A stretch of DNA of 64,000 nucleotides from the IMG/VR virus record IMGVR_UViG_3300026097_001210, positions 1 to 64,000 of that record; one strand, given 5' to 3'. The translations under genes were made by a program, and so were the position numbers. Origin of the DNA: a virus. Numbering within the stretch: position 1 is the first letter of the stretch; the number at the start of each line of letters is the position of its first letter. Shown piece by piece: positions 1 to 64,000 of the stretch. Below the pieces are notes generated by a model. The model searched no databases and was not told the origin of the DNA. It worked only from the letters and a program-made list of their open reading frames with translations.

Positions 1-41
1 CAAAAAGAATTTTAAGTACAAAAATTAACGATTTACTTTAA

Positions 42-50
42 TGCTATAAT
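42..50 (+). promoter_or_regulatory. extended -10 promoter
   Basis: TGCTATAAT is a consensus extended -10 element (TGn plus TATAAT). A start about 7 bases further on leaves a leader of roughly 25 bases that contains the AGGAG ribosome site of the next gene. No good -35 box is seen at 17 bp. Confidence 0.6.
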
Positions 51-80
51 ATTAAGGTACCAAACTTATAAGGAGACAAA

Positions 81-410
81 GTGCACACATATACAATTAG
101 CGAAGAAAACACCATCGAGGTTTTTGGTGAAGGAGAGACTATTCCATTCCTTCGTCAGCCACACTACCCTAACGGTGATGCTTTTGATACCCGTGAAGAA
201 GCAGAGACTTGGGCTCAGCTCTTTATTGAAGCTTTGGTAAACGATGAAGCACCCTATGCTCCAATTGGCAAGGGTATGGAAGGTGAACCAAAACCTACTA
301 AAGAAGAAATGCTAGCAATGCTTAAAGAGCGTGCTGAAGAGTTCGGGGACAATGTTCCAGAACAACTAGCACAGCGTATTGCTGACCTTGAATCTGAAAT
401 TTCTGCTTAA
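81..410 (+). CDS. hypothetical acidic phage protein, 109 aa
   Basis: I do not recognise the family. The GTG start is chosen because AAGGAG lies 5-10 bases upstream and no ATG fits. The protein is acidic and soluble, with a likely beta-rich first half (residues 1-40) and a helical, charged C-terminal half rich in Glu, Lys and Leu that could form a short coiled coil. There is no signal peptide or membrane segment. It has its own extended -10 promoter and is followed by a second promoter, so it is probably a monocistronic gene just before the glycosyltransferase block. A structural or chaperone role is possible but not shown. Confidence 0.75.
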   Translation: MHTYTISEENTIEVFGEGETIPFLRQPHYPNGDAFDTREEAETWAQLFIEALVNDEAPYAPIGKGMEGEPKPTKEEMLAMLKERAEEFGDNVPEQLAQRIADLESEISA

Positions 411-413
411 CAT

Positions 414-442
414 TTGATCATCGTTTCTTCTTCTGATACAAT
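414..442 (+). promoter_or_regulatory. sigma70-like promoter for the sulfation/glycosylation block
   Basis: TTGATC, a 17-base spacer and TACAAT form a good -35/-10 pair, and TGA before TACAAT makes it also an extended -10. The predicted start falls at the AGGAGG ribosome site, giving a leader of only about a dozen bases. Confidence 0.7.
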
Positions 443-460
443 GTATTAGGAGGAGAGACG

Positions 461-1120
461 ATGAATCATTTTGATGTTCTTATTGCTACCCCTGGGCATA
501 GCCTGGAAGCTCACTATGTGAGAAGCCTTGTAGATACTTTAGCTGAGTGTGATTCTCGGGGGGTATCATACAAGTGGCTTAACTCTTATTCTTCTTTAGT
601 TCATAATGCTAGAGAAACAACTATTAGCGGTGGAGATGGGTTTACTCTTAATCCCCTCGATAAAGGTCCATTAGGAGATAGCGTTACATATAACAAAATC
701 TTTTGGATTGATTCTGACATTTCCTGGACACCAGAAGACTTTTTTAAGCTATATGATTCTGAGCATGAAGTTACTACTGGTGCATATTTACTTGCAGACA
801 ATGTTACTACTTCTGTTCATGCTTGGGGTACACCTGGCGGTATTCCTAAAGAAGAAATCTTAAAGATGAAAGAAGTAACCAAAATTCAAAGTATGGGCTT
901 TGGATTTGTTGCTATGAAAAACGGGGTATTTGAAAGACTAGACCGTCCTTGGTTTGGACATTATACTCAAAAGATGCAAACAGGTCCAGATACCTTTATT
1001 GACACATATCTAGGTGAAGATATATCATGGTGTATTAATGCTTATAAGCATGGTGTGGAAATTTATTTTGACCCCTCGGTTTTGGTGGGGCATATGAAGA
1101 AGGTGAAAATAGAATGGTAG
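461..1120 (+). CDS. glycosyltransferase, GT-A-like
   Basis: Likely a sugar-nucleotide-dependent glycosyltransferase. The protein begins with a Rossmann-like beta strand (DVLIATPGHS) and carries a DxD-type metal-binding motif, D84-S85-D86, in a hydrophobic strand, as in GT-A enzymes. A later GEDISWC segment resembles the conserved acidic region of family 2-like phage glycosyltransferases. Its 219 residues are compact but typical for phage enzymes. AGGAGG is ideally placed before the ATG. The 3' end overlaps the sulfotransferase by 7 bases, so the two are translationally coupled. The acceptor is unknown; phage structural proteins or a host surface glycan are both possible. Confidence 0.75.
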   Translation: MNHFDVLIATPGHSLEAHYVRSLVDTLAECDSRGVSYKWLNSYSSLVHNARETTISGGDGFTLNPLDKGPLGDSVTYNKIFWIDSDISWTPEDFFKLYDSEHEVTTGAYLLADNVTTSVHAWGTPGGIPKEEILKMKEVTKIQSMGFGFVAMKNGVFERLDRPWFGHYTQKMQTGPDTFIDTYLGEDISWCINAYKHGVEIYFDPSVLVGHMKKVKIEW

Positions 1121-1935
1121 ATAAACAATATTTTTTTATGGCAGGTTTGCCACGTTCAGGAAGCACATTGCTTGCTTCTCTCTTGAGTCAGAATCCAGAT
1201 ATGTATGTTTCTGCTCAATCTCCCCTGCCCAATATTCTGGGGGCAGCTTATAATCAATATCAAAGCAAAGAAAATCTAGACCACAGTAGATTTGATGATA
1301 TCTATAATGTAGTAGACAATATTATTCCTTTGTTCTATGAAAAGCACCCAGAAAAATACATCATTGATAAAAACTTTTCCTGGCTAGAGCCACACCCATA
1401 TGTGATTCTAGAGCACCATCTTAAGAACGATATTAAAGTTATTTGTCCAGTAAGAAATATTCTTGAAATTCTTGCATCATGGAATAGACTATGTGAAAAT
1501 GACAAGACTAATCAATATGACAATATTATTAGACAGCATGATAAGACTAATCGTAAGATGCCAGATCGTCGAGCAGACTTCTTTATGAATGTCCAAGACG
1601 AAGAGCAGAAGGGTATTCTTAATGGAATTGAAAACATGAAGCGTATTCTATACCCCCAATTCAAAGACCAGATTATGCTCGTTGAATATGATGACTTAAT
1701 TGATAATACCGCAGAAACAATTGACAGCATTTATAATTTCTTAGGTATTGAAAAGTATGAGCACGATTTTTCACATATTACTAATCCTCACGAATATAAC
1801 GATATTTGGGGGGTAAAGAATCATCACACAATTAAGTCAAAGATTAAAAAAGAAGAGTATGACTTTGAAAAACTATTCTCTTTTGACACTATTAAAAGGT
1901 ATTCTGGTCTAGAGTTTTGGAAGAATATTAAATGA
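1114..1935 (+). CDS. sulfotransferase (PAPS-dependent family)
   Basis: Predicted to move a sulfo group from PAPS to an acceptor. The N-terminus holds the 5'-phosphosulfate loop GLPRSGSTLL (residues 11-20), the hallmark of the sulfotransferase superfamily. A second motif, PVRNILEILASW (about 112-123), corresponds to the 3'-phosphate-binding Arg/Ser region. The length (273 aa) is normal for Sulfotransfer_3-type proteins. No signal peptide or membrane anchor is present, so it acts in the cytoplasm. It overlaps the glycosyltransferase before it and shares ATGA with the APS-kinase fusion after it, which strongly suggests a single sulfation pathway. The acceptor cannot be named from sequence. Confidence 0.85.
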   Translation: MVDKQYFFMAGLPRSGSTLLASLLSQNPDMYVSAQSPLPNILGAAYNQYQSKENLDHSRFDDIYNVVDNIIPLFYEKHPEKYIIDKNFSWLEPHPYVILEHHLKNDIKVICPVRNILEILASWNRLCENDKTNQYDNIIRQHDKTNRKMPDRRADFFMNVQDEEQKGILNGIENMKRILYPQFKDQIMLVEYDDLIDNTAETIDSIYNFLGIEKYEHDFSHITNPHEYNDIWGVKNHHTIKSKIKKEEYDFEKLFSFDTIKRYSGLEFWKNIK

Positions 1936-2687
1936 TTATTGTGATTTCTGGTTTGCCAGGGGCAGGCAAAACAACACTAGCTAAAGAAATAGTGCGTAGA
2001 ACAGATGCTATTCATCTAAATGCCGATGACGTTAGGGCAGACCTAAGTTCTGACCTGGGGTTTTCTATTGATGATCGTAAAGAACAGTCAAGAAGGTTAG
2101 GCGCTATGGCAAGGCTGCTTTCTAATCAAGGTCATCTTGTGATTGTTGATTTTGTAAATCCTATCGAAGAAACTCGTAATGCTTTTGGTAGCTATGATTA
2201 TTTTGTTTGGGTTGACAGAATTAAAGAGGGTAGGTTTGAAAACACCAACAATATTTGGCAAGAGCCAACTAATGTTGATATAAGAATAGAAGAAGGCTTA
2301 ACTGTTGAAGAAGAAACAAAGCTTGTTTTAGATACCTTCGAAATTTATGACTGGACAGAACCAACAACTTTAATGCTTGGTAGATACCAGCCTTGGCACG
2401 AGGGGCACCAGGCTTTAAAAAACGAGGGGCACAAAAGAACAGAACAAGTTTTGATTGGAGTTAGAAACACTCATGGTACTTCTGAAAAAGATCCACTACC
2501 TTATGAAAAAGTGGTGGAATACATACAGCAATCTAATGGCACAAATAACTCACTAATAATGAAACTACCCAACATTACTAATATTATTTATGGTAGGGAC
2601 GTGGGGTATAAAATTGAACACGTTGAGCTACCCCCTGAAATTCAAGAAATATCAGCAACAAATAAACGTAAAGAGATGGGAATATGA
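1932..2687 (+). CDS. APS kinase fused to a HxGH nucleotidyltransferase (possible mini PAPS synthase)
   Basis: Residues 1 to about 110 match adenylylsulfate kinase (CysC): P-loop GLPGAGKTT at 7-15, NADDVR at 30-35, a DLGFSIDDR segment, and VDFVNPIEETR. From about 145 a second domain has GRYQPWHEGH (150-159), the HxGH signature of adenylyl/cytidylyl transferases, then YGRD (220-223) and an ISATNKR segment near the end. ATP sulfurylase also has HxxH and GRD motifs, so the domain may make APS from ATP and sulfate, with the kinase domain making PAPS. That is inference; an NMN-adenylyltransferase-like role is the main alternative. ATGA overlaps on both sides tie it to the sulfotransferase and DUF2061 genes. 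Confidence 0.8.
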   Translation: MIIVISGLPGAGKTTLAKEIVRRTDAIHLNADDVRADLSSDLGFSIDDRKEQSRRLGAMARLLSNQGHLVIVDFVNPIEETRNAFGSYDYFVWVDRIKEGRFENTNNIWQEPTNVDIRIEEGLTVEEETKLVLDTFEIYDWTEPTTLMLGRYQPWHEGHQALKNEGHKRTEQVLIGVRNTHGTSEKDPLPYEKVVEYIQQSNGTNNSLIMKLPNITNIIYGRDVGYKIEHVELPPEIQEISATNKRKEMGI

Positions 2688-2893
2688 AAGCAACAAAAGC
2701 TCGTTCAATGGCTAAAGCACTTCTTTACCGTGGACTAGGAACTTTAAGCACTTTTGTCATTGCTTTGATTTTTACGGGGGAAGCAGTAACAGCAACCTGG
2801 ATTGCTTTGATTGAATTTGTTGTCAAAACACTTCTATATTATTTTTATGAACGTTTTTGGAACATGATTTCTTGGGGTAGACAAGAAACCTAA
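2684..2893 (+). CDS. DUF2061 small membrane protein
   Basis: A 69-residue protein with the DUF2061 pattern: RS..KALLYRGLGTLSTF, then TGEA, then E-x3-KTLLYYFYERFWN. Two hydrophobic segments (about 16-32 and 37-55) suggest a membrane hairpin. The function of DUF2061 is not established; from memory, such domains are found next to or fused with CysC-type APS kinases in other bacteria, which agrees with the ATGA overlap with the APS-kinase gene here. It may anchor the pathway at the membrane or take part in sulfate or nucleotide transport, but this is inference. Confidence 0.8.
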   Translation: MKATKARSMAKALLYRGLGTLSTFVIALIFTGEAVTATWIALIEFVVKTLLYYFYERFWNMISWGRQET

Positions 2894-2902
2894 TGCTATA
2901 AT
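2894..2902 (+). promoter_or_regulatory. extended -10 promoter giving a leaderless mRNA
   Basis: TGCTATAAT is followed by six bases (AGTTTT) and then the ATG of the glycine-rich gene. Transcription starting 7 bases past the -10 would begin on the A of ATG. There is no Shine-Dalgarno. Confidence 0.7.
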
Positions 2903-2908
2903 AGTTTT

Positions 2909-3874
2909 ATGTTTAATCCACTACTATTAAGGTTTAGAGCTATTGATCAAACCTTTAAGCCAATGGAGGCTACTGGTGGGAACATATCATATTATGCAGA
3001 TAATGGAATAGTTTATAAGGTTCATACTTTTACTTCTGGTACCTCGAATTTTGTCGTCAATGACCCTGGAAATGGCAACAGCAGAGGCTTGGTAAATTAC
3101 TTGGTTATTGCTGGTGGTGGTGGTTCTGCTGGATCTCAGGATGACGTTACCCTCGCTGGCGGTGGCGGTGGTGGCGGGTATAGAACAAACATGCCAAATG
3201 AAAGATCTGGAAGAGATAGCGACCCAGAGCCAGTGTTAAAACTAAATGCAGGATCTTATACTGTCACCGTTGGCGGCGGTGGTGGTGCTGGATCTAGCAG
3301 ATATCGCTTTCCTGGAGATGGTGGAAATGGTGGCAACTCTCAGTTTTATAATATTATTTCTAGTGGTGGGGGTGGAACTAGATACCAAAAGGGTGGAAAA
3401 AATGGTGGATGCGGAGGAGGAGACTCCAATCGTAGAAATGGTGGAGGCTCTGGCTCAATAAATCAAGGATTTGACGGCGGAACGGGTAGCACTTACGGCA
3501 CGGGACGCGGCGGTGCGGGCGGAGGTGGAGGTGCTGGCTCCGCTGGAGAAAGCGTTAGCTCTTTTAGCAGCTCTGGTGGAGACGGTGGCTATGGAATAGT
3601 TTCCTCAATTAACGGTTCTGCAATAGGCAGGGCAGGCGGCGGTGGCGGCTCTGCAAGAAGTTCTGCTGGTGTAGGCAGAAACGGAGGTGCATCTGGAAGG
3701 ACTGGCAGAAGCTCTGGGGCATCTGGTGCAAACGGATATGGGGGTGGTGCTGGCGGATCATCTTGGTACAGTACCGAAAGAGGAAGCACAGGCGGCGGCC
3801 GAGGAGGATCGGGAATCGTTATCGTAAGATATATATATGGATATGGCGATACGGTGGAAGAAGTTTTGGGGTAG
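2909..3874 (+). CDS. glycine-rich tail or fibre protein
   Basis: Residues 1-60 form an ordinary domain. From the segment YLVIAGGGG onwards the protein is dominated by runs of Gly with Ser, Asn and Arg, and it closes with a conserved GIVIVRY strand. This layout is typical of phage and bacterial glycine-rich domain proteins, where polyglycine II helices pack into a receptor-binding tip or fibre. The GC-rich glycine codons stand out from the AT-rich surroundings. The gene is predicted to be leaderless. It precedes other tail proteins, so a virion fibre or adhesin role is likely. It overlaps the next gene's upstream ATG but not its preferred GTG start. Confidence 0.75.
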   Translation: MFNPLLLRFRAIDQTFKPMEATGGNISYYADNGIVYKVHTFTSGTSNFVVNDPGNGNSRGLVNYLVIAGGGGSAGSQDDVTLAGGGGGGGYRTNMPNERSGRDSDPEPVLKLNAGSYTVTVGGGGGAGSSRYRFPGDGGNGGNSQFYNIISSGGGGTRYQKGGKNGGCGGGDSNRRNGGGSGSINQGFDGGTGSTYGTGRGGAGGGGGAGSAGESVSSFSSSGGDGGYGIVSSINGSAIGRAGGGGGSARSSAGVGRNGGASGRTGRSSGASGANGYGGGAGGSSWYSTERGSTGGGRGGSGIVIVRYIYGYGDTVEEVLG

Positions 3875-3878
3875 AATT

Positions 3879-4334
3879 GTGAAAGTTACTTTAGATATTG
3901 GTAATGGTTTTTGGAGTTTTGACAAACAAGAGCTAGCAAAAAGATATAGAGATAACGATGACTTAATTTTTGATTTTGTAAAAAATTCTAATGCCTACGT
4001 AGAGTTTAAAAGTTTAAGTTTTGGCTTCTTTTTGAAACTAAACAAAGAAGTTGTTTATCAGGAAAGTTTTCCTAAAGATAGTATTGTTTATTATTCAACA
4101 GATCAAGAATACTTAGAATCCGTAAAGGTTGAAGATATCAAGGCAGACAAAGAGTATGAGCTGAGTGTTTGGGCGGTAAACGATGGAATAGAGTATTCAG
4201 AAATTTTTGTATTTTCAATTCCTAAGCCAAAACAACCTGGTCAAGGATGGGTATGGAACGATGATGGAAATTATTGGGATCCCCCAATTGAATCTGCAGC
4301 CATCGGCGTAGAAATAGACAATCAAAACAACTAG
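3879..4334 (+). CDS. hypothetical tail-region protein with C-terminal Trp/Pro motif
   Basis: About 151 residues from GTG; an in-frame ATG at 3837 would overlap the glycine-rich gene by 38 bases and has no ribosome site, so GTG at 3879 is preferred, though it too has only a weak site. The body looks like a beta-sandwich (alternating hydrophobic strands such as YELSVWAV). It ends in a GWVWNDDGNYWDPP motif; short Trp/Pro tails of this kind recur at the C-terminus of small phage tail and fibre-associated proteins. No enzyme motif is visible. The position between two fibre-like genes suggests a tail or fibre accessory role. Confidence 0.65.
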   Translation: MKVTLDIGNGFWSFDKQELAKRYRDNDDLIFDFVKNSNAYVEFKSLSFGFFLKLNKEVVYQESFPKDSIVYYSTDQEYLESVKVEDIKADKEYELSVWAVNDGIEYSEIFVFSIPKPKQPGQGWVWNDDGNYWDPPIESAAIGVEIDNQNN

Positions 4335-4361
4335 AGCCTATCTACACAAAAACTCCCACTA

Positions 4362-4380
4362 TGTTAAAATATATTAGGAG
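4362..4380 (+). promoter_or_regulatory. extended -10 fused to Shine-Dalgarno
   Basis: TGTTAAAAT, then ATATT, then AGGAG. The predicted start lies within or next to the ribosome site, so the leader before ATG 4386 would be only about 9 bases. The same layout occurs before the genes at 461 and 12649. Confidence 0.6.
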
Positions 4381-4385
4381 AATAA

Positions 4386-7300
4386 ATGTCTACAGCCCTT
4401 AATCTTTATGCCACAAAAGTTTTTGCGGAACACCCCGTTTCTTTGTGGGCATTGGATGATACATCCGACTATGTAGCCCTTATAAACGACACTAATCAGA
4501 ATCTTGATAATTGGAGTGTTACAGGGGCATCAGTTGTTGATGCTAGAACAGATTCAGAGTTTCAATCGGATAGGCCACCGCTAGAGCCATTTGAAAATAA
4601 ATATCTTAATGGTGTAACAGAAACTTTGGGTAGCGGTGGAATAGTAACTTTTGAAAGTCCAGGTTATTTTCAGCCATCAGATTTTGATCTGACCCTTGGA
4701 TCTTTTTCAATATCTACCTACTTTTTTACTTATGATAGAACAACTCAAGTTCGAGTGGGGTATTCATATTTTAACGGCTCACAAAGAGTAGAAGTCCCAG
4801 ATGTAACTAGAGCAACCACAATACCGGTTGAAAGACAGTGGGCATCTATTTCTCAAACTTTTGATTTCCCCTCAAACTTTAGTGATCTTAAGATATTTAT
4901 AGAAGTTTCCTTTACTGAGTCTGCATCACCATACAAGTTTTCTATTAATGGAATAAATGTTGGTCAGCTTGCAGAAGAGTTTTTTTTAGAGTCCCCTGGG
5001 GTTTTGCCAGCATCGCTGTCTTCAGAGATTAATTTGCAAGTTTCTGGAGTACCCGCTCAGCCATATGGATTAGAGGGGGCTAGTGGATACTATTTATCTG
5101 ACAACAAAAAAATGTATGCAAAAAATCTGGGGATGCCAATTGTTTATGGTGCATACAATAGCACAGTTCTGACACCATTTGCCAACAATCCCTCTTTAAT
5201 AGTTCCAGGTTTAGGATTTTTAAATGAGTCTGGGCAGTATCAAAAATTCACTTTTGAGTTTTGGGCAAAAATTCATAATGAATCTTTTGTGCTTAGAAAA
5301 ATATTTGGACCTGTTTTTTCAGAAGATGGTTTGTATACGGAAGGTCCATTTCTTATTTTAAAAATAGGAAAAGAGGTTGGCTCTCACTACATTGGTGAAT
5401 GGAATAGGCCAATGCTTTTCAATATTCGATATTCCCCCGACTCCTGCAGTCTTGTCTTAAACGGCGAAGAAGTTATTTCTTTTTCCATTAATCCTAACGA
5501 TACAACCTTTCCAAATAAAGAAGATGGCTCTGGAAACGATCAAGACTGGTTAGGTTTCTACGCCTATGAAGACATCCCCATTATTTCTCTAGACTGTACT
5601 GGTCTATATCCTTATGAGGTTCCAGCTATTGTTTCAAAAAGAAGATTTGTGTATGGCCAGGCTGTAGAAGTGCCAAGCAATTTGCAGGGGTTTAAGAAAA
5701 ATAATTCTTTATCTATAGACAATGCTTTTGCAAAACATGCCAAAACTTATTCCTACCCCCTGCTTGGAAATTGGTCTAATGCTATCGTTGAAAACCTGGT
5801 ACCAAATCCTTCCGACATATCATCTCCAAGCTATTCCCTTCCAGAAATTGCTTTTGACAATAAAACCGTAGAGGAGTGGTATCAGGCTTCTTCAAACAGC
5901 CAAGTGGGGGGATACTCTTTCTTCTCTATGGAGCCAGATGCAGAGTGGACAGAAACTAATGGCCATATGTATTTTAATTCCCTCGAAAATATATTAGAAG
6001 AAACAAAGGCCATCTATGGTGTTTTTAGTCTTAAAAGACTTTATCAAGAAAAGCAAATCTTAATAGAAATGGTTAACAAGGTTAGCGGGGATTCTTTAGA
6101 AATATCTGTAACAGATAATACAGTTAACTACATATTAAAAACAAAACAACCAAACGGTTCTTTTGTAGAGGAAAATATTTTTACGGTAACTGGTCTAGTT
6201 GCTGACGCAATATTTTTAGCGGGTATTCATATTCCAAGAGCAAAGAATTCTTTTGGGTATAAGCTATCTAGGTTTTTTACTAACATTAGCAACATCAGCG
6301 TATTTTTATGCGGTAATTCAGAATTACAGAATACCTTCCGTGGAAGAGTTCACTCTGTAGGCTTTCCGAGTAAAAGGAATCTAAAAAAAATAGAGGATGA
6401 CTTTCTCATTATTGGCATGCCCTCAAACTTTTCAGAAAACTACACCGAGATTCTTATTTATGACGGTGGAGAGTATGACACTATTGAGTGGGAGTATAGC
6501 TATGAAAGTGGAACATATGCCCAAGAGGCTAACGAAGTTTCCTTGATAGGTAACGAGTCTGGCTCTAGTGCTGCTCTTCTAGTGGCGACTCAGGTATATG
6601 ATCATATATCAACATACACTCTGATTCCAAAAGATTATTTTGGCGCATTTACTCTGGATATTGGTGCCGAGTCTTACTGGGAGGATTATTTGCCTCTAAG
6701 TTACTTTGCAAAATATGTTACAGATGGTGCGGGGAATCAGTATAAAGATCTTGACTTTATTCAATTTAATATTGACTACCCTTTCTTTAATAAATATCTC
6801 AATAACTTTTATGACTCAACTGACTCCCCAGTAAAAATGTATGCAAGCTTTGAGTATTTAGTAAATGGCGTCGCCACACAGCTTTCTGCTTACACAAACA
6901 CAAAGCTTTTACCAAAGTCTGGAATTGTTAGACCTGGAACAGAGTGGAAAACAACTAAGTATGAGATAACAGATGATACAGTCATCTACCCACCTGCTGA
7001 AGAAAACTTTGAAAGTCTTGCTCTAAAGATAAGTCTTGAGATTTCCACTATTGGTGTAATTGAAAAACCAATTTCAATTAAGTCCTTAGATTTTGCATCA
7101 AAATCTTTGGGGTATTCTCCAAATAGAATTGGTAACAGGTTTGGAACAGAGGTATATCCTTATAGAAAAGTAGGTCCTTATTTTGATTATAAGAATGTTC
7201 CACCATTTAGTATTTATAAAAACAGTGTTCCATACTTATATCTTTCAGGAAGTTCGGGTATAAGAATGAGAGATGATTATGCAACATCAGATGAAAGAGG

Positions 7301-7982
7301 CTTTACAATGCCAATTAACAGGGGGAGGGGTAGCTTCTTTAAGGTTGGCTCAATGCAAATTTTAGCTAAGTATGAAAGAGATACGCTTCCCACCACCCCA
7401 GTAAAAATATTTGAAATCGACGGGGCAGACAGAAGTATTAACTTTTATCTAGTTGCATTCAAGGGAAACAGTAAAAGAGGGTTTGTCTATGCACTAGATG
7501 GCACAACGGGAAGGGCCATAAGCGGACTGATTTATAGTATGGACGGTAGAAATGTTAAAAGACCAATTATAAGCCCCAATGTTTGGACAGCAATAGGCGT
7601 TAGTTTTGAAGAAGCTATAGACTTTTCTTCTTCTGTTGGTGCTTTAAGAATAACAAACCCAATCTTTGTAGACAATATCTCTTATTATCAAATTACTGAA
7701 CAAGAAGAATCTTCTCGTCTTGCATATAGAAAATGGTATGCTGTACGAGCAGAGCCAGACAATGACTTAGACTGGGATTATTGGGACGAATCAACTTGGC
7801 AAGAGGTTTTATTCCTTACAGAAGCTAGGCCAACAGTTATAGATCCCACAAAAATTTACAAGCAGTACACAGGAACAGACAGGTTTGTCAATCAGTCAAG
7901 CACATCAATTAGGCTAGGCGAATATAAATACTCTACATTCAAAAATGTAAGATGGTCTAGAATAACCTCAAATTCTGCCTAG
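4386..7982 (+). CDS. large tail protein with LamG/concanavalin-like regions
   Basis: A 1,198-residue protein rich in Ser, Asn, Tyr and Phe and poor in Cys, as is usual for phage tail fibres and tip proteins. The phrase HPVSLWALDD near the N-terminus and FTFEFWAKI around residue 290 are typical of LamG or concanavalin-like jelly-roll domains, which bind carbohydrate. Several further beta-sandwich segments follow, and a final part (about 980-1130) again has jelly-roll features. No coiled coil or transmembrane segment is evident. AGGAG is well placed for the ATG. Likely role: host glycan recognition or a side fibre. The exact position in the virion cannot be read from sequence. Confidence 0.75.
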   Translation: MSTALNLYATKVFAEHPVSLWALDDTSDYVALINDTNQNLDNWSVTGASVVDARTDSEFQSDRPPLEPFENKYLNGVTETLGSGGIVTFESPGYFQPSDFDLTLGSFSISTYFFTYDRTTQVRVGYSYFNGSQRVEVPDVTRATTIPVERQWASISQTFDFPSNFSDLKIFIEVSFTESASPYKFSINGINVGQLAEEFFLESPGVLPASLSSEINLQVSGVPAQPYGLEGASGYYLSDNKKMYAKNLGMPIVYGAYNSTVLTPFANNPSLIVPGLGFLNESGQYQKFTFEFWAKIHNESFVLRKIFGPVFSEDGLYTEGPFLILKIGKEVGSHYIGEWNRPMLFNIRYSPDSCSLVLNGEEVISFSINPNDTTFPNKEDGSGNDQDWLGFYAYEDIPIISLDCTGLYPYEVPAIVSKRRFVYGQAVEVPSNLQGFKKNNSLSIDNAFAKHAKTYSYPLLGNWSNAIVENLVPNPSDISSPSYSLPEIAFDNKTVEEWYQASSNSQVGGYSFFSMEPDAEWTETNGHMYFNSLENILEETKAIYGVFSLKRLYQEKQILIEMVNKVSGDSLEISVTDNTVNYILKTKQPNGSFVEENIFTVTGLVADAIFLAGIHIPRAKNSFGYKLSRFFTNISNISVFLCGNSELQNTFRGRVHSVGFPSKRNLKKIEDDFLIIGMPSNFSENYTEILIYDGGEYDTIEWEYSYESGTYAQEANEVSLIGNESGSSAALLVATQVYDHISTYTLIPKDYFGAFTLDIGAESYWEDYLPLSYFAKYVTDGAGNQYKDLDFIQFNIDYPFFNKYLNNFYDSTDSPVKMYASFEYLVNGVATQLSAYTNTKLLPKSGIVRPGTEWKTTKYEITDDTVIYPPAEENFESLALKISLEISTIGVIEKPISIKSLDFASKSLGYSPNRIGNRFGTEVYPYRKVGPYFDYKNVPPFSIYKNSVPYLYLSGSSGIRMRDDYATSDERGFTMPINRGRGSFFKVGSMQILAKYERDTLPTTPVKIFEIDGADRSINFYLVAFKGNSKRGFVYALDGTTGRAISGLIYSMDGRNVKRPIISPNVWTAIGVSFEEAIDFSSSVGALRITNPIFVDNISYYQITEQEESSRLAYRKWYAVRAEPDNDLDWDYWDESTWQEVLFLTEARPTVIDPTKIYKQYTGTDRFVNQSSTSIRLGEYKYSTFKNVRWSRITSNSA

Positions 7983-7994
7983 AGAGTTATAATA

Positions 7995-8003
7995 TGGTAT
8001 ACT
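7995..8003 (+). promoter_or_regulatory. extended -10 promoter giving a leaderless mRNA
   Basis: TGGTATACT is followed by seven bases and then ATG 8011, with no ribosome site. A second TATAAT at 7988-7993 overlaps it and could be an alternative -10. Confidence 0.6.
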
Positions 8004-8010
8004 GGTTACC

Positions 8011-8379
8011 ATGAATAGCCCAACTTCGGACAAAATCGGCAAGTCTAAAGCCACAATCATTGATAAGGGTTATGACTGGGGCATTTATGTGTGGAAAAAG
8101 TCAAATGGGAAGTGGTTTACTGATGGAAACGGAAATATTTTAAACATCCCTTCCATGAAGGGCGACCTTTCTAAAATTTCAGAACTTAAAAGTGCCGCCG
8201 CATATCACGGAGAGCCAGACGGAGAGCCAGTCTTTTTTGCTGGACTAAGCAGAGTCAGTGATGAAGAGTATGAGGAGCAGGTGGGAAGAATGCAACAGGG
8301 TCTTATTCCTAACCTCAATGACCTTGGTGCGGTGCATGCGGCACAACAAACTTTAAAACAGTATGGTGATGAAGGATAA
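8011..8379 (+). CDS. hypothetical protein preceding the portal, 122 aa
   Basis: Not recognised. The first 75 residues look like a small beta-rich fold with several Trp and Tyr (YDWGIYVWKKSNGKWF). The C-terminal part is helical and charged. There is no signal peptide or membrane segment. The stop codon overlaps the portal start by one base (TAATG), so the two are likely co-translated, and a head-assembly or portal-associated role is plausible by position only. Confidence 0.7.
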   Translation: MNSPTSDKIGKSKATIIDKGYDWGIYVWKKSNGKWFTDGNGNILNIPSMKGDLSKISELKSAAAYHGEPDGEPVFFAGLSRVSDEEYEEQVGRMQQGLIPNLNDLGAVHAAQQTLKQYGDEG

Positions 8380-9983
8380 TGGAACAAGAGTGGACAGTCG
8401 GCGCTAGAATCGACGAATTAGAAAAACAAGAAAATAGCTTTAAGAATCAGGATCCATTCAACAAAAGCTGGGAAGACTTAAAGGCATACAATGGTTTGGC
8501 TACAAACTTTAAAAGAAGATCTACAAGAATTGCAAAAACCTTGGATATGCCACCAAGCGAGCAATACCTATCCAATGCTCGTGCCAGTCAGGTAGGAACA
8601 GACGGGGCAGGCTCTAAAGAAATTAATCCTGGCGACGTTTTTCGTAATGGCTACGGAATGTTTGATGTTATCACACCCCCATGGAACCTATACGAGCTTG
8701 CAAACTACTATGATACATCATTCGCTAATCACGCAGCTATTGATGCAAAGGTAGAGAATATCGTTGGACTTGGCTATGATTTCGCGGTATCAGAAAGAAC
8801 TATGCTTAGACTTGAAACTAATCAGGATGAGCTAGCCACTAAGCGTGCTCGCAACAGAATTGAAAGAGCAAGAATTGAGCTAAGGGACTGGATTGAAAAT
8901 CTTAATCAAGATGATTCTTTCACGAACACACTAATGAAGTTTTATACTGACGTTCAGTCAACTGGTAATGGATATTTAGAAATTGGTAGAACTACAAAGG
9001 GAGAGATTGGCTACATTGGACACATTCCCTCTACCACAATGCGAGTGCGAAGATTGCGCGATGGGTATGTTCAAATTATTGGACAGAAAGTTGTTTACTT
9101 CCGTAATTTCGGGGCAAATAATCAAAACCCCATGACCACCGACCCACGTCCAAATGAAATTATTCACTACAAAGAGTATTCTCCATTAAACACTTTTTAT
9201 GGTATTCCAGACATCATGTCTGCCATTTCATCACTTCATGGAGATCAGCTTGCCTCTCAGTACAACATTGACTACTTTGGAAATAAGGCTGTTCCAAGAT
9301 ATGTGGTTACCTTAAAGGGAGCAAAACTTTCTCCAGATGCTGAAGACAAGATGTTTAGATTTTTGCAAACAAGCCTAAAGGGTCAGTCCCATAGAACACT
9401 ATACATTCCACTACCTGGAGATACTGACAATAACAAAGTAGAGTTTAACATGGAGCCAATTGAAAATGGTGTTCAAGAGGCATCCTTTAATGAATACAGG
9501 GTCCGCAATAGAGATGATATTTTGGTTGCTCATCAGGTCCCTCTTTCAAAAATTGGTGGAGCAGATGCATCATCAATTGCATCAGCACTTGCACAAGACA
9601 GAACATTTAAAGAGCAGGTAGCTAGACCAGCACAAAAGAATTTAGAAAAAATTATAAACAAAGTCGTTAAAGAAAAAACAGACATTCTAGAGTTTAAGTT
9701 TAACGAACTAACATTGACAGACGAAATCGCTCAGTCACAAATTATTGAGCGCTATGTGAAGACACAGGTCATGACTCCAAACGAAGCAAGGCAAGAGCTT
9801 GGCCTCCCCCAAAGGCCAGATGGCGACGATCCATTCCTAATGTCCCCCAGACAAATGACTGATGCTAGAGCAAATTTGGCAGGGAATAGGGAAAGAGATT
9901 CTCAAAGATCAAATGAACAATCTGACAATACAGAAACACTACAAGGAAGAAACGCTCAGGGCGAAGGCCCAGCATCAGAGTAG
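8379..9983 (+). CDS. portal protein
   Basis: Forms the dodecameric DNA entry vertex of the head. The 534-residue protein has the order of motifs seen in HK97/PBSX-type portals: an N-terminal arm, a segment around 115-135 (NHAAIDAKVENIVGLGYDF), STGNGYLEIGR in the clip region, PNEIIHYKEYSPLNTFYG, then FGNKAVPRYVVTLKG, and DILVAHQVPLSKIG in the stem/wing region. The last 50 residues are polar and disordered. AAGGA lies just before the ATG. It is followed by the protease-scaffold and capsid genes, the usual head order, but the terminase is about 38 kb away. Confidence 0.9.
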   Translation: MEQEWTVGARIDELEKQENSFKNQDPFNKSWEDLKAYNGLATNFKRRSTRIAKTLDMPPSEQYLSNARASQVGTDGAGSKEINPGDVFRNGYGMFDVITPPWNLYELANYYDTSFANHAAIDAKVENIVGLGYDFAVSERTMLRLETNQDELATKRARNRIERARIELRDWIENLNQDDSFTNTLMKFYTDVQSTGNGYLEIGRTTKGEIGYIGHIPSTTMRVRRLRDGYVQIIGQKVVYFRNFGANNQNPMTTDPRPNEIIHYKEYSPLNTFYGIPDIMSAISSLHGDQLASQYNIDYFGNKAVPRYVVTLKGAKLSPDAEDKMFRFLQTSLKGQSHRTLYIPLPGDTDNNKVEFNMEPIENGVQEASFNEYRVRNRDDILVAHQVPLSKIGGADASSIASALAQDRTFKEQVARPAQKNLEKIINKVVKEKTDILEFKFNELTLTDEIAQSQIIERYVKTQVMTPNEARQELGLPQRPDGDDPFLMSPRQMTDARANLAGNRERDSQRSNEQSDNTETLQGRNAQGEGPASE

Positions 9984-10006
9984 AATGTTACAAAATATTA
10001 ATATAT

Positions 10007-10035
10007 TTGAACTTTCTTAAAAAACAATGTATAAT
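10007..10035 (+). promoter_or_regulatory. sigma70-like promoter upstream of the protease-capsid genes
   Basis: TTGAAC, a 17-base spacer and TATAAT. Transcription would start near 10042, only about 3 bases before ATG 10045, so this message is close to leaderless. The GGAG at 10036-10039 would lie upstream of the start point. Confidence 0.7.
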
Positions 10036-10044
10036 GGAGCTAGT

Positions 10045-11409
10045 ATGACTATGTTTAAAGCCCATTGGGATACAGATGGCGACGCCGTTCGCCTATCAAT
10101 GCCCTTTGCAAAAGTAGATAAAGAAAGACGCACAGTGTCTGGTTTTGCCACACTGGACAATGTTGATAAACAAAACGACATTGTTACCACCGATGCGTCT
10201 TTACAGGCTTTCTCCAAATTTCGCGGAAACATTCGAGAGATGCACCAGCCTTCGGCTGTTGGACGCATGGTGTCATTCAAAGAGGATAAGTATTTCGATC
10301 CTGACACCAAAAAATTCTATAGCGGCGTCTATGTTTCCGCGTACATTTCCAAGGGTGCACAAGACACCTGGGAAAAGGTAATGGACGGTACATATACAGG
10401 TTTTTCCATTGGCGGTAAAATGCTTAAATGGGACGATGCTTTCGATGAGAAAATGGATAAGCAAATTCGTATTATTAAAGAATATGACCTTGTAGAGCTT
10501 TCACTTGTTGACTCTCCTGCAAATCAGTTTGCTAGCATTCTATCTATCGAAAAGTCTAATAACGGTGAATTCGTAAAGGGAGAAGGCGTTGTAGATTTAG
10601 AAAATGTGTTTTGGGATTCGGATTCTGGGCTTGTCATACTGTCAGAAAACGAATCTGAAAACCACCCTGTTTCGGGGGAAGCTATGAAAAACATTGGATT
10701 TGTAGAAAAAGCCGATACAGAAAAAAATGACATGATAAAGTTCTTAGTTGATAGTGCTAAAGGCATTAATCTTTCTAAGATGACAGAGGAGGTAAGTCCT
10801 ATGACTGAAGCAACAGAAAATCTCACAGAAAAAACTGATGAGGTTGTTGAAGAAGTAGAGGTCGCTCCAGAGGCAGATGCCGAGACTGAAGAGGCAGCTG
10901 TTGAGGAAGAGGCCGAAAAGGCCGATTCTGCAGAAGAGACAGCTGAAGAATCAGAAGCAGACGTTGAAAAAGCTGATGCTACTGAAGCCGATGTCGAAGA
11001 GGCTGAGGCTACTGAAGCCGAAGTTGAAAAGGCCGAGGCTGTCGAGGCAGATGAAGAGGTAGCCAAGTCCGACGACGTAGCAGCCGTAGAGGCAGTTGCC
11101 GAAATTAAGGATACCCTCACATCAGCCTTTAGCGATCTTGCAGAAACCGTAAAAGCTCTTCACGAGCAGGTTAATGCATTAAACAAATCTATTACTGGTG
11201 TATCCGAAGAAGTTTCAGCTACAAAGCAAGAGCTTGCTGAAGCCAAGGGCCAGTTTGATGAGTTTGGTAAGCGTGTTGATGCTGTAGAGCAAGACACCGC
11301 TTTCCGTAAATCTGGCGATCTTGGCGAGATCGTGCAGGAACAACCAGAAATGGTTGAGAAATCCCTATGGGGCGGTCGTTTCCTCAAAACTGCCGACTTA
11401 TTTAAATAA
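10045..11409 (+). CDS. prohead protease fused to scaffold
   Basis: Residues 1-170 resemble XkdF-like (HK97-fold, herpesvirus-type) prohead serine proteases: FAKVDKERRTVSGFATLDN at the start, an REMHQPSAVG segment carrying the likely catalytic His, and TYTGFSIGGK with the likely Ser. From about 250 the sequence is a long Glu/Ala-rich region with decapeptide repeats, followed by a heptad-like helix (about 360-430), the usual design of a scaffold that is cut and lost on maturation. ATG 10045 is preferred over ATG 10027, which overlaps the -10 box. The capsid gene follows directly. Confidence 0.85.
   Translation: MTMFKAHWDTDGDAVRLSMPFAKVDKERRTVSGFATLDNVDKQNDIVTTDASLQAFSKFRGNIREMHQPSAVGRMVSFKEDKYFDPDTKKFYSGVYVSAYISKGAQDTWEKVMDGTYTGFSIGGKMLKWDDAFDEKMDKQIRIIKEYDLVELSLVDSPANQFASILSIEKSNNGEFVKGEGVVDLENVFWDSDSGLVILSENESENHPVSGEAMKNIGFVEKADTEKNDMIKFLVDSAKGINLSKMTEEVSPMTEATENLTEKTDEVVEEVEVAPEADAETEEAAVEEEAEKADSAEETAEESEADVEKADATEADVEEAEATEAEVEKAEAVEADEEVAKSDDVAAVEAVAEIKDTLTSAFSDLAETVKALHEQVNALNKSITGVSEEVSATKQELAEAKGQFDEFGKRVDAVEQDTAFRKSGDLGEIVQEQPEMVEKSLWGGRFLKTADLFK
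10951..11040 (+). repeat. three tandem 30-bp repeats in the scaffold region
   Basis: Units at 10951-10980, 10981-11010 and 11011-11040 encode decapeptides of the type TEADVEEAEA. The second and third share most bases. Repeat expansion or contraction here would change scaffold length without altering frame. Confidence 0.8.
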
Positions 11410-11435
11410 GCAAAAAATCACTTAGGAGGTGACAA

Positions 11436-12566
11436 ATGTCGGAAGAGATCAAGAAGAATCAGCCAGGTGAATCTGGTGAACTAGGAGGTACTGCTCCTGG
11501 TAACTTCCAGGGCCAGGGTGCATTCGCATCTGGTGGCGTTGGAGGCGTGACAGACCCTGGTGCTGACACACTTGGTAACATTCCTACCGCCGAGTTCGGT
11601 GTTACTACTGGTCCAAACGCAGTAAACCCTTCGGGTGATGCAGCTAGTGGTATTCTCCGTCCCGAGCAAGCACGTCGTTTTATTGACTACGTGTGGGATG
11701 GCACCGTTCTCGCCAAGGATGGTCGCCGTGTAACAATGCGCGCCAACACAATGGAACTCGAAAAAGTCAATGTTGGTGAGCGTGTTATTCGTGCAGCTTC
11801 ACAAGGTATTGGTGACTACACCAACACTGGTGCTACATTCAGCAAGGTAGAACTTACTACAAAGAAGATCCGCCTTGACTGGGAGGTCAGCGCTGAGGCA
11901 CTCGAAGACAACATCGAAGGTGCAGCTCTAGAAGACCACCTAGTAAGACTCATGACAAATGCTTTTGCAAATGACATCGAGGACCTTGCTATTAATGGTG
12001 ATGGTACTACAGGTAACTTCCTTTCCATTATGGACGGATTCGTTAACCGCGTAAAGACCAACGGAGATGCTCACGAGTATGTTGCTGAGGTGACCGACAA
12101 TGCCTGGACTACAGAGGTTATGCAGGGAATTCTCCTTGCCATGCCACGTAAGTACCGCGCACTTAAGAACAACCTTAAGTTCTACGCTGGTACTGACGCA
12201 TTCCAGGGAATTGTCAAGAACAACGGTACACTTGCTGACGCTATTGCTGAAGCATTTGCTGGCACACCAGCTGGTACAGAGCAGAACCGTCAGGCCTACC
12301 TCGATGGTCAGGCTCAGACACTCGGTACTGCTCGCACCACTCGTGTTCTCGGTATCGACGTTCAGGAAGTTCCATACTACCCAGAGGGCTATGTAGACAT
12401 TACATTCCCCGCTAACCGTGTATGGGGTTTCCAGCGCGACATCACTGTAAACCGTGAGTATGTTGCCAAAAAGGACACAATTGAATACACAGTATTCGTC
12501 CGCTTTGGTATTCAGTGGGAAGAGGAAGACGCCGTCGCATACGCAGACGCCGCTGCTGATTCCTAA
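11436..12566 (+). CDS. major capsid protein, HK97 fold
   Basis: Forms the icosahedral shell. The N-terminal 65 residues are Gly/Pro-rich and probably flexible or cleaved by the upstream protease. From ILRPEQARRFIDYVWDGTVLAKDGR the sequence follows the HK97-type capsid pattern, with an extended arm, a long spine helix (EDHLVRLMTNAFANDIEDLAINGDG) and P-domain strands near the end (DTIEYTVFVRFGIQWEEEDA). The ribosome site AGGAGGTGA is the strongest in the window. Codons are richer in C at third positions than in neighbouring genes, which suggests selection for very high expression. A strong terminator follows. Confidence 0.92.
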   Translation: MSEEIKKNQPGESGELGGTAPGNFQGQGAFASGGVGGVTDPGADTLGNIPTAEFGVTTGPNAVNPSGDAASGILRPEQARRFIDYVWDGTVLAKDGRRVTMRANTMELEKVNVGERVIRAASQGIGDYTNTGATFSKVELTTKKIRLDWEVSAEALEDNIEGAALEDHLVRLMTNAFANDIEDLAINGDGTTGNFLSIMDGFVNRVKTNGDAHEYVAEVTDNAWTTEVMQGILLAMPRKYRALKNNLKFYAGTDAFQGIVKNNGTLADAIAEAFAGTPAGTEQNRQAYLDGQAQTLGTARTTRVLGIDVQEVPYYPEGYVDITFPANRVWGFQRDITVNREYVAKKDTIEYTVFVRFGIQWEEEDAVAYADAAADS

Positions 12567-12581
12567 TAACTCAACATTAAG

Positions 12582-12611
12582 GGGCAGGGGGCTTCGGCTC
12601 CCTGCCCTTTT
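12582..12611 (+). terminator. rho-independent terminator after the capsid gene
   Basis: An 11-bp stem, GGGCAGGGGGC with GCTCCCTGCCC (one G-T pair), closes a TTCG tetraloop and is followed by TTTTATTTA. It ends the capsid transcript. Confidence 0.92.
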
Positions 12612-12619
12612 ATTTATTC

Positions 12620-12640
12620 TGATATAATGTAATTAGGAGG
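12620..12640 (+). promoter_or_regulatory. extended -10 fused to Shine-Dalgarno
   Basis: TGATATAAT, then GTAATT, then AGGAGG. It restarts transcription right after the capsid terminator. The leader before ATG 12649 would be about 14 bases. Confidence 0.7.
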
Positions 12641-12648
12641 CATACAAA

Positions 12649-13008
12649 ATGTCAGAAACAAATGCATGGGAAAAACCAGATACTTCTGAAGAATCTATTA
12701 TCACTGGAAAGACAACGTCTAAGAAAAGTGATGGAGATAAGCAGGGGTATGTTGGTTCAATTGAGACGGGTGCAATTGGTGTAACAGCTAAGGCACCTAA
12801 GAAAAAGCCTGCTGCTTCTAGAAAGTCTCCAGCCAAGAAAAGCGAAACAACTGCTATTTATTCTTCAAAGAATGTTGTTTGGCAGGGGGTTGGAAAGCTA
12901 GAAAAAGGCTATAACATTGTAACTGATAAACAAGCAGAGCAATGGTTAACTAGAGGTCATGTCCGTTTAGCTACGCCAGAAGAGGTTGCTAGAGAATACG
13001 GAAAGTAA
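12649..13008 (+). CDS. hypothetical head protein with basic linker, 119 aa
   Basis: Residues 1-65 are polar and disordered with a Lys/Ala/Pro-rich stretch (AKAPKKKPAASRKSPAKKS). Residues 68-119 look like a small compact domain with conserved hydrophobics (VVWQGVGKLEKGYNIVTDKQAEQWL). The family is not recognised. It lies between the capsid and the head-tail connectors, so a capsid accessory or connector-associated role is likely by position. The basic linker could contact packaged DNA, but this is not shown. Confidence 0.7.
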   Translation: MSETNAWEKPDTSEESIITGKTTSKKSDGDKQGYVGSIETGAIGVTAKAPKKKPAASRKSPAKKSETTAIYSSKNVVWQGVGKLEKGYNIVTDKQAEQWLTRGHVRLATPEEVAREYGK

Positions 13009-13011
13009 AAA

Positions 13012-13890
13012 ATGGAAATACTGAGAGTTCCGTCATATCAAATTCAAGCAGAAATTTCGGTTTCTTCGCCATCAACGAGTTACGACTATACCGTAACAGA
13101 TATGGCGGATAACTCAGTTTCTAATGGGACGCTAACTTCTAGCATCGATTCTAAAATTACAATAGATTTTTCCGATAAGTATGATTCTAGCTATTTAGTT
13201 AACGTAGATGGCACAGATCATTATATTGATGTTGTCAGACCGTATGTAGACCCCACTACTAAAGCAGAAACAGCTTCTGAAATTAATGATTATGCAAAAT
13301 ATGAAATTATTGCAAGAGCAATTATTGACTCAGTTGTTCGAGAGGGATTCTACTACAAAAAGCACACAATTCAAACTACTGGTCTAGGTGCTGACTATAT
13401 ACCGCTTTGGGTTAACGCTCACAGGGTGCTGAAGCTTTATGAAAACAATGTCTTAATGTATGATTTTGACAATGCAGAAAACTATAGCACATCTTACAAA
13501 GTTACTACAGATAAAACAGCTGTTATAGAAGATTATGAAGATATGATTAATAGGTTGGAATCCTCCGCCCTTATGATACCCTCGGCTGGTTCAGATATCT
13601 TTGATATCAAATACACATACAAAGGTTTTCCTAAGACTTTTGACTACACGATTGTTTTAGAGGTGGGGTATCCAAATATTCCATCAGACATTGTTAGAGC
13701 TACGGAGCTATTGGTTGATGATATTGCTTGCGGTAGGCTAGACTATGCCCAAAGATATATGAAGAGCTATCAAACAGATCAATTTAAGATAGGCTTTGAT
13801 GACAGAGTATTTGAGGGTACTGGCAATCTAGTTGTAGACAAGATACTTTCTAAATATGCAAAGTCAATCACTAATCCTGGAGTATTGTAA
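13012..13890 (+). CDS. head-tail adaptor (connector) protein
   Basis: Its 292 residues appear to have two parts. Residues 1-80 form an Ig-like beta domain (YDYTVTDMADNSV..., IDVVRPYV). Residues 90-292 are largely helical with a beta insert, like gp15/gp6-type adaptors that bind under the portal (for example EINDYAKYEIIARAIIDSVV and DIVRATELLVDDIACG). It is followed by three short genes in the standard adaptor, stopper, gp10-like and terminator order. The assignment rests mainly on this order. The ribosome site is weak (GGAAAG). Confidence 0.7.
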   Translation: MEILRVPSYQIQAEISVSSPSTSYDYTVTDMADNSVSNGTLTSSIDSKITIDFSDKYDSSYLVNVDGTDHYIDVVRPYVDPTTKAETASEINDYAKYEIIARAIIDSVVREGFYYKKHTIQTTGLGADYIPLWVNAHRVLKLYENNVLMYDFDNAENYSTSYKVTTDKTAVIEDYEDMINRLESSALMIPSAGSDIFDIKYTYKGFPKTFDYTIVLEVGYPNIPSDIVRATELLVDDIACGRLDYAQRYMKSYQTDQFKIGFDDRVFEGTGNLVVDKILSKYAKSITNPGVL

Positions 13891-14336
13891 TGGAATGTGG
13901 ATCAAACGACCCCTTGTTCCCAATGCAAGCAGATATTTACTATCCAGAAGTTAACCAAAGCGCTTATGGGAATGTTAGCAAGAACTGGATGAAAGATAGA
14001 ACGATTTCTTGCAACCTTGGGCCAGCAGGCTCTCGCTTTAAGGAAGAGGTTGACCCACAAGTTGCTTTAAACATAGAGTCTCTCTTAATTGGTAGATTTA
14101 AAGAAGATATTAGGTTTTCGGGTGACGATCGGGGTAAAGCAATTACCAACATTGTCATTAGCAATGTAAAAGATAGAAACTGTAATGATTTATATGTAGA
14201 AACATCTGGCGCTAGATCTGGACAGTCAACTATTTTTGAAGTTGCAACGGTAACTCCCCACGTCGGACCTTTTGGAGGAGTAGAGTATTATCGAGTTATT
14301 CTTAAAAGATCAGAGAATCAGGGGGTAGACGTATGA
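13890..14336 (+). CDS. head-tail stopper-like protein
   Basis: A 148-residue, beta-rich protein with few helices, in the position of the stopper (SPP1 gp16 or HK97 gp9/gp10 class) that plugs the connector. There is a two-Cys N-terminal region and a conserved-looking GDDRGKAITNIVISNVKDR segment. GGAG precedes the ATG, whose A overlaps the stop of the adaptor gene. It overlaps the next gene by ATGA. Function is inferred from order and size only. Confidence 0.6.
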   Translation: MECGSNDPLFPMQADIYYPEVNQSAYGNVSKNWMKDRTISCNLGPAGSRFKEEVDPQVALNIESLLIGRFKEDIRFSGDDRGKAITNIVISNVKDRNCNDLYVETSGARSGQSTIFEVATVTPHVGPFGGVEYYRVILKRSENQGVDV

Positions 14337-15010
14337 TAAGCGTTGAGTTTGATTCAAAATCTTTTGCAAGAGAAATGAAAATGATTACCGACTATGCCTA
14401 TGGTTTTGTTCAGGGGGCTAGATCTGGACAGAAAGTTTTAATAGATCAAATTGGTAGAACCGCTGTAGAAATTCTTGGTGAGTTTATTGATTCTAATGCT
14501 AGAGCTAACTCAGATGCACTTCATCATGTTTATGAATGGGGGCAATCTGGAAGCCCCGCCGCAAGACTTTTTGATTTACAATATTCTACATATGGAGGAG
14601 GCCTAACAATTAGCTCCTCTTTTAGACAGTCGTCTAGTATTAAAAAGGGGTCCAACGTTCCTTTCTACGACAAAGCAAGAATAATGGAGCAAGGCATTCC
14701 AGTGAGAATTAAACCCGTCAGGGCGCAAGCACTACGATTTGAAGATGATGGCGAAGAGGTTTTTACAAAAAAACCAGTAACGGTAGACAATCCAGGTGGA
14801 AGCCAGGTAGAGGGTAATTTTAAAGAAACTATTGATATGTTTTTTAACAATTATTTTTCACAGGCTTTTTTGCAGGTAAGTGGAATTTCTCAAATACTAA
14901 ATGATGTTGTAACATTTTCTAAAAATTTACCAAGAGCAAAATCTGGTGGACGTTCTGCTGGATATGATGTTGGATATCGTTGGATTGCTGCAAGGAGGTT
15001 TGGAGTATAA
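14333..15010 (+). CDS. head-tail joining protein, HK97 gp10-like
   Basis: At 225 residues it is larger than the usual 120-160 aa family member. It has a Phe/Lys-rich helical N-terminus (SFAREMKMITDYAYGFVQGA), a central region with QSGSPAARLFDLQ, and an arginine-rich end. This size and position fit HK97 gp10-like or minor capsid proteins that guide tail attachment. The ATGA overlap at its start and TAATG overlap at its end place it in the connector operon. The call is by position with limited sequence support. Confidence 0.6.
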   Translation: MISVEFDSKSFAREMKMITDYAYGFVQGARSGQKVLIDQIGRTAVEILGEFIDSNARANSDALHHVYEWGQSGSPAARLFDLQYSTYGGGLTISSSFRQSSSIKKGSNVPFYDKARIMEQGIPVRIKPVRAQALRFEDDGEEVFTKKPVTVDNPGGSQVEGNFKETIDMFFNNYFSQAFLQVSGISQILNDVVTFSKNLPRAKSGGRSAGYDVGYRWIAARRFGV

Positions 15011-15642
15011 TGGCTATAGATTATCCCCCAGTTTTTATTAATTATTATTTAGCTGACAAAGTGTATGAAAGAATTCCAGATTATTACTTTAAACCTTCTC
15101 TTGGAATACAGGAAGAGTTCTTTCCAAGTGAAAACAATCCCTTTAGCTACCCCCTGAGATTTTTTCCAACACAGCCAACATCTATCGACACTTTAACCGA
15201 AGAGTTTCCAGAAGCTGCCGAAAACGTTTTTGCTGTATACGACAGAATGTTTAGAATGAGAAGGGGCCCCTTTCCTCATAAAAGAACTGAGCAGTTGCTG
15301 TACTACTTCTACAAAACAGCAGGAGACATCGAGGCACTAATTGAAACAACTCAGATTGTTGCAGAGCTACTGGATGATGGCGACGAATCCGCGGTAGATG
15401 TCAATAGATGGATCAGAGATCTTTATAAAAATGCTGGAACCACCTCAGATTATTCAAAAGGAGAAGATTCCAACGGAAGACCATACCTGACTATTTTAGG
15501 AAAAGATTTCTATCTTCCATATTTTCATGAGTTTAAGATTTTTCAATTAGAAGAAGCAAGAGATATTATTGATTTTGGAACAGCTAGAACATATGCTGCC
15601 AACAAACTAATTATTGAGTACTGCTGGCATAAAACTGTTTAA
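15010..15642 (+). CDS. tail terminator/completion-type protein
   Basis: The start at 15010 is chosen over an upstream in-frame ATG because AGGAGG and GGAG lie before it and its A is shared with the stop of the preceding gene. The 210-residue protein is rich in Tyr and Phe and has a helical core (TEQLLYYFYKTAGDIEALIETTQIVAELL). It sits immediately before the major tail tube gene, where phages usually encode the tail terminator that caps the tube. No specific motif proves this. Confidence 0.6.
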   Translation: MAIDYPPVFINYYLADKVYERIPDYYFKPSLGIQEEFFPSENNPFSYPLRFFPTQPTSIDTLTEEFPEAAENVFAVYDRMFRMRRGPFPHKRTEQLLYYFYKTAGDIEALIETTQIVAELLDDGDESAVDVNRWIRDLYKNAGTTSDYSKGEDSNGRPYLTILGKDFYLPYFHEFKIFQLEEARDIIDFGTARTYAANKLIIEYCWHKTV

Positions 15643-15654
15643 TTTAAAAATGGC

Positions 15655-15663
15655 TGTTATACT
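15655..15663 (+). promoter_or_regulatory. extended -10 promoter for the tail tube gene
   Basis: TGTTATACT. The start would be near 15670, leaving a leader of about 50 bases, the longest of the late genes here. Confidence 0.6.
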
Positions 15664-15689
15664 TAAAGCTGAGGAAACGCGCCTACTAC

Positions 15690-15701
15690 TTCATATATGA
15701 A
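15690..15701 (+). repeat. 12-bp perfect palindrome in the tail-tube leader
   Basis: TTCATATATGAA lies between the promoter and the ribosome site of the tail tube gene. It may be an mRNA-stabilising hairpin when extended by flanking bases, or an operator. Confidence 0.5.
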
Positions 15702-15718
15702 AGAAGAGGTGAAATACT

Positions 15719-16378
15719 ATGGCATATTCAAGAGGTAATAGCTCCCAGATTATTGTGGGTGCTGCTGCTCTTTTCACATTCGAAGAGGGTGAGCTTACCG
15801 ATGCTGACCTGCCAACAGTTGTAGATGACCTAAGCTACCGCGAGACTCTCTCGGACGCTACTGACGGTGTGGGCTTCCGCAACGTTGGTTACACCATGAA
15901 CGGTCTAGAAATTGTTTTCCAGCCCGACTTTGGTGAGGTACAGGTAGACCAGATTCTCGACGTTGCTAAGCTTTACAAGCAGGGTATGCAGGTTAATCTA
16001 AACACTGCATTCGCTGAAGCAACACTTGAGAACCTGCTATTTGCAGTTGCAGGTAAGAGCGATGACATCACAGAGGGCCCAACAACTGGTTCCTTTGCTG
16101 GTTCTTCAAACACAGTGCTAGACATGTCGTCTGGTGACATCGGTGAGTGCCCAGTCGAGCGTGGTCTTGTTGCTGTCGGACCAGGTACAGGAGACTGTGC
16201 AATTGGTGATCAGATCGAGCGTATCTATGTTGGATACCGTGCACTTTCAATTGAAAGCGTTACAGTGTCCGCAAAGCGCGACGAGCCAACAATGTTTGAA
16301 GTTTCATTCAGAATGCTTCCAAACAACAGCGGTTCCTACGGTAAAATCGTAGACCGTACCATTCCAGCTTCTAGCTAG
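15719..16378 (+). CDS. major tail tube protein
   Basis: Forms the stacked rings of the tail tube. The 219-residue protein is acidic, beta-rich and starts MAYSRGNSSQIIVGAAALF, with strands such as IERIYVGYRALSIESVTVSAK near the end, as in lambda gpV-like tube proteins. It lies between the terminator-type gene and the chaperones. Like the capsid gene it has its own promoter, its own strong terminator and a C-ending codon bias, all consistent with a protein made in hundreds of copies per virion. GAAGAGGTGA is the ribosome site. Confidence 0.85.
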   Translation: MAYSRGNSSQIIVGAAALFTFEEGELTDADLPTVVDDLSYRETLSDATDGVGFRNVGYTMNGLEIVFQPDFGEVQVDQILDVAKLYKQGMQVNLNTAFAEATLENLLFAVAGKSDDITEGPTTGSFAGSSNTVLDMSSGDIGECPVERGLVAVGPGTGDCAIGDQIERIYVGYRALSIESVTVSAKRDEPTMFEVSFRMLPNNSGSYGKIVDRTIPASS

Positions 16379-16396
16379 AATACAATTTAATATAAG

Positions 16397-16435
16397 GCGC
16401 CCAGGGGCTAATATCCCCCTGGGCGCTTATGTTTT
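16397..16435 (+). terminator. rho-independent terminator after the tail tube gene
   Basis: An 11-bp perfect stem, GCGCCCAGGGG with CCCCTGGGCGC, has an 8-base loop and is followed by TTATGTTTT. The last Ts run into the next promoter. Confidence 0.88.
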
Positions 16436-16443
16436 GGTACAAT
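16435..16443 (+). promoter_or_regulatory. extended -10 promoter giving a leaderless mRNA
   Basis: TGGTACAAT is followed by six bases and ATG 16450. It begins at the end of the terminator T-tract. No ribosome site precedes the ATG. Confidence 0.7.
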
Positions 16444-16449
16444 TATATT

Positions 16450-17133
16450 ATGGCTACCGACATATACAAGAAAAACTATGTAGAGTTGATTGACGGTACC
16501 AAGGTAGTCTTGTCACCATTAAAAATAAAATATCTAAAAGAATTTATGAATATTTTTGAAAATATTAAAAACTCAAAAAACGATGACGAATCCATCACAA
16601 TACTTTCTGAATGTGCTGCTGTATGTATGCAACAAAACTATCCCATTATTCAAACTAGAGAAGATTTGGAAGACCACGTTGACCTTCCAACCGTTTATGA
16701 AATATTAGATTATTGTGCGGGTATTAAAATTAATCCCGAAGAAAGCAGTGTTGACGAACAAGCAAAACAACAAAAGACTGGCAACAGCTGGGACGAGCTG
16801 GACTTAGCTTCTCTAGAAGCAGAAATTTTTACTACGGGTGCCTGGAAAAACTTTGAAGAACTTGAGTCCTCGATTAACATGAAAGAACTAGTTGCCGTTC
16901 TAGAAAAAATTAGAGAGCTTGATTATAATGAGAAAAAGTTTTTTGCTGCAATCCAAGGCGTTGACTTGGATAAAAACTCCAACAAGGGCCAGGATGAATG
17001 GGAAAAGATGAAAGCAAGAGTCTTTAGCAATAATGCTACTGAGGACCCAGATGACATCCTTTCCTTGCAGGGTATAAATGCAGAAAAGGCTGGATTTGGA
17101 ATAGGCATGGGGCTTTCCTACGAAAAACTTTAG
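16450..17133 (+). CDS. tail assembly chaperone, long form
   Basis: The start at 16450 is chosen because the -10 box six bases upstream gives a leaderless message; the in-frame ATG at 16429 lies inside the terminator tail and -10. Residues 1-95 (for example VELIDGTKVVLSPLKIKYLKEFM and HVDLPTVYEILD) form a domain that is clearly repeated in the next gene. Residues 100-227 are an extra acidic, helical tail. Position between tube and tape measure identifies it as the tail-assembly chaperone class (lambda gpG/gpGT). The tail of the long form would be the gpT-like part that binds the tube protein. Confidence 0.8.
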   Translation: MATDIYKKNYVELIDGTKVVLSPLKIKYLKEFMNIFENIKNSKNDDESITILSECAAVCMQQNYPIIQTREDLEDHVDLPTVYEILDYCAGIKINPEESSVDEQAKQQKTGNSWDELDLASLEAEIFTTGAWKNFEELESSINMKELVAVLEKIRELDYNEKKFFAAIQGVDLDKNSNKGQDEWEKMKARVFSNNATEDPDDILSLQGINAEKAGFGIGMGLSYEKL

Positions 17134-17154
17134 TCAATAATTAAGAATCGATTA

Positions 17155-17163
17155 TGTTATAAT
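17155..17163 (+). promoter_or_regulatory. extended -10 promoter
   Basis: TGTTATAAT, with a leader of about 30 bases that includes AAAAGGAG. It allows the short chaperone and tape measure to be made independently of the long chaperone. Confidence 0.65.
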
Positions 17164-17199
17164 TAGATAGCCAAAAAAACAAAAGGAGACATGATTTAT

Positions 17200-17511
17200 A
17201 TGGCAAACACTACAAACAATGAAGAACAAGAAATTAAATTAATGGATGGAACAAAAATCAAAGTAAGACCACTAAAGATTTCACTACTTCGTGAATTTAT
17301 GAAAAAGTTTGAGGGTATTCAAGCAGTTGCATCTGATAATGAAAAGTCAATGGACATTTTGCTTGAGTGTGTTCAAATAGCCATGAAGCAGTATAAGCAA
17401 GAGCTTTCTGAGGACAAGGAACAGCTCGAAGAACTTCTCGATCTACCAACAGTATATCGAATTGTTGAAGAGGCATCTGGAGTAAGACTTTCAGATTCTC
17501 TTATAAATTAA
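17200..17511 (+). CDS. tail assembly chaperone, short form (paralog)
   Basis: Start 17200 is preferred because AAGGAG is 11 bases upstream, whereas ATG 17191 is only 2 bases from it; the latter cannot be excluded. The 103 residues align end to end with the first 95 of the preceding gene: IKLMDGTKIKVRPLKISLLREFM against VELIDGTKVVLSPLKIKYLKEFM, and DLPTVYRIVEEASGV against DLPTVYEILDYCAGI. It lacks the acidic C-terminal extension. It therefore looks like a gpG-like partner coded by its own gene, where most phages use a ribosomal frameshift. The tape measure gene follows after 15 bases. Confidence 0.8.
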   Translation: MANTTNNEEQEIKLMDGTKIKVRPLKISLLREFMKKFEGIQAVASDNEKSMDILLECVQIAMKQYKQELSEDKEQLEELLDLPTVYRIVEEASGVRLSDSLIN

Positions 17512-17526
17512 AAGGAGCTATTCTGA

Positions 17527-20500
17527 ATGGCTGAAGCACAAGCCAATATAAATCTGAATCTAAATACCTCTGGAGCCCTCGCACAATTGCGAGCGCTCCA
17601 GAGGCAGATTTCTTTGTTTCAGCAACAAATGGCTCGTGGGAATGCCAACACTGTTGCCCAAGCTCAGGGCATGCAGAGAAACCTTCTTAATAGCATAAAC
17701 TCTACTGGCCAGTTCGCAGCCAGTATGACGACGGTATCCACAGCTACCGAATCTTTTACTAGTGCACTTCAAAAAAACAAACTCTCTATGGGGGAGTACT
17801 TTAGGTTTGCTGGCGGGGCATCTAAAAACTTTGGTCGTTTCTTTAGAAATGAAATGAATCTTGTTGGCAAAGTTGCCAGGGAAAGAGTAAAAGACCTTCA
17901 AACCCAATACATTAAAATGGGTCGAGACACTAACGGAGCCATGAGGGCTATGGCCGTTAGGCCACTAACCCTTGATATGGAAAATCTTGCCACTAGGACG
18001 GCAATGGCTGCTCAAAAACAGCAAATATTCAATCAGCTTATTCGTCAAGGATCAACCAATCTTCTAAACTGGGGTAAGAATACTCAGTGGGCTGGTAGAC
18101 AGCTTATGGTTGGTTTTACTATTCCGCTTGGAATAATGGGTGCAACAGCCATTTCTGAGTTTAGAAAACTTGAAGAGCAAGCGGTTAAATTTAGACGTGT
18201 TTATGGAGACATGTTTACCACCAGCGCTGAAACAGAAAAAGCTCTAGACAACATTAGAGAACTCGCTGATGAATTCACAAAGTATGGTATTGCTGTTGAG
18301 AAGACAATTGATTTAGCCGCAAAAGTCGCCCAGATGGGTAACATGGGCGACGCCCTCGAACAACAGGTAACTCAAGCAACAAGACTTGCTGTTTTGGGTG
18401 GGCTAGAGCAGCAAGAAGCACTAGACACCACAATTTCTCTTACTAATGCTTTTGGTGTTGCAACAGAAGATTTGGCTAGCAAGATTGCCTTTTTGAATGC
18501 CGCAGAAAACCAAACAATTCTTGCCATTGAAGACTTTAACGAAGCGATTCCAAAAGCTGGTTCTGTTGTTCAACAGCTTGGTGGGGACGTAGAAGACCTT
18601 GCATTCTTCCTTACTGCCATGCGAGAGGGTGGAATTAACGCCAGCCAAGGTGCAAACGCTCTAAAGTCATCTCTTGGTAGATTAGTAAACCCAACCGAGG
18701 TTGCCAGAAAGAAAATGGCAGAGCTGGGAATTGACATCGTCGGCATTGTTGAAAATAATGTCGGTGATTTGCGCGGTACCATTATGGAGCTTGGTTATGA
18801 GCTAGATGCCTTGGCCCCACTTGACAGATCTAGAGCTATTGAACAAATGTTTGGAAAGTTCCAGTTTGCTCGAATGTCTACAATGTTCCAAAATATTGTA
18901 AAAGATGGAAGTCAGGCACAAAAAGTTCTAGAGCTTACTACTAACAGCTCCGAAGAGCTTGCTATTTTGGCAGAGCGCGAGCTTGCCAGGGTAGAAGAAT
19001 CTCCAGCATTCAAACTACAAAAAAGCTTTGAGCAACTTAAAGCATCTCTTGCCCCACTAGGTGAGCAGTTTGTTAAAATTGTTACCCCAATTATAGAGTT
19101 TGGTACAAACATACTTGAAAAGTTTAACGCTATGGGCGAAGGTGGAAAACGTTTTGCCACTATTGCGATTGCCTCACTTGGTCTTGTTGCCCCAGCAGCA
19201 TTGATGATTATTGGTCTTATTGCCAACGGTGTGGCAAACTTGGCAAAATTCTTTACCATGCTAATGAGCGTTGGAAAGCAGGGGTCAACATCAATGACTC
19301 AGCTTGGCGCACAGACACAGTATATGACTCAAGAACAAATTGAAGCAAGCGCTGTAGCGGCTTCTCTTAATAATTCTCACGAAAGATTGCGACAAACATT
19401 TACATCTGAAGCAGCTGCTGTTAGAAATTTGACAACCGCATACCAACAAGGAATTGGGGCACAAAGAGCTTTTGCATTTGGTCCTGGACGCGGCCCAGCA
19501 AGAGGTAGGACTGCTTCTGGATTTGCAGAGGGGGTTGTTTCCGTACCTGGTCCAAAAGGCGCGGGGGACATAATTCCAGCAATGCTCTCCCCAGGGGAAG
19601 CAGTTATTCCAGCAAAGATGGCTGAAAAATATGCGCCATTTATTAGTCAAATGATTGAAGGTACGGTTCCTGGATTTATAAAAGGAACCTTTTTAACAAA
19701 TAAACAGGTTGCAGATGAAAAGTTTTATAGCGCTCCAAGGTCTGTCTCTCAACAGGCGTCGGAAATGCCAGCCTGGTCAACTGAGGCCGCGGAGGATGAA
19801 TTTCTTGAAAGACTAGCGGCAGAAGAAGGGTTGTCAGAACAACAAACCAAACAGTTAAAGAGAAGACAAACTTCTCACATTGAAAAAGACACATCTCCAG
19901 TTGAAATTGGTGGCCAGAAGGTTGAAATGAAAAACTGGAAAGCAGACAACCTTATGCTTGACAAGGGGGCAGTTAACAATTTTCAAAACAGCCTAGAGCA
20001 AAGCGGTGGAGTACTAAAAGACCTGTCTGATTCAGACATTGGCAATATCGCAAAAGAAGCAGGGACGAGCTTTAAAGACACCAAAAAAACTTTAGAAAAG
20101 TTTGACAAGGGAATTGCTCCAGCAACCAAAAAAGAAGCAAAAATAATGCAAAAGGTTGCCGAAAGAAAAGCAGCCGAAGCTGACGCAGCCTATAAGGCCG
20201 AAGAAGCTAAAAAAAGACCAAACCAAAGAAACTTAAGCAGACTGAGAAATCAAAGATATCAGGCTAGGGCAGCCGCGGGAGTGCTGCAAGAAAGGCTTAA
20301 GGCACCAACCGGTAAGGGTTTTTATGATACAAAAGATCAAAGGTCTTATGACCCTAAAAAAGATGCCAAGGCTGATCAGGAACAAAAAAGAAAAGTAGAC
20401 AGCTTAAATCGCAAAAACGAAAAGCTAAAAGAAGAAAACAGCAAAGCCATAAAAAAGAATACGCGGTCAAAGAAAAATTCAACTCGGGCAACTGATAAGA

Positions 20501-23500
20501 ATACCGCGGCCACTCAAAAAGAAGAGGCGGCAACGAAAAGGTCTGTTGCCGCAAAGAAGGGGTGGGAAACTAGGCGAGCAAGAGCTGCCGCAACATCAGC
20601 CGCATCTGCCCCAAGAGATTTAAGTGGCGTTACTAGATTAACTTCTAGACAACCAGTTTTGGCTTATGCTGGCGGTATGCCAGAAACAAGCCCAGCACCA
20701 GCAGCACCAGGAAGATTTAAAAGATTTATGTCTGTTGGTAAGGGTAGCGGCGGTATGGGTATTGCCATGGGTGCATCTGCTTTGGCAATGGGCGGTTCTA
20801 TGCTTCCAGGTCAAATAGGTCAAACTGTTCAAAAGCTAATGCCAGCAATTATGGGAATTTCAATGCTTGCCCCAATGATCGGTATGCTTGGAGCGCCACT
20901 AACTGCTTTAATTGCTGTTGTTGGTGGGCTAACCGCTGCTTATTTCTTGCACAAGAAAGCTATTGAGGATACCGCCAAAGAAACGTATGAATTGCAAAGA
21001 GCGCTGGGTACCAGTAGAACAGCAGTTCAGTCTTTGGCAGAAGAGGCGGGGAGGGTAACAGACAGAGAGCTTGTTGAAAGGCAACAACAGGACAGATTTG
21101 ACCCATTCCAAATTGCAGCGGGTAAAACCACTTTCGGTGAAAACTTTGCAGAGGGAGAAGCTGGTCAAGAGCTAGTAAGTAACATTAGAACATCACTAAC
21201 TGATTTGGGAAGAGACCAAACAGTTATAAGTGTTTTCCAGCAACTTGGTCAGGCCGTAGGAGAGGGTGCTCTTTCTATCCCAGAAGCCAGAAGTATCGCC
21301 ACAGAGCTTGGAGATCAAATTGACGATATGTCATTTGGTATGGAGGTTAATGCAAACTTAATGAGGCTGCTTGGCCCAGGGGGAGAAGACCTAACCGCTG
21401 GGGACAGACTAACAATCCTTGCAGACCTTAGAGAGGATCGAGAAAGAACCAGAGAAGAGATGGATCTGGACTATGAAGCAACCTCTTATGGGGATATCTT
21501 CGATGCTGAATCCGAAGCCAATGAAAGGCTAGGAGAAATAATTGAACAAAGTGGTAGCATGCTTGGCGCAATGGCTACTTCTGGAGAAGCCTGGAAGATT
21601 TGGTGGGGTGCCATTACTGGCACTACCGCAGCTCAAGATAATATAAAGCAGATGTCTACTATTTTAGCTCAAGGTGTCAATGACGCCGATGCATACGCTT
21701 CAGAAATGGCTGCAATAGAAGTAGCTTATGGCGAGGACCTAGAAAAAGCCTATGCTATGGGAGATCAGTACGAAATATCAAGACTTGAAAGAGAAAAGAG
21801 CGATGCGCAAAGGGAGCTGGTTGCTCAAAGGAAACAAGATCAAGATCAAATTTTATCAGAGCTTGGCGAAGATACTTCAAAAGCCAGAATAGCCATGAAG
21901 CAAGCCCTAGAAGTTGATTTTGCTGGTGACGAAGCCGCCCTAGCTCAATATCAAGGGGCCTTAAAACAAATACAAGAGCTGGGCCTGTCTGATCAAAAAT
22001 CCTTACAGTTAGAATATATGCTTACTTCTGGTGACATGGAGTTTTCAACTGCAATGGCAATTGTAGAAAATTATGAAAAATTACCAAAAGTTTCCAACAA
22101 AATATTAGAAATTCAAACCAAGCTTGGCGGAGATTTTGGCAAAAACGCATCAGACTTATTCAATATATTCAATGATCTAGATGAAGCATTAGCAGAAGAA
22201 TTTGTTTTGAGTCTAGACACCAGAGATCTAGATGAGTATCAAAGACAAATTGAAGGATTTGGTGCAATTTCTAGGATTACTAACCTTTTTCCAGAAGGGG
22301 AAGAAATTCTTTTAGATTTGGCACTTAAAGACCCAAGTGTTTTAGATGGAATTGTAGAAAGAACTAGCAGAATAGAGGCTTTAGATAATGAACAGATTAC
22401 CCTAGACTTTATTGCTAATACATTTGGAGACGAAGCACTCGCTGCAGCAGAAACTATTTGGTCAGATATACCAAAGGAAGATAGAAAAGACGCTCTTTAC
22501 AGTATTTTAACAGCCTTAGACCTTCAGATGGGAGAAGGATTCGACGATCTTTTCTCATCACTAGAAGGGCAAACAATTGCTGGGGTGACAATTAGTGAAC
22601 CTGGAGACATTCTTTCCCTTATTGGAGCAAGAACCTCTGGCATAGCACAAGGAAACAGAGAAGCTGGCGATGGTGAAGATGAAATAGAGGCAGCAGGCGG
22701 CAGCGCCAAAAAGCTAACCTCTATTATGGATGACCTAGTTAAAAAACTAAGAGACGTTAGACTTAGCACAATCTTAATGACAAACGGATGGGTTGAATCT
22801 GCGAATAAGCTAGAAGAGCTTTTTGGAGGCGGCAGGGGTATTTCTGTATTCAGAGGTCTAGAACAGGAAATGCGTAGCCTTGGTGCAGGCGAAGACCTAA
22901 TTGACCTAATTGTTGGAATGGATCCTGAAGAGTTTGAAAAGAAAAAAGATCAGCTATTTACTTTTGATGCTGCTGGAAATATTACTGGAGCAACAAACAT
23001 TCTTGCCAACATGGGCAAAGCGCTAGATGCAATTGCTCTTGGAGACTTCCAAAGTGAACAGGAAAAGGTTGTTAGAACTATAAGTGATCAAATTATCGCA
23101 ACAAGAAAACTTACAGCTGCTGGATTTAGCCAAGTTGAAGCCTATGAGGCAGTCCAGGATGCAGCTTTTGCTGCGGCGGTAGCTCAAGAAAAAAACAAAG
23201 ATGTAATAAGACAGCTCGTAAATGTAACAAAAGAAGCAAAAGAAATGACTGAGGCTTTTGCCGCTGCTCAGGCGGTAGCTTCATCAAATCAAGAATTTGT
23301 TGACAGAGGTAATGCCATAGACTTTATTGCTAAAAATATTGAAAACCTTACTGAAGCACAAAAACAATTAATTATGAGCGATAGCAATGTTCAAGCATTA
23401 ATTGGAACTACCGTCGATGCAAAGGCGCTTAGGCAGGCATTGGCTAATGCTGAAAAAGAAGCACAGCTTGAGCTTAGAATTAAAAAGCTAACATTTGAGG

Positions 23501-26229
23501 GGCAGATAGATATCTTTGAAGAAGGATTTAGTAATGCTATGGAAGCATTTGCTGTTCAAGAAAAAGAAATCGAACTTGATTTTAAGATTAAAAAGCAGCC
23601 ACTTATTGACGCCATAGAGGCGGCAGAACGACAAATTCAAGACATTCGTGATAGACCAGGGGGACTAGATGATCTTGAAGCAGACCTTAGCAGAATTTCT
23701 GATAAAGAGGAAGAGCTTAACGAAAGATACGACGAAAGAATTAAAGCACTCGAAGAAGTTAAAAGCATTAATGAAGCCGTCGCTAAGCTACAACAAAATC
23801 AGTTAGATGTAGCAGAAGCTTTGTCCCGTGGTGACATTGCCGCAGCGGCCAAAGCTGCTCAACAAAGAAGACAGCAGTCAGCAAGCATAGCTGTAGAAAA
23901 TCAGTCAAAGCAAATAGAGCTACAAAGAGAAACAGAGCTTGCCAATCTTACTGCTAAGACTGGTCTAAACAGAAAACAGCTTGAAGAGTCAATAAAAACA
24001 CTTAAAGATGAAATTTTTGAAATAGAAGAAAGAACTATTGAGCCAGCACAGTATAGGCTAGAACTTCTTGAAAGAGAGCAGCAAGAGCTTATTGATGGGG
24101 TTACCGTTCTTGGAAAAACCAGGGACGAGTGGGAAAGAATTAAAAACAACATTGATCTTGCAAAGATTAGTAGTGATAGCTTCCAACAAACCATGCAAGA
24201 AGCACTAGACATTGTAGAAAGCATTGTTAATTATTGGAATGATTTTGACCCAGACCCCAAAGAAATACAAATTACAGAAAAGGTTGTAGAAGAAAGAGAA
24301 CCACTTGAGCCAGTAGCTACGGTGGTGCCAAAAGATACCCAAGACGGAACTGGTCCTGGAACAGAAAAAGAGGAAGAAGAAGAGAAAGAAGAGTATGAAT
24401 GGCCAGGGGAGGCAGTGGGTTGGCGACCACCAATGCTTCCTGGTTACGACCCAAACGCACCCAGTCTTCCAGGAATCAGGCCATGGGAATTCAGAAAATA
24501 CGGACCACAAAACCCAAGGCAGGCGGATGGATCTTTCCCAGAAGAAGAAGCAGGAAGAAGAAGAAGAAATAATTCCTTTGATGTTCTTGGTGGGGTTCCA
24601 GAAGGATACTATCAAAAACCAGGAACTGATCCTGGTCCTTTTGGAGACCCAGCGCTGGCCTTGACCGAATACGAAAAGAGACTACTTGGACAGGCAGGAT
24701 CTTCTAAAACAAATATTAATGGCTCTGACGCCAGTGCCGGTGGCACGGGCGGATATGACCCACTAACTGGAAGATACAATCCACAATCTTCTATAGCACT
24801 ACCAGGAGGGGGACCAGCAGGTGTACCCTCAGCACTTTCTGGTGGTCAAGATTTTAATGCTATAGTTTCACAAATTACTCAGGGTCTAAGTGCTAAACTT
24901 CAACAAGTTCAAAACGATACCGCTGAAACAACCAGGGTAATGCTTCAACACTTTGGACAATTTGGAATTACAGCCCCAATCTTAATGCAAACAATTCCAA
25001 ACTTTATTAACAAAATTCCAGAACAAAGCAGGGTAGCTATTTTGGAAAATGTTCAAGGACACTTTAATACACTATCTATAAACGCTAAAGAGACTCTTAA
25101 TCAAATACCCGACTTCTTCACAAGGTTACCGGAAATAAGTCAGCAAGCCCTTCTTGAGCAAATGAACTCTCAGTTTGGCCAGTTTAGCAATCAAGCGTTA
25201 ACCGATTTGGGTGGAATTAACGAGTGGATTTCGGCACTTCCAGCAGACGCCCAAGTTGCGGCATGGGATATCTTGTCCCAACAAATTTCTAAATTAGCTG
25301 TCGATGCTGAGGGCAATTTAAATGAAACTATCTTTAAGTTTTTCGACGTGTTACCCGAAAACGTACAGGGTCCAATTGTTGAAGAGCTTGGCGCTCAAAT
25401 TCAAACAATGGCTAAAAATGCGGGTATGAGTGTTGACCAGTACATCACTACAAAATTAAAGGATTTGCCAGAAGAAACAAAGCAAATGCTGGTAGATGGA
25501 ATTCAGGGAAATATAACAGAGGCCTCGGAGGGCAGCGCTGAAGCCATTACAACTTATATTCCTGGTGGTTTGAATGAGGTAAGCGAGTCGGGCAGTACAA
25601 CAGCTTCTGGAATTGAAGAAGACTTTGAGAATGCCTCTATTTCTGCTGTAGAAAATATTGAGACTATTAAAACACCCTTTGAGGCCCTGGCTGCATACAT
25701 TTCAGACGATGGAAACGAGGGCTTTACTGGAATCTTAAACAAAGCATTCGATGATGCCAAAAACAATGGTGTTTCTGCGGCAGGGGATATTAAGGATGCT
25801 TTTGGTTCTGCTGGTAGAAAATTTGCCTCAGAGTTTAAGGGTAAGTTTAGTGATTTACTGGACAAGCTTGAAGGAGTCAGGGTAGACGGAGAAAAAATTG
25901 ATATTGATAGAAATGGCTTCAACAAGGGAGGCCTTGTTCCTGGAATAGGAAGCACCGATATTATTCCAGCTTCTCTTACCCCAGGAGAGTTTGTTATAAC
26001 AAAATTTGCTACTAAAAACTTTGGAATAGAAAACCTTCAAGCAATTAATGATGGAAAATTTCCCGTTGCAGCTATTGACGTACCATCAAGCAAGGATATA
26101 AGCTATAATAATAGTTATCAAATCAATGTTAACGTCAAGTCTGATGCAAACCCAGAGGACATAGCAAGAACAGTGGTGCAAAACATTAAGAGAGTGGATA
26201 GTCAAAGGGTTAGGGGGAATAGGATTTAA
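17527..26229 (+). CDS. tape measure protein, 2,900 aa
   Basis: Sets tail length and is later ejected. A TP901-type core lies at about residues 190-480 (EFRKLEEQAVKFRRVYGDMF, AENQTILAIEDFNEAIPKAG, GGINASQGANALKSSLGRL). Hydrophobic segments occur near 540-580 and 1,080-1,140. A long helical, Lys/Glu/Ala-rich region spans about 790-1,030, and a strong coiled coil about 2,000-2,210. The motif DIIPAMLSPGEAVIPAKMA (about 680) recurs as DIIPASLTPGEFVITKFA (about 2,820). By the usual 0.15 nm per residue this predicts a tail of about 430 nm. AAGGAG precedes the ATG. Confidence 0.95.
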   Translation: MAEAQANINLNLNTSGALAQLRALQRQISLFQQQMARGNANTVAQAQGMQRNLLNSINSTGQFAASMTTVSTATESFTSALQKNKLSMGEYFRFAGGASKNFGRFFRNEMNLVGKVARERVKDLQTQYIKMGRDTNGAMRAMAVRPLTLDMENLATRTAMAAQKQQIFNQLIRQGSTNLLNWGKNTQWAGRQLMVGFTIPLGIMGATAISEFRKLEEQAVKFRRVYGDMFTTSAETEKALDNIRELADEFTKYGIAVEKTIDLAAKVAQMGNMGDALEQQVTQATRLAVLGGLEQQEALDTTISLTNAFGVATEDLASKIAFLNAAENQTILAIEDFNEAIPKAGSVVQQLGGDVEDLAFFLTAMREGGINASQGANALKSSLGRLVNPTEVARKKMAELGIDIVGIVENNVGDLRGTIMELGYELDALAPLDRSRAIEQMFGKFQFARMSTMFQNIVKDGSQAQKVLELTTNSSEELAILAERELARVEESPAFKLQKSFEQLKASLAPLGEQFVKIVTPIIEFGTNILEKFNAMGEGGKRFATIAIASLGLVAPAALMIIGLIANGVANLAKFFTMLMSVGKQGSTSMTQLGAQTQYMTQEQIEASAVAASLNNSHERLRQTFTSEAAAVRNLTTAYQQGIGAQRAFAFGPGRGPARGRTASGFAEGVVSVPGPKGAGDIIPAMLSPGEAVIPAKMAEKYAPFISQMIEGTVPGFIKGTFLTNKQVADEKFYSAPRSVSQQASEMPAWSTEAAEDEFLERLAAEEGLSEQQTKQLKRRQTSHIEKDTSPVEIGGQKVEMKNWKADNLMLDKGAVNNFQNSLEQSGGVLKDLSDSDIGNIAKEAGTSFKDTKKTLEKFDKGIAPATKKEAKIMQKVAERKAAEADAAYKAEEAKKRPNQRNLSRLRNQRYQARAAAGVLQERLKAPTGKGFYDTKDQRSYDPKKDAKADQEQKRKVDSLNRKNEKLKEENSKAIKKNTRSKKNSTRATDKNTAATQKEEAATKRSVAAKKGWETRRARAAATSAASAPRDLSGVTRLTSRQPVLAYAGGMPETSPAPAAPGRFKRFMSVGKGSGGMGIAMGASALAMGGSMLPGQIGQTVQKLMPAIMGISMLAPMIGMLGAPLTALIAVVGGLTAAYFLHKKAIEDTAKETYELQRALGTSRTAVQSLAEEAGRVTDRELVERQQQDRFDPFQIAAGKTTFGENFAEGEAGQELVSNIRTSLTDLGRDQTVISVFQQLGQAVGEGALSIPEARSIATELGDQIDDMSFGMEVNANLMRLLGPGGEDLTAGDRLTILADLREDRERTREEMDLDYEATSYGDIFDAESEANERLGEIIEQSGSMLGAMATSGEAWKIWWGAITGTTAAQDNIKQMSTILAQGVNDADAYASEMAAIEVAYGEDLEKAYAMGDQYEISRLEREKSDAQRELVAQRKQDQDQILSELGEDTSKARIAMKQALEVDFAGDEAALAQYQGALKQIQELGLSDQKSLQLEYMLTSGDMEFSTAMAIVENYEKLPKVSNKILEIQTKLGGDFGKNASDLFNIFNDLDEALAEEFVLSLDTRDLDEYQRQIEGFGAISRITNLFPEGEEILLDLALKDPSVLDGIVERTSRIEALDNEQITLDFIANTFGDEALAAAETIWSDIPKEDRKDALYSILTALDLQMGEGFDDLFSSLEGQTIAGVTISEPGDILSLIGARTSGIAQGNREAGDGEDEIEAAGGSAKKLTSIMDDLVKKLRDVRLSTILMTNGWVESANKLEELFGGGRGISVFRGLEQEMRSLGAGEDLIDLIVGMDPEEFEKKKDQLFTFDAAGNITGATNILANMGKALDAIALGDFQSEQEKVVRTISDQIIATRKLTAAGFSQVEAYEAVQDAAFAAAVAQEKNKDVIRQLVNVTKEAKEMTEAFAAAQAVASSNQEFVDRGNAIDFIAKNIENLTEAQKQLIMSDSNVQALIGTTVDAKALRQALANAEKEAQLELRIKKLTFEGQIDIFEEGFSNAMEAFAVQEKEIELDFKIKKQPLIDAIEAAERQIQDIRDRPGGLDDLEADLSRISDKEEELNERYDERIKALEEVKSINEAVAKLQQNQLDVAEALSRGDIAAAAKAAQQRRQQSASIAVENQSKQIELQRETELANLTAKTGLNRKQLEESIKTLKDEIFEIEERTIEPAQYRLELLEREQQELIDGVTVLGKTRDEWERIKNNIDLAKISSDSFQQTMQEALDIVESIVNYWNDFDPDPKEIQITEKVVEEREPLEPVATVVPKDTQDGTGPGTEKEEEEEKEEYEWPGEAVGWRPPMLPGYDPNAPSLPGIRPWEFRKYGPQNPRQADGSFPEEEAGRRRRNNSFDVLGGVPEGYYQKPGTDPGPFGDPALALTEYEKRLLGQAGSSKTNINGSDASAGGTGGYDPLTGRYNPQSSIALPGGGPAGVPSALSGGQDFNAIVSQITQGLSAKLQQVQNDTAETTRVMLQHFGQFGITAPILMQTIPNFINKIPEQSRVAILENVQGHFNTLSINAKETLNQIPDFFTRLPEISQQALLEQMNSQFGQFSNQALTDLGGINEWISALPADAQVAAWDILSQQISKLAVDAEGNLNETIFKFFDVLPENVQGPIVEELGAQIQTMAKNAGMSVDQYITTKLKDLPEETKQMLVDGIQGNITEASEGSAEAITTYIPGGLNEVSESGSTTASGIEEDFENASISAVENIETIKTPFEALAAYISDDGNEGFTGILNKAFDDAKNNGVSAAGDIKDAFGSAGRKFASEFKGKFSDLLDKLEGVRVDGEKIDIDRNGFNKGGLVPGIGSTDIIPASLTPGEFVITKFATKNFGIENLQAINDGKFPVAAIDVPSSKDISYNNSYQINVNVKSDANPEDIARTVVQNIKRVDSQRVRGNRI

Positions 26230-26819
26230 TGACAAGTCAAAGTTATTTAGAAGGTCGTAAATCTTATGGTAGACCCCAAGCAATGCTTTTTTCCAATAAT
26301 CCTGGATCTATTGAAAATGGCTTTTATGTCCCAGATGGCACAGAGTTTGAAGATTTTCTTATTCTTTCAGATCATAATCGTGACCCAATTAATTTTACTC
26401 ATCAAAGAATTGAAAACAGGTTAAGAACCATTAACGGAAGGATGAGGTCTTATCATATTGCAGATAAGCTTTCTATATCTACTAGTTGGCAGAATTTACC
26501 ATCCCGCTCCGCTTCGTCAAGGCTAATTATTGACCAGGAAAGCGGTCAAACCTTTATTGGCGCAGATGATCTTTCCTACATTGTTGATAACGGTGCAGCT
26601 GGTGTAGACTTGCTAAATTGGTATGAAAATAACCAAGGATCTTTTTGGGTATTCTTAGCCTATGATAAGTTTAACAACTTTAATAATGATTACAATAAGT
26701 TTGGCCAATACAATGAAATACTAGAAGTTTTCTTTGTTGATTTTCAGCACGAGGTTGTTAAACGAGGACAGTCATCCCATGACTTTTGGAATATATCTTT
26801 GACGGTGGAAGAGGTATAA
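26229..26819 (+). CDS. distal tail (Dit-like) protein
   Basis: A 196-residue, aromatic-rich beta protein directly after the tape measure, where siphoviruses encode Dit, the hub ring joining tube and tip. The ending (EILEVFFVDFQHEVVKRG..., WNISLTVEEV) is typical of Dit-like or minor tail proteins with a final beta strand pairing. Its A is shared with the tape-measure stop (TAATG) and its stop overlaps the next gene's start in the same way, so the three are co-translated. The call rests mostly on position and size. Confidence 0.65.
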   Translation: MTSQSYLEGRKSYGRPQAMLFSNNPGSIENGFYVPDGTEFEDFLILSDHNRDPINFTHQRIENRLRTINGRMRSYHIADKLSISTSWQNLPSRSASSRLIIDQESGQTFIGADDLSYIVDNGAAGVDLLNWYENNQGSFWVFLAYDKFNNFNNDYNKFGQYNEILEVFFVDFQHEVVKRGQSSHDFWNISLTVEEV

Positions 26820-29800
26820 TGTTTCAAAATGATGAATTACAAAATCATTTAGAGACTTCTTCTACAATTAGAATTGAGTCTTTTGTTACCGCTGAATGGA
26901 ACATGAACGTTGCTGAAAACATTGCTCGTATAGGTAACTACAGATACCGACCCACTGACCCTGAAACATCAAAATACTTTAGGGTAGCAGAATCATTTGA
27001 ATATAATGATGAAGGGTCTATGTTTTACACAGGCGCAACTGATGCAGACGTTATTGTAGACGGTGGGTTTGATGACAACAATGTGCCAATTGCTTTTATT
27101 TCTAAAAAAGAAAAAGAAAAAATGCTTTATTCTTTGGAAGATTGTTTTGGAAGATTTCGCCCTCGCTCTGGAATTAATAAGCTTCGTTATTTTTCAGACA
27201 AATATTCTCATCACGACAATAGGCTAATGTCTCAAAGACCAAGATACTATATGGCAGATAAAAAAGATCCTTTCAAGTATTGGTCTTCTTTTAGAACAGA
27301 AGATGGAATCGAGAGGGGGATTGCTGATACTGTAGTTAATGGTAGATATTATATTTCAGATGCCGCCCCATTTGTGGTTTATAAGAATAAAATTCCAGCC
27401 AATCGAATTGTTGTAAAAATGCAAACGAGTGTTGGGTCTGTAGATTTGGGTCCTTTTTCAGATTCTTCTGGAGCATTTAATGATCCATTTTTTGGAGAAG
27501 AAAACAAAACAACACCAGTTAGATGGAAGATTCAGTATTTAAAAGACTCTAACTGGGTAGATGCAATAAGGTTTGATGAAAACTCAACAAGAAGAGATGG
27601 CTCTCCAATAATTGGATCAGATGGATATTTAGAAATTGGCTATGGTCTTATTATTCCAGATGAATATTATAATATTTTTAATTTTGAAAAAGTTTTAGCA
27701 TCAGAGTCTTTGCTACCCCCTGCTTCTGAAATGGTTAATGGTGTCGCTTTTCTTATTATTAACAACAGCAGTTCTAAAGGGGTTGTTCACATAGCAATGA
27801 ATGGTCAGTATGAAACTTTTAATGCATCGTATGGATGGCAAATTATTGATGAAATAAACAGATCTGTTAGCTTTGTAGAAAATTTAACCAACCCAGAATA
27901 TTTTGTAGAAAATAACTCTAATGAAAAAATTTATAGAGAGCTTGCATATATTCAAGGCCTAAGAGTTGTTGCGGAAACAATGAATAAGATTGAATCATCG
28001 CTAGATTTAATAGAACTATCTCCAAGACTTTCAGCAAACATTTCAGATAAGATTAATCAATTTTCAATTACTAAGCCAGCCTCTGATCTTGGTGTTAGTG
28101 GAATGCCAGTAGGGCAGCTTCTCGTTTCAACGGGTACCCTCGATATATTTGATTACGATCAAGCATTTTTTGACACAAACACCAATAGCATTGTTAAAGA
28201 TTATACAAATCAAAGCATTCAGTTTAAATTTTATGAAACAGTTTTAGGTGTTAATGGCTCAGATTACTTTGTTCCAATTAAAACTATGTATGCAGATGGT
28301 TTTCCTTCTATTAATAATCAATCCAGAACTGCATCAATAACTTTGAGAGATTTGTTTTTCTATTTAGAATCTTCAGCAGCGCCGACTATTCTTTTAGAAA
28401 GTGCTTCGCTGAGCTATGCTGTTTCGTTATTGTTAGACTCTATTGGCTTTTCTAATTATGTATTTTTAAGAACAGAAAACGAAGCTGAAGATGTAATTCC
28501 ATATTTTTATATTGAACCAGACAAAAGTGTTGCTGAGATCTTAAACAGTATAGCGAGGTCAACCCAATCAGCAATGTTCTTTGATGAATACAATAACCTC
28601 ATTGTAATGAGTAAAAACTACATGATGCCAAGCACTACGGAAAGGGGCACAGATTTAACACTTTATGGAAGCAAAGATTTTGCTCAAAATGGTGCCATTA
28701 AAAATCAGGGTACCAGTAACAAGCTTTCCAACATAGTTAACATCACTTCTCAAGATAACAGAATATATAATGATGGGAAAATACTTTATTCAACTAGATA
28801 CATTCAAAGATCTTATGCCTCTATCAGGCAAGCATCGCTATTAGATAGAGATAAGACCTGGATTTACAAGCCAGCTTTATTGTGGGAGGTTTCAGCGACT
28901 GAAAACACAAAATCAGTAAATGAAGAGGTCAACGAGCAGTCCGCTTACGCCTTGGCTGCAATCCCCCTTAACTCTGATCTCAACACTAAATTGCCAAAGG
29001 TGGTAAATCACCAGCTTGTCAATAATATTATTGACCTTGGTGACGGAATTTATTGGCTAACTAGATACAACGGATATCTTTATGCTAATGGTGAAATTAT
29101 TAAATTTGATGCTGTTCAATATAATATTCCTGGACTTAGCGCAACAGAAAAAACAGAAACTGGCGATGACAATGTTTGGATAAGCAGTCGTAAAGAGTAT
29201 CAGAGATATTTTGAAAAGGTTCCCTTTAATGGAAAGATATATCCTACTGGTATTTTAAGAATTTATTCCGAACCAAATTATGAAACTGCTGGAGATACAG
29301 TAAGACTTAAAAACGGCGATGTAGCTAAGCACGGTAGGGGACAGTTCGGAACGGAAATTGTAGAACATTCTTCTGGAATATCTTCGCATTGGACAGATGA
29401 TAACAATGTTCGCGGCGCCCTGATGGAATCTAAATATCTATTTGGTGACACAAAAGTTTTTAAAACAGTAAGCAGCGTTGAGCTTATATCGAATGATCCC
29501 GTTGCGCTTTTTTCTGTCTCTGACCCGTCTGTATTGCGTCCTGGAGATTATATTGAGAGATATGACGAGGAAGAGTATGAGGGCGTAGAGATTTCTGCCA
29601 ATATTATTCAAGAAAACACACAGGTTACGGGGGTAGATGTAGAAAATAAACAGATAGTAGTAGACAAGCCAGTCCTAATTGAGTCTGAAGAGCAAACCCC
29701 AATTGTTGCTTTAAGAGTTTTCACTCAAATACCTGCAACGGTTACTGGAGCTGCTGGAATTGATAACGCCAGGGCACAACAAACAAACAGAACTGACTTA

Positions 29801-31417
29801 ATTAGAAACTTTTTAGCCAAAAAGAGTGTTAGCGAATTGCCAGGTGCACAAGAGTATCCTGCAACAACCCAGTCTTCTGCCTTAGTAATGGAAGGTGCTT
29901 TTCCCACAGACAATATTTCTCCTACTGATTTTGTTTCTTATGTCTATAAACCTTTAGAAAATAGATTTAGACACTTTGGAACAAGGCTAAGAATCGTTGG
30001 ACAAATTAATGACAATGACATCCGCGGACAGTCTCCAGAGGGTGCCTCTACTTATTTTACAGTGACAGATGCTCGTGGCTCTCGTGATGTTTCTATTTCT
30101 GGATCTTCTGCTGGAATAGCGATTATGGTAAACCCAGAAACAAATAACGGATACTTTTTTGAGCTGGCAGGTCTTAGCGTTGCTAAGAATCTTTCAAATT
30201 ACCAGTCAGACGAGAACGTTGCAGATATGATTTTCTACAAGGTTTTAAAACGAGACGGTGCTGAAAACGATAACGAGAAAGCAATTCCCGTCCCTCTTTG
30301 GAGGGGCATAGGAAATATCCTTGTTGACTCTGGTGATTTTGTTGGTCAGCAAAGGTTGGCGGTAGAGGCAGAAACAACAGTGTACGATATAGCCATAGAG
30401 TACGAAGAGCTAGGAAATACCAGAAGGTTTTATCTATACGTAAACAATGTTCTTGTTGGAATAGCAGATGACGAAGAGCCGCTACCGATTTATAGCAATA
30501 TGGCTCTTTTTATTCGAGGATCTTCTAAAGCTATGTTTGAACACGTTTATGCATTAACTAAAAATTATAGTCAAAACGCTACTTTTTCTTTAGAAACACC
30601 AGCAAGCGATGTTTTTGAAATTGAAGATCTTAATGCCAATCAGTCTTTTAGAAAGTATGCAGTTAGTGGATTTGTGCAGTCTACATTTTTAAGCGGTATT
30701 GGACCAGATCAACCACCGAAATATAACATATATTACGATGAATTTGGAACAATAATGAGAGAAGCTGCCTACTTTAATGTTAGATATGATAAGGCATACC
30801 CAGCTCTTTCGGCAGAAATTTCTCCAACCTTTAACAGAATTAAGGGATACAGTGTTTCTGGATTTAGGGCAAGCTCGTATGGCGCAGAGTTTCTAATATT
30901 TAACAATACAGACTCTGCATTAAATCTCGATTCGACAAGTGGCAACTATTTAAGAATACAAGGAGTAACCTTTACTCAGCAATCTAAAAACGAACTAACG
31001 GTTGATGAGTATTTTGAAAAGATAGGAAATCTTTCGGATCCAGAAATTTTAGACAACAACGTTATCGTTTCTCCAGAAGTTGCTGAAGAAAGATATCGAG
31101 ACATCAAGCTAAGCAGAATTACGCATGGAAGAACAGAGTTCTCCATTGATGCCCCCTATATTCAAAGCCAGGATTCTGCCAATGGATTAATGAAGTGGAT
31201 GACTGAAAAGGTTATGAAAAAGAGAAAGTCTGTAGGTCTTCAAATTTTTGCAATGCCCACGCTACAACTGGGAGACATCGTCACCATTAACTATGTCAAT
31301 GAGCTGGGTACCCCAGAAATATCTTCTTCAGATTCTAGATTTGTAGTATATTATATTGAATATAACAGGGGGCCACAGGGGCCTACGATGAATGTTTATT
31401 TAAGTGAGGTGATTTAA
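26819..31417 (+). CDS. large tail-tip / tail-associated protein
   Basis: Start 26819 is chosen because its A overlaps the stop of the previous gene and GGAAGAGG lies upstream; an ATG 33 bases earlier lies inside that gene. The 1,532-residue protein follows Dit and probably forms the tip hub (Tal/gpJ class). A central domain (about 540-700, including PYFYIEPDKSVAEILNSIARSTQSAMFFDE) resembles the hub domains of Tal proteins. A segment about 1,080-1,280 (FELAGLSV..., RRFYLYVNNVLVGIADDEE) looks like a concanavalin/LamG-type sandwich. The last part (LQLGDIVTINY...) is typical of late Tal regions. No lytic motif is obvious. Confidence 0.75.
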   Translation: MFQNDELQNHLETSSTIRIESFVTAEWNMNVAENIARIGNYRYRPTDPETSKYFRVAESFEYNDEGSMFYTGATDADVIVDGGFDDNNVPIAFISKKEKEKMLYSLEDCFGRFRPRSGINKLRYFSDKYSHHDNRLMSQRPRYYMADKKDPFKYWSSFRTEDGIERGIADTVVNGRYYISDAAPFVVYKNKIPANRIVVKMQTSVGSVDLGPFSDSSGAFNDPFFGEENKTTPVRWKIQYLKDSNWVDAIRFDENSTRRDGSPIIGSDGYLEIGYGLIIPDEYYNIFNFEKVLASESLLPPASEMVNGVAFLIINNSSSKGVVHIAMNGQYETFNASYGWQIIDEINRSVSFVENLTNPEYFVENNSNEKIYRELAYIQGLRVVAETMNKIESSLDLIELSPRLSANISDKINQFSITKPASDLGVSGMPVGQLLVSTGTLDIFDYDQAFFDTNTNSIVKDYTNQSIQFKFYETVLGVNGSDYFVPIKTMYADGFPSINNQSRTASITLRDLFFYLESSAAPTILLESASLSYAVSLLLDSIGFSNYVFLRTENEAEDVIPYFYIEPDKSVAEILNSIARSTQSAMFFDEYNNLIVMSKNYMMPSTTERGTDLTLYGSKDFAQNGAIKNQGTSNKLSNIVNITSQDNRIYNDGKILYSTRYIQRSYASIRQASLLDRDKTWIYKPALLWEVSATENTKSVNEEVNEQSAYALAAIPLNSDLNTKLPKVVNHQLVNNIIDLGDGIYWLTRYNGYLYANGEIIKFDAVQYNIPGLSATEKTETGDDNVWISSRKEYQRYFEKVPFNGKIYPTGILRIYSEPNYETAGDTVRLKNGDVAKHGRGQFGTEIVEHSSGISSHWTDDNNVRGALMESKYLFGDTKVFKTVSSVELISNDPVALFSVSDPSVLRPGDYIERYDEEEYEGVEISANIIQENTQVTGVDVENKQIVVDKPVLIESEEQTPIVALRVFTQIPATVTGAAGIDNARAQQTNRTDLIRNFLAKKSVSELPGAQEYPATTQSSALVMEGAFPTDNISPTDFVSYVYKPLENRFRHFGTRLRIVGQINDNDIRGQSPEGASTYFTVTDARGSRDVSISGSSAGIAIMVNPETNNGYFFELAGLSVAKNLSNYQSDENVADMIFYKVLKRDGAENDNEKAIPVPLWRGIGNILVDSGDFVGQQRLAVEAETTVYDIAIEYEELGNTRRFYLYVNNVLVGIADDEEPLPIYSNMALFIRGSSKAMFEHVYALTKNYSQNATFSLETPASDVFEIEDLNANQSFRKYAVSGFVQSTFLSGIGPDQPPKYNIYYDEFGTIMREAAYFNVRYDKAYPALSAEISPTFNRIKGYSVSGFRASSYGAEFLIFNNTDSALNLDSTSGNYLRIQGVTFTQQSKNELTVDEYFEKIGNLSDPEILDNNVIVSPEVAEERYRDIKLSRITHGRTEFSIDAPYIQSQDSANGLMKWMTEKVMKKRKSVGLQIFAMPTLQLGDIVTINYVNELGTPEISSSDSRFVVYYIEYNRGPQGPTMNVYLSEVI

Positions 31418-31933
31418 ATGGTTGATGCAGTTCCTTCTGTGCCAAGCTCTCAAGTTTCTTCATCAAGCGATATGGTTAATGCAATAAAAATTGCTACACC
31501 AGATCTTATTATTTTTAAAGAGGACTTGCCAGTAGAGGGGTTGGCTCAAATTGCCTTTGAAAATATTGCTGCCCAAGAGCTTATTAGCATAACTCGTAAC
31601 AATCTTGTAGATGGACAAAGTGTTTCTTATAGCTTAGTTGGAAATTTAAAACAAATACAAGATGCTTACAATACTAGAAACATATTCACACTTTCTGAAA
31701 CTGGAGATAGATATTTTCAAAACTTTGGCATTAGGTTTTCGACCCATGTGCCCGAAGTTGGTAGCGGACCAGAAGAGCTAAGGGCTTATATTGTTCCAGC
31801 AAACTCTGCTATCGCCAACAGGGGCGACTTGATTATAGATGTTGTTAATATGGAAATTAACGAGAGGGTAGATATAGAAATTCTTAGAAGCGGAGAGTCT
31901 CTGGGTGATACAATATATGTGGAGGAATCTTGA
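31418..31933 (+). CDS. minor tail protein, 171 aa
   Basis: Follows the tip protein without a gap and uses GAGGTGA as ribosome site. The protein has a Ser-rich N-terminus and then beta strands (YRNLVDGQSVSYSLVGNL-type pattern), ending in a strand-rich region with VVNMEINERVDIEILRSG. It contains no recognised enzyme motif. Position in an unbroken run of tail genes supports a tip or fibre component. The stop overlaps the next start (TTGA). Confidence 0.65.
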   Translation: MVDAVPSVPSSQVSSSSDMVNAIKIATPDLIIFKEDLPVEGLAQIAFENIAAQELISITRNNLVDGQSVSYSLVGNLKQIQDAYNTRNIFTLSETGDRYFQNFGIRFSTHVPEVGSGPEELRAYIVPANSAIANRGDLIIDVVNMEINERVDIEILRSGESLGDTIYVEES

Positions 31934-33096
31934 TTACTAATACTGGTCGTACAATTATTTCTAAATATTTAGTTGGTCAGGCGCCAGCATACGCATCGCA
32001 CATTGCTTTGGGCGTGGGGGCCAATCCATTAGGACCTAACGATTCTTTTGGCGACTATTCTAGCAAAAAACAATTAGACTTTGAGGTTCTCCGCATTCCA
32101 ATTACCTCTCGCGGCTATGTTTATGATGAAGATGGTGAATCTAATATTGTTTTTGCTGGAGAGCTTCCTGGCGATCAGAGATATCTTTTTACTGAGATTG
32201 GTGTATTTTCAGCAAGATCTAACCCATCGGCTGGAACAATTGGTAGCAGATTTGTTTATACATTTTCAGAATCAGAAAACTGGGAATATCACAATGAAAC
32301 ATCCGCACAATCTTTGCCTTTAATTCTAGAACCTTTAGATGCCAACTCAACTACTGGGAAAATAGATAATATTTTGGATGATCTTGGAAACCCAGTTTTT
32401 GCTTTTAGAACTAACTCAGACAATGATGTCTTTAACAGTATCGCCAGGACAGAGGTTTTTGAACAGCCCAGATTTTTGGATCGTACACTAATTTTGCCAG
32501 GAGATATGTCTTATTTAGAATCGGTTAACGGTAACCTAGCTATTGCTAGCGCCCCAGAAGGGGAGTATTATGGAACACACATTCACCTAACTGGAATTAG
32601 CGCTGATTTTAATCAAAACTCTTCTCAAGATCAGCTAAGGCTTGCATTTGCGGTTTTAGACAAAGAAGCAGGCCAGTCTATAGATGTAGGCGGGGTAAGA
32701 ATTTTGCTCGAATTTGCTTCAAGCGACTCTTTGAATCCAGACAACTTTGCGAGACTTGAGATTGATATAGATAATTCTGATGTTTTGTTTAATAATAATA
32801 GATACATTGTTATAACTAAAACTTTAGGAGAACTTATTAAAAGTACTTCGTTCACTTGGAACGCAGTTAACCTTGTTAAAATTTATGCTACCGTATACGA
32901 TACAACAAGCGAAACACCATCTAGCGACTTTTATATAGCGCTAGACGGTCTTAGGTTTGAGAATGTTACCGCTCAGAACCCACTTTATGGAATGACAGGC
33001 TATACAGTGGTTAAGACTCAAGATGGATACCCAGTTGTAAAAGAAAATAACACATCTAATATTGTTGAGTTTAGGTTTGGTATGGGAATACAGTAA
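31930..33096 (+). CDS. minor tail protein with possible carbohydrate-binding domain
   Basis: Starts at TTG within TCTTGA, with GGAGG 5-9 bases upstream. The first 60 residues (ITNTGRTIISKYLVGQAPAYASHIALGVG) are the pattern seen at the start of many actinophage minor tail proteins. The C-terminal half (about 175-340) has a jelly-roll-like strand pattern, with ILLEFASSDSLNPDNFARLEIDI and DFYIALDGLRFENV, similar to carbohydrate-binding modules. A role in host recognition is likely, but the ligand is unknown. Confidence 0.7.
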   Translation: MITNTGRTIISKYLVGQAPAYASHIALGVGANPLGPNDSFGDYSSKKQLDFEVLRIPITSRGYVYDEDGESNIVFAGELPGDQRYLFTEIGVFSARSNPSAGTIGSRFVYTFSESENWEYHNETSAQSLPLILEPLDANSTTGKIDNILDDLGNPVFAFRTNSDNDVFNSIARTEVFEQPRFLDRTLILPGDMSYLESVNGNLAIASAPEGEYYGTHIHLTGISADFNQNSSQDQLRLAFAVLDKEAGQSIDVGGVRILLEFASSDSLNPDNFARLEIDIDNSDVLFNNNRYIVITKTLGELIKSTSFTWNAVNLVKIYATVYDTTSETPSSDFYIALDGLRFENVTAQNPLYGMTGYTVVKTQDGYPVVKENNTSNIVEFRFGMGIQ

Positions 33097-33542
33097 TGGC
33101 AAGAGGAAAAGAAAAAGTTATTATTTCTAGAGAAGACTTGCCAGCCGTTTCTAAATTATCCAATGGCACTTATGGATATGTTGTTAGATATAGAATAATT
33201 TCAGAAGACCAAAACAGGTTTTCTCACTGGTCCCCAATTAGGGAGCTGGCAATACCTTCGCCATTACAGGTTACTGGAGATTTGGCAATTAATATATCTA
33301 ATGGAGGTGGTCAGGCCTCACTCGTCTGGGGGGACGAAGAGTCAAGGCCTAGCTACGACATTTTTGTTAGCTTTAACGGAGAAGATTATTTTTATCATGG
33401 AACATCGCCAACTCATCAATACGGCTTTATATTAGAGAGTGGCACAACTTCGGTCCAAGCCGCGGTTCAAATAGAGTCTGTAAACAAGGAACGCTCTTCT
33501 CAAATACAAATATTTGAAAGTCAAGCTATAAGTTTGGTATAA
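33096..33542 (+). CDS. minor tail protein, fibronectin III-like
   Basis: A 148-residue protein. GYVVRYRIISEDQNRFSHWSPI has the YxVRYR...S.WSP pattern of fibronectin type III domains, which decorate many phage tail tips. A second sandwich follows (ASLVWGDEESRPSYDIFVSFNG), so two FN3-like units are probable. It overlaps the stop of the preceding gene (TAATG). No catalytic residues are evident. Confidence 0.7.
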   Translation: MARGKEKVIISREDLPAVSKLSNGTYGYVVRYRIISEDQNRFSHWSPIRELAIPSPLQVTGDLAINISNGGGQASLVWGDEESRPSYDIFVSFNGEDYFYHGTSPTHQYGFILESGTTSVQAAVQIESVNKERSSQIQIFESQAISLV

Positions 33543-33543
33543 T
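33535..33543 (+). promoter_or_regulatory. extended -10 promoter
   Basis: TGGTATAAT overlaps the last codons of the FN3-like gene. The predicted leader of about 18 bases contains AGGAG before the TTG start at 33568. Confidence 0.6.
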
Positions 33544-33567
33544 TGTTTAACAACTTAGGAGATTAGA

Positions 33568-34014
33568 TTGTCAAAAATACCATTGCCCGAAAGGGGTCAG
33601 CCCCTAGATGTTTCTTATATTTATCAAATTGCAAAAAGTATAAATGAGCTAGCAACGCAAGTTTCTGGATCGGCTAACAGATATAGCTCAATTGACACAG
33701 TTTCTTCTGGAACACAAAACATAAGAACAGCAGACTCAAGGATTGTCGGCGGGTACGTTACTGTAACCAACAACTCAACCACAAGCCCAGACGGCGAAGG
33801 AAGCTTCAGCTACAACTTTTCTGATTTTGTATATGCACCCGTAGTAACCGCCACCCCAATACTTATTGACGAAAACTCAACAGAGGCTGGTAAAGATGTT
33901 ACAGTAGTTTTGACAAAAGTTTCAAATAACAGGGTTGAGGGCATTGTTCAGTTTAACACTATTGGTGTTGCATCGGTTGGTATTAACCTTATAATGGTTG
34001 GCGTCCCTGTCTAA
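33568..34014 (+). CDS. small tail or structural protein, 148 aa
   Basis: TTG start with TTAGGAGA upstream. A helical N-terminus (SYIYQIAKSINELATQVSG) leads into a beta-sandwich (residues 60-148) with FSYNFSDFVYAPVVTATPI, the pattern of small fibre-tip or H-type-lectin-like domains in which aromatic strands are followed by a proline-rich strand. It is the last clear virion gene before the DNA metabolism block. It probably trimerises through the N-terminal helix; this is inference. Confidence 0.65.
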   Translation: MSKIPLPERGQPLDVSYIYQIAKSINELATQVSGSANRYSSIDTVSSGTQNIRTADSRIVGGYVTVTNNSTTSPDGEGSFSYNFSDFVYAPVVTATPILIDENSTEAGKDVTVVLTKVSNNRVEGIVQFNTIGVASVGINLIMVGVPV

Positions 34015-34022
34015 GAGCCACT

Positions 34023-34544
34023 ATGGATAGAGAGGCATACAATACCGCACCCGTTGTTCCTGGCAATAAAAGTGTTTGGTTTTTAAACGGGGACTTAGTG
34101 AGAAAACACCATTTTAGTAAGGCTAATGGAATAATGTCTGTTTATAACATTAACAAAGACAGAATTGAAAGCTGTTTCATTCATGACTTTAAAAAAAATA
34201 GAGAAAAGGCTTATACCGTTAAAGAAACAGCACAGCTTGTTGACAGGCATCACAAACATCTTTATAGGCTTATTCACCAAGGAGTAATACCGCCTCCTGT
34301 TGGTGCAACAAAAAATGGAGAAAGAGCTTGGAGGATTAGAGCTTACTATTCAGCTACGGCAGTAAAAGAAATTCGTGATATACTCGCATCAAGGCACATG
34401 GGTAGAGAAAGAAAAGATGGTCTAATTACCAATAACTTAACTCCTACCGTTCAAGAGTTGAATCGTAGAATGGGTTCTGGTATACTGACTTATACGAGAA
34501 CAGAAGACGGAAACTTTGTACCAGTTTGGTCAGAGAGTATTTAG
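34023..34544 (+). CDS. helix-turn-helix DNA-binding protein
   Basis: Residues 60-125 contain a winged helix-turn-helix of the excisionase/MerR type: KAYTVKETAQLVDRHHKHLYRLIHQGVI, then a wing (GERAWRIRAYYSATAVKEI). This suggests binding to a defined DNA site. The first 55 residues and the C-terminal tail are not recognised. It stands at the boundary between tail and replication genes and may control the replication block. No integrase is nearby, so an excisionase role is unlikely. Confidence 0.75.
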   Translation: MDREAYNTAPVVPGNKSVWFLNGDLVRKHHFSKANGIMSVYNINKDRIESCFIHDFKKNREKAYTVKETAQLVDRHHKHLYRLIHQGVIPPPVGATKNGERAWRIRAYYSATAVKEIRDILASRHMGRERKDGLITNNLTPTVQELNRRMGSGILTYTRTEDGNFVPVWSESI

Positions 34545-34556
34545 AAAGGGTATGGG

Positions 34557-34760
34557 ATGGAAAACGAACAAACCAAAGTCAATGTGGCTTTGGGATACAC
34601 ATTAAACCTTGGCAATTTTCAATCGCTTCGAATCGATCTAGGAATCGAAGATTCTCGCAGAGATGGCGAAAACATTAGCGAGGCATTTGAAAGAGTCTAC
34701 AGCTTTGTAGAGGAAAAGCTAACACAAAAAGTTCAGGAAGCTTCCAAGGAAATTAACTAG
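34557..34760 (+). CDS. hypothetical conserved-looking protein, 67 aa
   Basis: AAAGGG lies 6 bases before the ATG. The sequence (NVALGYTLNLGNFQSLRIDLGIEDSRRDGE, then an amphipathic helix) has a beta-beta-helix look, and similar small proteins are common next to phage helicases. I know no function. It begins the replication operon together with the next gene. Confidence 0.7.
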   Translation: MENEQTKVNVALGYTLNLGNFQSLRIDLGIEDSRRDGENISEAFERVYSFVEEKLTQKVQEASKEIN

Positions 34761-34762
34761 CA

Positions 34763-35071
34763 GTGGCTGATCGCAAGCAAAGAATGGCCCTGCTTTCCAG
34801 ATACAGTAGACTGTACAATATCAAGTACGGAACAAGGCCAGATCTGAACCTAAACAAAGAGCAGTGGTCGTCAGATGCCTTGGTAGATTCTTATGGGCTT
34901 ACTGACTGCTATGACTTGCTTTCGTATTATTTTGAAACGGCTAATGCTCCCAGCTGGAACTATTTTGCATACAATGCCGACAAAATATTGGAAGCAAAAA
35001 AACAGCTTGAGGAAGACTTAAAAGAAAGAGAAGAGAGACGCAAGATGGCTAAGGAGTGGTTAAATGGCTAA
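34763..35071 (+). CDS. hypothetical protein upstream of helicase, 102 aa
   Basis: GTG start with AAGGA upstream. The protein is largely helical with a highly charged C-terminal helix (KKQLEEDLKEREERRKMAKEWL). It overlaps the start of the DnaB-type helicase gene by 8 bases, so it is co-translated with it. A helicase-loader or partner role is attractive because of size, charge and position, but there is no motif to prove it. Confidence 0.65.
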   Translation: MADRKQRMALLSRYSRLYNIKYGTRPDLNLNKEQWSSDALVDSYGLTDCYDLLSYYFETANAPSWNYFAYNADKILEAKKQLEEDLKEREERRKMAKEWLNG

Positions 35072-36287
35072 CACGGAAGCAAAAGTTATTTCAGCAGTAT
35101 TGGAAGATAAGCAAATTCATGTCTTGCTTCAAGCCAACGTAGACACTATTTTGCGCACACATAACGATGTGTGGGGATTTATTAGGTCTTATTTTGAACA
35201 AAACTCTTCTGTCCCACCGTCCTCACTGGTTGTTGAAAAGTTTAGAGACTTTCAACCCGTAGATGGGGTTGGTGCCACCAAACACCACCTTGAAGAGCTT
35301 CAGTCTGAATATTTAAATGATAGTTTAAAAGAAATTTTAAGGTCCGCAGCGGCGGAGGTTCAGGGGGGCAGTGGAAGTAGTGCACTAGAAGACATCATTG
35401 GTCAAACAGCAGAGCTTAAAAAGAACACTTCTGCAATTAGGGATATCGATGTTACAGATTTAGATTCTGCCGTTGCTTACTTTGAAAATGTTAAAAAGCA
35501 ACAGGAGGCAGGGGTATCTGGAATCAAAACGGGACTACCTGGATTTGACGGATACTTGCCAGCAGGCATTATGCCTGGTCAGCTTGGCGTTTTCTTGGCA
35601 TATCCTGGCATCGGAAAGTCTTGGCTATCTTTATATTTTGCCGTACAGGCGTGGAAGCAGGGAAGATCCCCGCTTGTTGTAAGTCTTGAAATGTCGGAAA
35701 CAGAGGTTCGTAATCGTGTATTTACAATTATGGGTGAGGGGTTGTGGTCACATCGTAAGCTAAGCTCTGGCGAAGTAGAGCTGGACACATTAAAAATGTG
35801 GCATCAAAAACATCTTCAGGGGAAACCAGAGTTTCACATTATTTCTAATGATACTGGTGGCGACATCACACCATCTGTGTTAAGAGGAAAAATTGATCAA
35901 TACAAGCCAGACTTTGTTATTGTTGACTATTTACAGCTAATGAGCCCTAATCAAAAGTCTGATAACGAAACGGTAAGAATGAAAAACCTGTCTCGTGAAC
36001 TAAAGCTAATGGCTATTGCAGAAGAGGTGCCAATTATTGCTATTTCATCTGCAACACCAGATGATGTCACGAAACTGGAAACTGTTCCCACCTTGGGCCA
36101 GACGGCATGGTCTCGTCAAATCGCCTATGATGCCGACTGGGTGCTTGCTTTGGGCAGAGCAACCAATAGCGATGTGATAGAGTGTGTTTTTCGAAAAAAC
36201 AGGCATGGCTTTATGGGTGAATTTATGGTTCAGGCTGATTTTGACAAGGGATACTATAGATACAAGGACGTAGAAGATTTAACATAA
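35064..36287 (+). CDS. DnaB-type replicative helicase
   Basis: Unwinds DNA at the fork as a hexamer, using ATP. The RecA-like core begins about residue 155 with IKTGLPGFDGYLPAGIMPGQ. Walker A is YPGIGKSWL (G182 to S186), Walker B is FVIVDYLQLM with D288, and a SLEMSETEVRNR segment matches the H1a region of DnaB. The N-terminal 140 residues match the primase-interaction domain in size. At 407 aa it is slightly shorter than bacterial DnaB. Primase, likely SSB and polymerase genes follow, giving a nearly complete phage replisome. Confidence 0.92.
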   Translation: MANTEAKVISAVLEDKQIHVLLQANVDTILRTHNDVWGFIRSYFEQNSSVPPSSLVVEKFRDFQPVDGVGATKHHLEELQSEYLNDSLKEILRSAAAEVQGGSGSSALEDIIGQTAELKKNTSAIRDIDVTDLDSAVAYFENVKKQQEAGVSGIKTGLPGFDGYLPAGIMPGQLGVFLAYPGIGKSWLSLYFAVQAWKQGRSPLVVSLEMSETEVRNRVFTIMGEGLWSHRKLSSGEVELDTLKMWHQKHLQGKPEFHIISNDTGGDITPSVLRGKIDQYKPDFVIVDYLQLMSPNQKSDNETVRMKNLSRELKLMAIAEEVPIIAISSATPDDVTKLETVPTLGQTAWSRQIAYDADWVLALGRATNSDVIECVFRKNRHGFMGEFMVQADFDKGYYRYKDVEDLT

Positions 36288-36295
36288 AGTCCTAA

Positions 36296-36301
36296 TATAA
36301 T
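36296..36301 (+). promoter_or_regulatory. -10 box giving a leaderless mRNA
   Basis: TATAAT is followed by seven bases and ATG 36309. The upstream TGn is absent, so it is weaker than the other members of this set. Confidence 0.5.
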
Positions 36302-36308
36302 GTTGTGT

Positions 36309-36650
36309 ATGAAAATACATCACAAACCACTAAAAAGATTCGGACTTGATGGATCAATATATGATGACTCCGCCATTTGGAGACTTAAAATAGAATATAT
36401 GAGATTAATAATCTCTGAAATGCGTTTAAGTGGTTATGTGCCAAGACTTGATATTGCACCAGATTTTACGCTAGAATATAATGACAAGACAAAAGCATTT
36501 ATTTTTGAACTATCTTTATATGGAATACATGTTGGAAAGAGACAAAGCGAGTGGATATTCGGAATAAACGAAAGCCAAGTAATACCTATACATCAAAACA
36601 AATTGGAAGAGTACTTACGGGCAGCGGCCTCGATATACAATCAGAAGTAG
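36309..36650 (+). CDS. hypothetical protein, 113 aa, overlapping primase
   Basis: Not recognised. ATG 36309 is preferred over ATG 36300, which overlaps the -10 box. The protein mixes helices (WRLKIEYMRLIISEMRLSGY) and strands (DFTLEYNDKTKAFIFELSLYGIHVG) and ends in a short helix. Its last 100 bases overlap the start of the primase gene in another frame. The overlap is unusually long for this genome, so either the primase starts later or the two are truly nested. Confidence 0.65.
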   Translation: MKIHHKPLKRFGLDGSIYDDSAIWRLKIEYMRLIISEMRLSGYVPRLDIAPDFTLEYNDKTKAFIFELSLYGIHVGKRQSEWIFGINESQVIPIHQNKLEEYLRAAASIYNQK

Positions 36651-37495
36651 ACTCTGATTACATTATTTTTTGCCCCTTTCATGCTAACAATCGTACCCCA
36701 GCGGGGGAGGTTGACAAAGTTAAGGGAACATTTTTCTGTTTTGCCTGTCACCATGTATGCGATTTAAACGAGCTTGTGATGCATCAAACCGGAAGAACAT
36801 ATTTTGAGGCAATTCGATTTATTAAAAGTAAAGAAACATCGTCTAGCCTTGAGTCAGAAATAAACGAAAGGCTTGTTGAAAAGCCAGATTACGTGCCATT
36901 TGATGAAATATTGGTTAAAAGATTAGCCGCCACAGCTTTGGAATCTCCACGGGCAAAGAGCTATTATCACGGTCGCAGAATTACAGAAGATTCTATGAAA
37001 AAGTTTGCTTTGGGCTACTCTGAAAAACAAGACATGGTAACTATTCCAGTTCACTCTCCAGAAGGAATGCTGATTGGTTTTGTCGGAAGGTCTGTCGAGG
37101 GAAAGGTTTTTAAAAATACCCCAGGGCTGCCAAAATCAAAAACAATGTTTAACCTGTTTAGAGTTAAGTCTTCTAAAGCTGTTTACGTTGTTGAGTCCTC
37201 ATTTGATGCAATTAGGCTAGATCAGTGCGGATTTCCAGCGGTAGCAACATTAGGCTCAAATGTATCTAATCTTCAAGTAGACTTGCTAAAAAAATACTTC
37301 AATGATATTATAGTCATTGCAGACAATGATGAGGCTGGAAACCATATGGTTAAGCGACTCAGTGAGAAGCTTACATCTAGGGTTTCTGTGATTCATTTAG
37401 AAAATAAATATAAAGATATAGGTGATATGGAAGACGAAGAAATTAAATCTCTGGGGTTTGACTTCTCAGATTCTATAGCATCAATACTAAAATAA
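36551..37495 (+). CDS. DNA primase, DnaG-type
   Basis: Makes RNA primers for replication. The N-terminal zinc-binding domain has C41, H44, C63 and C66 (CPFH...CFAC). The TOPRIM core has E215 in VYVVESSFDAIRL and D258/D260 in IADNDEAG. At 314 aa it is short because the helicase-binding C-terminal domain of bacterial DnaG is missing, as in several phage primases. The GTG start is the only one that keeps the full zinc finger in frame with room upstream, but it lies 100 bases inside the previous gene. Located between helicase and SSB-like genes. Confidence 0.88.
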   Translation: MDIRNKRKPSNTYTSKQIGRVLTGSGLDIQSEVDSDYIIFCPFHANNRTPAGEVDKVKGTFFCFACHHVCDLNELVMHQTGRTYFEAIRFIKSKETSSSLESEINERLVEKPDYVPFDEILVKRLAATALESPRAKSYYHGRRITEDSMKKFALGYSEKQDMVTIPVHSPEGMLIGFVGRSVEGKVFKNTPGLPKSKTMFNLFRVKSSKAVYVVESSFDAIRLDQCGFPAVATLGSNVSNLQVDLLKKYFNDIIVIADNDEAGNHMVKRLSEKLTSRVSVIHLENKYKDIGDMEDEEIKSLGFDFSDSIASILK

Positions 37496-37548
37496 AATAC
37501 ATAAATATATAAATAAAATATCAATTAGAGTATAGGAGAAAATATATT

Positions 37549-38205
37549 ATGGGAGTAGTACAAGGACTAGCAAACATTAACGCATTGCTCGACAAGCCAA
37601 AGTATGATGCAGACAAGCCAAGGGTTCGTTGGCTTAAGCTTGCAGATGGTCAGTCTGTCAAGATTCGTTTTGTAGAAGAACTTGACGAAGATTCTGCTAA
37701 CTATGATGCAGAGCGAGGGCTCTCTCTGGTGGTTAAAGAGCACACTAATCCAAAAGACTATCGTCGCAAGGCAGTAGACACTATGGACACTGAGGGTCGA
37801 GACTGGGCAGAAGAAATGCACAAGAAAGACCCCAAAGCTGGGTGGGGAGGACGACTTCGCTTTTACTGCAACGTACTTGTTGACGACGGCATCGATGAGC
37901 CATATGTTGCCATCTGGTCAATGGGTGTTGGCAAGCAGTCGCCATTCAACACTGTTCGTGACTATGCACTAGAAACGGGTAGTATCTCAAACCTTACTTG
38001 GAAGCTAAAAAGAAATGGAATGGGTACAGAAACAAACTATACTCTTATTCCAGTTGGCCCAGATAGTGAGCCATTCGATTGGAGCGGATTCAAGCCATAC
38101 GATCTTAATCTAGCTCTTAACCACGTGCCATACGCAGAGCAAGAAGCCTTTTACCTAGGCTTCGATAGCCCCTCTGTAACCTCCGCTTCAAACGTGGAGT
38201 GGTAA
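37549..38205 (+). CDS. likely single-stranded DNA-binding protein
   Basis: The 218-residue protein lies between primase and polymerase. It has a basic, aromatic central region (PKAGWGGRLRFYCNVLV, LTWKLKRNGMGTETNYTLIPVG) compatible with an OB fold and an N-terminal KPRVRWLKLADGQSVKIRFVEEL strand pair, as in phage gp32-like SSBs. The final residues are hydrophobic and acidic (SNVEW). The third codon positions are more C-rich than in the neighbours, suggesting high expression. AGGAG precedes the ATG by 11 bases in an AT-rich 53-base gap that probably holds a promoter. Confidence 0.65.
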   Translation: MGVVQGLANINALLDKPKYDADKPRVRWLKLADGQSVKIRFVEELDEDSANYDAERGLSLVVKEHTNPKDYRRKAVDTMDTEGRDWAEEMHKKDPKAGWGGRLRFYCNVLVDDGIDEPYVAIWSMGVGKQSPFNTVRDYALETGSISNLTWKLKRNGMGTETNYTLIPVGPDSEPFDWSGFKPYDLNLALNHVPYAEQEAFYLGFDSPSVTSASNVEW

Positions 38206-38211
38206 TAAAAC

Positions 38212-41200
38212 ATGGCATATGTTGGCTTGCATGTACACACTCACTACTCACTCTTCGATGGAATCGCCACCCCTCAAGAGTATGTAGATAGAGCAGCTGA
38301 ACTGGGTATGAACGCTTTAGCGATTACAGACCACGGTTCTCTTTCTGGACACAGGGAGATGTATAGAGCTGCAGTGGAAAAGGGCATCAAGCCAATCCTT
38401 GGCGTGGAGGGCTATATAACCGAAGATAGGTTCGATCAACGAGATCGGGACAGTAGAGAAGGTCCACTAGACCTTGTCTATAACCATATAGTCCTCCTAG
38501 CCAAGAATCAAAAAGGTTTAGAAAATCTTAATAAACTTAACGAAGTTGCCTGGACAGAGGGATACTACAAGAAGCCACGTATCGACTACGAGGTTTTACA
38601 AAAGTATAAAGAAGGCCTTGTAGTTCTTTCTGGCTGCCTTAGTGGTGCGATTGCTAAGGCCATTGAGGCTGGCGAGCTAGCAGAAGCCAAAAGGCAAATT
38701 GAGTGGCACAAAGAAGTATTTGGTGACGACTATTACATTGAGGTTATGCCACACAACCCCGCAGAAATGAATCATCAACTGCTAGCTCTTGCCGATGAGT
38801 TTGGCATTAAGGCTGTTGCTACTCCAGACTGCCACCACGCACACACGGGGCAGAAAGAAATACAAGAACTTAAACTAATTCTTAATACATACAGCAATAA
38901 GATTCAAAAAGATGCTACCTATCAAAAGTCTGTAAAATATGAAAACCTTAAAGATAGGTTAGATTATTTGTATGGTGAACGCGATATCAGCTTTGTCAAT
39001 TTTGATATTCATTTGTTGTCTGATGACGAAATGAGGAGTCAGATGACAGCGCAGGGAATTGAAAGAGAAGACATCTACGAGCACTCTTTAGAAATTGCCA
39101 ATAAAATTAAAGACTACAACATTCAAGATGGACTAGATCTGCTACCCGCACAGTATCAAAAGCCCGATGAAGAGCTTAAGTCTCTTGCCATCGAGGGACT
39201 GAAGGCGAGGGGGCTAGATGATAATGAAGAATATCTTAAAAGGTTAGACGAAGAAATGGAAGTTATTACTTCTAAAAAGTTTAGCCCCTACTTTCTTGTT
39301 GTTCGTAATATGATTAATTGGGCAAAGAAAGAGGGTATTCAGGTTGGCCCTGGTCGTGGCTCTTCTGCTGGCTCCCTGCTTTGCTATTCTTTGGGCATTA
39401 CAGATATTGACCCCATTAAGTATGGTTTGCTATTCTTTAGATTTATTAATCCAGAACGTAATGACTTTCCCGACATAGACACAGACATTCAAGACTCTCG
39501 TCGTGAAGAAGTTAAAGATTATCTTGTTAGACAATACCGTCACGTAGCTTCTATTGCCACCTTTCTTGAGTTTAAGGATAAGGGCGTTATTCGAGATATT
39601 GCAAGAGTTTTGCACATTCCCCTCACAGATGTGAATAAGGTTGGCAAACTTTTTGACACCTGGGACGAATACTGTACATCTAAATCAACTGCATGGTTTC
39701 GTGAAAAGTACCCAGAAATTGAGCACTACGGAGATCAGCTTCGTGGACGTATCCGTGGAACTGGTATTCACGCTGCTGGCGTTGTCACATCTAAAGAGCC
39801 AATCTTTAGACACGCACCAATGGAAACCAGAAAGGCTCCAGGATCTGGAGAGAGAATCCCAGTTGTCGGGGTAGACATGGAAGAGGCAGAGCGAATTGGC
39901 TTAATTAAGATTGATGCCCTTGGCCTAAAAACTCTCAGTGTTTTACGCAATACGCTTGACATCATTAAAGAGCGTCATCGCAAAGAAGTAAACTTGTTAA
40001 AAGTTGATCTAGAAGATGAAAAAGTATTTGAAATGCTATCTAATGGTCACACTAAGGGTGTTTTTCAATGTGAGGCTACTCCATACACTAATTTGTTAAT
40101 GAAAATGGGGGTACGTAATTTTGATGAGCTGGCAGCCTCGAACGCCCTTGTCCGACCTGGTGCCATGAATACTATTGGAAAAGATTACATTGAGCGCAAA
40201 AAGGGTAAGCAAGGTATCACCTATCTTCACGATGTAATGAAGCAATATACTTCAGATACCTATGGTTGCATTCTTTATCAAGAACAGGTTATGCAATCGT
40301 GTGTTGAGCTTGGCGGTATGTCAATGGCTGAAGCAGACAAAGTTCGTAAGATCATTGGTAAGAAAAAAGATGCAAAAGAGTTCGACGTCTTTAGGGATAA
40401 GTTTGTGAATGGCGCATCTCAGTATATGAGCCCTAATCTTGCTAAGGATTTGTGGCACGATTTTGAGGCACACGCTGGTTATTCTTTTAACAAGTCTCAC
40501 GCCGTGGCATACTCTACGCTTTCTTACTGGACAGCATGGTTAAAGTATTACTACCCTCTCGAATTTATGTTTGCCATTCTTAAAAACGAAAAAGACAAGG
40601 ATGCTAGAACAGAGTATCTTATTGAGGCAAAGCGTATGGGCATCCCAATTAGGCTGCCACACGTTAATGATTCGGATGCAGACTTTAAAATTGAAGGAAA
40701 GGGTATTCGATTTGGTTTAACCGCAATTAAATTTATTTCAGAAAATGCAGCAAGGGTAATTCTTAAACACAAGCCGTTCTCATCATTTAAACAATTAACG
40801 GAAGTTTTTGCTACAAAAGGAAACGGTGTTACTAAGCGACAGCTTGAATCTTTGCGAATTATTGGCGCTGCAACATTTGAAGATAACCCAAGAAATGAAG
40901 AGGAAATTAGAGAAAATTTGTATGAATATTTAAATTTGCCAGAGTTTAATGTTACTGTGCCTTCTCACTACCACGCTTTTATTAATTCAGTTGATGAGTT
41001 TGAAGAAAAGGGTTCCTTCGTTTTGATGGGTATGATAAAAAGCATAAAGAGGGGTAAGGGATGGTCTCGAATTGAAATATTGGATAAGACGGGTTCAGTT
41101 GGCATTTTTGATGAAGAGCAAACCAGCATTGAAAGTGGTAAGACCTATATACTTTTGGCTAGCGATAACAGGATTGTTTCTGCTATTCCTGCTGACGAGA

Positions 41201-41484
41201 TAAGAAAATCAGAAGCTGCGCTCATTAAATTTTTAAATTACAAAATGCTTCCATACAAGGAAGATGAGATGTATGTTGTTTCTTTTAAACCCAGAGTTAC
41301 AAAGGCTGGAAAGAAGATGGCTACCCTGACCCTGGCAGATAGCGGTAGAGATCTGCACTCTGTGGTTGTTTTTCCAACCACCTTCGCTAAGGCTTATATG
41401 AAAATTCAAGAGGGTAACGCTTATAATTTTTCTTTTGGCAAAACAAAAGATGGAACGGTAATATTGGAGGATATAAATGTTTGA
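38212..41484 (+). CDS. dnaE: DNA polymerase III alpha subunit (DnaE-type)
   Basis: Replicative polymerase. The N-terminal PHP domain shows HVHTHYSLFDG, ITDHGSL and ILGVEGYI. The C-family palm has GPGRGSSAGSL (about 381-391) and the catalytic aspartates in PDIDTDIQ (D421, D423, D425). The HhH and OB regions follow, with a final OB-like segment (residues 935-1,010). The length, 1,090 aa, is close to bacterial DnaE (about 1,150), so all core domains are present. It has a poor ribosome site. Use of a C-family polymerase rather than a PolA type is seen in some large actinophages. Confidence 0.95.
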   Translation: MAYVGLHVHTHYSLFDGIATPQEYVDRAAELGMNALAITDHGSLSGHREMYRAAVEKGIKPILGVEGYITEDRFDQRDRDSREGPLDLVYNHIVLLAKNQKGLENLNKLNEVAWTEGYYKKPRIDYEVLQKYKEGLVVLSGCLSGAIAKAIEAGELAEAKRQIEWHKEVFGDDYYIEVMPHNPAEMNHQLLALADEFGIKAVATPDCHHAHTGQKEIQELKLILNTYSNKIQKDATYQKSVKYENLKDRLDYLYGERDISFVNFDIHLLSDDEMRSQMTAQGIEREDIYEHSLEIANKIKDYNIQDGLDLLPAQYQKPDEELKSLAIEGLKARGLDDNEEYLKRLDEEMEVITSKKFSPYFLVVRNMINWAKKEGIQVGPGRGSSAGSLLCYSLGITDIDPIKYGLLFFRFINPERNDFPDIDTDIQDSRREEVKDYLVRQYRHVASIATFLEFKDKGVIRDIARVLHIPLTDVNKVGKLFDTWDEYCTSKSTAWFREKYPEIEHYGDQLRGRIRGTGIHAAGVVTSKEPIFRHAPMETRKAPGSGERIPVVGVDMEEAERIGLIKIDALGLKTLSVLRNTLDIIKERHRKEVNLLKVDLEDEKVFEMLSNGHTKGVFQCEATPYTNLLMKMGVRNFDELAASNALVRPGAMNTIGKDYIERKKGKQGITYLHDVMKQYTSDTYGCILYQEQVMQSCVELGGMSMAEADKVRKIIGKKKDAKEFDVFRDKFVNGASQYMSPNLAKDLWHDFEAHAGYSFNKSHAVAYSTLSYWTAWLKYYYPLEFMFAILKNEKDKDARTEYLIEAKRMGIPIRLPHVNDSDADFKIEGKGIRFGLTAIKFISENAARVILKHKPFSSFKQLTEVFATKGNGVTKRQLESLRIIGAATFEDNPRNEEEIRENLYEYLNLPEFNVTVPSHYHAFINSVDEFEEKGSFVLMGMIKSIKRGKGWSRIEILDKTGSVGIFDEEQTSIESGKTYILLASDNRIVSAIPADEIRKSEAALIKFLNYKMLPYKEDEMYVVSFKPRVTKAGKKMATLTLADSGRDLHSVVVFPTTFAKAYMKIQEGNAYNFSFGKTKDGTVILEDINV

Positions 41485-41794
41485 TGATTTAGCAACTAGA
41501 TTGCATGAAACAGCAATTTCTAAGGGTTTTTGGAATCACACTGTTGATGATATTTTTATTGCAAAGCAGTGCATGATGATTGTTTCAGAAGTTACAGAGG
41601 TTATGGAAGCTGTTCGTAAGGATAAGGGCAGCCAAGAAGTCGCAGAAGAGCTTGCAGATATTATTGTTCGCACGCTTGACCTTTGGAAGGGAATGTACGA
41701 TAATGGATATGTAGAACATTCGTTAGATGATGCATTAGAGCGCAAAGCAGAGCACAACAAAACCAGACCAGAAAAACACGGAGTGAGATTTTGA
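41477..41794 (+). CDS. MazG-like nucleotide pyrophosphohydrolase
   Basis: Hydrolyses nucleoside triphosphates to monophosphates. The all-helical MazG fold shows the metal-binding acidic set: SEVTEVMEAVRKD (ExxE) followed by EELADIIVRTLDL (ExxD). At 105 residues it is a single-domain MazG-like protein. It overlaps the polymerase end by 8 bases and the RecA-like gene by ATGA-type overlap. It may clear modified or regulatory nucleotides, or take part in purine metabolism together with the IMPDH-like enzyme downstream. Confidence 0.85.
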   Translation: MFDDLATRLHETAISKGFWNHTVDDIFIAKQCMMIVSEVTEVMEAVRKDKGSQEVAEELADIIVRTLDLWKGMYDNGYVEHSLDDALERKAEHNKTRPEKHGVRF

Positions 41795-42801
41795 TGACAA
41801 CTATTGAAGAGGCAATTGCCAAGCTAGACCCTAAAATTCGTAAACAAATTGCAAGCGGTGAAGGAATTGAGATTGAACGCCAGCCCACTCCAAGTTTTGG
41901 GTTGAATAGAGCTTTGGGCGGTGGCTTTCCATATGGCAGACAGGTTCTTGTTTGGGGCAGCAAGTCAAGCGCAAAGTCTTCTGTTTGTCTGCAAACAATT
42001 GCAATGGCACAAAAAGACGACAAGCTTTGTGCCTGGATTGATGCAGAAATGTCTTACTCAGAAGACTGGGCAAAAAGATTGGGGGTAGATACTGAAAAGC
42101 TAATTTATTCTCAAGCTAGAACCATCAATGAAATGGTAGATGTTAGTGTTGCACTAATGGAAGCTGGGGTGGATGTTATTGTTGTTGACAGTATCACCTC
42201 TCTTTTGCCAGCAATTTACTTTGAAAAAGGCACCCAAGATCTTAAGCAACTAGAAAACACAAAACAAATTGGTGCAGAGTCTAGAGACTTTAGCAATGCA
42301 TGGAAAATGATTAACTATGCAAATAACAAAGAAAAGCCAACTTTGTTTATTTTAATTTCTCAGTCAAGAAATAACATTAATGCTATGTATACTAGTCAAC
42401 AACCTTCTGGTGGCCAGGCTACAAAGTTTTATTCTTCAACAGTAATTAAACTATTTTCTTCTGAGTCTGACAATCAAGCAATTAAAGGAAAAATTCCCGT
42501 GGGAGATAAGCTAATTGAAGAAAAGGTTGGCAGAAAGATTCGCTGGGAGGTTCAATTTTCTAAGACCTCTCCCGCTTTTCAATCAGGAGAGTACGATTTT
42601 TACTTTAGAGGTGAAAAGATTGGGGTAGATGGAATTGCTGATTTAGTTGATACCGCTGAAATGAGCGGCCTTGTAGAGCGCACAGGAGCCTGGTACCAGC
42701 TTGAAGATGGCACTAAAATTCAGGGTAGGGAAGCGTTTATTGACAAGGTTAGAGAAGACGAAACATTGCAACAAAAACTTGTGGATCAGCTAAATGCATA
42801 G
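41794..42801 (+). CDS. RecA-like recombinase
   Basis: Strand-exchange ATPase. The core matches RecA: PSFGLNRALGGGFPYGRQVLVWG, Walker B DVIVVDSITSLLPA, and a loop region with NNINAMYTSQQPSGGQATKF. Walker A reads GSKSSAKSS (55-63), with Ala60 where RecA has Gly, an unusual change for a P-loop. Length 335 aa is normal, and the C-terminal domain is present. The start at 41794 overlaps the stop of the MazG-like gene. It may serve replication-coupled recombination with the nearby nucleases. Confidence 0.9.
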   Translation: MTTIEEAIAKLDPKIRKQIASGEGIEIERQPTPSFGLNRALGGGFPYGRQVLVWGSKSSAKSSVCLQTIAMAQKDDKLCAWIDAEMSYSEDWAKRLGVDTEKLIYSQARTINEMVDVSVALMEAGVDVIVVDSITSLLPAIYFEKGTQDLKQLENTKQIGAESRDFSNAWKMINYANNKEKPTLFILISQSRNNINAMYTSQQPSGGQATKFYSSTVIKLFSSESDNQAIKGKIPVGDKLIEEKVGRKIRWEVQFSKTSPAFQSGEYDFYFRGEKIGVDGIADLVDTAEMSGLVERTGAWYQLEDGTKIQGREAFIDKVREDETLQQKLVDQLNA

Positions 42802-42979
42802 ATATACGATATACCACGGGAGCTTTGTGTGCCACACGTGTAAAATGCAGGTACCAACACTAAGATATTATGATTCAAATAAAAGACTAACCTGGATGTG
42901 TAAAAACAAACATTTATCTGAGGTTAGTTTGCAAACAAAGAAAAGTAGAAAAGACTATGAGCGAACAGAGCGAAAGTAA
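42794..42979 (+). CDS. small zinc-finger-like protein
   Basis: 61 residues with CHTC (about 13-16) and a third Cys in WMCKNKH, so a C2C/H-type zinc site is possible. The C-terminal 20 residues are strongly basic. It overlaps both flanking genes and lies between RecA-like and nuclease genes, so a DNA-binding role in recombination is plausible. The family is not recognised. Confidence 0.6.
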   Translation: MHRYTIYHGSFVCHTCKMQVPTLRYYDSNKRLTWMCKNKHLSEVSLQTKKSRKDYERTERK

Positions 42980-43241
42980 AAGAATTGGCGCAAAGTTACA
43001 TAAGAACAGTGGTCGTAACACCAAAAAGGGCGACGCTAGTTGGGAAAATTTTGTAATTGATTTTAAAGAAGTAGGCAAAAGCTTTACTTTAAATAAAGAC
43101 GTCTGGGCAAAGGCTGTAACCGACGCCTTGAAATCTAATGCCGATCCTGCTATAGTTGTAGTTATAGGAGAAACACAGAAAACAAGACTAGCAGTGATTG
43201 AGCTGTCGTTGCTAGAACAACTGCTAGAAGAGAGAGAATAA
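42957..43241 (+). CDS. PD-(D/E)XK-like small nuclease or resolvase
   Basis: 94 residues. GDASWENFVIDFKEVGKSF gives a first Asp and a D-x-K strand, and VVVIGETQKTRLAVIEL gives the following strand, matching small Holliday-junction-resolvase-like proteins of the PD-(D/E)XK superfamily. The N-terminal 25 residues are basic. The neighbours are RecA-like, exonuclease and RuvC-like genes. The catalytic set is short, so this call is moderate. Confidence 0.5.
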   Translation: MSEQSESKRIGAKLHKNSGRNTKKGDASWENFVIDFKEVGKSFTLNKDVWAKAVTDALKSNADPAIVVVIGETQKTRLAVIELSLLEQLLEERE

Positions 43242-43843
43242 TGAAAATCCTATTGTTAGATATTGAAACCACACCTATGAAAGTTTATACATGGGGACTG
43301 TGGGACCAGAACATTGGTATTAATCAAATTATTGAACACACTGAAATGATGTGCTTTGGTGCCAAGTGGCTAGGTAAAAAGCAAGTTACTTTTAAATCTG
43401 TGCATCATCACGGAAAGAAAGAAATGCTAGAAACTCTGCACGATATGATGAATGAAGCAGATATTCTTGTGGGTTGGAACTCTGCCGCATTTGACCACAA
43501 GCATATTCGAAGGGAATTTCTTGAGGCAGGGCTGGCTCCTCCATCTGAAACTAAAGACCTTGACCTAATGAGTATTGTAAAGGCTAACTTCTTGTTTCCT
43601 TCTAACAAACTTGACTATGTTGCACAAAAGCTTGGGGTAGGAGCTAAGGTAAAACATTCTGGCTTTCAGTTATGGATCGATTGTATGGAGGGCAAAGATA
43701 AAGCCTGGCGTGAAATGAAAAAGTATCAAATTCAAGACGTCCAGCTCCTTGACGATTTATACGAAAAACTACTGCCATGGCTCCCTGGAAAGGTTAGTGT
43801 GACTAGCCAACAAAAGAAGGAAATGGCAGAGGTGGTACAATAG
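43241..43843 (+). CDS. DEDD 3'-5' exonuclease
   Basis: DnaQ-fold exonuclease: LLLDIETTPM (D7, E9), a GWNSAAFDHKHIRRE segment with the third acidic residue, and YQIQDVQLLDDLY, where Tyr and Asp four residues apart mark the DEDDy type. The 200-residue length is compact. It may proofread for the DnaE polymerase, whose own proofreading subunit is absent, or process recombination ends. Confidence 0.85.
   Translation: MKILLLDIETTPMKVYTWGLWDQNIGINQIIEHTEMMCFGAKWLGKKQVTFKSVHHHGKKEMLETLHDMMNEADILVGWNSAAFDHKHIRREFLEAGLAPPSETKDLDLMSIVKANFLFPSNKLDYVAQKLGVGAKVKHSGFQLWIDCMEGKDKAWREMKKYQIQDVQLLDDLYEKLLPWLPGKVSVTSQQKKEMAEVVQ
43833..43841 (+). promoter_or_regulatory. extended -10 promoter, near-leaderless
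   Basis: TGGTACAAT overlaps the last codons of the exonuclease. ATG 43845 is 3 bases away and GTG 43848 is 6 bases away, so GTG 43848 is the better leaderless start. Confidence 0.5.
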
Positions 43844-43844
43844 A

Positions 43845-44159
43845 ATGGTGGAAAGCGCTGAAAACAAAACCACCATTGAAATGATTAATGGTTTATCTGA
43901 AATTGCAGACTACATGCAAGATGAAGAGCTTAACGCAGCTTTAACAATGATTGCAAAATTAATTGTAAAGCCAGACATTCCAATTAACATTGCTACTCTG
44001 GAAATTGTTAGGCTGCAAGCCATAGCCGCTAAAATGAGCTTTAGGGCAACTTGGATGGCCAATGTTGAAAAGGGAGACAGGGCAAAAAAGAATATATATT
44101 TTACAGCAGCCTCTGCAGTAAATGAGCTGGTGGCCGCTCTTAAATATATTACCCGATAA
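43845..44159 (+). CDS. hypothetical helical protein, 104 aa
   Basis: Not recognised. Almost entirely helical, with repeated Ala/Ile/Leu heptads (for example IADYMQDEELNAALTMIAKLI and IVRLQAIAAKMSFRATW). ATG 43845 and GTG 43848 are both possible, since the -10 box lies 3-6 bases upstream. It lies between exonuclease and Cas4-like genes and may be a small recombination partner. Confidence 0.65.
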   Translation: MVESAENKTTIEMINGLSEIADYMQDEELNAALTMIAKLIVKPDIPINIATLEIVRLQAIAAKMSFRATWMANVEKGDRAKKNIYFTAASAVNELVAALKYITR

Positions 44160-44164
44160 AAAAT

Positions 44165-44959
44165 ATGGTTAAAAACTTATTAAATCAAATAATGGTAGCA
44201 GATAAACAAAAGGCTACCTCTGAAAGTCTTAATGGGCTAATTGAAAAAATTAATTCTGGTTATATTGCTAAGCGAGGACCTAGACATCAACAAAAGAAAA
44301 GCTTTGCGCCCTCCACTATTGCGTATGGGCACGGCGAGTGCCCTAGATATTGGTATCTAGCTTTTGAAGGCGGCACATTCCAAGATCATGCAGACGCTTT
44401 TGCAGGGGCAAACATGACTAATGGAATCAAGTCACATGAAAGAATTCAAGAAGCAATAAAAGACTCTGGAATCCTTGTTGAAGATGAGTTTAAGATAACA
44501 TTTGATGACCCGCCAATTTTTGGTTTCGGTGACGCTCTGGTTGAGTGGGAAGGCGAAGAGCTTCTCATTGAAATTAAGACAGCGATGCAAGAAGGCTTTG
44601 AGTACAGAAAAAGGACGGGCAAGGCAAAGCTAGGACATCTTATTCAGATTTTGATTTATATGAAAATACTGAAAAAAGCTAAAGGTGTTATAATTTATGA
44701 GAACAAAAATAATCATGAACTGTTGGCGATACCTGTCGAGGTAAATGATTATTATATTAAGTGGGTAGATCAGACGTTTGAATGGATGAGGACGGTTCGT
44801 AAAGCTTGGGAAAATAAAACAATGCCCAAGAAGAACTATAGATCTAATTCAAAAATTTGCAAGACTTGTCCTCTTAGGGCAGTGTGCGATGAGGCTGGTG
44901 AGGGAGATATAAAGATTAATTCTTTGGAGCCCTTAGATGAAAACATGTCAATGGTGTGA
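44165..44959 (+). CDS. Cas4/RecB-like exonuclease with Fe-S cluster
   Basis: A PD-(D/E)XK nuclease: GFGDALVEW (D123), LLIEIKTA (E136, K138) and GHLIQILIYM with the QxxxY-like helix. Four cysteines, C59 in GECPRYWY and C232, C235, C241 in CKTCPLRAVC, are in the Cas4/AddB arrangement for a 4Fe-4S cluster. There is no CRISPR array or other cas gene here, so it is a phage recombination or end-processing nuclease, not an adaptation protein. It overlaps the next gene by 23 bases. Confidence 0.85.
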   Translation: MVKNLLNQIMVADKQKATSESLNGLIEKINSGYIAKRGPRHQQKKSFAPSTIAYGHGECPRYWYLAFEGGTFQDHADAFAGANMTNGIKSHERIQEAIKDSGILVEDEFKITFDDPPIFGFGDALVEWEGEELLIEIKTAMQEGFEYRKRTGKAKLGHLIQILIYMKILKKAKGVIIYENKNNHELLAIPVEVNDYYIKWVDQTFEWMRTVRKAWENKTMPKKNYRSNSKICKTCPLRAVCDEAGEGDIKINSLEPLDENMSMV

Positions 44960-45236
44960 CAACTCCTTTGAGCCAAACGTTGGCTATCAAATATATTGTC
45001 GCTCTGAGTGCAGAGAATCTGCAACAAAAGAAAAAATTGCGCAAAGATATCAAATATCTAGACGTAATAGAATGATGAACAAGAAAAGAAGTTGCAGCTC
45101 TTGTGGATTGCCTCTATCTGCTTACAACGATGAAGATCTTTGCCAGGCCTGCCTTGTTAATCCAAAAGAAGTTTCTAAAGCTTTAAAGGAAATAAAGGGA
45201 ATAGCTAATGGTAAAAACGAGCAATTTAATTTATAG
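44937..45236 (+). CDS. double zinc-ribbon protein
   Basis: 99 residues with two zinc-binding units: CQWC...YCRSEC at the N-terminus and CSSCGLPL...LCQAC in the middle. A basic linker (QISRRNRMMNKKR) joins them. It overlaps the Cas4-like gene upstream and the RuvC-like gene downstream. Likely a nucleic-acid-binding accessory factor; the family name is not recognised. Confidence 0.65.
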   Translation: MKTCQWCDNSFEPNVGYQIYCRSECRESATKEKIAQRYQISRRNRMMNKKRSCSSCGLPLSAYNDEDLCQACLVNPKEVSKALKEIKGIANGKNEQFNL

Positions 45237-45783
45237 GCCACAAAGTGTTTGCTCAATTGATGCAAGCACAAATAGCTTGGCTTTTGCTATTTTTAATGAA
45301 AAAGAGCTACAGTCTTATGGAAAAATTATTTTTTCTGGTTCTGGAACTTATGAAAAAGTTGTTGACGCTGCAATAAAAACCTTAGACTTTTTTAATTTTT
45401 ATGGCACACCAGAAGCGGTTGTGATAGAGCACACCGTTTATTTAAACAGCCCCAAGACAGCGGCAGACCTTGCCTTGGTACAGGGGGCTTTGCTTGGCGC
45501 AATGGGCAGAGCGGGTGTGAAAAAAATTAAATCAATTAACCCAATTGCTTGGCAAACCTATCTTGGAAACGGTAGGCTACAAGCAAAAGAAAAAGAGGGT
45601 ATTAGAAGAGCTAATCCAAACAAAAGCAGCTCTTGGTATAAAAACAAAGAAAGAGAATTTAGAAAAGAAAGAACAATTGGTTTTATTAATACCTATTATG
45701 ATAAATGCATAGATGATAACGATATTGCCGATGCCATTGGTATTGGTCATTATGCTATTTATAACTGGGAAAAGCTAACTTGA
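45208..45783 (+). CDS. RuvC-like Holliday junction resolvase
   Basis: RNase H-fold nuclease. The acidic set is D18 in CSIDASTNS, E74 in VVIEHTVY, and D169/D172/D175 in the DDNDIADAIGIGHY segment, the same order as RuvC. AWQTYLGNGR matches the region before the third motif. A basic insert (WYKNKEREFRKERT) may bind DNA. It probably resolves branched DNA before packaging. The overlap with the zinc-ribbon gene suggests coordinated expression. Confidence 0.85.
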   Translation: MVKTSNLIYRPQSVCSIDASTNSLAFAIFNEKELQSYGKIIFSGSGTYEKVVDAAIKTLDFFNFYGTPEAVVIEHTVYLNSPKTAADLALVQGALLGAMGRAGVKKIKSINPIAWQTYLGNGRLQAKEKEGIRRANPNKSSSWYKNKEREFRKERTIGFINTYYDKCIDDNDIADAIGIGHYAIYNWEKLT

Positions 45784-45795
45784 CAGGAGGCCTAA

Positions 45796-45951
45796 TTGGC
45801 TGCTAAACTTTATCAAAACCCTATGTGGTTAAAAAAAAGATTTCAAATAGATAAAAAAACTCCACAAGATATTGCGAAAGAGTGTGGAGCAAGCACTGCA
45901 ACTATATACAATTATTTAGACAAGTTTGGTTTAAAGAAAAAAAATAAATAA
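45796..45951 (+). CDS. small helix-turn-helix protein, 51 aa
   Basis: A short gene starting at TTG with a strong ACAGGAGG site 5 bases upstream. The product has a helix-turn-helix, TPQDIAKECGASTATIYNYL (residues 22-41), then a basic tail GLKKKNK, as in sigma region 4 or resolvase-type DNA-binding heads. The 12 bases before it and 18 after contain only ribosome sites. It may regulate the IMPDH gene that follows. Confidence 0.75.
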   Translation: MAAKLYQNPMWLKKRFQIDKKTPQDIAKECGASTATIYNYLDKFGLKKKNK

Positions 45952-45969
45952 AAAATTTCAAGGAGAGAG

Positions 45970-47013
45970 ATGAAAAAATATACAAGTGAAGAGCACCTGT
46001 CTTTCGATGACATTTTGCTAGTTCCTCAACACTCCAGCATTTCAAGTCGTAAAGACGTGAGCACTAGGGTAAGCCTGGGCAGCGGAATGACGGGATTTAG
46101 TCTTAACGTTCCAGTAATTGCAGCACCTATGGATACCGTATGCGAATGGGAGATGGCTGTTGGTATTCGTAAAGCTGGCGGCATTGGAACCTTGCATCGC
46201 TACATGCCCATTGAAGAGCAGGCTCGGCACATTAAGATGGCTAAGGCTAACGGCGCTATTGTTGGTGGGTCTGTGGGGGCTATCGGACAGTTTGAACATG
46301 ATGCCGCTGAGCTTTTGGAGGCTGGAGCAACATTTATTTTGATTGATGTGGCTAACGGTCATAGTGACCACGCAATGCTTGCTACACAAAGGCTCAAAAA
46401 GAGCTTTGGCAGAGAGACCCACATTATGTCTGGAAATGTATCTACATGGGAGGGCTACGCCAAGTTAGCAGATGCTGGGGCAGATTCAATTAGGGTGGGC
46501 ATCGGAGGCGGATCGGCTTGCACTACTCGTGTTGTAACTGGTCACGGCGTCCCCACTCTGGCATCTATTATGGATATTAGAAACAATTTTAAATACGGAG
46601 AAGGACCAGACATCATTGCCGATGGTGGAATTCGCAACTCTGGGGATGCCGCTAAAGCTCTTGCTGCTGGCGCAAACGCCGTAATGCTTGGTCGCATGCT
46701 AGCTGGCACCAAGGAGTCCCCAGGGGAGATAGTGGAGGGGCGTAAAGTATTTCGTGGGATGGCATCGGCAGAAGCACAGCACGAAGGTAGGGGCTCTGTT
46801 TCTGGAGTAGAAGGAATTGCCACAACCGTACCATTTGTGGGACGGGTTTGTGACATCGTAGATGAGCTTGCCGCAGGCCTCAGAAGTGCAATGTCTTACA
46901 CGGGAGTGGACAACCTAGTTGATTTCTATCATCACAGCGTGTATAATAGAGTTTCAGGTAATTCGTTAAACGAAACAAGACCTCACGCTAAGGAGTTAAA
47001 TGCCTCGTCGTAA
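45970..47013 (+). CDS. IMP dehydrogenase/GMP reductase family enzyme without CBS domains
   Basis: TIM-barrel purine enzyme. LSFDDILLVP, a SGNVSTWEG segment and the loop GGGSACTTR with catalytic C184 match the family. VVTGHGVPT after the Cys is closer to bacterial IMPDH (TGVGVPQ) than to GMP reductase (TGVGYPQ). The regulatory CBS pair, normally inserted at about residue 90-210, is missing, giving 347 aa. The flap RGMASAEAQHEGRG differs from YRGMGSxxAM. It probably raises guanine nucleotide supply without feedback control. AAGGAG precedes the ATG. Confidence 0.85.
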   Translation: MKKYTSEEHLSFDDILLVPQHSSISSRKDVSTRVSLGSGMTGFSLNVPVIAAPMDTVCEWEMAVGIRKAGGIGTLHRYMPIEEQARHIKMAKANGAIVGGSVGAIGQFEHDAAELLEAGATFILIDVANGHSDHAMLATQRLKKSFGRETHIMSGNVSTWEGYAKLADAGADSIRVGIGGGSACTTRVVTGHGVPTLASIMDIRNNFKYGEGPDIIADGGIRNSGDAAKALAAGANAVMLGRMLAGTKESPGEIVEGRKVFRGMASAEAQHEGRGSVSGVEGIATTVPFVGRVCDIVDELAAGLRSAMSYTGVDNLVDFYHHSVYNRVSGNSLNETRPHAKELNASS

Positions 47014-47290
47014 AAGGGTAAGCGCAAAACCAACCTACTTTGTCACAGAGCCTTATATGGAAGTGGATGGTTTTCCCATTCATGCTGGTGACATTATAAA
47101 GGTGAGGGGCGAATACGGCACTAAGTTTAAATTTGTTGGTGTCACTACTAACACCCTGACAGGTTCTAATTGGGTTGACTGTCATGAAATTTTTAGAGGT
47201 AAGCCCCAACAGTTTAGAGCTTTTAAACAAGATAAGATTAAGCGGGTACCGCAAAAGGGAAGAAGGGCTAAACGTGTCGCAAAGTCCTGA
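47000..47290 (+). CDS. hypothetical basic protein, 96 aa
   Basis: The N-terminus (PRRKRVSAKPTYF) and C-terminus (KGRRAKRVAKS) are strongly basic, and the middle is a small beta-barrel-like domain (FPIHAGDIIKVRGEYGTKFKFVGV). It resembles small SH3-like nucleic-acid-binding proteins, but I do not recognise the family. It overlaps the IMPDH end by 14 bases and the terminase small subunit start by 17 bases, so it may be packaging-related. Confidence 0.7.
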   Translation: MPRRKRVSAKPTYFVTEPYMEVDGFPIHAGDIIKVRGEYGTKFKFVGVTTNTLTGSNWVDCHEIFRGKPQQFRAFKQDKIKRVPQKGRRAKRVAKS

Positions 47291-47816
47291 AGAAGAAATC
47301 ACTAAACATTTAGACACTGTAAATAAAGTGGTTGGAGAATACCTTAAGGGAAACGATCCAACTAAAATTTCTAAACAGCTCGATATGCCCAGAACAAAGG
47401 TTGTTACTTTAATTAAAGAGTGGCAGTCCATGGCTTCTGATAATAGTGCTATTAGGGCTAGGGCTAAAGAAGCATTGGCTGCCGCGGATGAACACTATAG
47501 TAGATTAATTAGCCAAGCCTACGAAGTTATTGATGATGCAACAACCAATGGAGATTTGCGCAATAAGTCTGGTGGCATCAAACTTGTTATGGACTTAGAG
47601 TCCAAGCGCATTGAAATGTTGCAGAAAGCTGGGCTGTTAGAAAACAAAGAGCTAGCAGAAGAGATGTTGGAGATTGAGCGCAGGCAAGAGATCTTGATGG
47701 GTATTCTTAAGGATATTGCTGCAGAACATCCAGAAGTTCGTGATAAAATTATGGGCAAGCTTTCAGAGGCTTCTCAGGGCTTAAATGAAACGGTAACGAT
47801 AGTACATAATGTTTGA
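47274..47816 (+). CDS. terminase small subunit
   Basis: Recognises DNA for packaging. GTG 47274 is preferred because an upstream ATG at 47175 would overlap the previous gene by 116 bases and adds a non-native-looking extension. The protein has an N-terminal helix-turn-helix (GNDPTKISKQLDMPRTKVVTLIKEW) and then a long helical oligomerisation region (about 50-165), as in TerS. It overlaps the large subunit start by 8 bases. The order TerS-TerL fits, though the pair is far from the portal. Confidence 0.75.
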   Translation: MSQSPEEEITKHLDTVNKVVGEYLKGNDPTKISKQLDMPRTKVVTLIKEWQSMASDNSAIRARAKEALAAADEHYSRLISQAYEVIDDATTNGDLRNKSGGIKLVMDLESKRIEMLQKAGLLENKELAEEMLEIERRQEILMGILKDIAAEHPEVRDKIMGKLSEASQGLNETVTIVHNV

Positions 47817-49584
47817 TGATTTTTTAGAGGCATTACAAGACAATCCATTCGAAGAAGAGCCCGTGGATGTTGTCACTTTTGTAGAAAGCGAAGACTTTTT
47901 AGGCCAACCACCGCTTTCTGAAATTCAATACGACATTGTCCGTGCAATGAGTCAAATTTACGAAAAACAAGACCTGGTAAGCTTGATGGGGCACGAAGAG
48001 GGGGCTCGTTATTATCAGAAGTATACTAAGAATGAAATTATTCTTCAGCTTGGTAAAGGATCTGGAAAAGACTTCACCTCTACCGTTGCAGTAGCTTTTG
48101 TTGTTTATAAACTGCTTTGTCTAAAAGATCCCGCCAGGTATTTTGGCAAACCTTCTGGCGATGCTATTGATATTATTAACGTTGCAATCAATGCGCAGCA
48201 AGCAAAAAACGTTTTTTTCAAGGGGTTTAAAAGTAAAATTGAGAGATCTCCATGGTTCGCAGGAAAATATTATGCCAAGATGGACTCAATAGAGTTTGAC
48301 AAATCCATTACCGTTTATTCTGGTCACTCAGAAAGAGAGTCTCATGAGGGCCTAAACTTGTTGATCGCTGTTTTGGATGAGATCTCTGGTTTTGCTAGTG
48401 AAACCGCAAGCGGCAACGACCAGGGTAAAACAGCAGACAACATATACAAGGCCTTCCGTGGTACGGTAGACTCTCGTTTTCCCGATTTAGGCAAGGTGGT
48501 TCTTCTTTCCTTCCCCCGATACCCTGGTGACTTTATATCCACAAAATATGAAGATTGTATTTTGGAGAAAGAAGTAGTTAAAAGAACACACACCTTTACT
48601 ATTAATCCAGAACTGCCAGAAAACCAAGAAGGAAATACTTTAGACATTGAGTGGGATGAAGATCACATTATTTCTTACAAATATCCAAACACTTATGCAC
48701 TTAAAAGACCTACTTGGGAAGTTAACCCCACTCGAAAAATAGAAGACTTTAAGCTAGCCTTCTTTACTGATATGGGGGATGCAATGATGAGATTTTTATG
48801 CATTCCCAAATTTGCGTCAGATACTTTTTTCAAGCAACGTGAAAAGGTTCAGTCTTGTATGACTGGGCGTAATCCTCTAGATACCTTTAGGCGCTTTGAT
48901 TCTAATTTTAAACCAGATAAAGATAAAAAGTATTTTGTCCACGCGGACCTTGCCCAAAAACATGACAAGTGTGCAGTGGCAATTGCTCACGTAGAAAAGT
49001 GGGTAAATATTCAAATTTCTAAAGACTACGAACAGGTTGTCCCCTTTGTAGTTGTAGATGCTGTAGCTTGGTGGGAGCCAAGGGTAGAGGGGCCAGTAGA
49101 CCTTTCAGAAGTTAAGCAGTGGATACAAGGACTTAAAAGGATGGGTTTTGATATTGGCATGGTTAGCTTTGACCGATGGCAGTCGTTTGATATTCAAAAC
49201 GAGCTAAAGTCTTACGGTATCAGAACAGAAACTGTTTCGGTAGCAAAAAAACACTATGAGGATTTGGCTATGCTTATTTATGAAGAGAGGGTCGTAATGC
49301 CAGCAATCGATCTTTTGTTTGAAGAGCTGACGGAGCTTAAAATTATGAGAAACAACAAGGTTGATCACCCCAGAAAGAAGTCTAAAGACCTTGCGGATGC
49401 TGTTTGTGGTTCTGTGTTTGGCGCTATCTCTCACACGCCAAGAGATAATGATCTTGAGGTAGAGGTTCACACCTTTAGAGATAGACCAAGAAGAGAACTT
49501 GAAGAGTTGCCAGATAACGTGATACAATATAAAGCCATGCCAGATGATGTTAAAGATTATTTGGATCGTTTTGGGCTTGTCTAG
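47809..49584 (+). CDS. terminase large subunit
   Basis: ATP-driven packaging motor and nuclease. The N-terminal ATPase has Walker A LGKGSGKDF (G82 to D88) and Walker B LIAVLDEIS (D190, E191). The C-terminal RNase H-like nuclease has D380 in FVHADLAQKHDKCAVA and a later GMVSFDRW acidic strand. The length of 591 aa is normal. Placement about 38 kb after the portal, within a DNA metabolism block, departs from the usual terminase-portal order. Confidence 0.93.
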   Translation: MFDDFLEALQDNPFEEEPVDVVTFVESEDFLGQPPLSEIQYDIVRAMSQIYEKQDLVSLMGHEEGARYYQKYTKNEIILQLGKGSGKDFTSTVAVAFVVYKLLCLKDPARYFGKPSGDAIDIINVAINAQQAKNVFFKGFKSKIERSPWFAGKYYAKMDSIEFDKSITVYSGHSERESHEGLNLLIAVLDEISGFASETASGNDQGKTADNIYKAFRGTVDSRFPDLGKVVLLSFPRYPGDFISTKYEDCILEKEVVKRTHTFTINPELPENQEGNTLDIEWDEDHIISYKYPNTYALKRPTWEVNPTRKIEDFKLAFFTDMGDAMMRFLCIPKFASDTFFKQREKVQSCMTGRNPLDTFRRFDSNFKPDKDKKYFVHADLAQKHDKCAVAIAHVEKWVNIQISKDYEQVVPFVVVDAVAWWEPRVEGPVDLSEVKQWIQGLKRMGFDIGMVSFDRWQSFDIQNELKSYGIRTETVSVAKKHYEDLAMLIYEERVVMPAIDLLFEELTELKIMRNNKVDHPRKKSKDLADAVCGSVFGAISHTPRDNDLEVEVHTFRDRPRRELEELPDNVIQYKAMPDDVKDYLDRFGLV

Positions 49585-49646
49585 TACAAAATATTGTGCA
49601 TATTTTAAGATTTGACCACTAGGTTTTGTGTAAAGGAAGAGTATAA

Positions 49647-50060
49647 TTGTTACCTATTGACATCGTGTACTTCTCTCACAAGTCCGAAAACACTAAAAGA
49701 TTTGTAGAAAAACTAGATGTCAATGCTTACAGGATACCGCTAGATTGGGATGACAGCAATCCTTACCAACACTTAAGTGATTATGTGTTGGTATTGCCAA
49801 CTTATGGTAACGGTAATGATAGACATACTATCCCTAAGCAAGTAAAGAAATTTCTAAACATACCAGAGAATAGAAATCATCTCAAGGGTGTGATTGGAAC
49901 GGGTAATACAAACTTTGGAGAGCACTTCTGCAAAGCAGCATATATGATTGCCGCAAAAGTGGGGGTACCTCTGATTGCTAAAGTAGAAATCTTTGGCACA
50001 GAACAAGACGTTGAAAAAGTAAAAGAAGGGTTAAGGCTGCTTTATGAGTACGAACTATAG
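49647..50060 (+). CDS. nrdI: NrdI flavodoxin-like protein
   Basis: Activates the dimanganese cofactor of class Ib ribonucleotide reductase by reducing oxygen through [19 protein letters not shown] is the phosphate-binding loop; [21 protein letters not shown] and [15 protein letters not shown] match the NrdI FMN-binding regions. The 137-residue length is normal. TTG is the start, with AAAGGAAG 7 bases upstream. It overlaps nrdE by 17 bases. Confidence 0.92.
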
Positions 50061-52161
50061 CTATCACGAGCTAAACGCAATGCTAAATCTATATGATGAG
50101 AATGGCAAGATTCAATTTGACAAAGACAGGGAAGCAGCTAAAAGATACTTTCTTGATCACGTAAACCAAAATACTGTATTCTTTCACAGCTTAGAAGAAA
50201 AGATTGAATATCTAATAGAAGAAGAATACTACGAAAAAGAGTTGCTGGATCAGTATGACTTCGAGTTTATTAAGTCTTTGTTTAAGCAAGCATATGCACA
50301 CAAATTTCGATTCCCCACCTTTGTTGGGGCGTACAAGTTTTACACCAGCTACGCACTAAAGACATTTAATGGTAGTCGCTACCTTGAAAGGTTCGAAGAT
50401 CGCGTCTGTATGAACGCCCTGATGCTTGCTAGAGGCGATAAGAAACTTGCTCAAAACCTAGTAGACGAGATTATTTCTGGACGATTTCAACCAGCTACAC
50501 CCACCTTTTTAAACGCAGGCAAGAAGCAAAGGGGTGAGTTTGTGAGCTGTTTCCTGCTTCGCATTGAAGATAATATGGAGTCTATCTCACGAGGCATCAA
50601 CTCTTCATTGCAGTTGTCTAAGCGAGGAGGGGGTGTAGCACTTAACATGACAAACCTTCGTGAAGCTGGCGCACCGATTAAGAAAATTGAGGGCCAATCC
50701 TCTGGCGTTCTTCCAGTAATGAAACTGCTAGAAGACAGCTTTAGTTATGCCAATCAGCTAGGTGCTCGTCAGGGTGCTGGGGCGGTATATCTTAATGCAC
50801 ATCACCCAGATATCCTTCAGTTCCTCGACACCAAGCGAGAGAATGCGGATGAGAAGGTTCGTATCAAGACGCTAAGCCTTGGGGTAGTGGTTCCAGACAT
50901 TACCCTTGAGTTAGCCAAGTCAAACGAAGACATGTACCTATTTTCTCCATACGATGTGGAAAGAGTCTACGGCCTTCCTATGTCTGATATTTCTGTTACC
51001 GAAAAGTATCAAGAGATGGTGGACAACCCAGACATTCGTAAAAAGAAAATTAGTGCTCGCGGTTTGTTTCAAACTATTGCAGAGCTACAGTTTGAGTCGG
51101 GGTATCCTTACATTGTCTATGAAGACAACGTAAACAACGTAAACCCAATCGAAGGTCGAATCAATATGTCTAACTTGTGCTCTGAAATTTTGCAGGTAAA
51201 TGAGCCAACAACATACAACGACGACTTATCGTATAACCACATTGGTAGAGATATCAGCTGCAATCTGGGCTCAATGAACATTGCTAAAATGATGGAGTCG
51301 CCAGACTTTGGAAAGAGTGTTGACACAGCAATCAAGGCACTGACTTCTGTGGCCGATCTTAGCTACATCGAGTCTGTAATGTCAATTGCTGAGGGCAACA
51401 AAAAGACTAGAGCAATTGGTCTGGGTCAAATGAATCTTCACGGGTACTTTGGAAAAGAAAGAATGCATTATGGTGACGAGGAGTCTCTAGACTTTACCAA
51501 TATGTATTTTTATACTATTCTTTATCACTCTCTTAAGTCTTCTAACGAAACTGCTAAGAAGACTGGTAGCCCATTCTACAACTTTGAAAATTCGAAGTAT
51601 GCGACGGGAGAGTTCTTCGACAAATATACTAACATATCATGGGCACCTGTAACGAAAAAGGTTGCCAAGCTTTTTAAGGATGCCGACATTGAAATCCCCA
51701 ATCAGTCTGACTGGGAAAAGCTTAAGAAGTCTGTTATGAAGCATGGCTTATATAACCAGAATCTTCAGGCAGTACCGCCAACAGGATCAATTAGTTATAT
51801 CAATAACAGTACTAGCTCGATTCACCCTATCGCTTCTCAGGTTGAGATTCGTAAGGAAGGAAAGCTGGGGCGTGTTTACTATCCTGCACCATACCTTACA
51901 AACGACAACAGGGAATACTTCATGGATGCTTATGAAGTAGGGCCAGAAAAGATTATTGATGTGTATGCTGCTGCAAGCCAGCACGTAGACCAAGGCCTAT
52001 CCCTTACCTTATTCTTTAAAGACGAGGCAACCACACGTGATATCAACCGTGCACAGATTTACGCATGGAAGAAGGGTATCAAAACAATTTATTATATTCG
52101 TATTAGGCAACAGGCCTTAGAAGGAACAGAAATGGAGGGCTGCGTTTCTTGCCAGCTATGA
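50044..52161 (+). CDS. nrdE: class Ib ribonucleotide reductase alpha subunit
   Basis: Reduces ribonucleoside diphosphates. [16 protein letters not shown] carries the first active-site Cys, [15 protein letters not shown] and [10 protein letters not shown] follow, and the C-terminal pair is CVSC (EGCVSCQL), which is re-reduced by NrdH. The length of 705 aa matches NrdE. No ATP-cone is present, as expected for class Ib. Only an HNH gene separates it from nrdF. Confidence 0.95.
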
Positions 52162-52166
52162 GTGTG

Positions 52167-52175
52167 TGATACCAT
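52167..52175 (+). promoter_or_regulatory. extended -10 promoter giving a leaderless mRNA for an HNH gene
   Basis: TGATACCAT is followed by six bases and ATG 52182. There is no ribosome site. The promoter is squeezed between the nrdE stop and the HNH start. Confidence 0.55.
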
Positions 52176-52181
52176 AGATAT

Positions 52182-53686
<1,505 letters not shown>

Positions 53687-53689
53687 TCA

Positions 53690-53824
53690 ATGACATACGA
53701 ACAAGACCTAGCTAGCTGGCTAGCCGATCCTGATAATCTTAATAAATTTATCGGAGTAGCTGTTACAGAATCTTTGGGGTATAAGTTGACAGAAGACGGT
53801 CAATGGGTTAAACTATATTCATGA
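53690..53824 (+). CDS. small hypothetical protein, 44 aa
   Basis: A short gene between nrdF and the next reading frame. ATG 53690 lies 3 bases after the nrdF stop. The product (TYEQDLASWLADPDNLNKFIG, then SLGYKLTEDGQWVKL) has a helix-turn pattern with a conserved-looking closing strand. The stop overlaps the next start by ATGA, supporting translation. No function is known. Confidence 0.6.
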   Translation: MTYEQDLASWLADPDNLNKFIGVAVTESLGYKLTEDGQWVKLYS

Positions 53825-54003
53825 CAGTTCCTATTGAATCAATTGAATTTGCTGACTGGCTTCAGCAAGGTATGAATAATGGATGGATTTCTCGTCCCTT
53901 TTGCAATACGCACGATATGGATCCAGCCATGACAGAAGAAGAAGAAGCTGAATGGGAAGCAGGCGGGGACCCATGTCAACATGTTGTAAGGATAAATGTT
54001 TAA
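53821..54003 (+). CDS. small Cys/His protein, 60 aa
   Basis: The sequence has PFCNTHD and DPCQHVV, giving two Cys and two His that could bind zinc, separated by an acidic stretch (TEEEEAEWEAGG). Small proteins with this NTHD...PCxHVV pattern are frequent in actinobacterial phages, but their function is not established. It starts within ATGA of the preceding small gene. Confidence 0.65.
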   Translation: MTVPIESIEFADWLQQGMNNGWISRPFCNTHDMDPAMTEEEEAEWEAGGDPCQHVVRINV

Positions 54004-54750
54004 ATGAAAAGAATTTTTGACTGGAAATCAAATCATGATAACAGGTCTAGGCAATATAGCATCAGGCAGGTTATTGGAAACAACATTAAACCAACAAAAA
54101 TATTGTGGGAAGAGGGCACAGTTCTTGACCAGGGCTCGGAAGGGGCCTGTGTTGGATTTGCTTGGACGGCAGAGCTTTTAGCAGAGCCATCGGCTCCAGA
54201 GAGTCAGCCTAGCGAAGAATTTGCAAATGCATTAGCTAGTGAATTTTATCAGGAAGCCAAGCACGTTGATGAATGGCCAGGGACAAACTATGAAGGCACT
54301 TCAGTTTTGGCGGGTGCAAAAATTATGCATCGTAAAGGTTTTATCAAACAATATCGTTGGTGCTTTAGTGTAGACGAGGTAAGAGATGCCCTTATCGCAG
54401 AAGGCCCTGTAGTAATTGGAATACCCTGGCTAAGCGGTATGTATGAAACAGCACCTGGTGGTATTGTAAGGGTATTTGGAAAGCCAGTAGGTGGCCACGC
54501 TCTAGTTTTAACGGGGTACAACCCAGCAATGAACATTGGTCAATCCACAGAAGAGTGTTTCCGTTGGAGAAATTCCTGGGGGAATGATTATGGAAATAAC
54601 GGATCAGGATGGATTAGACGTAAAGATTTAGAAAAATTACTTGCCTCTAATGGAGAAGCTTGTGTTCCAATGCAAAGACAAACCCCTATTTTTAAGAAAG
54701 CAAAGGTATCTAAAATAAAACGATGGTTTAGTTTTATTTGTAAAAAATAA
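54004..54750 (+). CDS. papain-like cysteine protease
   Basis: C1-family peptidase. DQGSEGACVGFAW contains the oxyanion Gln43 and catalytic Cys49. VGGHALVLTGYN holds the catalytic His, and WRNSWGNDYG the Asn with its Trp-Gly pair. A basic tail of 30 residues follows, including KIKRWFSFICKK, which could bind nucleic acid or membrane. No signal peptide or propeptide is visible, so the enzyme is probably active in the cytoplasm. The substrate is unknown. Enzymes of this type are uncommon in phages and may act on host proteins or in virion maturation. Confidence 0.85.
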   Translation: MKRIFDWKSNHDNRSRQYSIRQVIGNNIKPTKILWEEGTVLDQGSEGACVGFAWTAELLAEPSAPESQPSEEFANALASEFYQEAKHVDEWPGTNYEGTSVLAGAKIMHRKGFIKQYRWCFSVDEVRDALIAEGPVVIGIPWLSGMYETAPGGIVRVFGKPVGGHALVLTGYNPAMNIGQSTEECFRWRNSWGNDYGNNGSGWIRRKDLEKLLASNGEACVPMQRQTPIFKKAKVSKIKRWFSFICKK

Positions 54751-54759
54751 TTAAATATT

Positions 54760-54830
54760 GGGGTGTGGCGAAATTGGCAGATCGTTCGATTGTTAATCGA
54801 TAGGTTGTAGAATCGTACCCTACCACCCCA
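54760..54830 (+). tRNA. tRNA-Asn (GTT)
   Basis: Acceptor GGGGTGT pairs with CCACCCC except for one mismatch, followed by discriminator A. The D-arm shows GCGAAATTGGCAG. The anticodon loop is TTGTTAA, giving GTT. The T-arm is GTAG with CTAC around ATCGTAC, which departs from the usual TTC at its start. No CCA is encoded. Confidence 0.75.
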
Positions 54831-54832
54831 GC

Positions 54833-54860
54833 GGTTCAATTTTTATGATATAATTGAACC
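54833..54860 (+). repeat. 8-bp inverted repeat flanking a leaderless promoter
   Basis: GGTTCAAT and ATTGAACC are separated by 12 bases that contain the -10 box TATAAT. Transcripts reading through from the tRNA would fold here, just before the HNH start. Confidence 0.6.
54846..54854 (+). promoter_or_regulatory. extended -10 promoter giving a leaderless mRNA
   Basis: TGATATAAT is followed by six bases and ATG 54861. No ribosome site precedes the ATG. Confidence 0.7.
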
Positions 54861-55268
54861 ATGAAACACAAAAAAAATATTCTTAGGCTAAGGGCGGAGG
54901 GAAAATCTTATCGAGAGATCCAAAACATAATTGGCTGCTCTAAGGGAACTATTGCTTTTCATTTGGGCGAGGGGCAAAAAGAAAAATACTATGAAACAAC
55001 CAAAAGGAGAAGAACAGAGCTTTCTAGAAAAATTTGGGATATAAAAGAAGCCTCTGGCTGCGTTGATTGTGGAGAGAAATATCCTCACTTTATGTTGGAT
55101 TTTGACCATCTTCCAGGATATGAAAAAGTGAATAGCCCAACATATTTGGCCAGGACTTACAGCCTAAAAAGAGCAATGGAAGAAATTGAAAAGTGTGAAA
55201 TTGTTTGTGCAAATTGTCACAAAATTAGAACCTGGAACAGAAATATTAATCCAGAACAGATAGCCTAA
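54861..55268 (+). CDS. HNH endonuclease with N-terminal helix-turn-helix
   Basis: Residues 1-35 form a helix-turn-helix (RAEGKSYREIQNIIGCSKGTI), giving DNA-site recognition. The HNH part has SGCVDCGEKYPHFMLDFDHL and VCANCHKIRTWNR, with zinc Cys pairs and the H-N-H set. It sits between tRNA-Asn and tRNA-Gly, a typical location for a homing endonuclease. It is predicted to be transcribed as a leaderless message. Confidence 0.85.
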   Translation: MKHKKNILRLRAEGKSYREIQNIIGCSKGTIAFHLGEGQKEKYYETTKRRRTELSRKIWDIKEASGCVDCGEKYPHFMLDFDHLPGYEKVNSPTYLARTYSLKRAMEEIEKCEIVCANCHKIRTWNRNINPEQIA

Positions 55269-55273
55269 TAATT

Positions 55274-55344
55274 GCGAATATAGTTTAATGGTAAAACTAC
55301 AGTCTTCCAAACTGTTGATGTGAGTTCGATTCTCACTATTCGCT
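55274..55344 (+). tRNA. tRNA-Gly (TCC)
   Basis: Acceptor GCGAATA/TATTCGC, anticodon stem ACAGT/ACTGT with loop CTTCCAA (TCC), and T-arm GTGAG/CTCAC with TTCGATT. It reads GGA and GGG. No CCA is encoded. Confidence 0.9.
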
Positions 55345-55345
55345 C

Positions 55346-55417
55346 GGCCCTGTAGCTCAAAGGAAGAGCATCCGCCTGTCCAGCGGAAGGTTGAGATTTC
55401 GAAATTCTTCAGGGTCG
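55346..55417 (+). tRNA. tRNA-Asp (GTC)
   Basis: Acceptor GGCCCTG/CAGGGTC (one G-T), anticodon stem TCCGC/GCGGA with loop CTGTCCA (GTC), and T-loop TTCGAAA with a single mismatch in its stem. No CCA is encoded. Confidence 0.9.
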
Positions 55418-55434
55418 CTGATAATTAAATATAT

Positions 55435-55506
55435 GCCCCCTTAGCTCAAAGGCAGAGCGCCACTCTTGTAAAGTGGAGGTTGAGATCTCGGAATTCTCAG
55501 GGGGCT
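55435..55506 (+). tRNA. tRNA-Thr (TGT)
   Basis: Acceptor GCCCCCT/AGGGGGC, anticodon stem CCACT/AGTGG with loop CTTGTAA (TGT), and T-stem GAGAT/TTCTC with one T-T mismatch, like that of tRNA-Asp. It reads ACA. No CCA is encoded. Confidence 0.9.
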
Positions 55507-55521
55507 CTAATAATTAAATAT

Positions 55522-55599
55522 GCCCCTGTAGCTCAGTGGATAGAGCGGAGTCCTTCTAAGTCTTGTCAGTCGCAGATTCGAATTCTGCCAGGGGCACCA
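55522..55599 (+). tRNA. tRNA-Arg (TCT)
   Basis: Acceptor GCCCCTG/CAGGGGC, anticodon loop CTTCTAA (TCT) on a stem with one mismatch, T-arm GCAGA/TCTGC with TTCGAAT, and an encoded CCA, the only tRNA here with one. It reads AGA, a very frequent arginine codon in this phage. Confidence 0.9.
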
Positions 55600-55607
55600 A
55601 AAGGAGA

Positions 55608-55613
55608 TATAAT
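55608..55613 (+). promoter_or_regulatory. -10 box giving a leaderless mRNA
   Basis: TATAAT is followed by seven bases and ATG 55621. The AAGGAG at 55601-55606 is 14 bases from the ATG and would lie upstream of the transcript. Confidence 0.55.
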
Positions 55614-55620
55614 ATTAACA

Positions 55621-56049
55621 ATGTCAGCAGTGATTATTTATAATAATGGTGGTATGGAAATACTGGGTGCTGTCAGTGTTAAGAAGTCTATTACTATGCT
55701 ATACCGTGGCGTTGCACGGGTACGCACTGAATCGGAGGATGGGCGGTTTGGTCCATACCCTATCCCTAAGTCTTTAGAATTAAACAAATATATTTTTCCT
55801 AAGTGGAAGTATAGTAGAAAAACTATTCATTATTCTCGTAAGGGTGTTTTGGAGCGGGATGGATATATTTGTGCATATTGTCATGAGTATGCTAATACTA
55901 TTGATCATGTTATTCCTAAGTGTGATGGTGGGGAATCTACTTGGTTAAATACCGTCGCTTGTTGCAAAAAATGTAATACCGTAAAAGCTGGCAGAACACC
56001 AGAAAAGGCGAGTATGATTCTTAGGAATAAGCCTGCTATGCCAGCTTGA
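55621..56049 (+). CDS. HNH endonuclease (McrA-like) in the tRNA cluster
   Basis: ATG 55621 is chosen because the frame extends upstream into tRNA-Arg, where coding is not credible. Residues 70-135 carry the HNH domain: ERDGYICAYCHEYANTIDHVIPKCDGGESTWLN, then CCKKCNTVKAGRTPEKA, with CxxC pairs, DH and N. The first 65 residues are of unknown type. This is the second HNH gene in the tRNA cluster and is also leaderless. Confidence 0.85.
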   Translation: MSAVIIYNNGGMEILGAVSVKKSITMLYRGVARVRTESEDGRFGPYPIPKSLELNKYIFPKWKYSRKTIHYSRKGVLERDGYICAYCHEYANTIDHVIPKCDGGESTWLNTVACCKKCNTVKAGRTPEKASMILRNKPAMPA

Positions 56050-56074
56050 CAATGATATCGATGACCTGTATTAT
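56046..56074 (+). promoter_or_regulatory. consensus sigma70-type promoter for the tRNA-like gene
   Basis: TTGACA, a 17-base spacer and TATTAT. The predicted start, near 56081, is just before the tRNA-like gene at 56085. Confidence 0.75.
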
Positions 56075-56084
56075 TTAATGGTGA

Positions 56085-56160
56085 GCCCTGGTATCCCCTC
56101 ACGCTTATAACGTGTTGAAAGGGTAGTCGGTTCACGCGAGTTCAATCCTCGCCCAGGGTA
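56085..56160 (+). tRNA. atypical tRNA-like gene, possible tRNA-Ile (TAT), without a normal D-arm
   Basis: Acceptor GCCCTGG/CCAGGGT (one G-T pair) with discriminator A, and a perfect T-arm GCGAG/CTCGC with TTCAATC, are clear. An anticodon-type hairpin CACG/CGTG holds CTTATAA, giving TAT (Ile, ATA). Between acceptor and anticodon stem there is only TATCCCCT, so no D-arm can form. An extra 19-base stretch after the anticodon can form a TGAA/TTCA hairpin. It has its own consensus promoter. It may be a degenerate, unusually folded or special-function tRNA. Confidence 0.5.
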
Positions 56161-56177
56161 CAAAAAGAAGGAGAGCA

Positions 56178-56888
56178 ATGGAAAAAGTAAGTGTATTAGA
56201 TAAAGGTTATGTTCGACTTGTTGATCACATGGGTAGTGATTTGTCTGTAGTCAATGCAGCGAGGGTATCATATGATAAAGAATCAGAAGAAATAACAGAT
56301 CGTGATCGTAAACTACTTAATTTTTTAATTAGGGAAAAGCATACTTCTCCATTTCGTCATGCAGCTATGACTTTTGAAGTTTATGCCCCGCTTGTTGTGG
56401 CACGTCAGTGGTGGAAATATTCTGTATCTTCTACTCATGTTGATGATCAGAATGGGTGGAACGAATCTTCTAGAAGGTATATTACAGAGGATGAAGAGTT
56501 TTATGTCCCTACCGCCACGCAGTGGCGTAGCAAGCCTGAGAACAGCAAACAGGGCTCTGGAGAGCCAGTAGATGAGCTAGTGGGGCAAAGGTTTACCGAT
56601 AGACTAGAGGAGATGATTAGGTTGGGAGAAGAAGCCTATGAGTCCGCTATGGAGCAGGGCATCGCTCCAGAGCTTGCTAGACTATTTCTGCCAGCTTATG
56701 GCATGTATGTTCGCTGGCGTTGGACTACCTCTTTGCAGGGGGTAATGACATTTCTTGAACAACGTCTGCCTCATGATGCTCAATCAGAAATTAGAGAATA
56801 TGCTGATGCTGTTCTTAAACTATCTAAAAATATTTTCCCAGAAACCTTTAAGTCATACCTCGATCTTGACACACAAATCTGGGTATAA
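56178..56888 (+). CDS. thyX: flavin-dependent thymidylate synthase
   Basis: Makes dTMP from dUMP with FAD and methylene-folate. HTSPFRHAAMTFEVYAPLVVARQWWKY and NESSRRY match ThyX, with the S-x-R end of the signature preserved. The signature opening RHR is replaced by RQWW, as in other phage ThyX proteins. GLYG-type binding is not evident. Length 236 aa is normal. AAGGAGAG precedes the ATG. It works with the RNR, dCMP deaminase and nrdH genes. Confidence 0.92.
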   Translation: MEKVSVLDKGYVRLVDHMGSDLSVVNAARVSYDKESEEITDRDRKLLNFLIREKHTSPFRHAAMTFEVYAPLVVARQWWKYSVSSTHVDDQNGWNESSRRYITEDEEFYVPTATQWRSKPENSKQGSGEPVDELVGQRFTDRLEEMIRLGEEAYESAMEQGIAPELARLFLPAYGMYVRWRWTTSLQGVMTFLEQRLPHDAQSEIREYADAVLKLSKNIFPETFKSYLDLDTQIWV

Positions 56889-56889
56889 T
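56884..56889 (+). promoter_or_regulatory. -10 promoter before endonuclease VII gene
   Basis: TATAAT overlaps the thyX stop; the leader holds AAGGAG before ATG 56918. A TTGACA lies only 12 bases upstream, too near for a standard -35. Confidence 0.5.
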
Positions 56890-56917
56890 AGATACATTCA
56901 ACTACAAAGGAGACCTA

Positions 56918-57475
56918 ATGACAAATCTCAGGAAATGCACTTCCTGCGGAGTTGTCAACGATGGGGAAAATTTTCACAAAGGTAGTCCAGCAAAAGATGG
57001 ATATCAATCTAGATGTAAAAGTTGCAGAAACTCTTATATTGTTGAAAATAAAAAAAGATTTCCTGTTGACAAAAGCATTGCATCAAAAGCTTGCAAGAAA
57101 TGCTTTAAGGAGCGCGGGTCTGACAAGTTTCATTCCAACAATAGCCAGATTGACGGACTGTCTCCTTATTGTAAAAAATGTAGTGCAAAAAAAAGAAAGT
57201 CCTATTATACTTTAGAATATCGTGCGTCTTTGTATAATTTAGACATCAATGCTTTGAAAAATATGCTTGAGGGTGGATGCATGATTTGTGGATCGCATGA
57301 AAGACTTGTAATTGATCACGATCATTCCTGTTGCGATAAACAAAATTACAGTTGTGGAGAATGTGTTCGTGGGGTGCTATGCAACAGGTGCAACATCGGA
57401 TTAGCTCATTTTGCTGACAACATTTTAAAACTACACAATGCCATTAAATATTTAAACAAGGAGGATAAATGGTAA
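56918..57475 (+). CDS. endonuclease VII-like recombination endonuclease
   Basis: Two N-terminal zinc-ribbon-like units (CTSCG...CKSC, CKKC...CKKC) are followed by a T4 endonuclease VII-type His-Me domain: CMICGSHERLVIDHDHSC, then RGVLCNRCNIGLAHF. The catalytic H/D and the zinc cysteines are intact. It cleaves branched DNA in relatives. It overlaps nrdH by 7 bases. Its presence besides a RuvC-like resolvase suggests either redundancy or a homing-type role. Confidence 0.88.
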   Translation: MTNLRKCTSCGVVNDGENFHKGSPAKDGYQSRCKSCRNSYIVENKKRFPVDKSIASKACKKCFKERGSDKFHSNNSQIDGLSPYCKKCSAKKRKSYYTLEYRASLYNLDINALKNMLEGGCMICGSHERLVIDHDHSCCDKQNYSCGECVRGVLCNRCNIGLAHFADNILKLHNAIKYLNKEDKW

Positions 57476-57693
57476 CCTTATATACTAAAGAAAACTGTGT
57501 CCAGTGCTCGATGACAAAACGACACATGGACAAGATTGGGGTAGAGTATACAACAGTAGACATTACCGAAGATACCGCTGCCCTTGACAGATTAATTGAA
57601 ATGGGGTACAAGGCTGCCCCCGTTGTTGTAACAGACAATGGTGAAAAATGGTCTGGCTTTCAACCTGAAAAAATTAACGAGCTAGCCGCTTAG
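57469..57693 (+). CDS. nrdH: NrdH glutaredoxin-like protein
   Basis: Electron donor to NrdE. The CVQC active site (CxxC, residues 11-14) and the WSGFQPEKI segment near the end are typical of NrdH. The 74-residue length is normal. It is about 4 kb from nrdF, separated by the tRNA/HNH region and thyX. Its 3' end overlaps the first minus-strand gene, convergent. Confidence 0.92.
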   Translation: MVTLYTKENCVQCSMTKRHMDKIGVEYTTVDITEDTAALDRLIEMGYKAAPVVVTDNGEKWSGFQPEKINELAA

Positions 57694-58154
57694 CTTGTTG
57701 CCATATAGCTACCAGCTATATGAAAGCTATCTGATTGAGTCAATGTTATTGGTTCATTGTAGCTAAAGGGAAAGTCGTATATTCTGCTGGTAAACTGAAC
57801 GTCTGTTGTGTATAAAAGTAGATTAGTCTCTCCTTCATCTATCTCGCCAGAAATGTGATATATTCTACCAGTGCCGTTATCGTGAAGACATCCCTCTCTA
57901 AACATTCTGCTGTACTTAGAGGGAAAGGGCAAGGTAACGTAATACTGTCCAGTTCCAAAAGATGCAATGTTGGTAAAGTCTACAAAAATATTAAAATTAA
58001 CAAAGCTTCCCACCTTAATATAGGAAGCTGTAAAAGCGTTAAAGCCGCCAAAGTCTGGCTGAGTGCCACCAATTGTTCCACCCTCTGCCTGGAAGGCAAT
58101 CTCTTGTACGGAAGAGCTTATGTTGAATGCGCTTTGATCTGTAAATCTTGCCAT
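57690..58154 (-). CDS. likely structural protein A of the inverted cassette
   Basis: 154 aa, with a paralog directly upstream. Shared features include MARFT, a GQYYVTLPF-type strand, a GCLHD segment followed by Y.I.G, and DSFHIAGS near the end. The fold looks like a beta-sandwich. It has no signal peptide, enzyme motif or coiled coil. Small paralogous beta-sandwich proteins of this type in phages often decorate capsids or tails. It is the last gene on the minus strand and overlaps nrdH convergently by 4 bases. Confidence 0.65.
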   Translation of the reverse strand: MARFTDQSAFNISSSVQEIAFQAEGGTIGGTQPDFGGFNAFTASYIKVGSFVNFNIFVDFTNIASFGTGQYYVTLPFPSKYSRMFREGCLHDNGTGRIYHISGEIDEGETNLLLYTTDVQFTSRIYDFPFSYNEPITLTQSDSFHIAGSYMATS

Positions 58155-58157
58155 TTT

Positions 58158-58631
58158 TTATCCAGTAAATATTTCGAATGTTCCCGTGAGATGAAAATTA
58201 TCTGCGGTGCTTAGGGTAACAGGAACACTGTGTTCAAATGGAACATGCCTACCATTGGAGGCAATAGAAAAAAGCATTAGCTGATCAGAACCAGCAACAA
58301 CGTGTCCCAATATTGAATACTGATTACCACTTGAAACGTCATGCAAACAACCACCATTAAACAACATGTTATCTTGCACTTGAAAGGGTAAAACCATGTA
58401 GTACTGGCCTGATCCAAAATCAGTAATATTATCCATGTCTACATCAATAGTAAATTCGCACAACTCACCAATAACAATATATCTTCCAGTAAAAAGTGGA
58501 TCTCCGTTAAATTGAGGTTGGTCGTCAGCAATTATATTGCCAGACTCATCTTTGGTTCCACCGATGAGATTCCATTCACCGGTTTCCGTACCACCCCTTG
58601 CTGAAATTGCTGGGTGAGTAAACCTAGCCAT
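58158..58631 (-). CDS. likely structural protein B of the inverted cassette (paralog)
   Basis: 157 aa and paralogous to the next gene: MARFT, YIVIGELCEFTIDVDMDNITDFGSG, QYYMVLPF, GCLHDVSSG, DNFHLTG. Duplication followed by divergence explains the pair. AGGG lies near the ATG. Likely a capsid or tail decoration or a fibre-tip component. Confidence 0.65.
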   Translation of the reverse strand: MARFTHPAISARGGTETGEWNLIGGTKDESGNIIADDQPQFNGDPLFTGRYIVIGELCEFTIDVDMDNITDFGSGQYYMVLPFQVQDNMLFNGGCLHDVSSGNQYSILGHVVAGSDQLMLFSIASNGRHVPFEHSVPVTLSTADNFHLTGTFEIFTG

Positions 58632-58912
58632 TACTGACCCTGTTCTAGATTAATCTTAAGAACAGACGCCACAGCTGGCGATTCGTTAGAGCAAATGTAA
58701 AGGTCGTCTTGACCGCTCAATTCAAATGATATAGCATGATTCGGAAGAATCCTGTAGCCATAGTCAGCTGTCGTGACGCCCTCTCCGCCAACATAAATAT
58801 TTGCAGAATCATTGACATTTTGGATTGTAATATCCATTCCAGAGTGTGTTCCGTTGGGGGTAATCTGTGTGGCCTCGCCATAGAGTAATGTATAAATATT
58901 GTGTGTAGTCAT
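58631..58912 (-). CDS. small beta protein, first gene of the inverted cassette
   Basis: 93 aa. The sequence THSGMDITIQNVNDSANIYVGGEGVTTADYGYRILPNHAISFELSG resembles small head-fibre or decoration-like beta domains in which 'NVN.SANIYVGG' loops recur in phage structural proteins. Its stop overlaps the start of the next gene. It is transcribed leaderless from a promoter 6 bases upstream. The three genes form one operon on the strand opposite to all others. Confidence 0.7.
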   Translation of the reverse strand: MTTHNIYTLLYGEATQITPNGTHSGMDITIQNVNDSANIYVGGEGVTTADYGYRILPNHAISFELSGQDDLYICSNESPAVASVLKINLEQGQ

Positions 58913-58918
58913 GATACA

Positions 58919-58927
58919 ATTTTAACA
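58919..58927 (-). promoter_or_regulatory. minus-strand extended -10 giving a leaderless mRNA
   Basis: On the minus strand TGTTAAAAT is followed by six bases and the ATG at 58912. It diverges from the plus-strand promoter 11 bases away. Confidence 0.65.
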
Positions 58928-58937
58928 TATGTATTAA

Positions 58938-58946
58938 TGATATAAT
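58938..58946 (+). promoter_or_regulatory. extended -10 promoter for the lysis genes
   Basis: TGATATAAT, followed by seven bases and GTG 58954. It lies back-to-back with the minus-strand promoter, within 30 bp. Confidence 0.7.
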
Positions 58947-58953
58947 TAAAAAT

Positions 58954-59022
58954 GTGAAGTACTGGAGATGGTTTATTAAAGAATTAAAAAAGTCTTTTTG
59001 GAGGAATCTTGAAAATTTATAA
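58954..59022 (+). CDS. candidate 22-aa cationic peptide overlapping the endolysin start
   Basis: A GTG placed seven bases after the -10 box fits a leaderless start. The product starts MKYWRWFIKEL, continues KKSFWRN and ends LENL. It has four Lys, two Arg, two Glu and three Trp, and an amphipathic helical pattern. Its stop lies 14 bases inside the endolysin gene, and its last third carries the GGAGG that serves the TTG of the endolysin, so its translation would affect lysin translation. It could be a leader peptide or a membrane-active peptide. No direct proof of expression is available. Confidence 0.45.
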   Translation: MKYWRWFIKELKKSFWRNLENL

Positions 59023-59800
59023 CCCTGCCCCAAATCGTCCTGTCACAAGCCCATATGGGCCACGTAAGCACCCCATTACTGGCGAGGTCGGCAAGATGCA
59101 TCATGGAATCGACTACGGAGGAAGCTTCAACGTTCTAGCAGCTCAAGATGGCAAAGTTGTACACATTGGATGGTCTCCACGCGGTGGAGGCCACGTCGTA
59201 ATCTTAAAGCACGGTACTAGATTTTATACAGTATATTATCACGGTGCTCACAGAACACCACTTAAAAAAGGCGATCGCGTCAAGGCGGGAGATTTTATAT
59301 ATCGATCTGGAACAACTGGTGCTAGCACAGGCAACCACCTTCACTTCGAGGTTCGTACTCCAACAAGGGTTTGGGGGACTACACAAGATCCCGTTATCTA
59401 TATGACAGAAGAGAGTCCTGACAACAGGCCAGACCCAGACAAAGAAGACGTGTCTATTGTTCCAAGCATCGGTGGGCCAGAAAACTTTGCGGCTGGGCTC
59501 AAGGTAGATGGCAGATTGGGTCGTAGAACATGGAGAGCCTGGCAAGAGGTTCTTAAGGATAGATATGGATACCGAGGAATGGTTGACGGTAGGCCAGGAA
59601 AAATGACCTGGACAGCAGTACAGAAATCCACTGGCAAACACTACAAGGGTAGAATTGATGGAGTCACTGGTCCGCTGACCCGTAAAGCAGTTCAGCTTAA
59701 GCTAAAAGAAACGGGCCATTACGACATGGCTATCGATGGTATTTGGGGTAGAGGCACCATTGCGGCACTGCAAAGAGCATTAAATTCGGGTAGGTATTAA
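59009..59800 (+). CDS. M23 endolysin with peptidoglycan-binding repeats
   Basis: Cleaves peptidoglycan peptide bridges. Residues 1-130 form a LytM-type M23 domain with zinc ligands in MHHGIDYG (H31, D35) and GNHLHFEVR. From about 165, three binding-type repeats follow, each with a WxxxQ or DGxxGxxT pattern: DGRLGRRTWRAWQ, DGRPGKMTWTAVQ and DGVTGPLTRKAVQ, with a final DGIWGRGTIAALQ. TTG is the start, with GGAGG upstream. There is no signal peptide, so it needs a holin. Its stop overlaps the next gene. Confidence 0.9.
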   Translation: MKIYNPAPNRPVTSPYGPRKHPITGEVGKMHHGIDYGGSFNVLAAQDGKVVHIGWSPRGGGHVVILKHGTRFYTVYYHGAHRTPLKKGDRVKAGDFIYRSGTTGASTGNHLHFEVRTPTRVWGTTQDPVIYMTEESPDNRPDPDKEDVSIVPSIGGPENFAAGLKVDGRLGRRTWRAWQEVLKDRYGYRGMVDGRPGKMTWTAVQKSTGKHYKGRIDGVTGPLTRKAVQLKLKETGHYDMAIDGIWGRGTIAALQRALNSGRY

Positions 59801-60183
59801 TGTTTACAGCACTAATTACTTCTATGAGTAAGGCCATGAATGAGCGAACAAGAAGAAAAAGTAGACAGCGCAAGGCCGATGACAAAGCACTAACCGAAGG
59901 GCCAAGCTGGAGGTATCGTCGTAGACTTATTTATGGCGCATATTTTTTGGGATTTGGTATGGTGATCTTTGGCGCTGCTACCGTTTTTCTTGACAGCATG
60001 ATTGGTGTAGAGCTTATTATTGGCGGGGTAGCACTAGTGTCAATAATCATAACTGCCTATACGACTTCTGCCACATACGAAGATGTTAGGCTTTGGAATC
60101 ATACCCCCAGAATTCGTTTTGGACAAGGGCAGGGGCAAGAGCCCTTGCACAATTACGAAACAAACAACCCAGACGGAACTTGA
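59800..60183 (+). CDS. membrane protein of the lysis region
   Basis: 127 aa. Two hydrophobic segments (about 45-66 and 69-90) are preceded by a strongly basic N-terminal region (RTRRKSRQRK) and followed by a polar tail. It overlaps the endolysin stop (TAATG). Size and topology fit a second holin or antiholin, though the family is not recognised. It is followed by the r1t-type holin, so the two may act together. Confidence 0.7.
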   Translation: MFTALITSMSKAMNERTRRKSRQRKADDKALTEGPSWRYRRRLIYGAYFLGFGMVIFGAATVFLDSMIGVELIIGGVALVSIIITAYTTSATYEDVRLWNHTPRIRFGQGQGQEPLHNYETNNPDGT

Positions 60184-60208
60184 CACAGATATAGATATAA
60201 GCTACAAT
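60180..60208 (+). promoter_or_regulatory. consensus sigma70 promoter for the holin
   Basis: TTGACA, a 17-base spacer and TACAAT, the nearest to the textbook consensus in the window. It overlaps the stop of the upstream membrane protein gene. Confidence 0.8.
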
Positions 60209-60241
60209 CGTATAGTTAACAAAACGAAAGGAAGTTCATAA

Positions 60242-60487
60242 ATGATTATGACTGCTGATTTTTGGAAGACTTCTGGAGAGGCTGCCATTAAGGCTGCCGC
60301 TGCAGCTGCTCTTGCTGTAATTGGAACGGATCAGTTCCTTAGCGCAATGTCTGTTGACTGGACCCAGGTGGGTGGCGTAGCTCTGCTTGCGGGTGTTGTT
60401 TCGCTACTAACTTCAATTGTGGTTCCAGATGCTCAGACTCGTGCCGCTCGCCGTGAGGCTAAGCGTGTAGCTAATGAGGAAAAGTAA
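60242..60487 (+). CDS. r1t-type holin
   Basis: 81 aa with two hydrophobic segments (about 15-32 and 40-60) and a charged C-terminal tail (ARREAKRVANEE). FWKTSGEAAIKAAAAAALAVIGTD and VDWTQVGGVALLAGVVSLLTSIVV match the r1t/actinophage holin pattern. AAAGGAAG precedes the ATG; ATG 60248 is also possible. It would permeabilise the membrane to release the endolysin at the end of infection. Confidence 0.85.
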   Translation: MIMTADFWKTSGEAAIKAAAAAALAVIGTDQFLSAMSVDWTQVGGVALLAGVVSLLTSIVVPDAQTRAARREAKRVANEEK

Positions 60488-60489
60488 TA

Positions 60490-60495
60490 TATAAT
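60490..60495 (+). promoter_or_regulatory. -10 box, near-leaderless
   Basis: TATAAT is 5 bases from ATG 60501, overlapping the holin stop. No ribosome site lies before the ATG. Confidence 0.45.
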
Positions 60496-60500
60496 TAAAT

Positions 60501-60686
60501 ATGGCTGTTTATGAGTACTCCTGTGGGGTCTGCAATAAATCTGAAACCATTGTAAGATCTATTTCAGACCCCGAGGAGTCTTATTTTTGTAAGAGTTGTA
60601 ATAATAGTCTTAATAGGGTTTACTCTAAAGTTGGGGTAACTTTTAATGGCAGTGGGTTTTATACTACTGATAATCGAAAGGTTTAA
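60501..60686 (+). CDS. FmdB-like zinc ribbon protein
   Basis: 61 aa. MAVYEYSCGVCNKSE followed by CKSCNNSLNRVYSKVGVTFNGSGFYTTD matches the FmdB family (two CxxC knuckles and the GSGFYxTD ending). These small proteins are common in bacteria and phages and are thought to act as regulators, but their target is not defined. The start may be leaderless. Confidence 0.85.
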   Translation: MAVYEYSCGVCNKSETIVRSISDPEESYFCKSCNNSLNRVYSKVGVTFNGSGFYTTDNRKV

Positions 60687-60688
60687 AT

Positions 60689-60931
60689 ATGACACAAACA
60701 GTTCAAAAAGAATATTCTCTTACCGCCAATGATAGGTGTGACAGATGTGGTGGTCAGGCTTTTGTTTCTGTTAAGGGAGTTTCTGGAGAGCTGATGTTTT
60801 GTGGGCATCACTATAAAAAGATTATTAATAATCCCGTTGCTAATGAAAAGCTTCAAAGCTTTGCTTACGAGGTTAACGATGAAACTGACAGGCTAAATCA
60901 ATACGAAAGAAATCGTATCTTAGAGGGGTAA
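60689..60931 (+). CDS. actinobacterial-type small zinc protein (DUF7455-like)
   Basis: 80 aa. The sequence LTANDRCDRCGGQAFVSVKGVSGELMFCGHHYKK is the pattern of a small protein widespread in Actinobacteria, with Cys, Cys, Cys and His for one zinc. Function is unknown. It supports an actinobacterial host. It follows the FmdB-like gene with a 2-base gap. Confidence 0.8.
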   Translation: MTQTVQKEYSLTANDRCDRCGGQAFVSVKGVSGELMFCGHHYKKIINNPVANEKLQSFAYEVNDETDRLNQYERNRILEG

Positions 60932-60934
60932 TAT

Positions 60935-61354
60935 ATGGAGTATTTTGCAGGAGCATTTATAACCCTGTCTGTTGTTTTTGTTATGAATAAACTTATTTCT
61001 AAACAACTTGTCAAAGAAAAAAAGACCGTGGTCAGATATAGCCAAAGCCATGTTTATAAAATGTCAGAAGCTATTATGTTTGGGCCTAAAAATTCTCCAG
61101 TTCCCGATTCTCAATCAAAGAGATATCAAAATAATGTTTATTTAAAGATTGTTGTAGCTGAGGGAAGGGCCTATTGGATTAAAGATAATGCCTTTTATGT
61201 GGCAGATATTGTAGATGGAAGTGTTGACAAAGAAACAACGAAACAGGTTGACACAATGTCTATGGATAATGTAGAATTGAAAAAGATGTTAGTAATTGTA
61301 GAGACTTTAAGAGAGGGTGATGCAAATGATGGTAGGAATTCAGGCAAGCCGTAA
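60935..61354 (+). CDS. hypothetical membrane-anchored protein, 139 aa
   Basis: One N-terminal hydrophobic segment (about 3-20), then a basic stretch and a polar domain with a beta region (VYLKIVVAEGRAYWIKDNAFYVADIV). No homology is recognised. It overlaps the following gene by 29 bases or so. Confidence 0.65.
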   Translation: MEYFAGAFITLSVVFVMNKLISKQLVKEKKTVVRYSQSHVYKMSEAIMFGPKNSPVPDSQSKRYQNNVYLKIVVAEGRAYWIKDNAFYVADIVDGSVDKETTKQVDTMSMDNVELKKMLVIVETLREGDANDGRNSGKP

Positions 61355-61676
61355 GTTTGATGACTACGCCGTGTTTCTACGCGCAATGGGCACCGCACTT
61401 TCTATGATGGAAGATGGTGAAAAATATTTCACTATCTGTTCTGCAGGACCAGCACGGCTTAACTCGATGGCTTTGGAGTTTGCTAATGTTTCTGAGAGAA
61501 GCCTAAAGGCTCGGGGCATTTATGTAAGAGTGCGAAAGGTACCACCTTACTGGATTAAAAATAACATTGCCGAATTGGGCTATTTTGCATACTTTAGCAA
61601 GCCAAAAGAGCCAGCCTCTGACCTTGTAGAGTGTGCCGAAGGCAACGATATAGAGGTAGGTGTTTATAGATTCTAA
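61326..61676 (+). CDS. hypothetical Rossmann-like protein
   Basis: Several in-frame starts exist (GTG 61317, ATG 61320, 61326, 61329); 61326/61329 best suit GAGAGGG. The sequence GIQASRKFDDYAVFLRAMG with FTICSAGPARLNSMALEFANVSERSLKARGIYVRVRKV resembles nucleotide-binding SLOG-type Rossmann proteins seen in phages. The function is not established. It overlaps the deaminase start by one base (TAATG). Confidence 0.65.
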   Translation: MMVGIQASRKFDDYAVFLRAMGTALSMMEDGEKYFTICSAGPARLNSMALEFANVSERSLKARGIYVRVRKVPPYWIKNNIAELGYFAYFSKPKEPASDLVECAEGNDIEVGVYRF

Positions 61677-62035
61677 TGGGGCTTAGTAGAAGTGAAAAGT
61701 CCTACCTTTCTGTAGCACGTTACCTGGCTGAAAAATCAAAATCAAACAAAAGGCATGGTGCAGTAATAGTGAAGTCTGGAAGAGTAGTTGGTACTGGATA
61801 TAACAAAGACAGGAACAATCCTCTTTTTGTTTCTCCAGAACATATTAAAACCCACTGCTCTAGACACGCAGAAGTACAGGCAATTAGAGAAGCAAAACAC
61901 AACACAAACGGAGCCATATTGTATGTTGCGAGAGTCAACAGGCAGGGCGAAGATCGTAACAGCAAACCATGTACGCTGTGCGAAAAAGCAATCAATGAAT
62001 CAAATATCAAGAAAGTAATTTACACAAGGGGATAA
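61676..62035 (+). CDS. dCMP/cytidine deaminase family protein
   Basis: Zinc-dependent deaminase: CSRHAEVQAIREA has the catalytic HAE, and KPCTLCEKAI the PCxxC zinc cysteines. The 119-residue length is near that of small dCMP deaminases. It would supply dUMP for ThyX from dCMP. The NLS-like basic N-terminus (SKSNKRHGAV) is the usual beta-hairpin start. Confidence 0.88.
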   Translation: MGLSRSEKSYLSVARYLAEKSKSNKRHGAVIVKSGRVVGTGYNKDRNNPLFVSPEHIKTHCSRHAEVQAIREAKHNTNGAILYVARVNRQGEDRNSKPCTLCEKAINESNIKKVIYTRG

Positions 62036-62039
62036 AACA

Positions 62040-62270
62040 ATGTATATTAAGTCATTAGAAGAGATGGAAAAAATTGTTGATTCTTTTAGGTTTTTGTATT
62101 GGGATGGTTGGGACGTAATTCAAACATTCCCCTCGGACAAAGCAAGGACATCAAAGCGCGGTATTTTTAAAAATGGCCGCTGGTATCTTCACAATAGATA
62201 TCGACCTGGCGCAAAGGGATGGAATATCCCAGACAAACTAATTAATAAGAAAGGCAAAAGTGAATCGTAA
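62040..62270 (+). CDS. hypothetical protein, 76 aa
   Basis: Compact, Trp- and Tyr-rich protein (SFRFLYWDGWDVIQTF, then FKNGRWYLHNRYRPGAKGWNIPD) with a basic tail. Similar WDGWDVxxF proteins are frequent in actinophage accessory regions. Function unknown. It overlaps the WhiB gene by 11 bases. Confidence 0.7.
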   Translation: MYIKSLEEMEKIVDSFRFLYWDGWDVIQTFPSDKARTSKRGIFKNGRWYLHNRYRPGAKGWNIPDKLINKKGKSES

Positions 62271-62550
62271 TGAATGGAAAGACGATGCTGCTTGCCTAGG
62301 CTATGACACAAATCTCTTTTTTGATAAGTATGAGGAAAGCGAAGAGTTTCGTCCAGGAATAGATAATCTTTGTGCTGGTTGCCCAGTGGCCAGACAATGT
62401 TTTGCTGTTGGGGTTTCTCAAAAAGAATGGGGAGTCTGGGGCGGTATCTATTTAGAAAATGGAAAAATCTCTAGAGAGTTTAATAGACATAGGTCTAAGC
62501 AAGACTGGGCAGATACATGGCAATATTTAACAATAGATCAAAGGAAATAG
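62260..62550 (+). CDS. WhiB-like transcription factor
   Basis: Iron-sulfur regulator found only in Actinobacteria and their phages. Four cluster cysteines are present, C12, C38, C41 and C47 (CAGCPVARQC), followed by GVWGGI, the conserved turn. Length 96 aa fits. The GTG start overlaps the previous gene. In the mycobacteriophage TM4, the WhiB protein downregulates a host WhiB gene; a similar role here is inference. Confidence 0.93.
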   Translation: MNRNEWKDDAACLGYDTNLFFDKYEESEEFRPGIDNLCAGCPVARQCFAVGVSQKEWGVWGGIYLENGKISREFNRHRSKQDWADTWQYLTIDQRK

Positions 62551-62551
62551 T

Positions 62552-62791
62552 GTGTATACAGAAGAAATGGCTAAAGCTTTTAGATCTTTAGATCATTTTG
62601 CCCCCAAGGGCTTCGCATTAAAAATAGCAGATGAAGAACACTTCATTTCAGTTATTGCAGATGAAAAACAATTCAGTCAGCTAGTTGACTTTGATAAGCG
62701 TCGTGCTGTAGAATATATGGTACGTGTAAAAAAAGCACTAGAAGAAAATGGAGCAATCGTTCTATTGGTGAGAGAGGGAGGCCAAGAATAA
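62552..62791 (+). CDS. hypothetical protein, 79 aa
   Basis: GTG start. A helical N-terminus is followed by KIADEEHFISVIADEKQFSQLV and a C-terminal VRVKKALEENGAIVLLVRE segment, with a ferredoxin-like beta-alpha-beta pattern. Not recognised. It follows the WhiB gene by one base and overlaps the next ATG by one base. Confidence 0.65.
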   Translation: MYTEEMAKAFRSLDHFAPKGFALKIADEEHFISVIADEKQFSQLVDFDKRRAVEYMVRVKKALEENGAIVLLVREGGQE

Positions 62792-63018
62792 TGGCAAATA
62801 ATAAAAAAGAAGAAAACCTGGACTTGTCAGAGTCTCAGCAAAGGGTGGCAGAAGCGTTAGTATTTTCTGGTGTAAATTATGAGAGGGAGCGCTTGGTTAG
62901 CATTCTTGAGCCACACAGAGACAAGGCTATCAATGTTGACACCATGATTGATATTATCAACAACATCCCACCCAAGCAGCAGGAGCAGTCAGCTGCCAGC
63001 GAGGAAAGTAAAAAGTAA
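62791..63018 (+). CDS. hypothetical helical protein, 75 aa
   Basis: Charged N-terminus, then helices (QRVAEALVFSGVNYERERLVSIL, INVDTMIDIINNI), then a polar tail. Resembles small helical bundle proteins near T4-type accessory genes, with no recognised function. The stop overlaps the next ATG. Confidence 0.65.
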   Translation: MANNKKEENLDLSESQQRVAEALVFSGVNYERERLVSILEPHRDKAINVDTMIDIINNIPPKQQEQSAASEESKK

Positions 63019-63512
63019 TGCAAACCTTTCTGCCGCATAAAAACTTTGCTAAGACCGCTAGTGTTTTGGATAACAAAAGGCTTAACAAACAAATCTTGGA
63101 ATGCTATCAAGTTCTTAATGTTTTATCAAACAAAGATCCTAAAGCAGCCTGGAGAAACCATCCAGCCGTAAAGATGTGGCGGAACTACGAGTTTGGTCTT
63201 TATAATTATGTTCAAGCAATGATTGTAGAGGCCAACTCTCGTGGAATTAAAACAGACAAGAACGCTGAAAATATTCTTAACTTACGTTACAGGTTTGGCC
63301 TAGAGTGGAGTATGGGCAACCCAGACTGGATGTCTGACAAGCGGCTAATGAAGCGGGTAACTACAACACACAAGGCTAATCTTTTTAAAAAAGAGCCAGA
63401 GTCTTATCCACAATTTCTTAAAGCATTGACCAACAAAAACAACAAGCCCTGTTGCGATAAGTGTCAATATTTTTGGGTAACACATTGGGAGAGTAATAAT
63501 GGAAATATTTAA
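63018..63512 (+). CDS. pyrimidine-dimer DNA glycosylase family protein
   Basis: QTFLPHKNFAKTASVLDNKRLNKQILECYQVL and WRNHPAVKMWRNYEFGLYNYVQAM match the family of phage proteins related to T4 endonuclease V and to small actinobacterial proteins of similar length. T4 endonuclease V uses an N-terminal Thr as nucleophile; here the first residues after Met are Gln and Thr, so activity is uncertain. The last third carries CCDKCQYFWVTH. Likely a DNA-damage repair accessory. Confidence 0.75.
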   Translation: MQTFLPHKNFAKTASVLDNKRLNKQILECYQVLNVLSNKDPKAAWRNHPAVKMWRNYEFGLYNYVQAMIVEANSRGIKTDKNAENILNLRYRFGLEWSMGNPDWMSDKRLMKRVTTTHKANLFKKEPESYPQFLKALTNKNNKPCCDKCQYFWVTHWESNNGNI

Positions 63513-63918
63513 TCTTATTATCTTTATTGTTTTTATTTTGTTGCTTGCGCTTTTTGTTTTTGATTCAGTTAGGTTAAGAATTGTTAATCGTAACCTTTTT
63601 TCAAAATTGGTTCAGGCCGAGATTGATAAAAATACCCTGGCTGATAAGCTAAATAAAACTATTTTAGAGCATAGTGCAGAGAAAAGCGATGGCTTTTTGA
63701 GATTTGTTTCTGACTCAAGGGAGCAAGCGTTTAAGTATATTGAAGAGGTTCAGGATGCCATCAAGGTTTTTGACGAAGAAATTGGAACAACGGTAGAGCA
63801 TTACAAGAAAACTGGTAAATCGCCTACAAGAAAACAAACAGAGCTGCTTAAAAAGATTTCATTAGCTTATGATATTATTATGACGTTAATGCCAAAGGAC
63901 TCTGAAAAAGATGTATAA
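63499..63918 (+). CDS. membrane-anchored helical protein, 139 aa
   Basis: One strong N-terminal membrane helix (about 4-22) precedes a long helical, charged segment (NLFSKLVQAEIDKNTLADKLNKTI) and a final helical bundle. No family recognised. The end overlaps the next start by 8 bases. Confidence 0.65.
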   Translation: MEIFNLIIFIVFILLLALFVFDSVRLRIVNRNLFSKLVQAEIDKNTLADKLNKTILEHSAEKSDGFLRFVSDSREQAFKYIEEVQDAIKVFDEEIGTTVEHYKKTGKSPTRKQTELLKKISLAYDIIMTLMPKDSEKDV

Positions 63919-64000
63919 ATACAATGCTAAAGTTTTAAGAGTGATTGACGGAGACACCGTAGATCTTGAAGTTGATTTAGGTTTTAAGGTTAGTTTTAAA
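63911..64000 (+). CDS. partial staphylococcal nuclease-like gene, truncated by the window edge
   Basis: Only 30 residues lie within the window. MYKYNAKVLRVIDGDTVDLE has the RVIDGDTV signature of the SNase (thermonuclease) OB-fold family, including the Asp that binds calcium. The 3' end is outside the window. Starting at 63911 it overlaps the preceding gene by 8 bases. Confidence 0.75.
   Translation, partial: MYKYNAKVLRVIDGDTVDLEVDLGFKVSFK

Follow-up and report, generated by a model that had tools for sequence, protein, structure and literature searches.

A four-gene phage module proposed to make and use PAPS, with a minimal nucleotidyltransferase domain as a possible third kind of ATP sulfurylase

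The function of phage sulfotransferases has been stated as unclear (PMC10580990). A cluster of four genes near the start of a viral sequence raises the question of whether a phage can make PAPS as well as use it, and of which enzyme would then activate the sulfate. The sequence studied here (the window) is the whole analysed stretch, made up of the first 64,000 nucleotides of a virus record of 77 kb. Portal, head and tape-measure proteins are encoded downstream of the cluster, which indicates a tailed phage; it is described as freshwater-type. An original prediction had assigned the four genes to a glycosyltransferase (GT), a sulfotransferase (ST), a fusion of an APS kinase with an ATP-sulfurylase-like nucleotidyltransferase (NT) domain, and a DUF2061 protein. 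On the evidence below, we consider it likely that the module makes PAPS and transfers sulfate, and that the NT domain represents a third kind of ATP sulfurylase, a minimal one. In the open-access literature searched on phage PAPS synthesis, DUF2061, and SAR11 ATP sulfurylase with sulfotransferase, neither the module nor the NT domain was found described.

Gene content and arrangement of the module

The four ORFs (461-1120, 1114-1935, 1932-2687 and 2684-2893) all lie on the plus strand with successive overlaps of 7, 4 and 4 bases, which confirms the overlapping arrangement originally reported. Genes for a fibre-like protein rich in glycine and for a protein of 1,200 aa lie next to them, ahead of the portal gene. 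The proposed survey of gene order in relatives showed that the four-gene arrangement is kept in loci L001 and L005 and recurs in shuffled form in L007, L013, L016, L017 and L021. Expression from one consensus promoter had also been suggested, and the sequence TTGATC-17-TACAAT is indeed present at 414-442; however, 18 promoter-type matches were found where 12.5 +/- 3.2 were expected in shuffled sequence, and because matches are about as frequent after shuffling, this promoter was not counted as evidence. An RNA hairpin on the plus strand (415..464) encloses the ribosome-binding site and start codon of the first gene, with a folding energy of -32.4 kcal/mol (z -8.1) that none of 200 shuffles matched. 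It was not seen at the homologous start in L005, and tRNAs were the sole matches in an Rfam scan of the whole window.

The first gene (461..1120, plus strand, 219 aa) encodes a putative glycosyltransferase. It matches phrog_1574 at 2e-48 and, weakly, the PHROG glycosyltransferase family phrog_34859 (5.2e-7), and it has a conserved D-S-D motif, but no match was obtained in the Pfam scan or among PDB structures. The second gene (1114..1935, plus strand, 273 aa) gave a firmer result. Its product scores 51.7 bits against a cut-off of 27 for PF13469 (Sulfotransfer_3, 1.8e-13), matches PF00685 (3.6e-13) and phrog_27463 (3.5e-64), and contains the predicted PAPS loop (GLPRSGST, within AGLPRSGST). STs of the cyanophages S-SKS1 and S-SRM01 are homologous to it at 30% identity. 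The GT gene accompanies STs of the window's subtype (63-84% identity) in L001, L005, L007, L013, L016, L017 and L021; it does not adjoin the STs of 30% identity and is limited to this one subtype. A sulfated virion glycan is a plausible target of the ST, and the host surface or protein tyrosine is plausible too, the last because the closest solved structures include protein-tyrosine sulfotransferases besides the CurM ST. The fourth gene (2684..2893, plus strand) encodes a small membrane protein of 69 aa that covers the full DUF2061 profile (PF09834, 1.4e-18, 67.5 bits against a cut-off of 23.1).

The two domains of the fusion protein

The third gene encodes a single protein of 251 aa that matches phrog_10255 over its full length (8.3e-58); that family is annotated as kinase only, and a role for the NT domain is not described there. 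Residues 1-137 (1932..2342, plus strand) form the kinase domain, of which aa 2-84 match Pfam APS_kinase PF01583 with E values of 4.8e-19 to 2.2e-18. It carries the P-loop GLPGAGKTT, D-D-V-R and DLGFSxxDR, and the P-loop (G7-K13), D32, R35, F44 and R49 are all invariant in alignment A3. The top PDB matches in Foldseek are all APS kinases or PAPS synthases, the best being 4rfv (E 1.7e-10). The lid of canonical APS kinases (RDxKGLYKKAxxGxIKxFTG) binds ATP. About 16 residues of this segment are missing from the aligned phage and SAR11 short forms, whereas it is retained in L053, L138 and L267, and the window's kinase scores 64.6 bits where the TIGR00455 equivalog cut-off is 138.7. The fold and the invariant residues are those of an APS kinase, but with the lid missing and the score below the cut-off we name the domain APS-kinase-like.

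Loss of the lid suggests an altered specificity and brings in one alternative, namely that the two domains make a PAPS-like donor of another group, such as phosphoramidate, which is then moved by an enzyme of sulfotransferase fold. The cytidine diphosphoramidate kinase of Campylobacter uses a different nucleotide as substrate. A passage of PMC10919079 cites this enzyme, an APS-kinase relative, and it provides a precedent for such a change. The gene partners described in the next section speak against this alternative.

The remainder of the fusion (2340..2684, plus strand, about 112 aa) is the minimal NT domain, for which a role as ATP sulfurylase is proposed. The second HxGH/GRD domain that had been predicted is present, with GRYQPWHEGH (the HxGH motif), PNITNIIYGRDVGYKIE, GRDVGY and ISATNKR, and there is a weak match to CTP_transf_like. 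In alignment A5 the G, R, Q, P, H, G and H of the GRxQPxHxGH ATP site are invariant. The Sat-type motifs HxGH, GRD and I(S/R)ATxxR can all be seen, although the wider superfamily has them too. A first model of the full-length fusion, with pLDDT 41-76 over the NT part, was dropped and superseded by a model of the NT domain alone, built from a deeper alignment of 42 diverse sequences (pLDDT 91, pTM 0.83). The closest fold neighbours of this model are the NMN adenylyltransferase MJ0541 (TM 0.71) and phosphopantetheine adenylyltransferase, and ATP sulfurylase is absent from the top 50 PDB fold matches. PF01747 (Sat/MET3) gave no match to the domain in the Pfam scan. The structural comparison that had been proposed thus decided against membership of the ATP sulfurylase family, and profile and model point to NadM/NMN and phosphopantetheine adenylyltransferases instead.

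The NT profile matches NadM enzymes at 1.9e-8, over the ATP-binding half only. In the NadM model TIGR01527 the domain covers positions 3-59 of 167 and scores 18.5 bits against a cut-off of 181.2, and its length of about 110 aa compares with 168-181 aa for solved archaeal NMN adenylyltransferases. With such a length and only the ATP half matched, the NMN-binding half must be missing, and its loss would suit a very small acceptor, e.g. sulfate. Judged by profile and predicted fold, the NT domain is a NadM-type relative outside both known ATP sulfurylase families (Sat/MET3 and CysDN), while its gene context points to an ATP-sulfurylase-like role.

The same likeness could be taken at face value: the NT domain would be an NMN adenylyltransferase or something similar (NadR/NadM-like, in NAD salvage), the kinase would act on a nucleoside, and the ST would be a mere neighbour. 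The GRYQPWHEGH signature, the NadM profile match and the MJ0541 fold all agree with this, but the match is confined to the ATP-binding part and the part that would hold NMN is gone. We consider this explanation unlikely, and the evidence from gene partners and genome distribution also bears on it.

Fusion partners and genome distribution

A close-match search for the fusion gave 36 viral loci, and a looser scan gave more than 400 relatives, of which 80 were kept. The viral loci number 117 in all; 97 are non-redundant, and most of these have the fusion at full length. Relatives were also found in five isolated phages (35-38% identity) and at 14 loci in bacterial genomes. The cultured Stenotrophomonas phages Suzuki and Bhz60 carry the fusion. 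The STs beside the fusion differ from phage to phage and belong to Sulfotransfer_2, Sulfotransfer_3 or Sulfotransfer_4; several others are too divergent for Pfam, with PAPS loops that are still recognisable. A constant fusion with exchangeable STs is the pattern expected of a PAPS source, and linkage to several unrelated ST families argues against a donor of some other group. In the Sanovirus/Salvovirus phages of Stenotrophomonas and Xanthomonas the second gene upstream of the fusion belongs to Sulfotransfer_4, and in Sanovirus the gene between them encodes NADAR, a neighbour hinting at NAD chemistry and so favouring the NMN adenylyltransferase explanation. Phage DLP_6, which has a relative of the fusion and no Sulfotransfer_3 match, counts against the PAPS reading.

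When whole contigs were scored by Pfam only, Sulfotransfer_3 occurred in 11 of 27 fusion-bearing contigs, and nine contigs that are related by terminase and lack the fusion had none (p 0.034). Against the PAPS reading, a recognised ST lies within 3 kb at only 25 of 61 well-flanked loci. The clustering of STs around the fusion, with 34/48 of them within 1 kb, is biased, because most ST clusters were picked from genes within 3 kb, and we relied instead on gene fusions, whole-contig Pfam matches and links to DUF2061.

DUF2061 is the commonest partner of the fusion, ahead of the STs; it was found at 86 of the 94 non-redundant viral loci with enough flank, usually just downstream. The window has the order sulfotransferase, fusion, DUF2061. 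On Mesorhizobium nod plasmids nodBCIJ, a sulfotransferase, DUF2061, cysD and cysN follow one another in that order, and two SAR11 genomes lacking the NT domain have a CysD-like gene followed by CysNC and DUF2061. Comparison of these neighbourhoods places the phage fusion in the position of CysDN/CysC, that is, of sulfate activation. The link of DUF2061 to sulfate is not universal, since copies on Bradyrhizobium and Halobellus plasmids have no sulfate genes nearby. Association with the DUF2061 of sulfate-activation operons nevertheless stands against a PAPS analogue, and neither a glutamine kinase nor an amidotransferase is among the neighbours listed.

Three bacterial architectures, to which we give the most weight, combine these domains in other ways. 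A single ORF of 555 aa in Rhizobium sp. BK376 (L044) runs from Sulfotransfer_2 through the APSK-like domain to the NT domain, and the Rhodospirillales genome L056 has kinase, NT and Sulfotransfer_2 as consecutive genes. The OCS116 bacterium L053 and its relative L138, as well as the Gammaproteobacterium L054, show the reverse of the phage order, with the NT domain fused N-terminally to a canonical APS kinase (PF01583 at 3.4e-64 in L053 and 2.8e-65 in L138). Independent fusions in opposite orders indicate one shared pathway. An NT domain fused to a canonical APS kinase counts against a PAPS analogue, which we regard as improbable, and together with its fusion elsewhere to an ST it also counts against NMN adenylyltransferase.

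Among the 13 bacterial genomes with relatives of the fusion or the NT domain, Sat was found in none (the L053 genome included) and CysD was not found in ten. CysD was likewise found in none of 18 genomes from the order of L053, in which two NT-CysC genomes have neither CysD nor PAPS reductase and do have TPR-sulfotransferases. CysDN is present in Rhizobium G001 and G011. Such hosts could supply APS themselves, so that the kinase alone would make PAPS and the part left to the NT domain would be a side function or a regulatory one. AprBA of SAR11 can produce APS from sulfite; such another route to APS has been noted (PMC5069961). We judge the supply of APS by the host very improbable as an explanation: the catalytic motifs of the NT domain vary little or not at all across phages and bacteria, and the domain is present in genomes where neither Sat nor CysD was found.

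The widest occurrence of the NT domain is in SAR11. From most SAR11 isolates cysC, cysQ and aprA have been reported, whereas cysD, sat and the other pathway genes have not (PMC5069961). The NT domain was found as a stand-alone domain in 193 of 247 Pelagibacterales genomes, most of which encode it in a gene of its own, about 125-135 aa long. Many of the genomes analysed are incomplete MAGs or single-cell assemblies. A short APSK-like gene lies near it at 21 of the 30 SAR11 loci inspected. Across 47 Pelagibacterales genomes, with CysNC scored as an ORF over 600 aa, CysNC was found in 0/29 NT-bearing and 7/18 NT-lacking genomes (Fisher p 5e-4, kinship ignored), which looks like one route replacing the other. 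An ST is present in 21 of the NT-bearing and 14 of the NT-lacking genomes; in G044, G053, G060, G061 and G087 an ST was found with neither the NT domain nor an APS kinase, which weighs against the PAPS reading. A role in NAD salvage was rejected on the partial NadM match, the fusions to APS kinase and ST, and this lack of co-occurrence with CysNC.

Proposed pathway and its relation to known systems

The original claim that the phage makes and uses PAPS is well supported at its core by the fusions, the neighbourhoods and the complementary gene distribution. Two points differ: the C-terminal domain lies outside the ATP sulfurylase family, and the canonical lid is missing from the kinase. A PAPS-making and sulfotransfer module with an ATP sulfurylase of a third kind is thus a strong hypothesis and the best reading of the locus. 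In the proposed pathway the NT domain would convert ATP and sulfate to APS and pyrophosphate, the kinase domain, a relative of APS kinases, would turn APS into PAPS by phosphorylating its 3'-OH, and the ST, whose family is established by sequence, would use PAPS as donor of a sulfuryl group for an acceptor. The acceptor would probably be a glycan made by the neighbouring GT, on a virion fibre or the host surface. The DUF2061 protein, which generally accompanies sulfate activation, may perhaps help in sulfate supply. Linking the NT and kinase domains would help to drive an unfavourable reaction towards product, an effect shared with other PAPS synthases.

Some known systems come close to this module. 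In rhizobia, NodP/NodQ and a NodH-type ST decorate a glycan, the Nod factor, and, as in the phage, ST, DUF2061 and sulfate-activation genes lie together (Mesorhizobium plasmid operon); the rhizobial ATP sulfurylase consists of CysD and CysN, whereas in the phage a single protein carries an NT domain that is unrelated to them. Animal PAPSS1/2 share with the phage protein an N-terminal APS kinase and a C-terminal sulfate-activating domain in one chain, but they possess the kinase lid, and they end in a complete Sat-type ATP sulfurylase that has a PUA domain, where the phage has a NadM-like core. With the NadM-type NMN adenylyltransferases the NT domain has the GRxQPxHxGH signature and the HUP fold core in common, and differs in the lost NMN-binding half and in its gene partners. 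If it forms APS, it is an enzyme unrelated to the ATP sulfurylase family doing the same job.

We lean towards the view that this domain of about 110 residues is a third, previously unrecognised ATP sulfurylase of phages, some marine bacteria and most SAR11, supplying the sulfate-activating or, in reverse, the APS-consuming step that is apparently missing. If so, sulfate activation would have a third route, provided by a very small domain that many phages and most of the SAR11 genomes sampled encode; it would explain the CysC-like kinase, CysQ and AprBA of SAR11 without a known ATP sulfurylase (PMC5069961), and phage sulfotransferases would gain a defined pathway.

RNA hairpins and other genes of the window

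Among the 59 start sites folded, an RNA hairpin of 25 pairs (-32.4 kcal/mol, z -8.1) was predicted at 415-464 of the window, and both the Shine-Dalgarno sequence and the start codon of the first gene of the module, a putative glycosyltransferase gene (461-1120), were located inside it. The only other start site with an unusually strong hairpin was that of ORF 16429, where the structure (-30.0 kcal/mol) lies immediately 5' of the start. At the homologous first-gene start of L005, a phage locus keeping the module order of the window, a hairpin of the 415-464 type was not seen, and a terminator-like hairpin and TATAAT were found in its place.

Elsewhere in the window, two tRNAs (54759-54831 and 55435-55506) were added by Rfam to those called by ARAGORN, giving a cluster of five in all. 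An IMP dehydrogenase-like (GuaB-like) gene (45970-47013) was recognised by eye, as were the accompanying ribonucleotide reductase and ThyX-like genes.

Possible variant copies and Pelagibacter neighbours

In one Pelagibacter genome (L055, 7-1395), the nucleotidyltransferase (NT) domain occurs as a fusion with a class-III aminotransferase (PF00202, 3.3e-28), and the conserved ISATxxR motif of the domain is degraded; this fusion is possibly a decayed or recombined copy. A 173-aa protein without Pfam match adjoins DUF2061 in L003 and L004 (5934-6452) and, judged by eye, looks like a kinase paralogue that has lost its P-loop (GMDAYARKE). In Pelagibacter loci L047, L048, L049, L052 and others, a pyruvate-kinase-barrel gene (PF00224, 1.8e-44 at L047 7000-7971) was observed immediately 5' of the kinase-NT fusion.

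Module surroundings in other phages

In the Sanovirus/Salvovirus phages L039, L040, L041 and L042, a NADAR-sized gene separates the sulfotransferase from the fusion; Pfam confirmed it as NADAR in L039 (4.1e-26). Luciferase-like monooxygenases (PF00296) were detected near the module in fusion-bearing freshwater phages, including L025, L026, L035, L117 and L130-L135, and halogenase-like flavoproteins, 2-oxoglutarate oxygenases and carbamoyltransferases were assigned by eye in the same surroundings. Together, these four kinds of neighbouring enzyme genes suggest that the module of these freshwater phages lies in a decorating-enzyme region.
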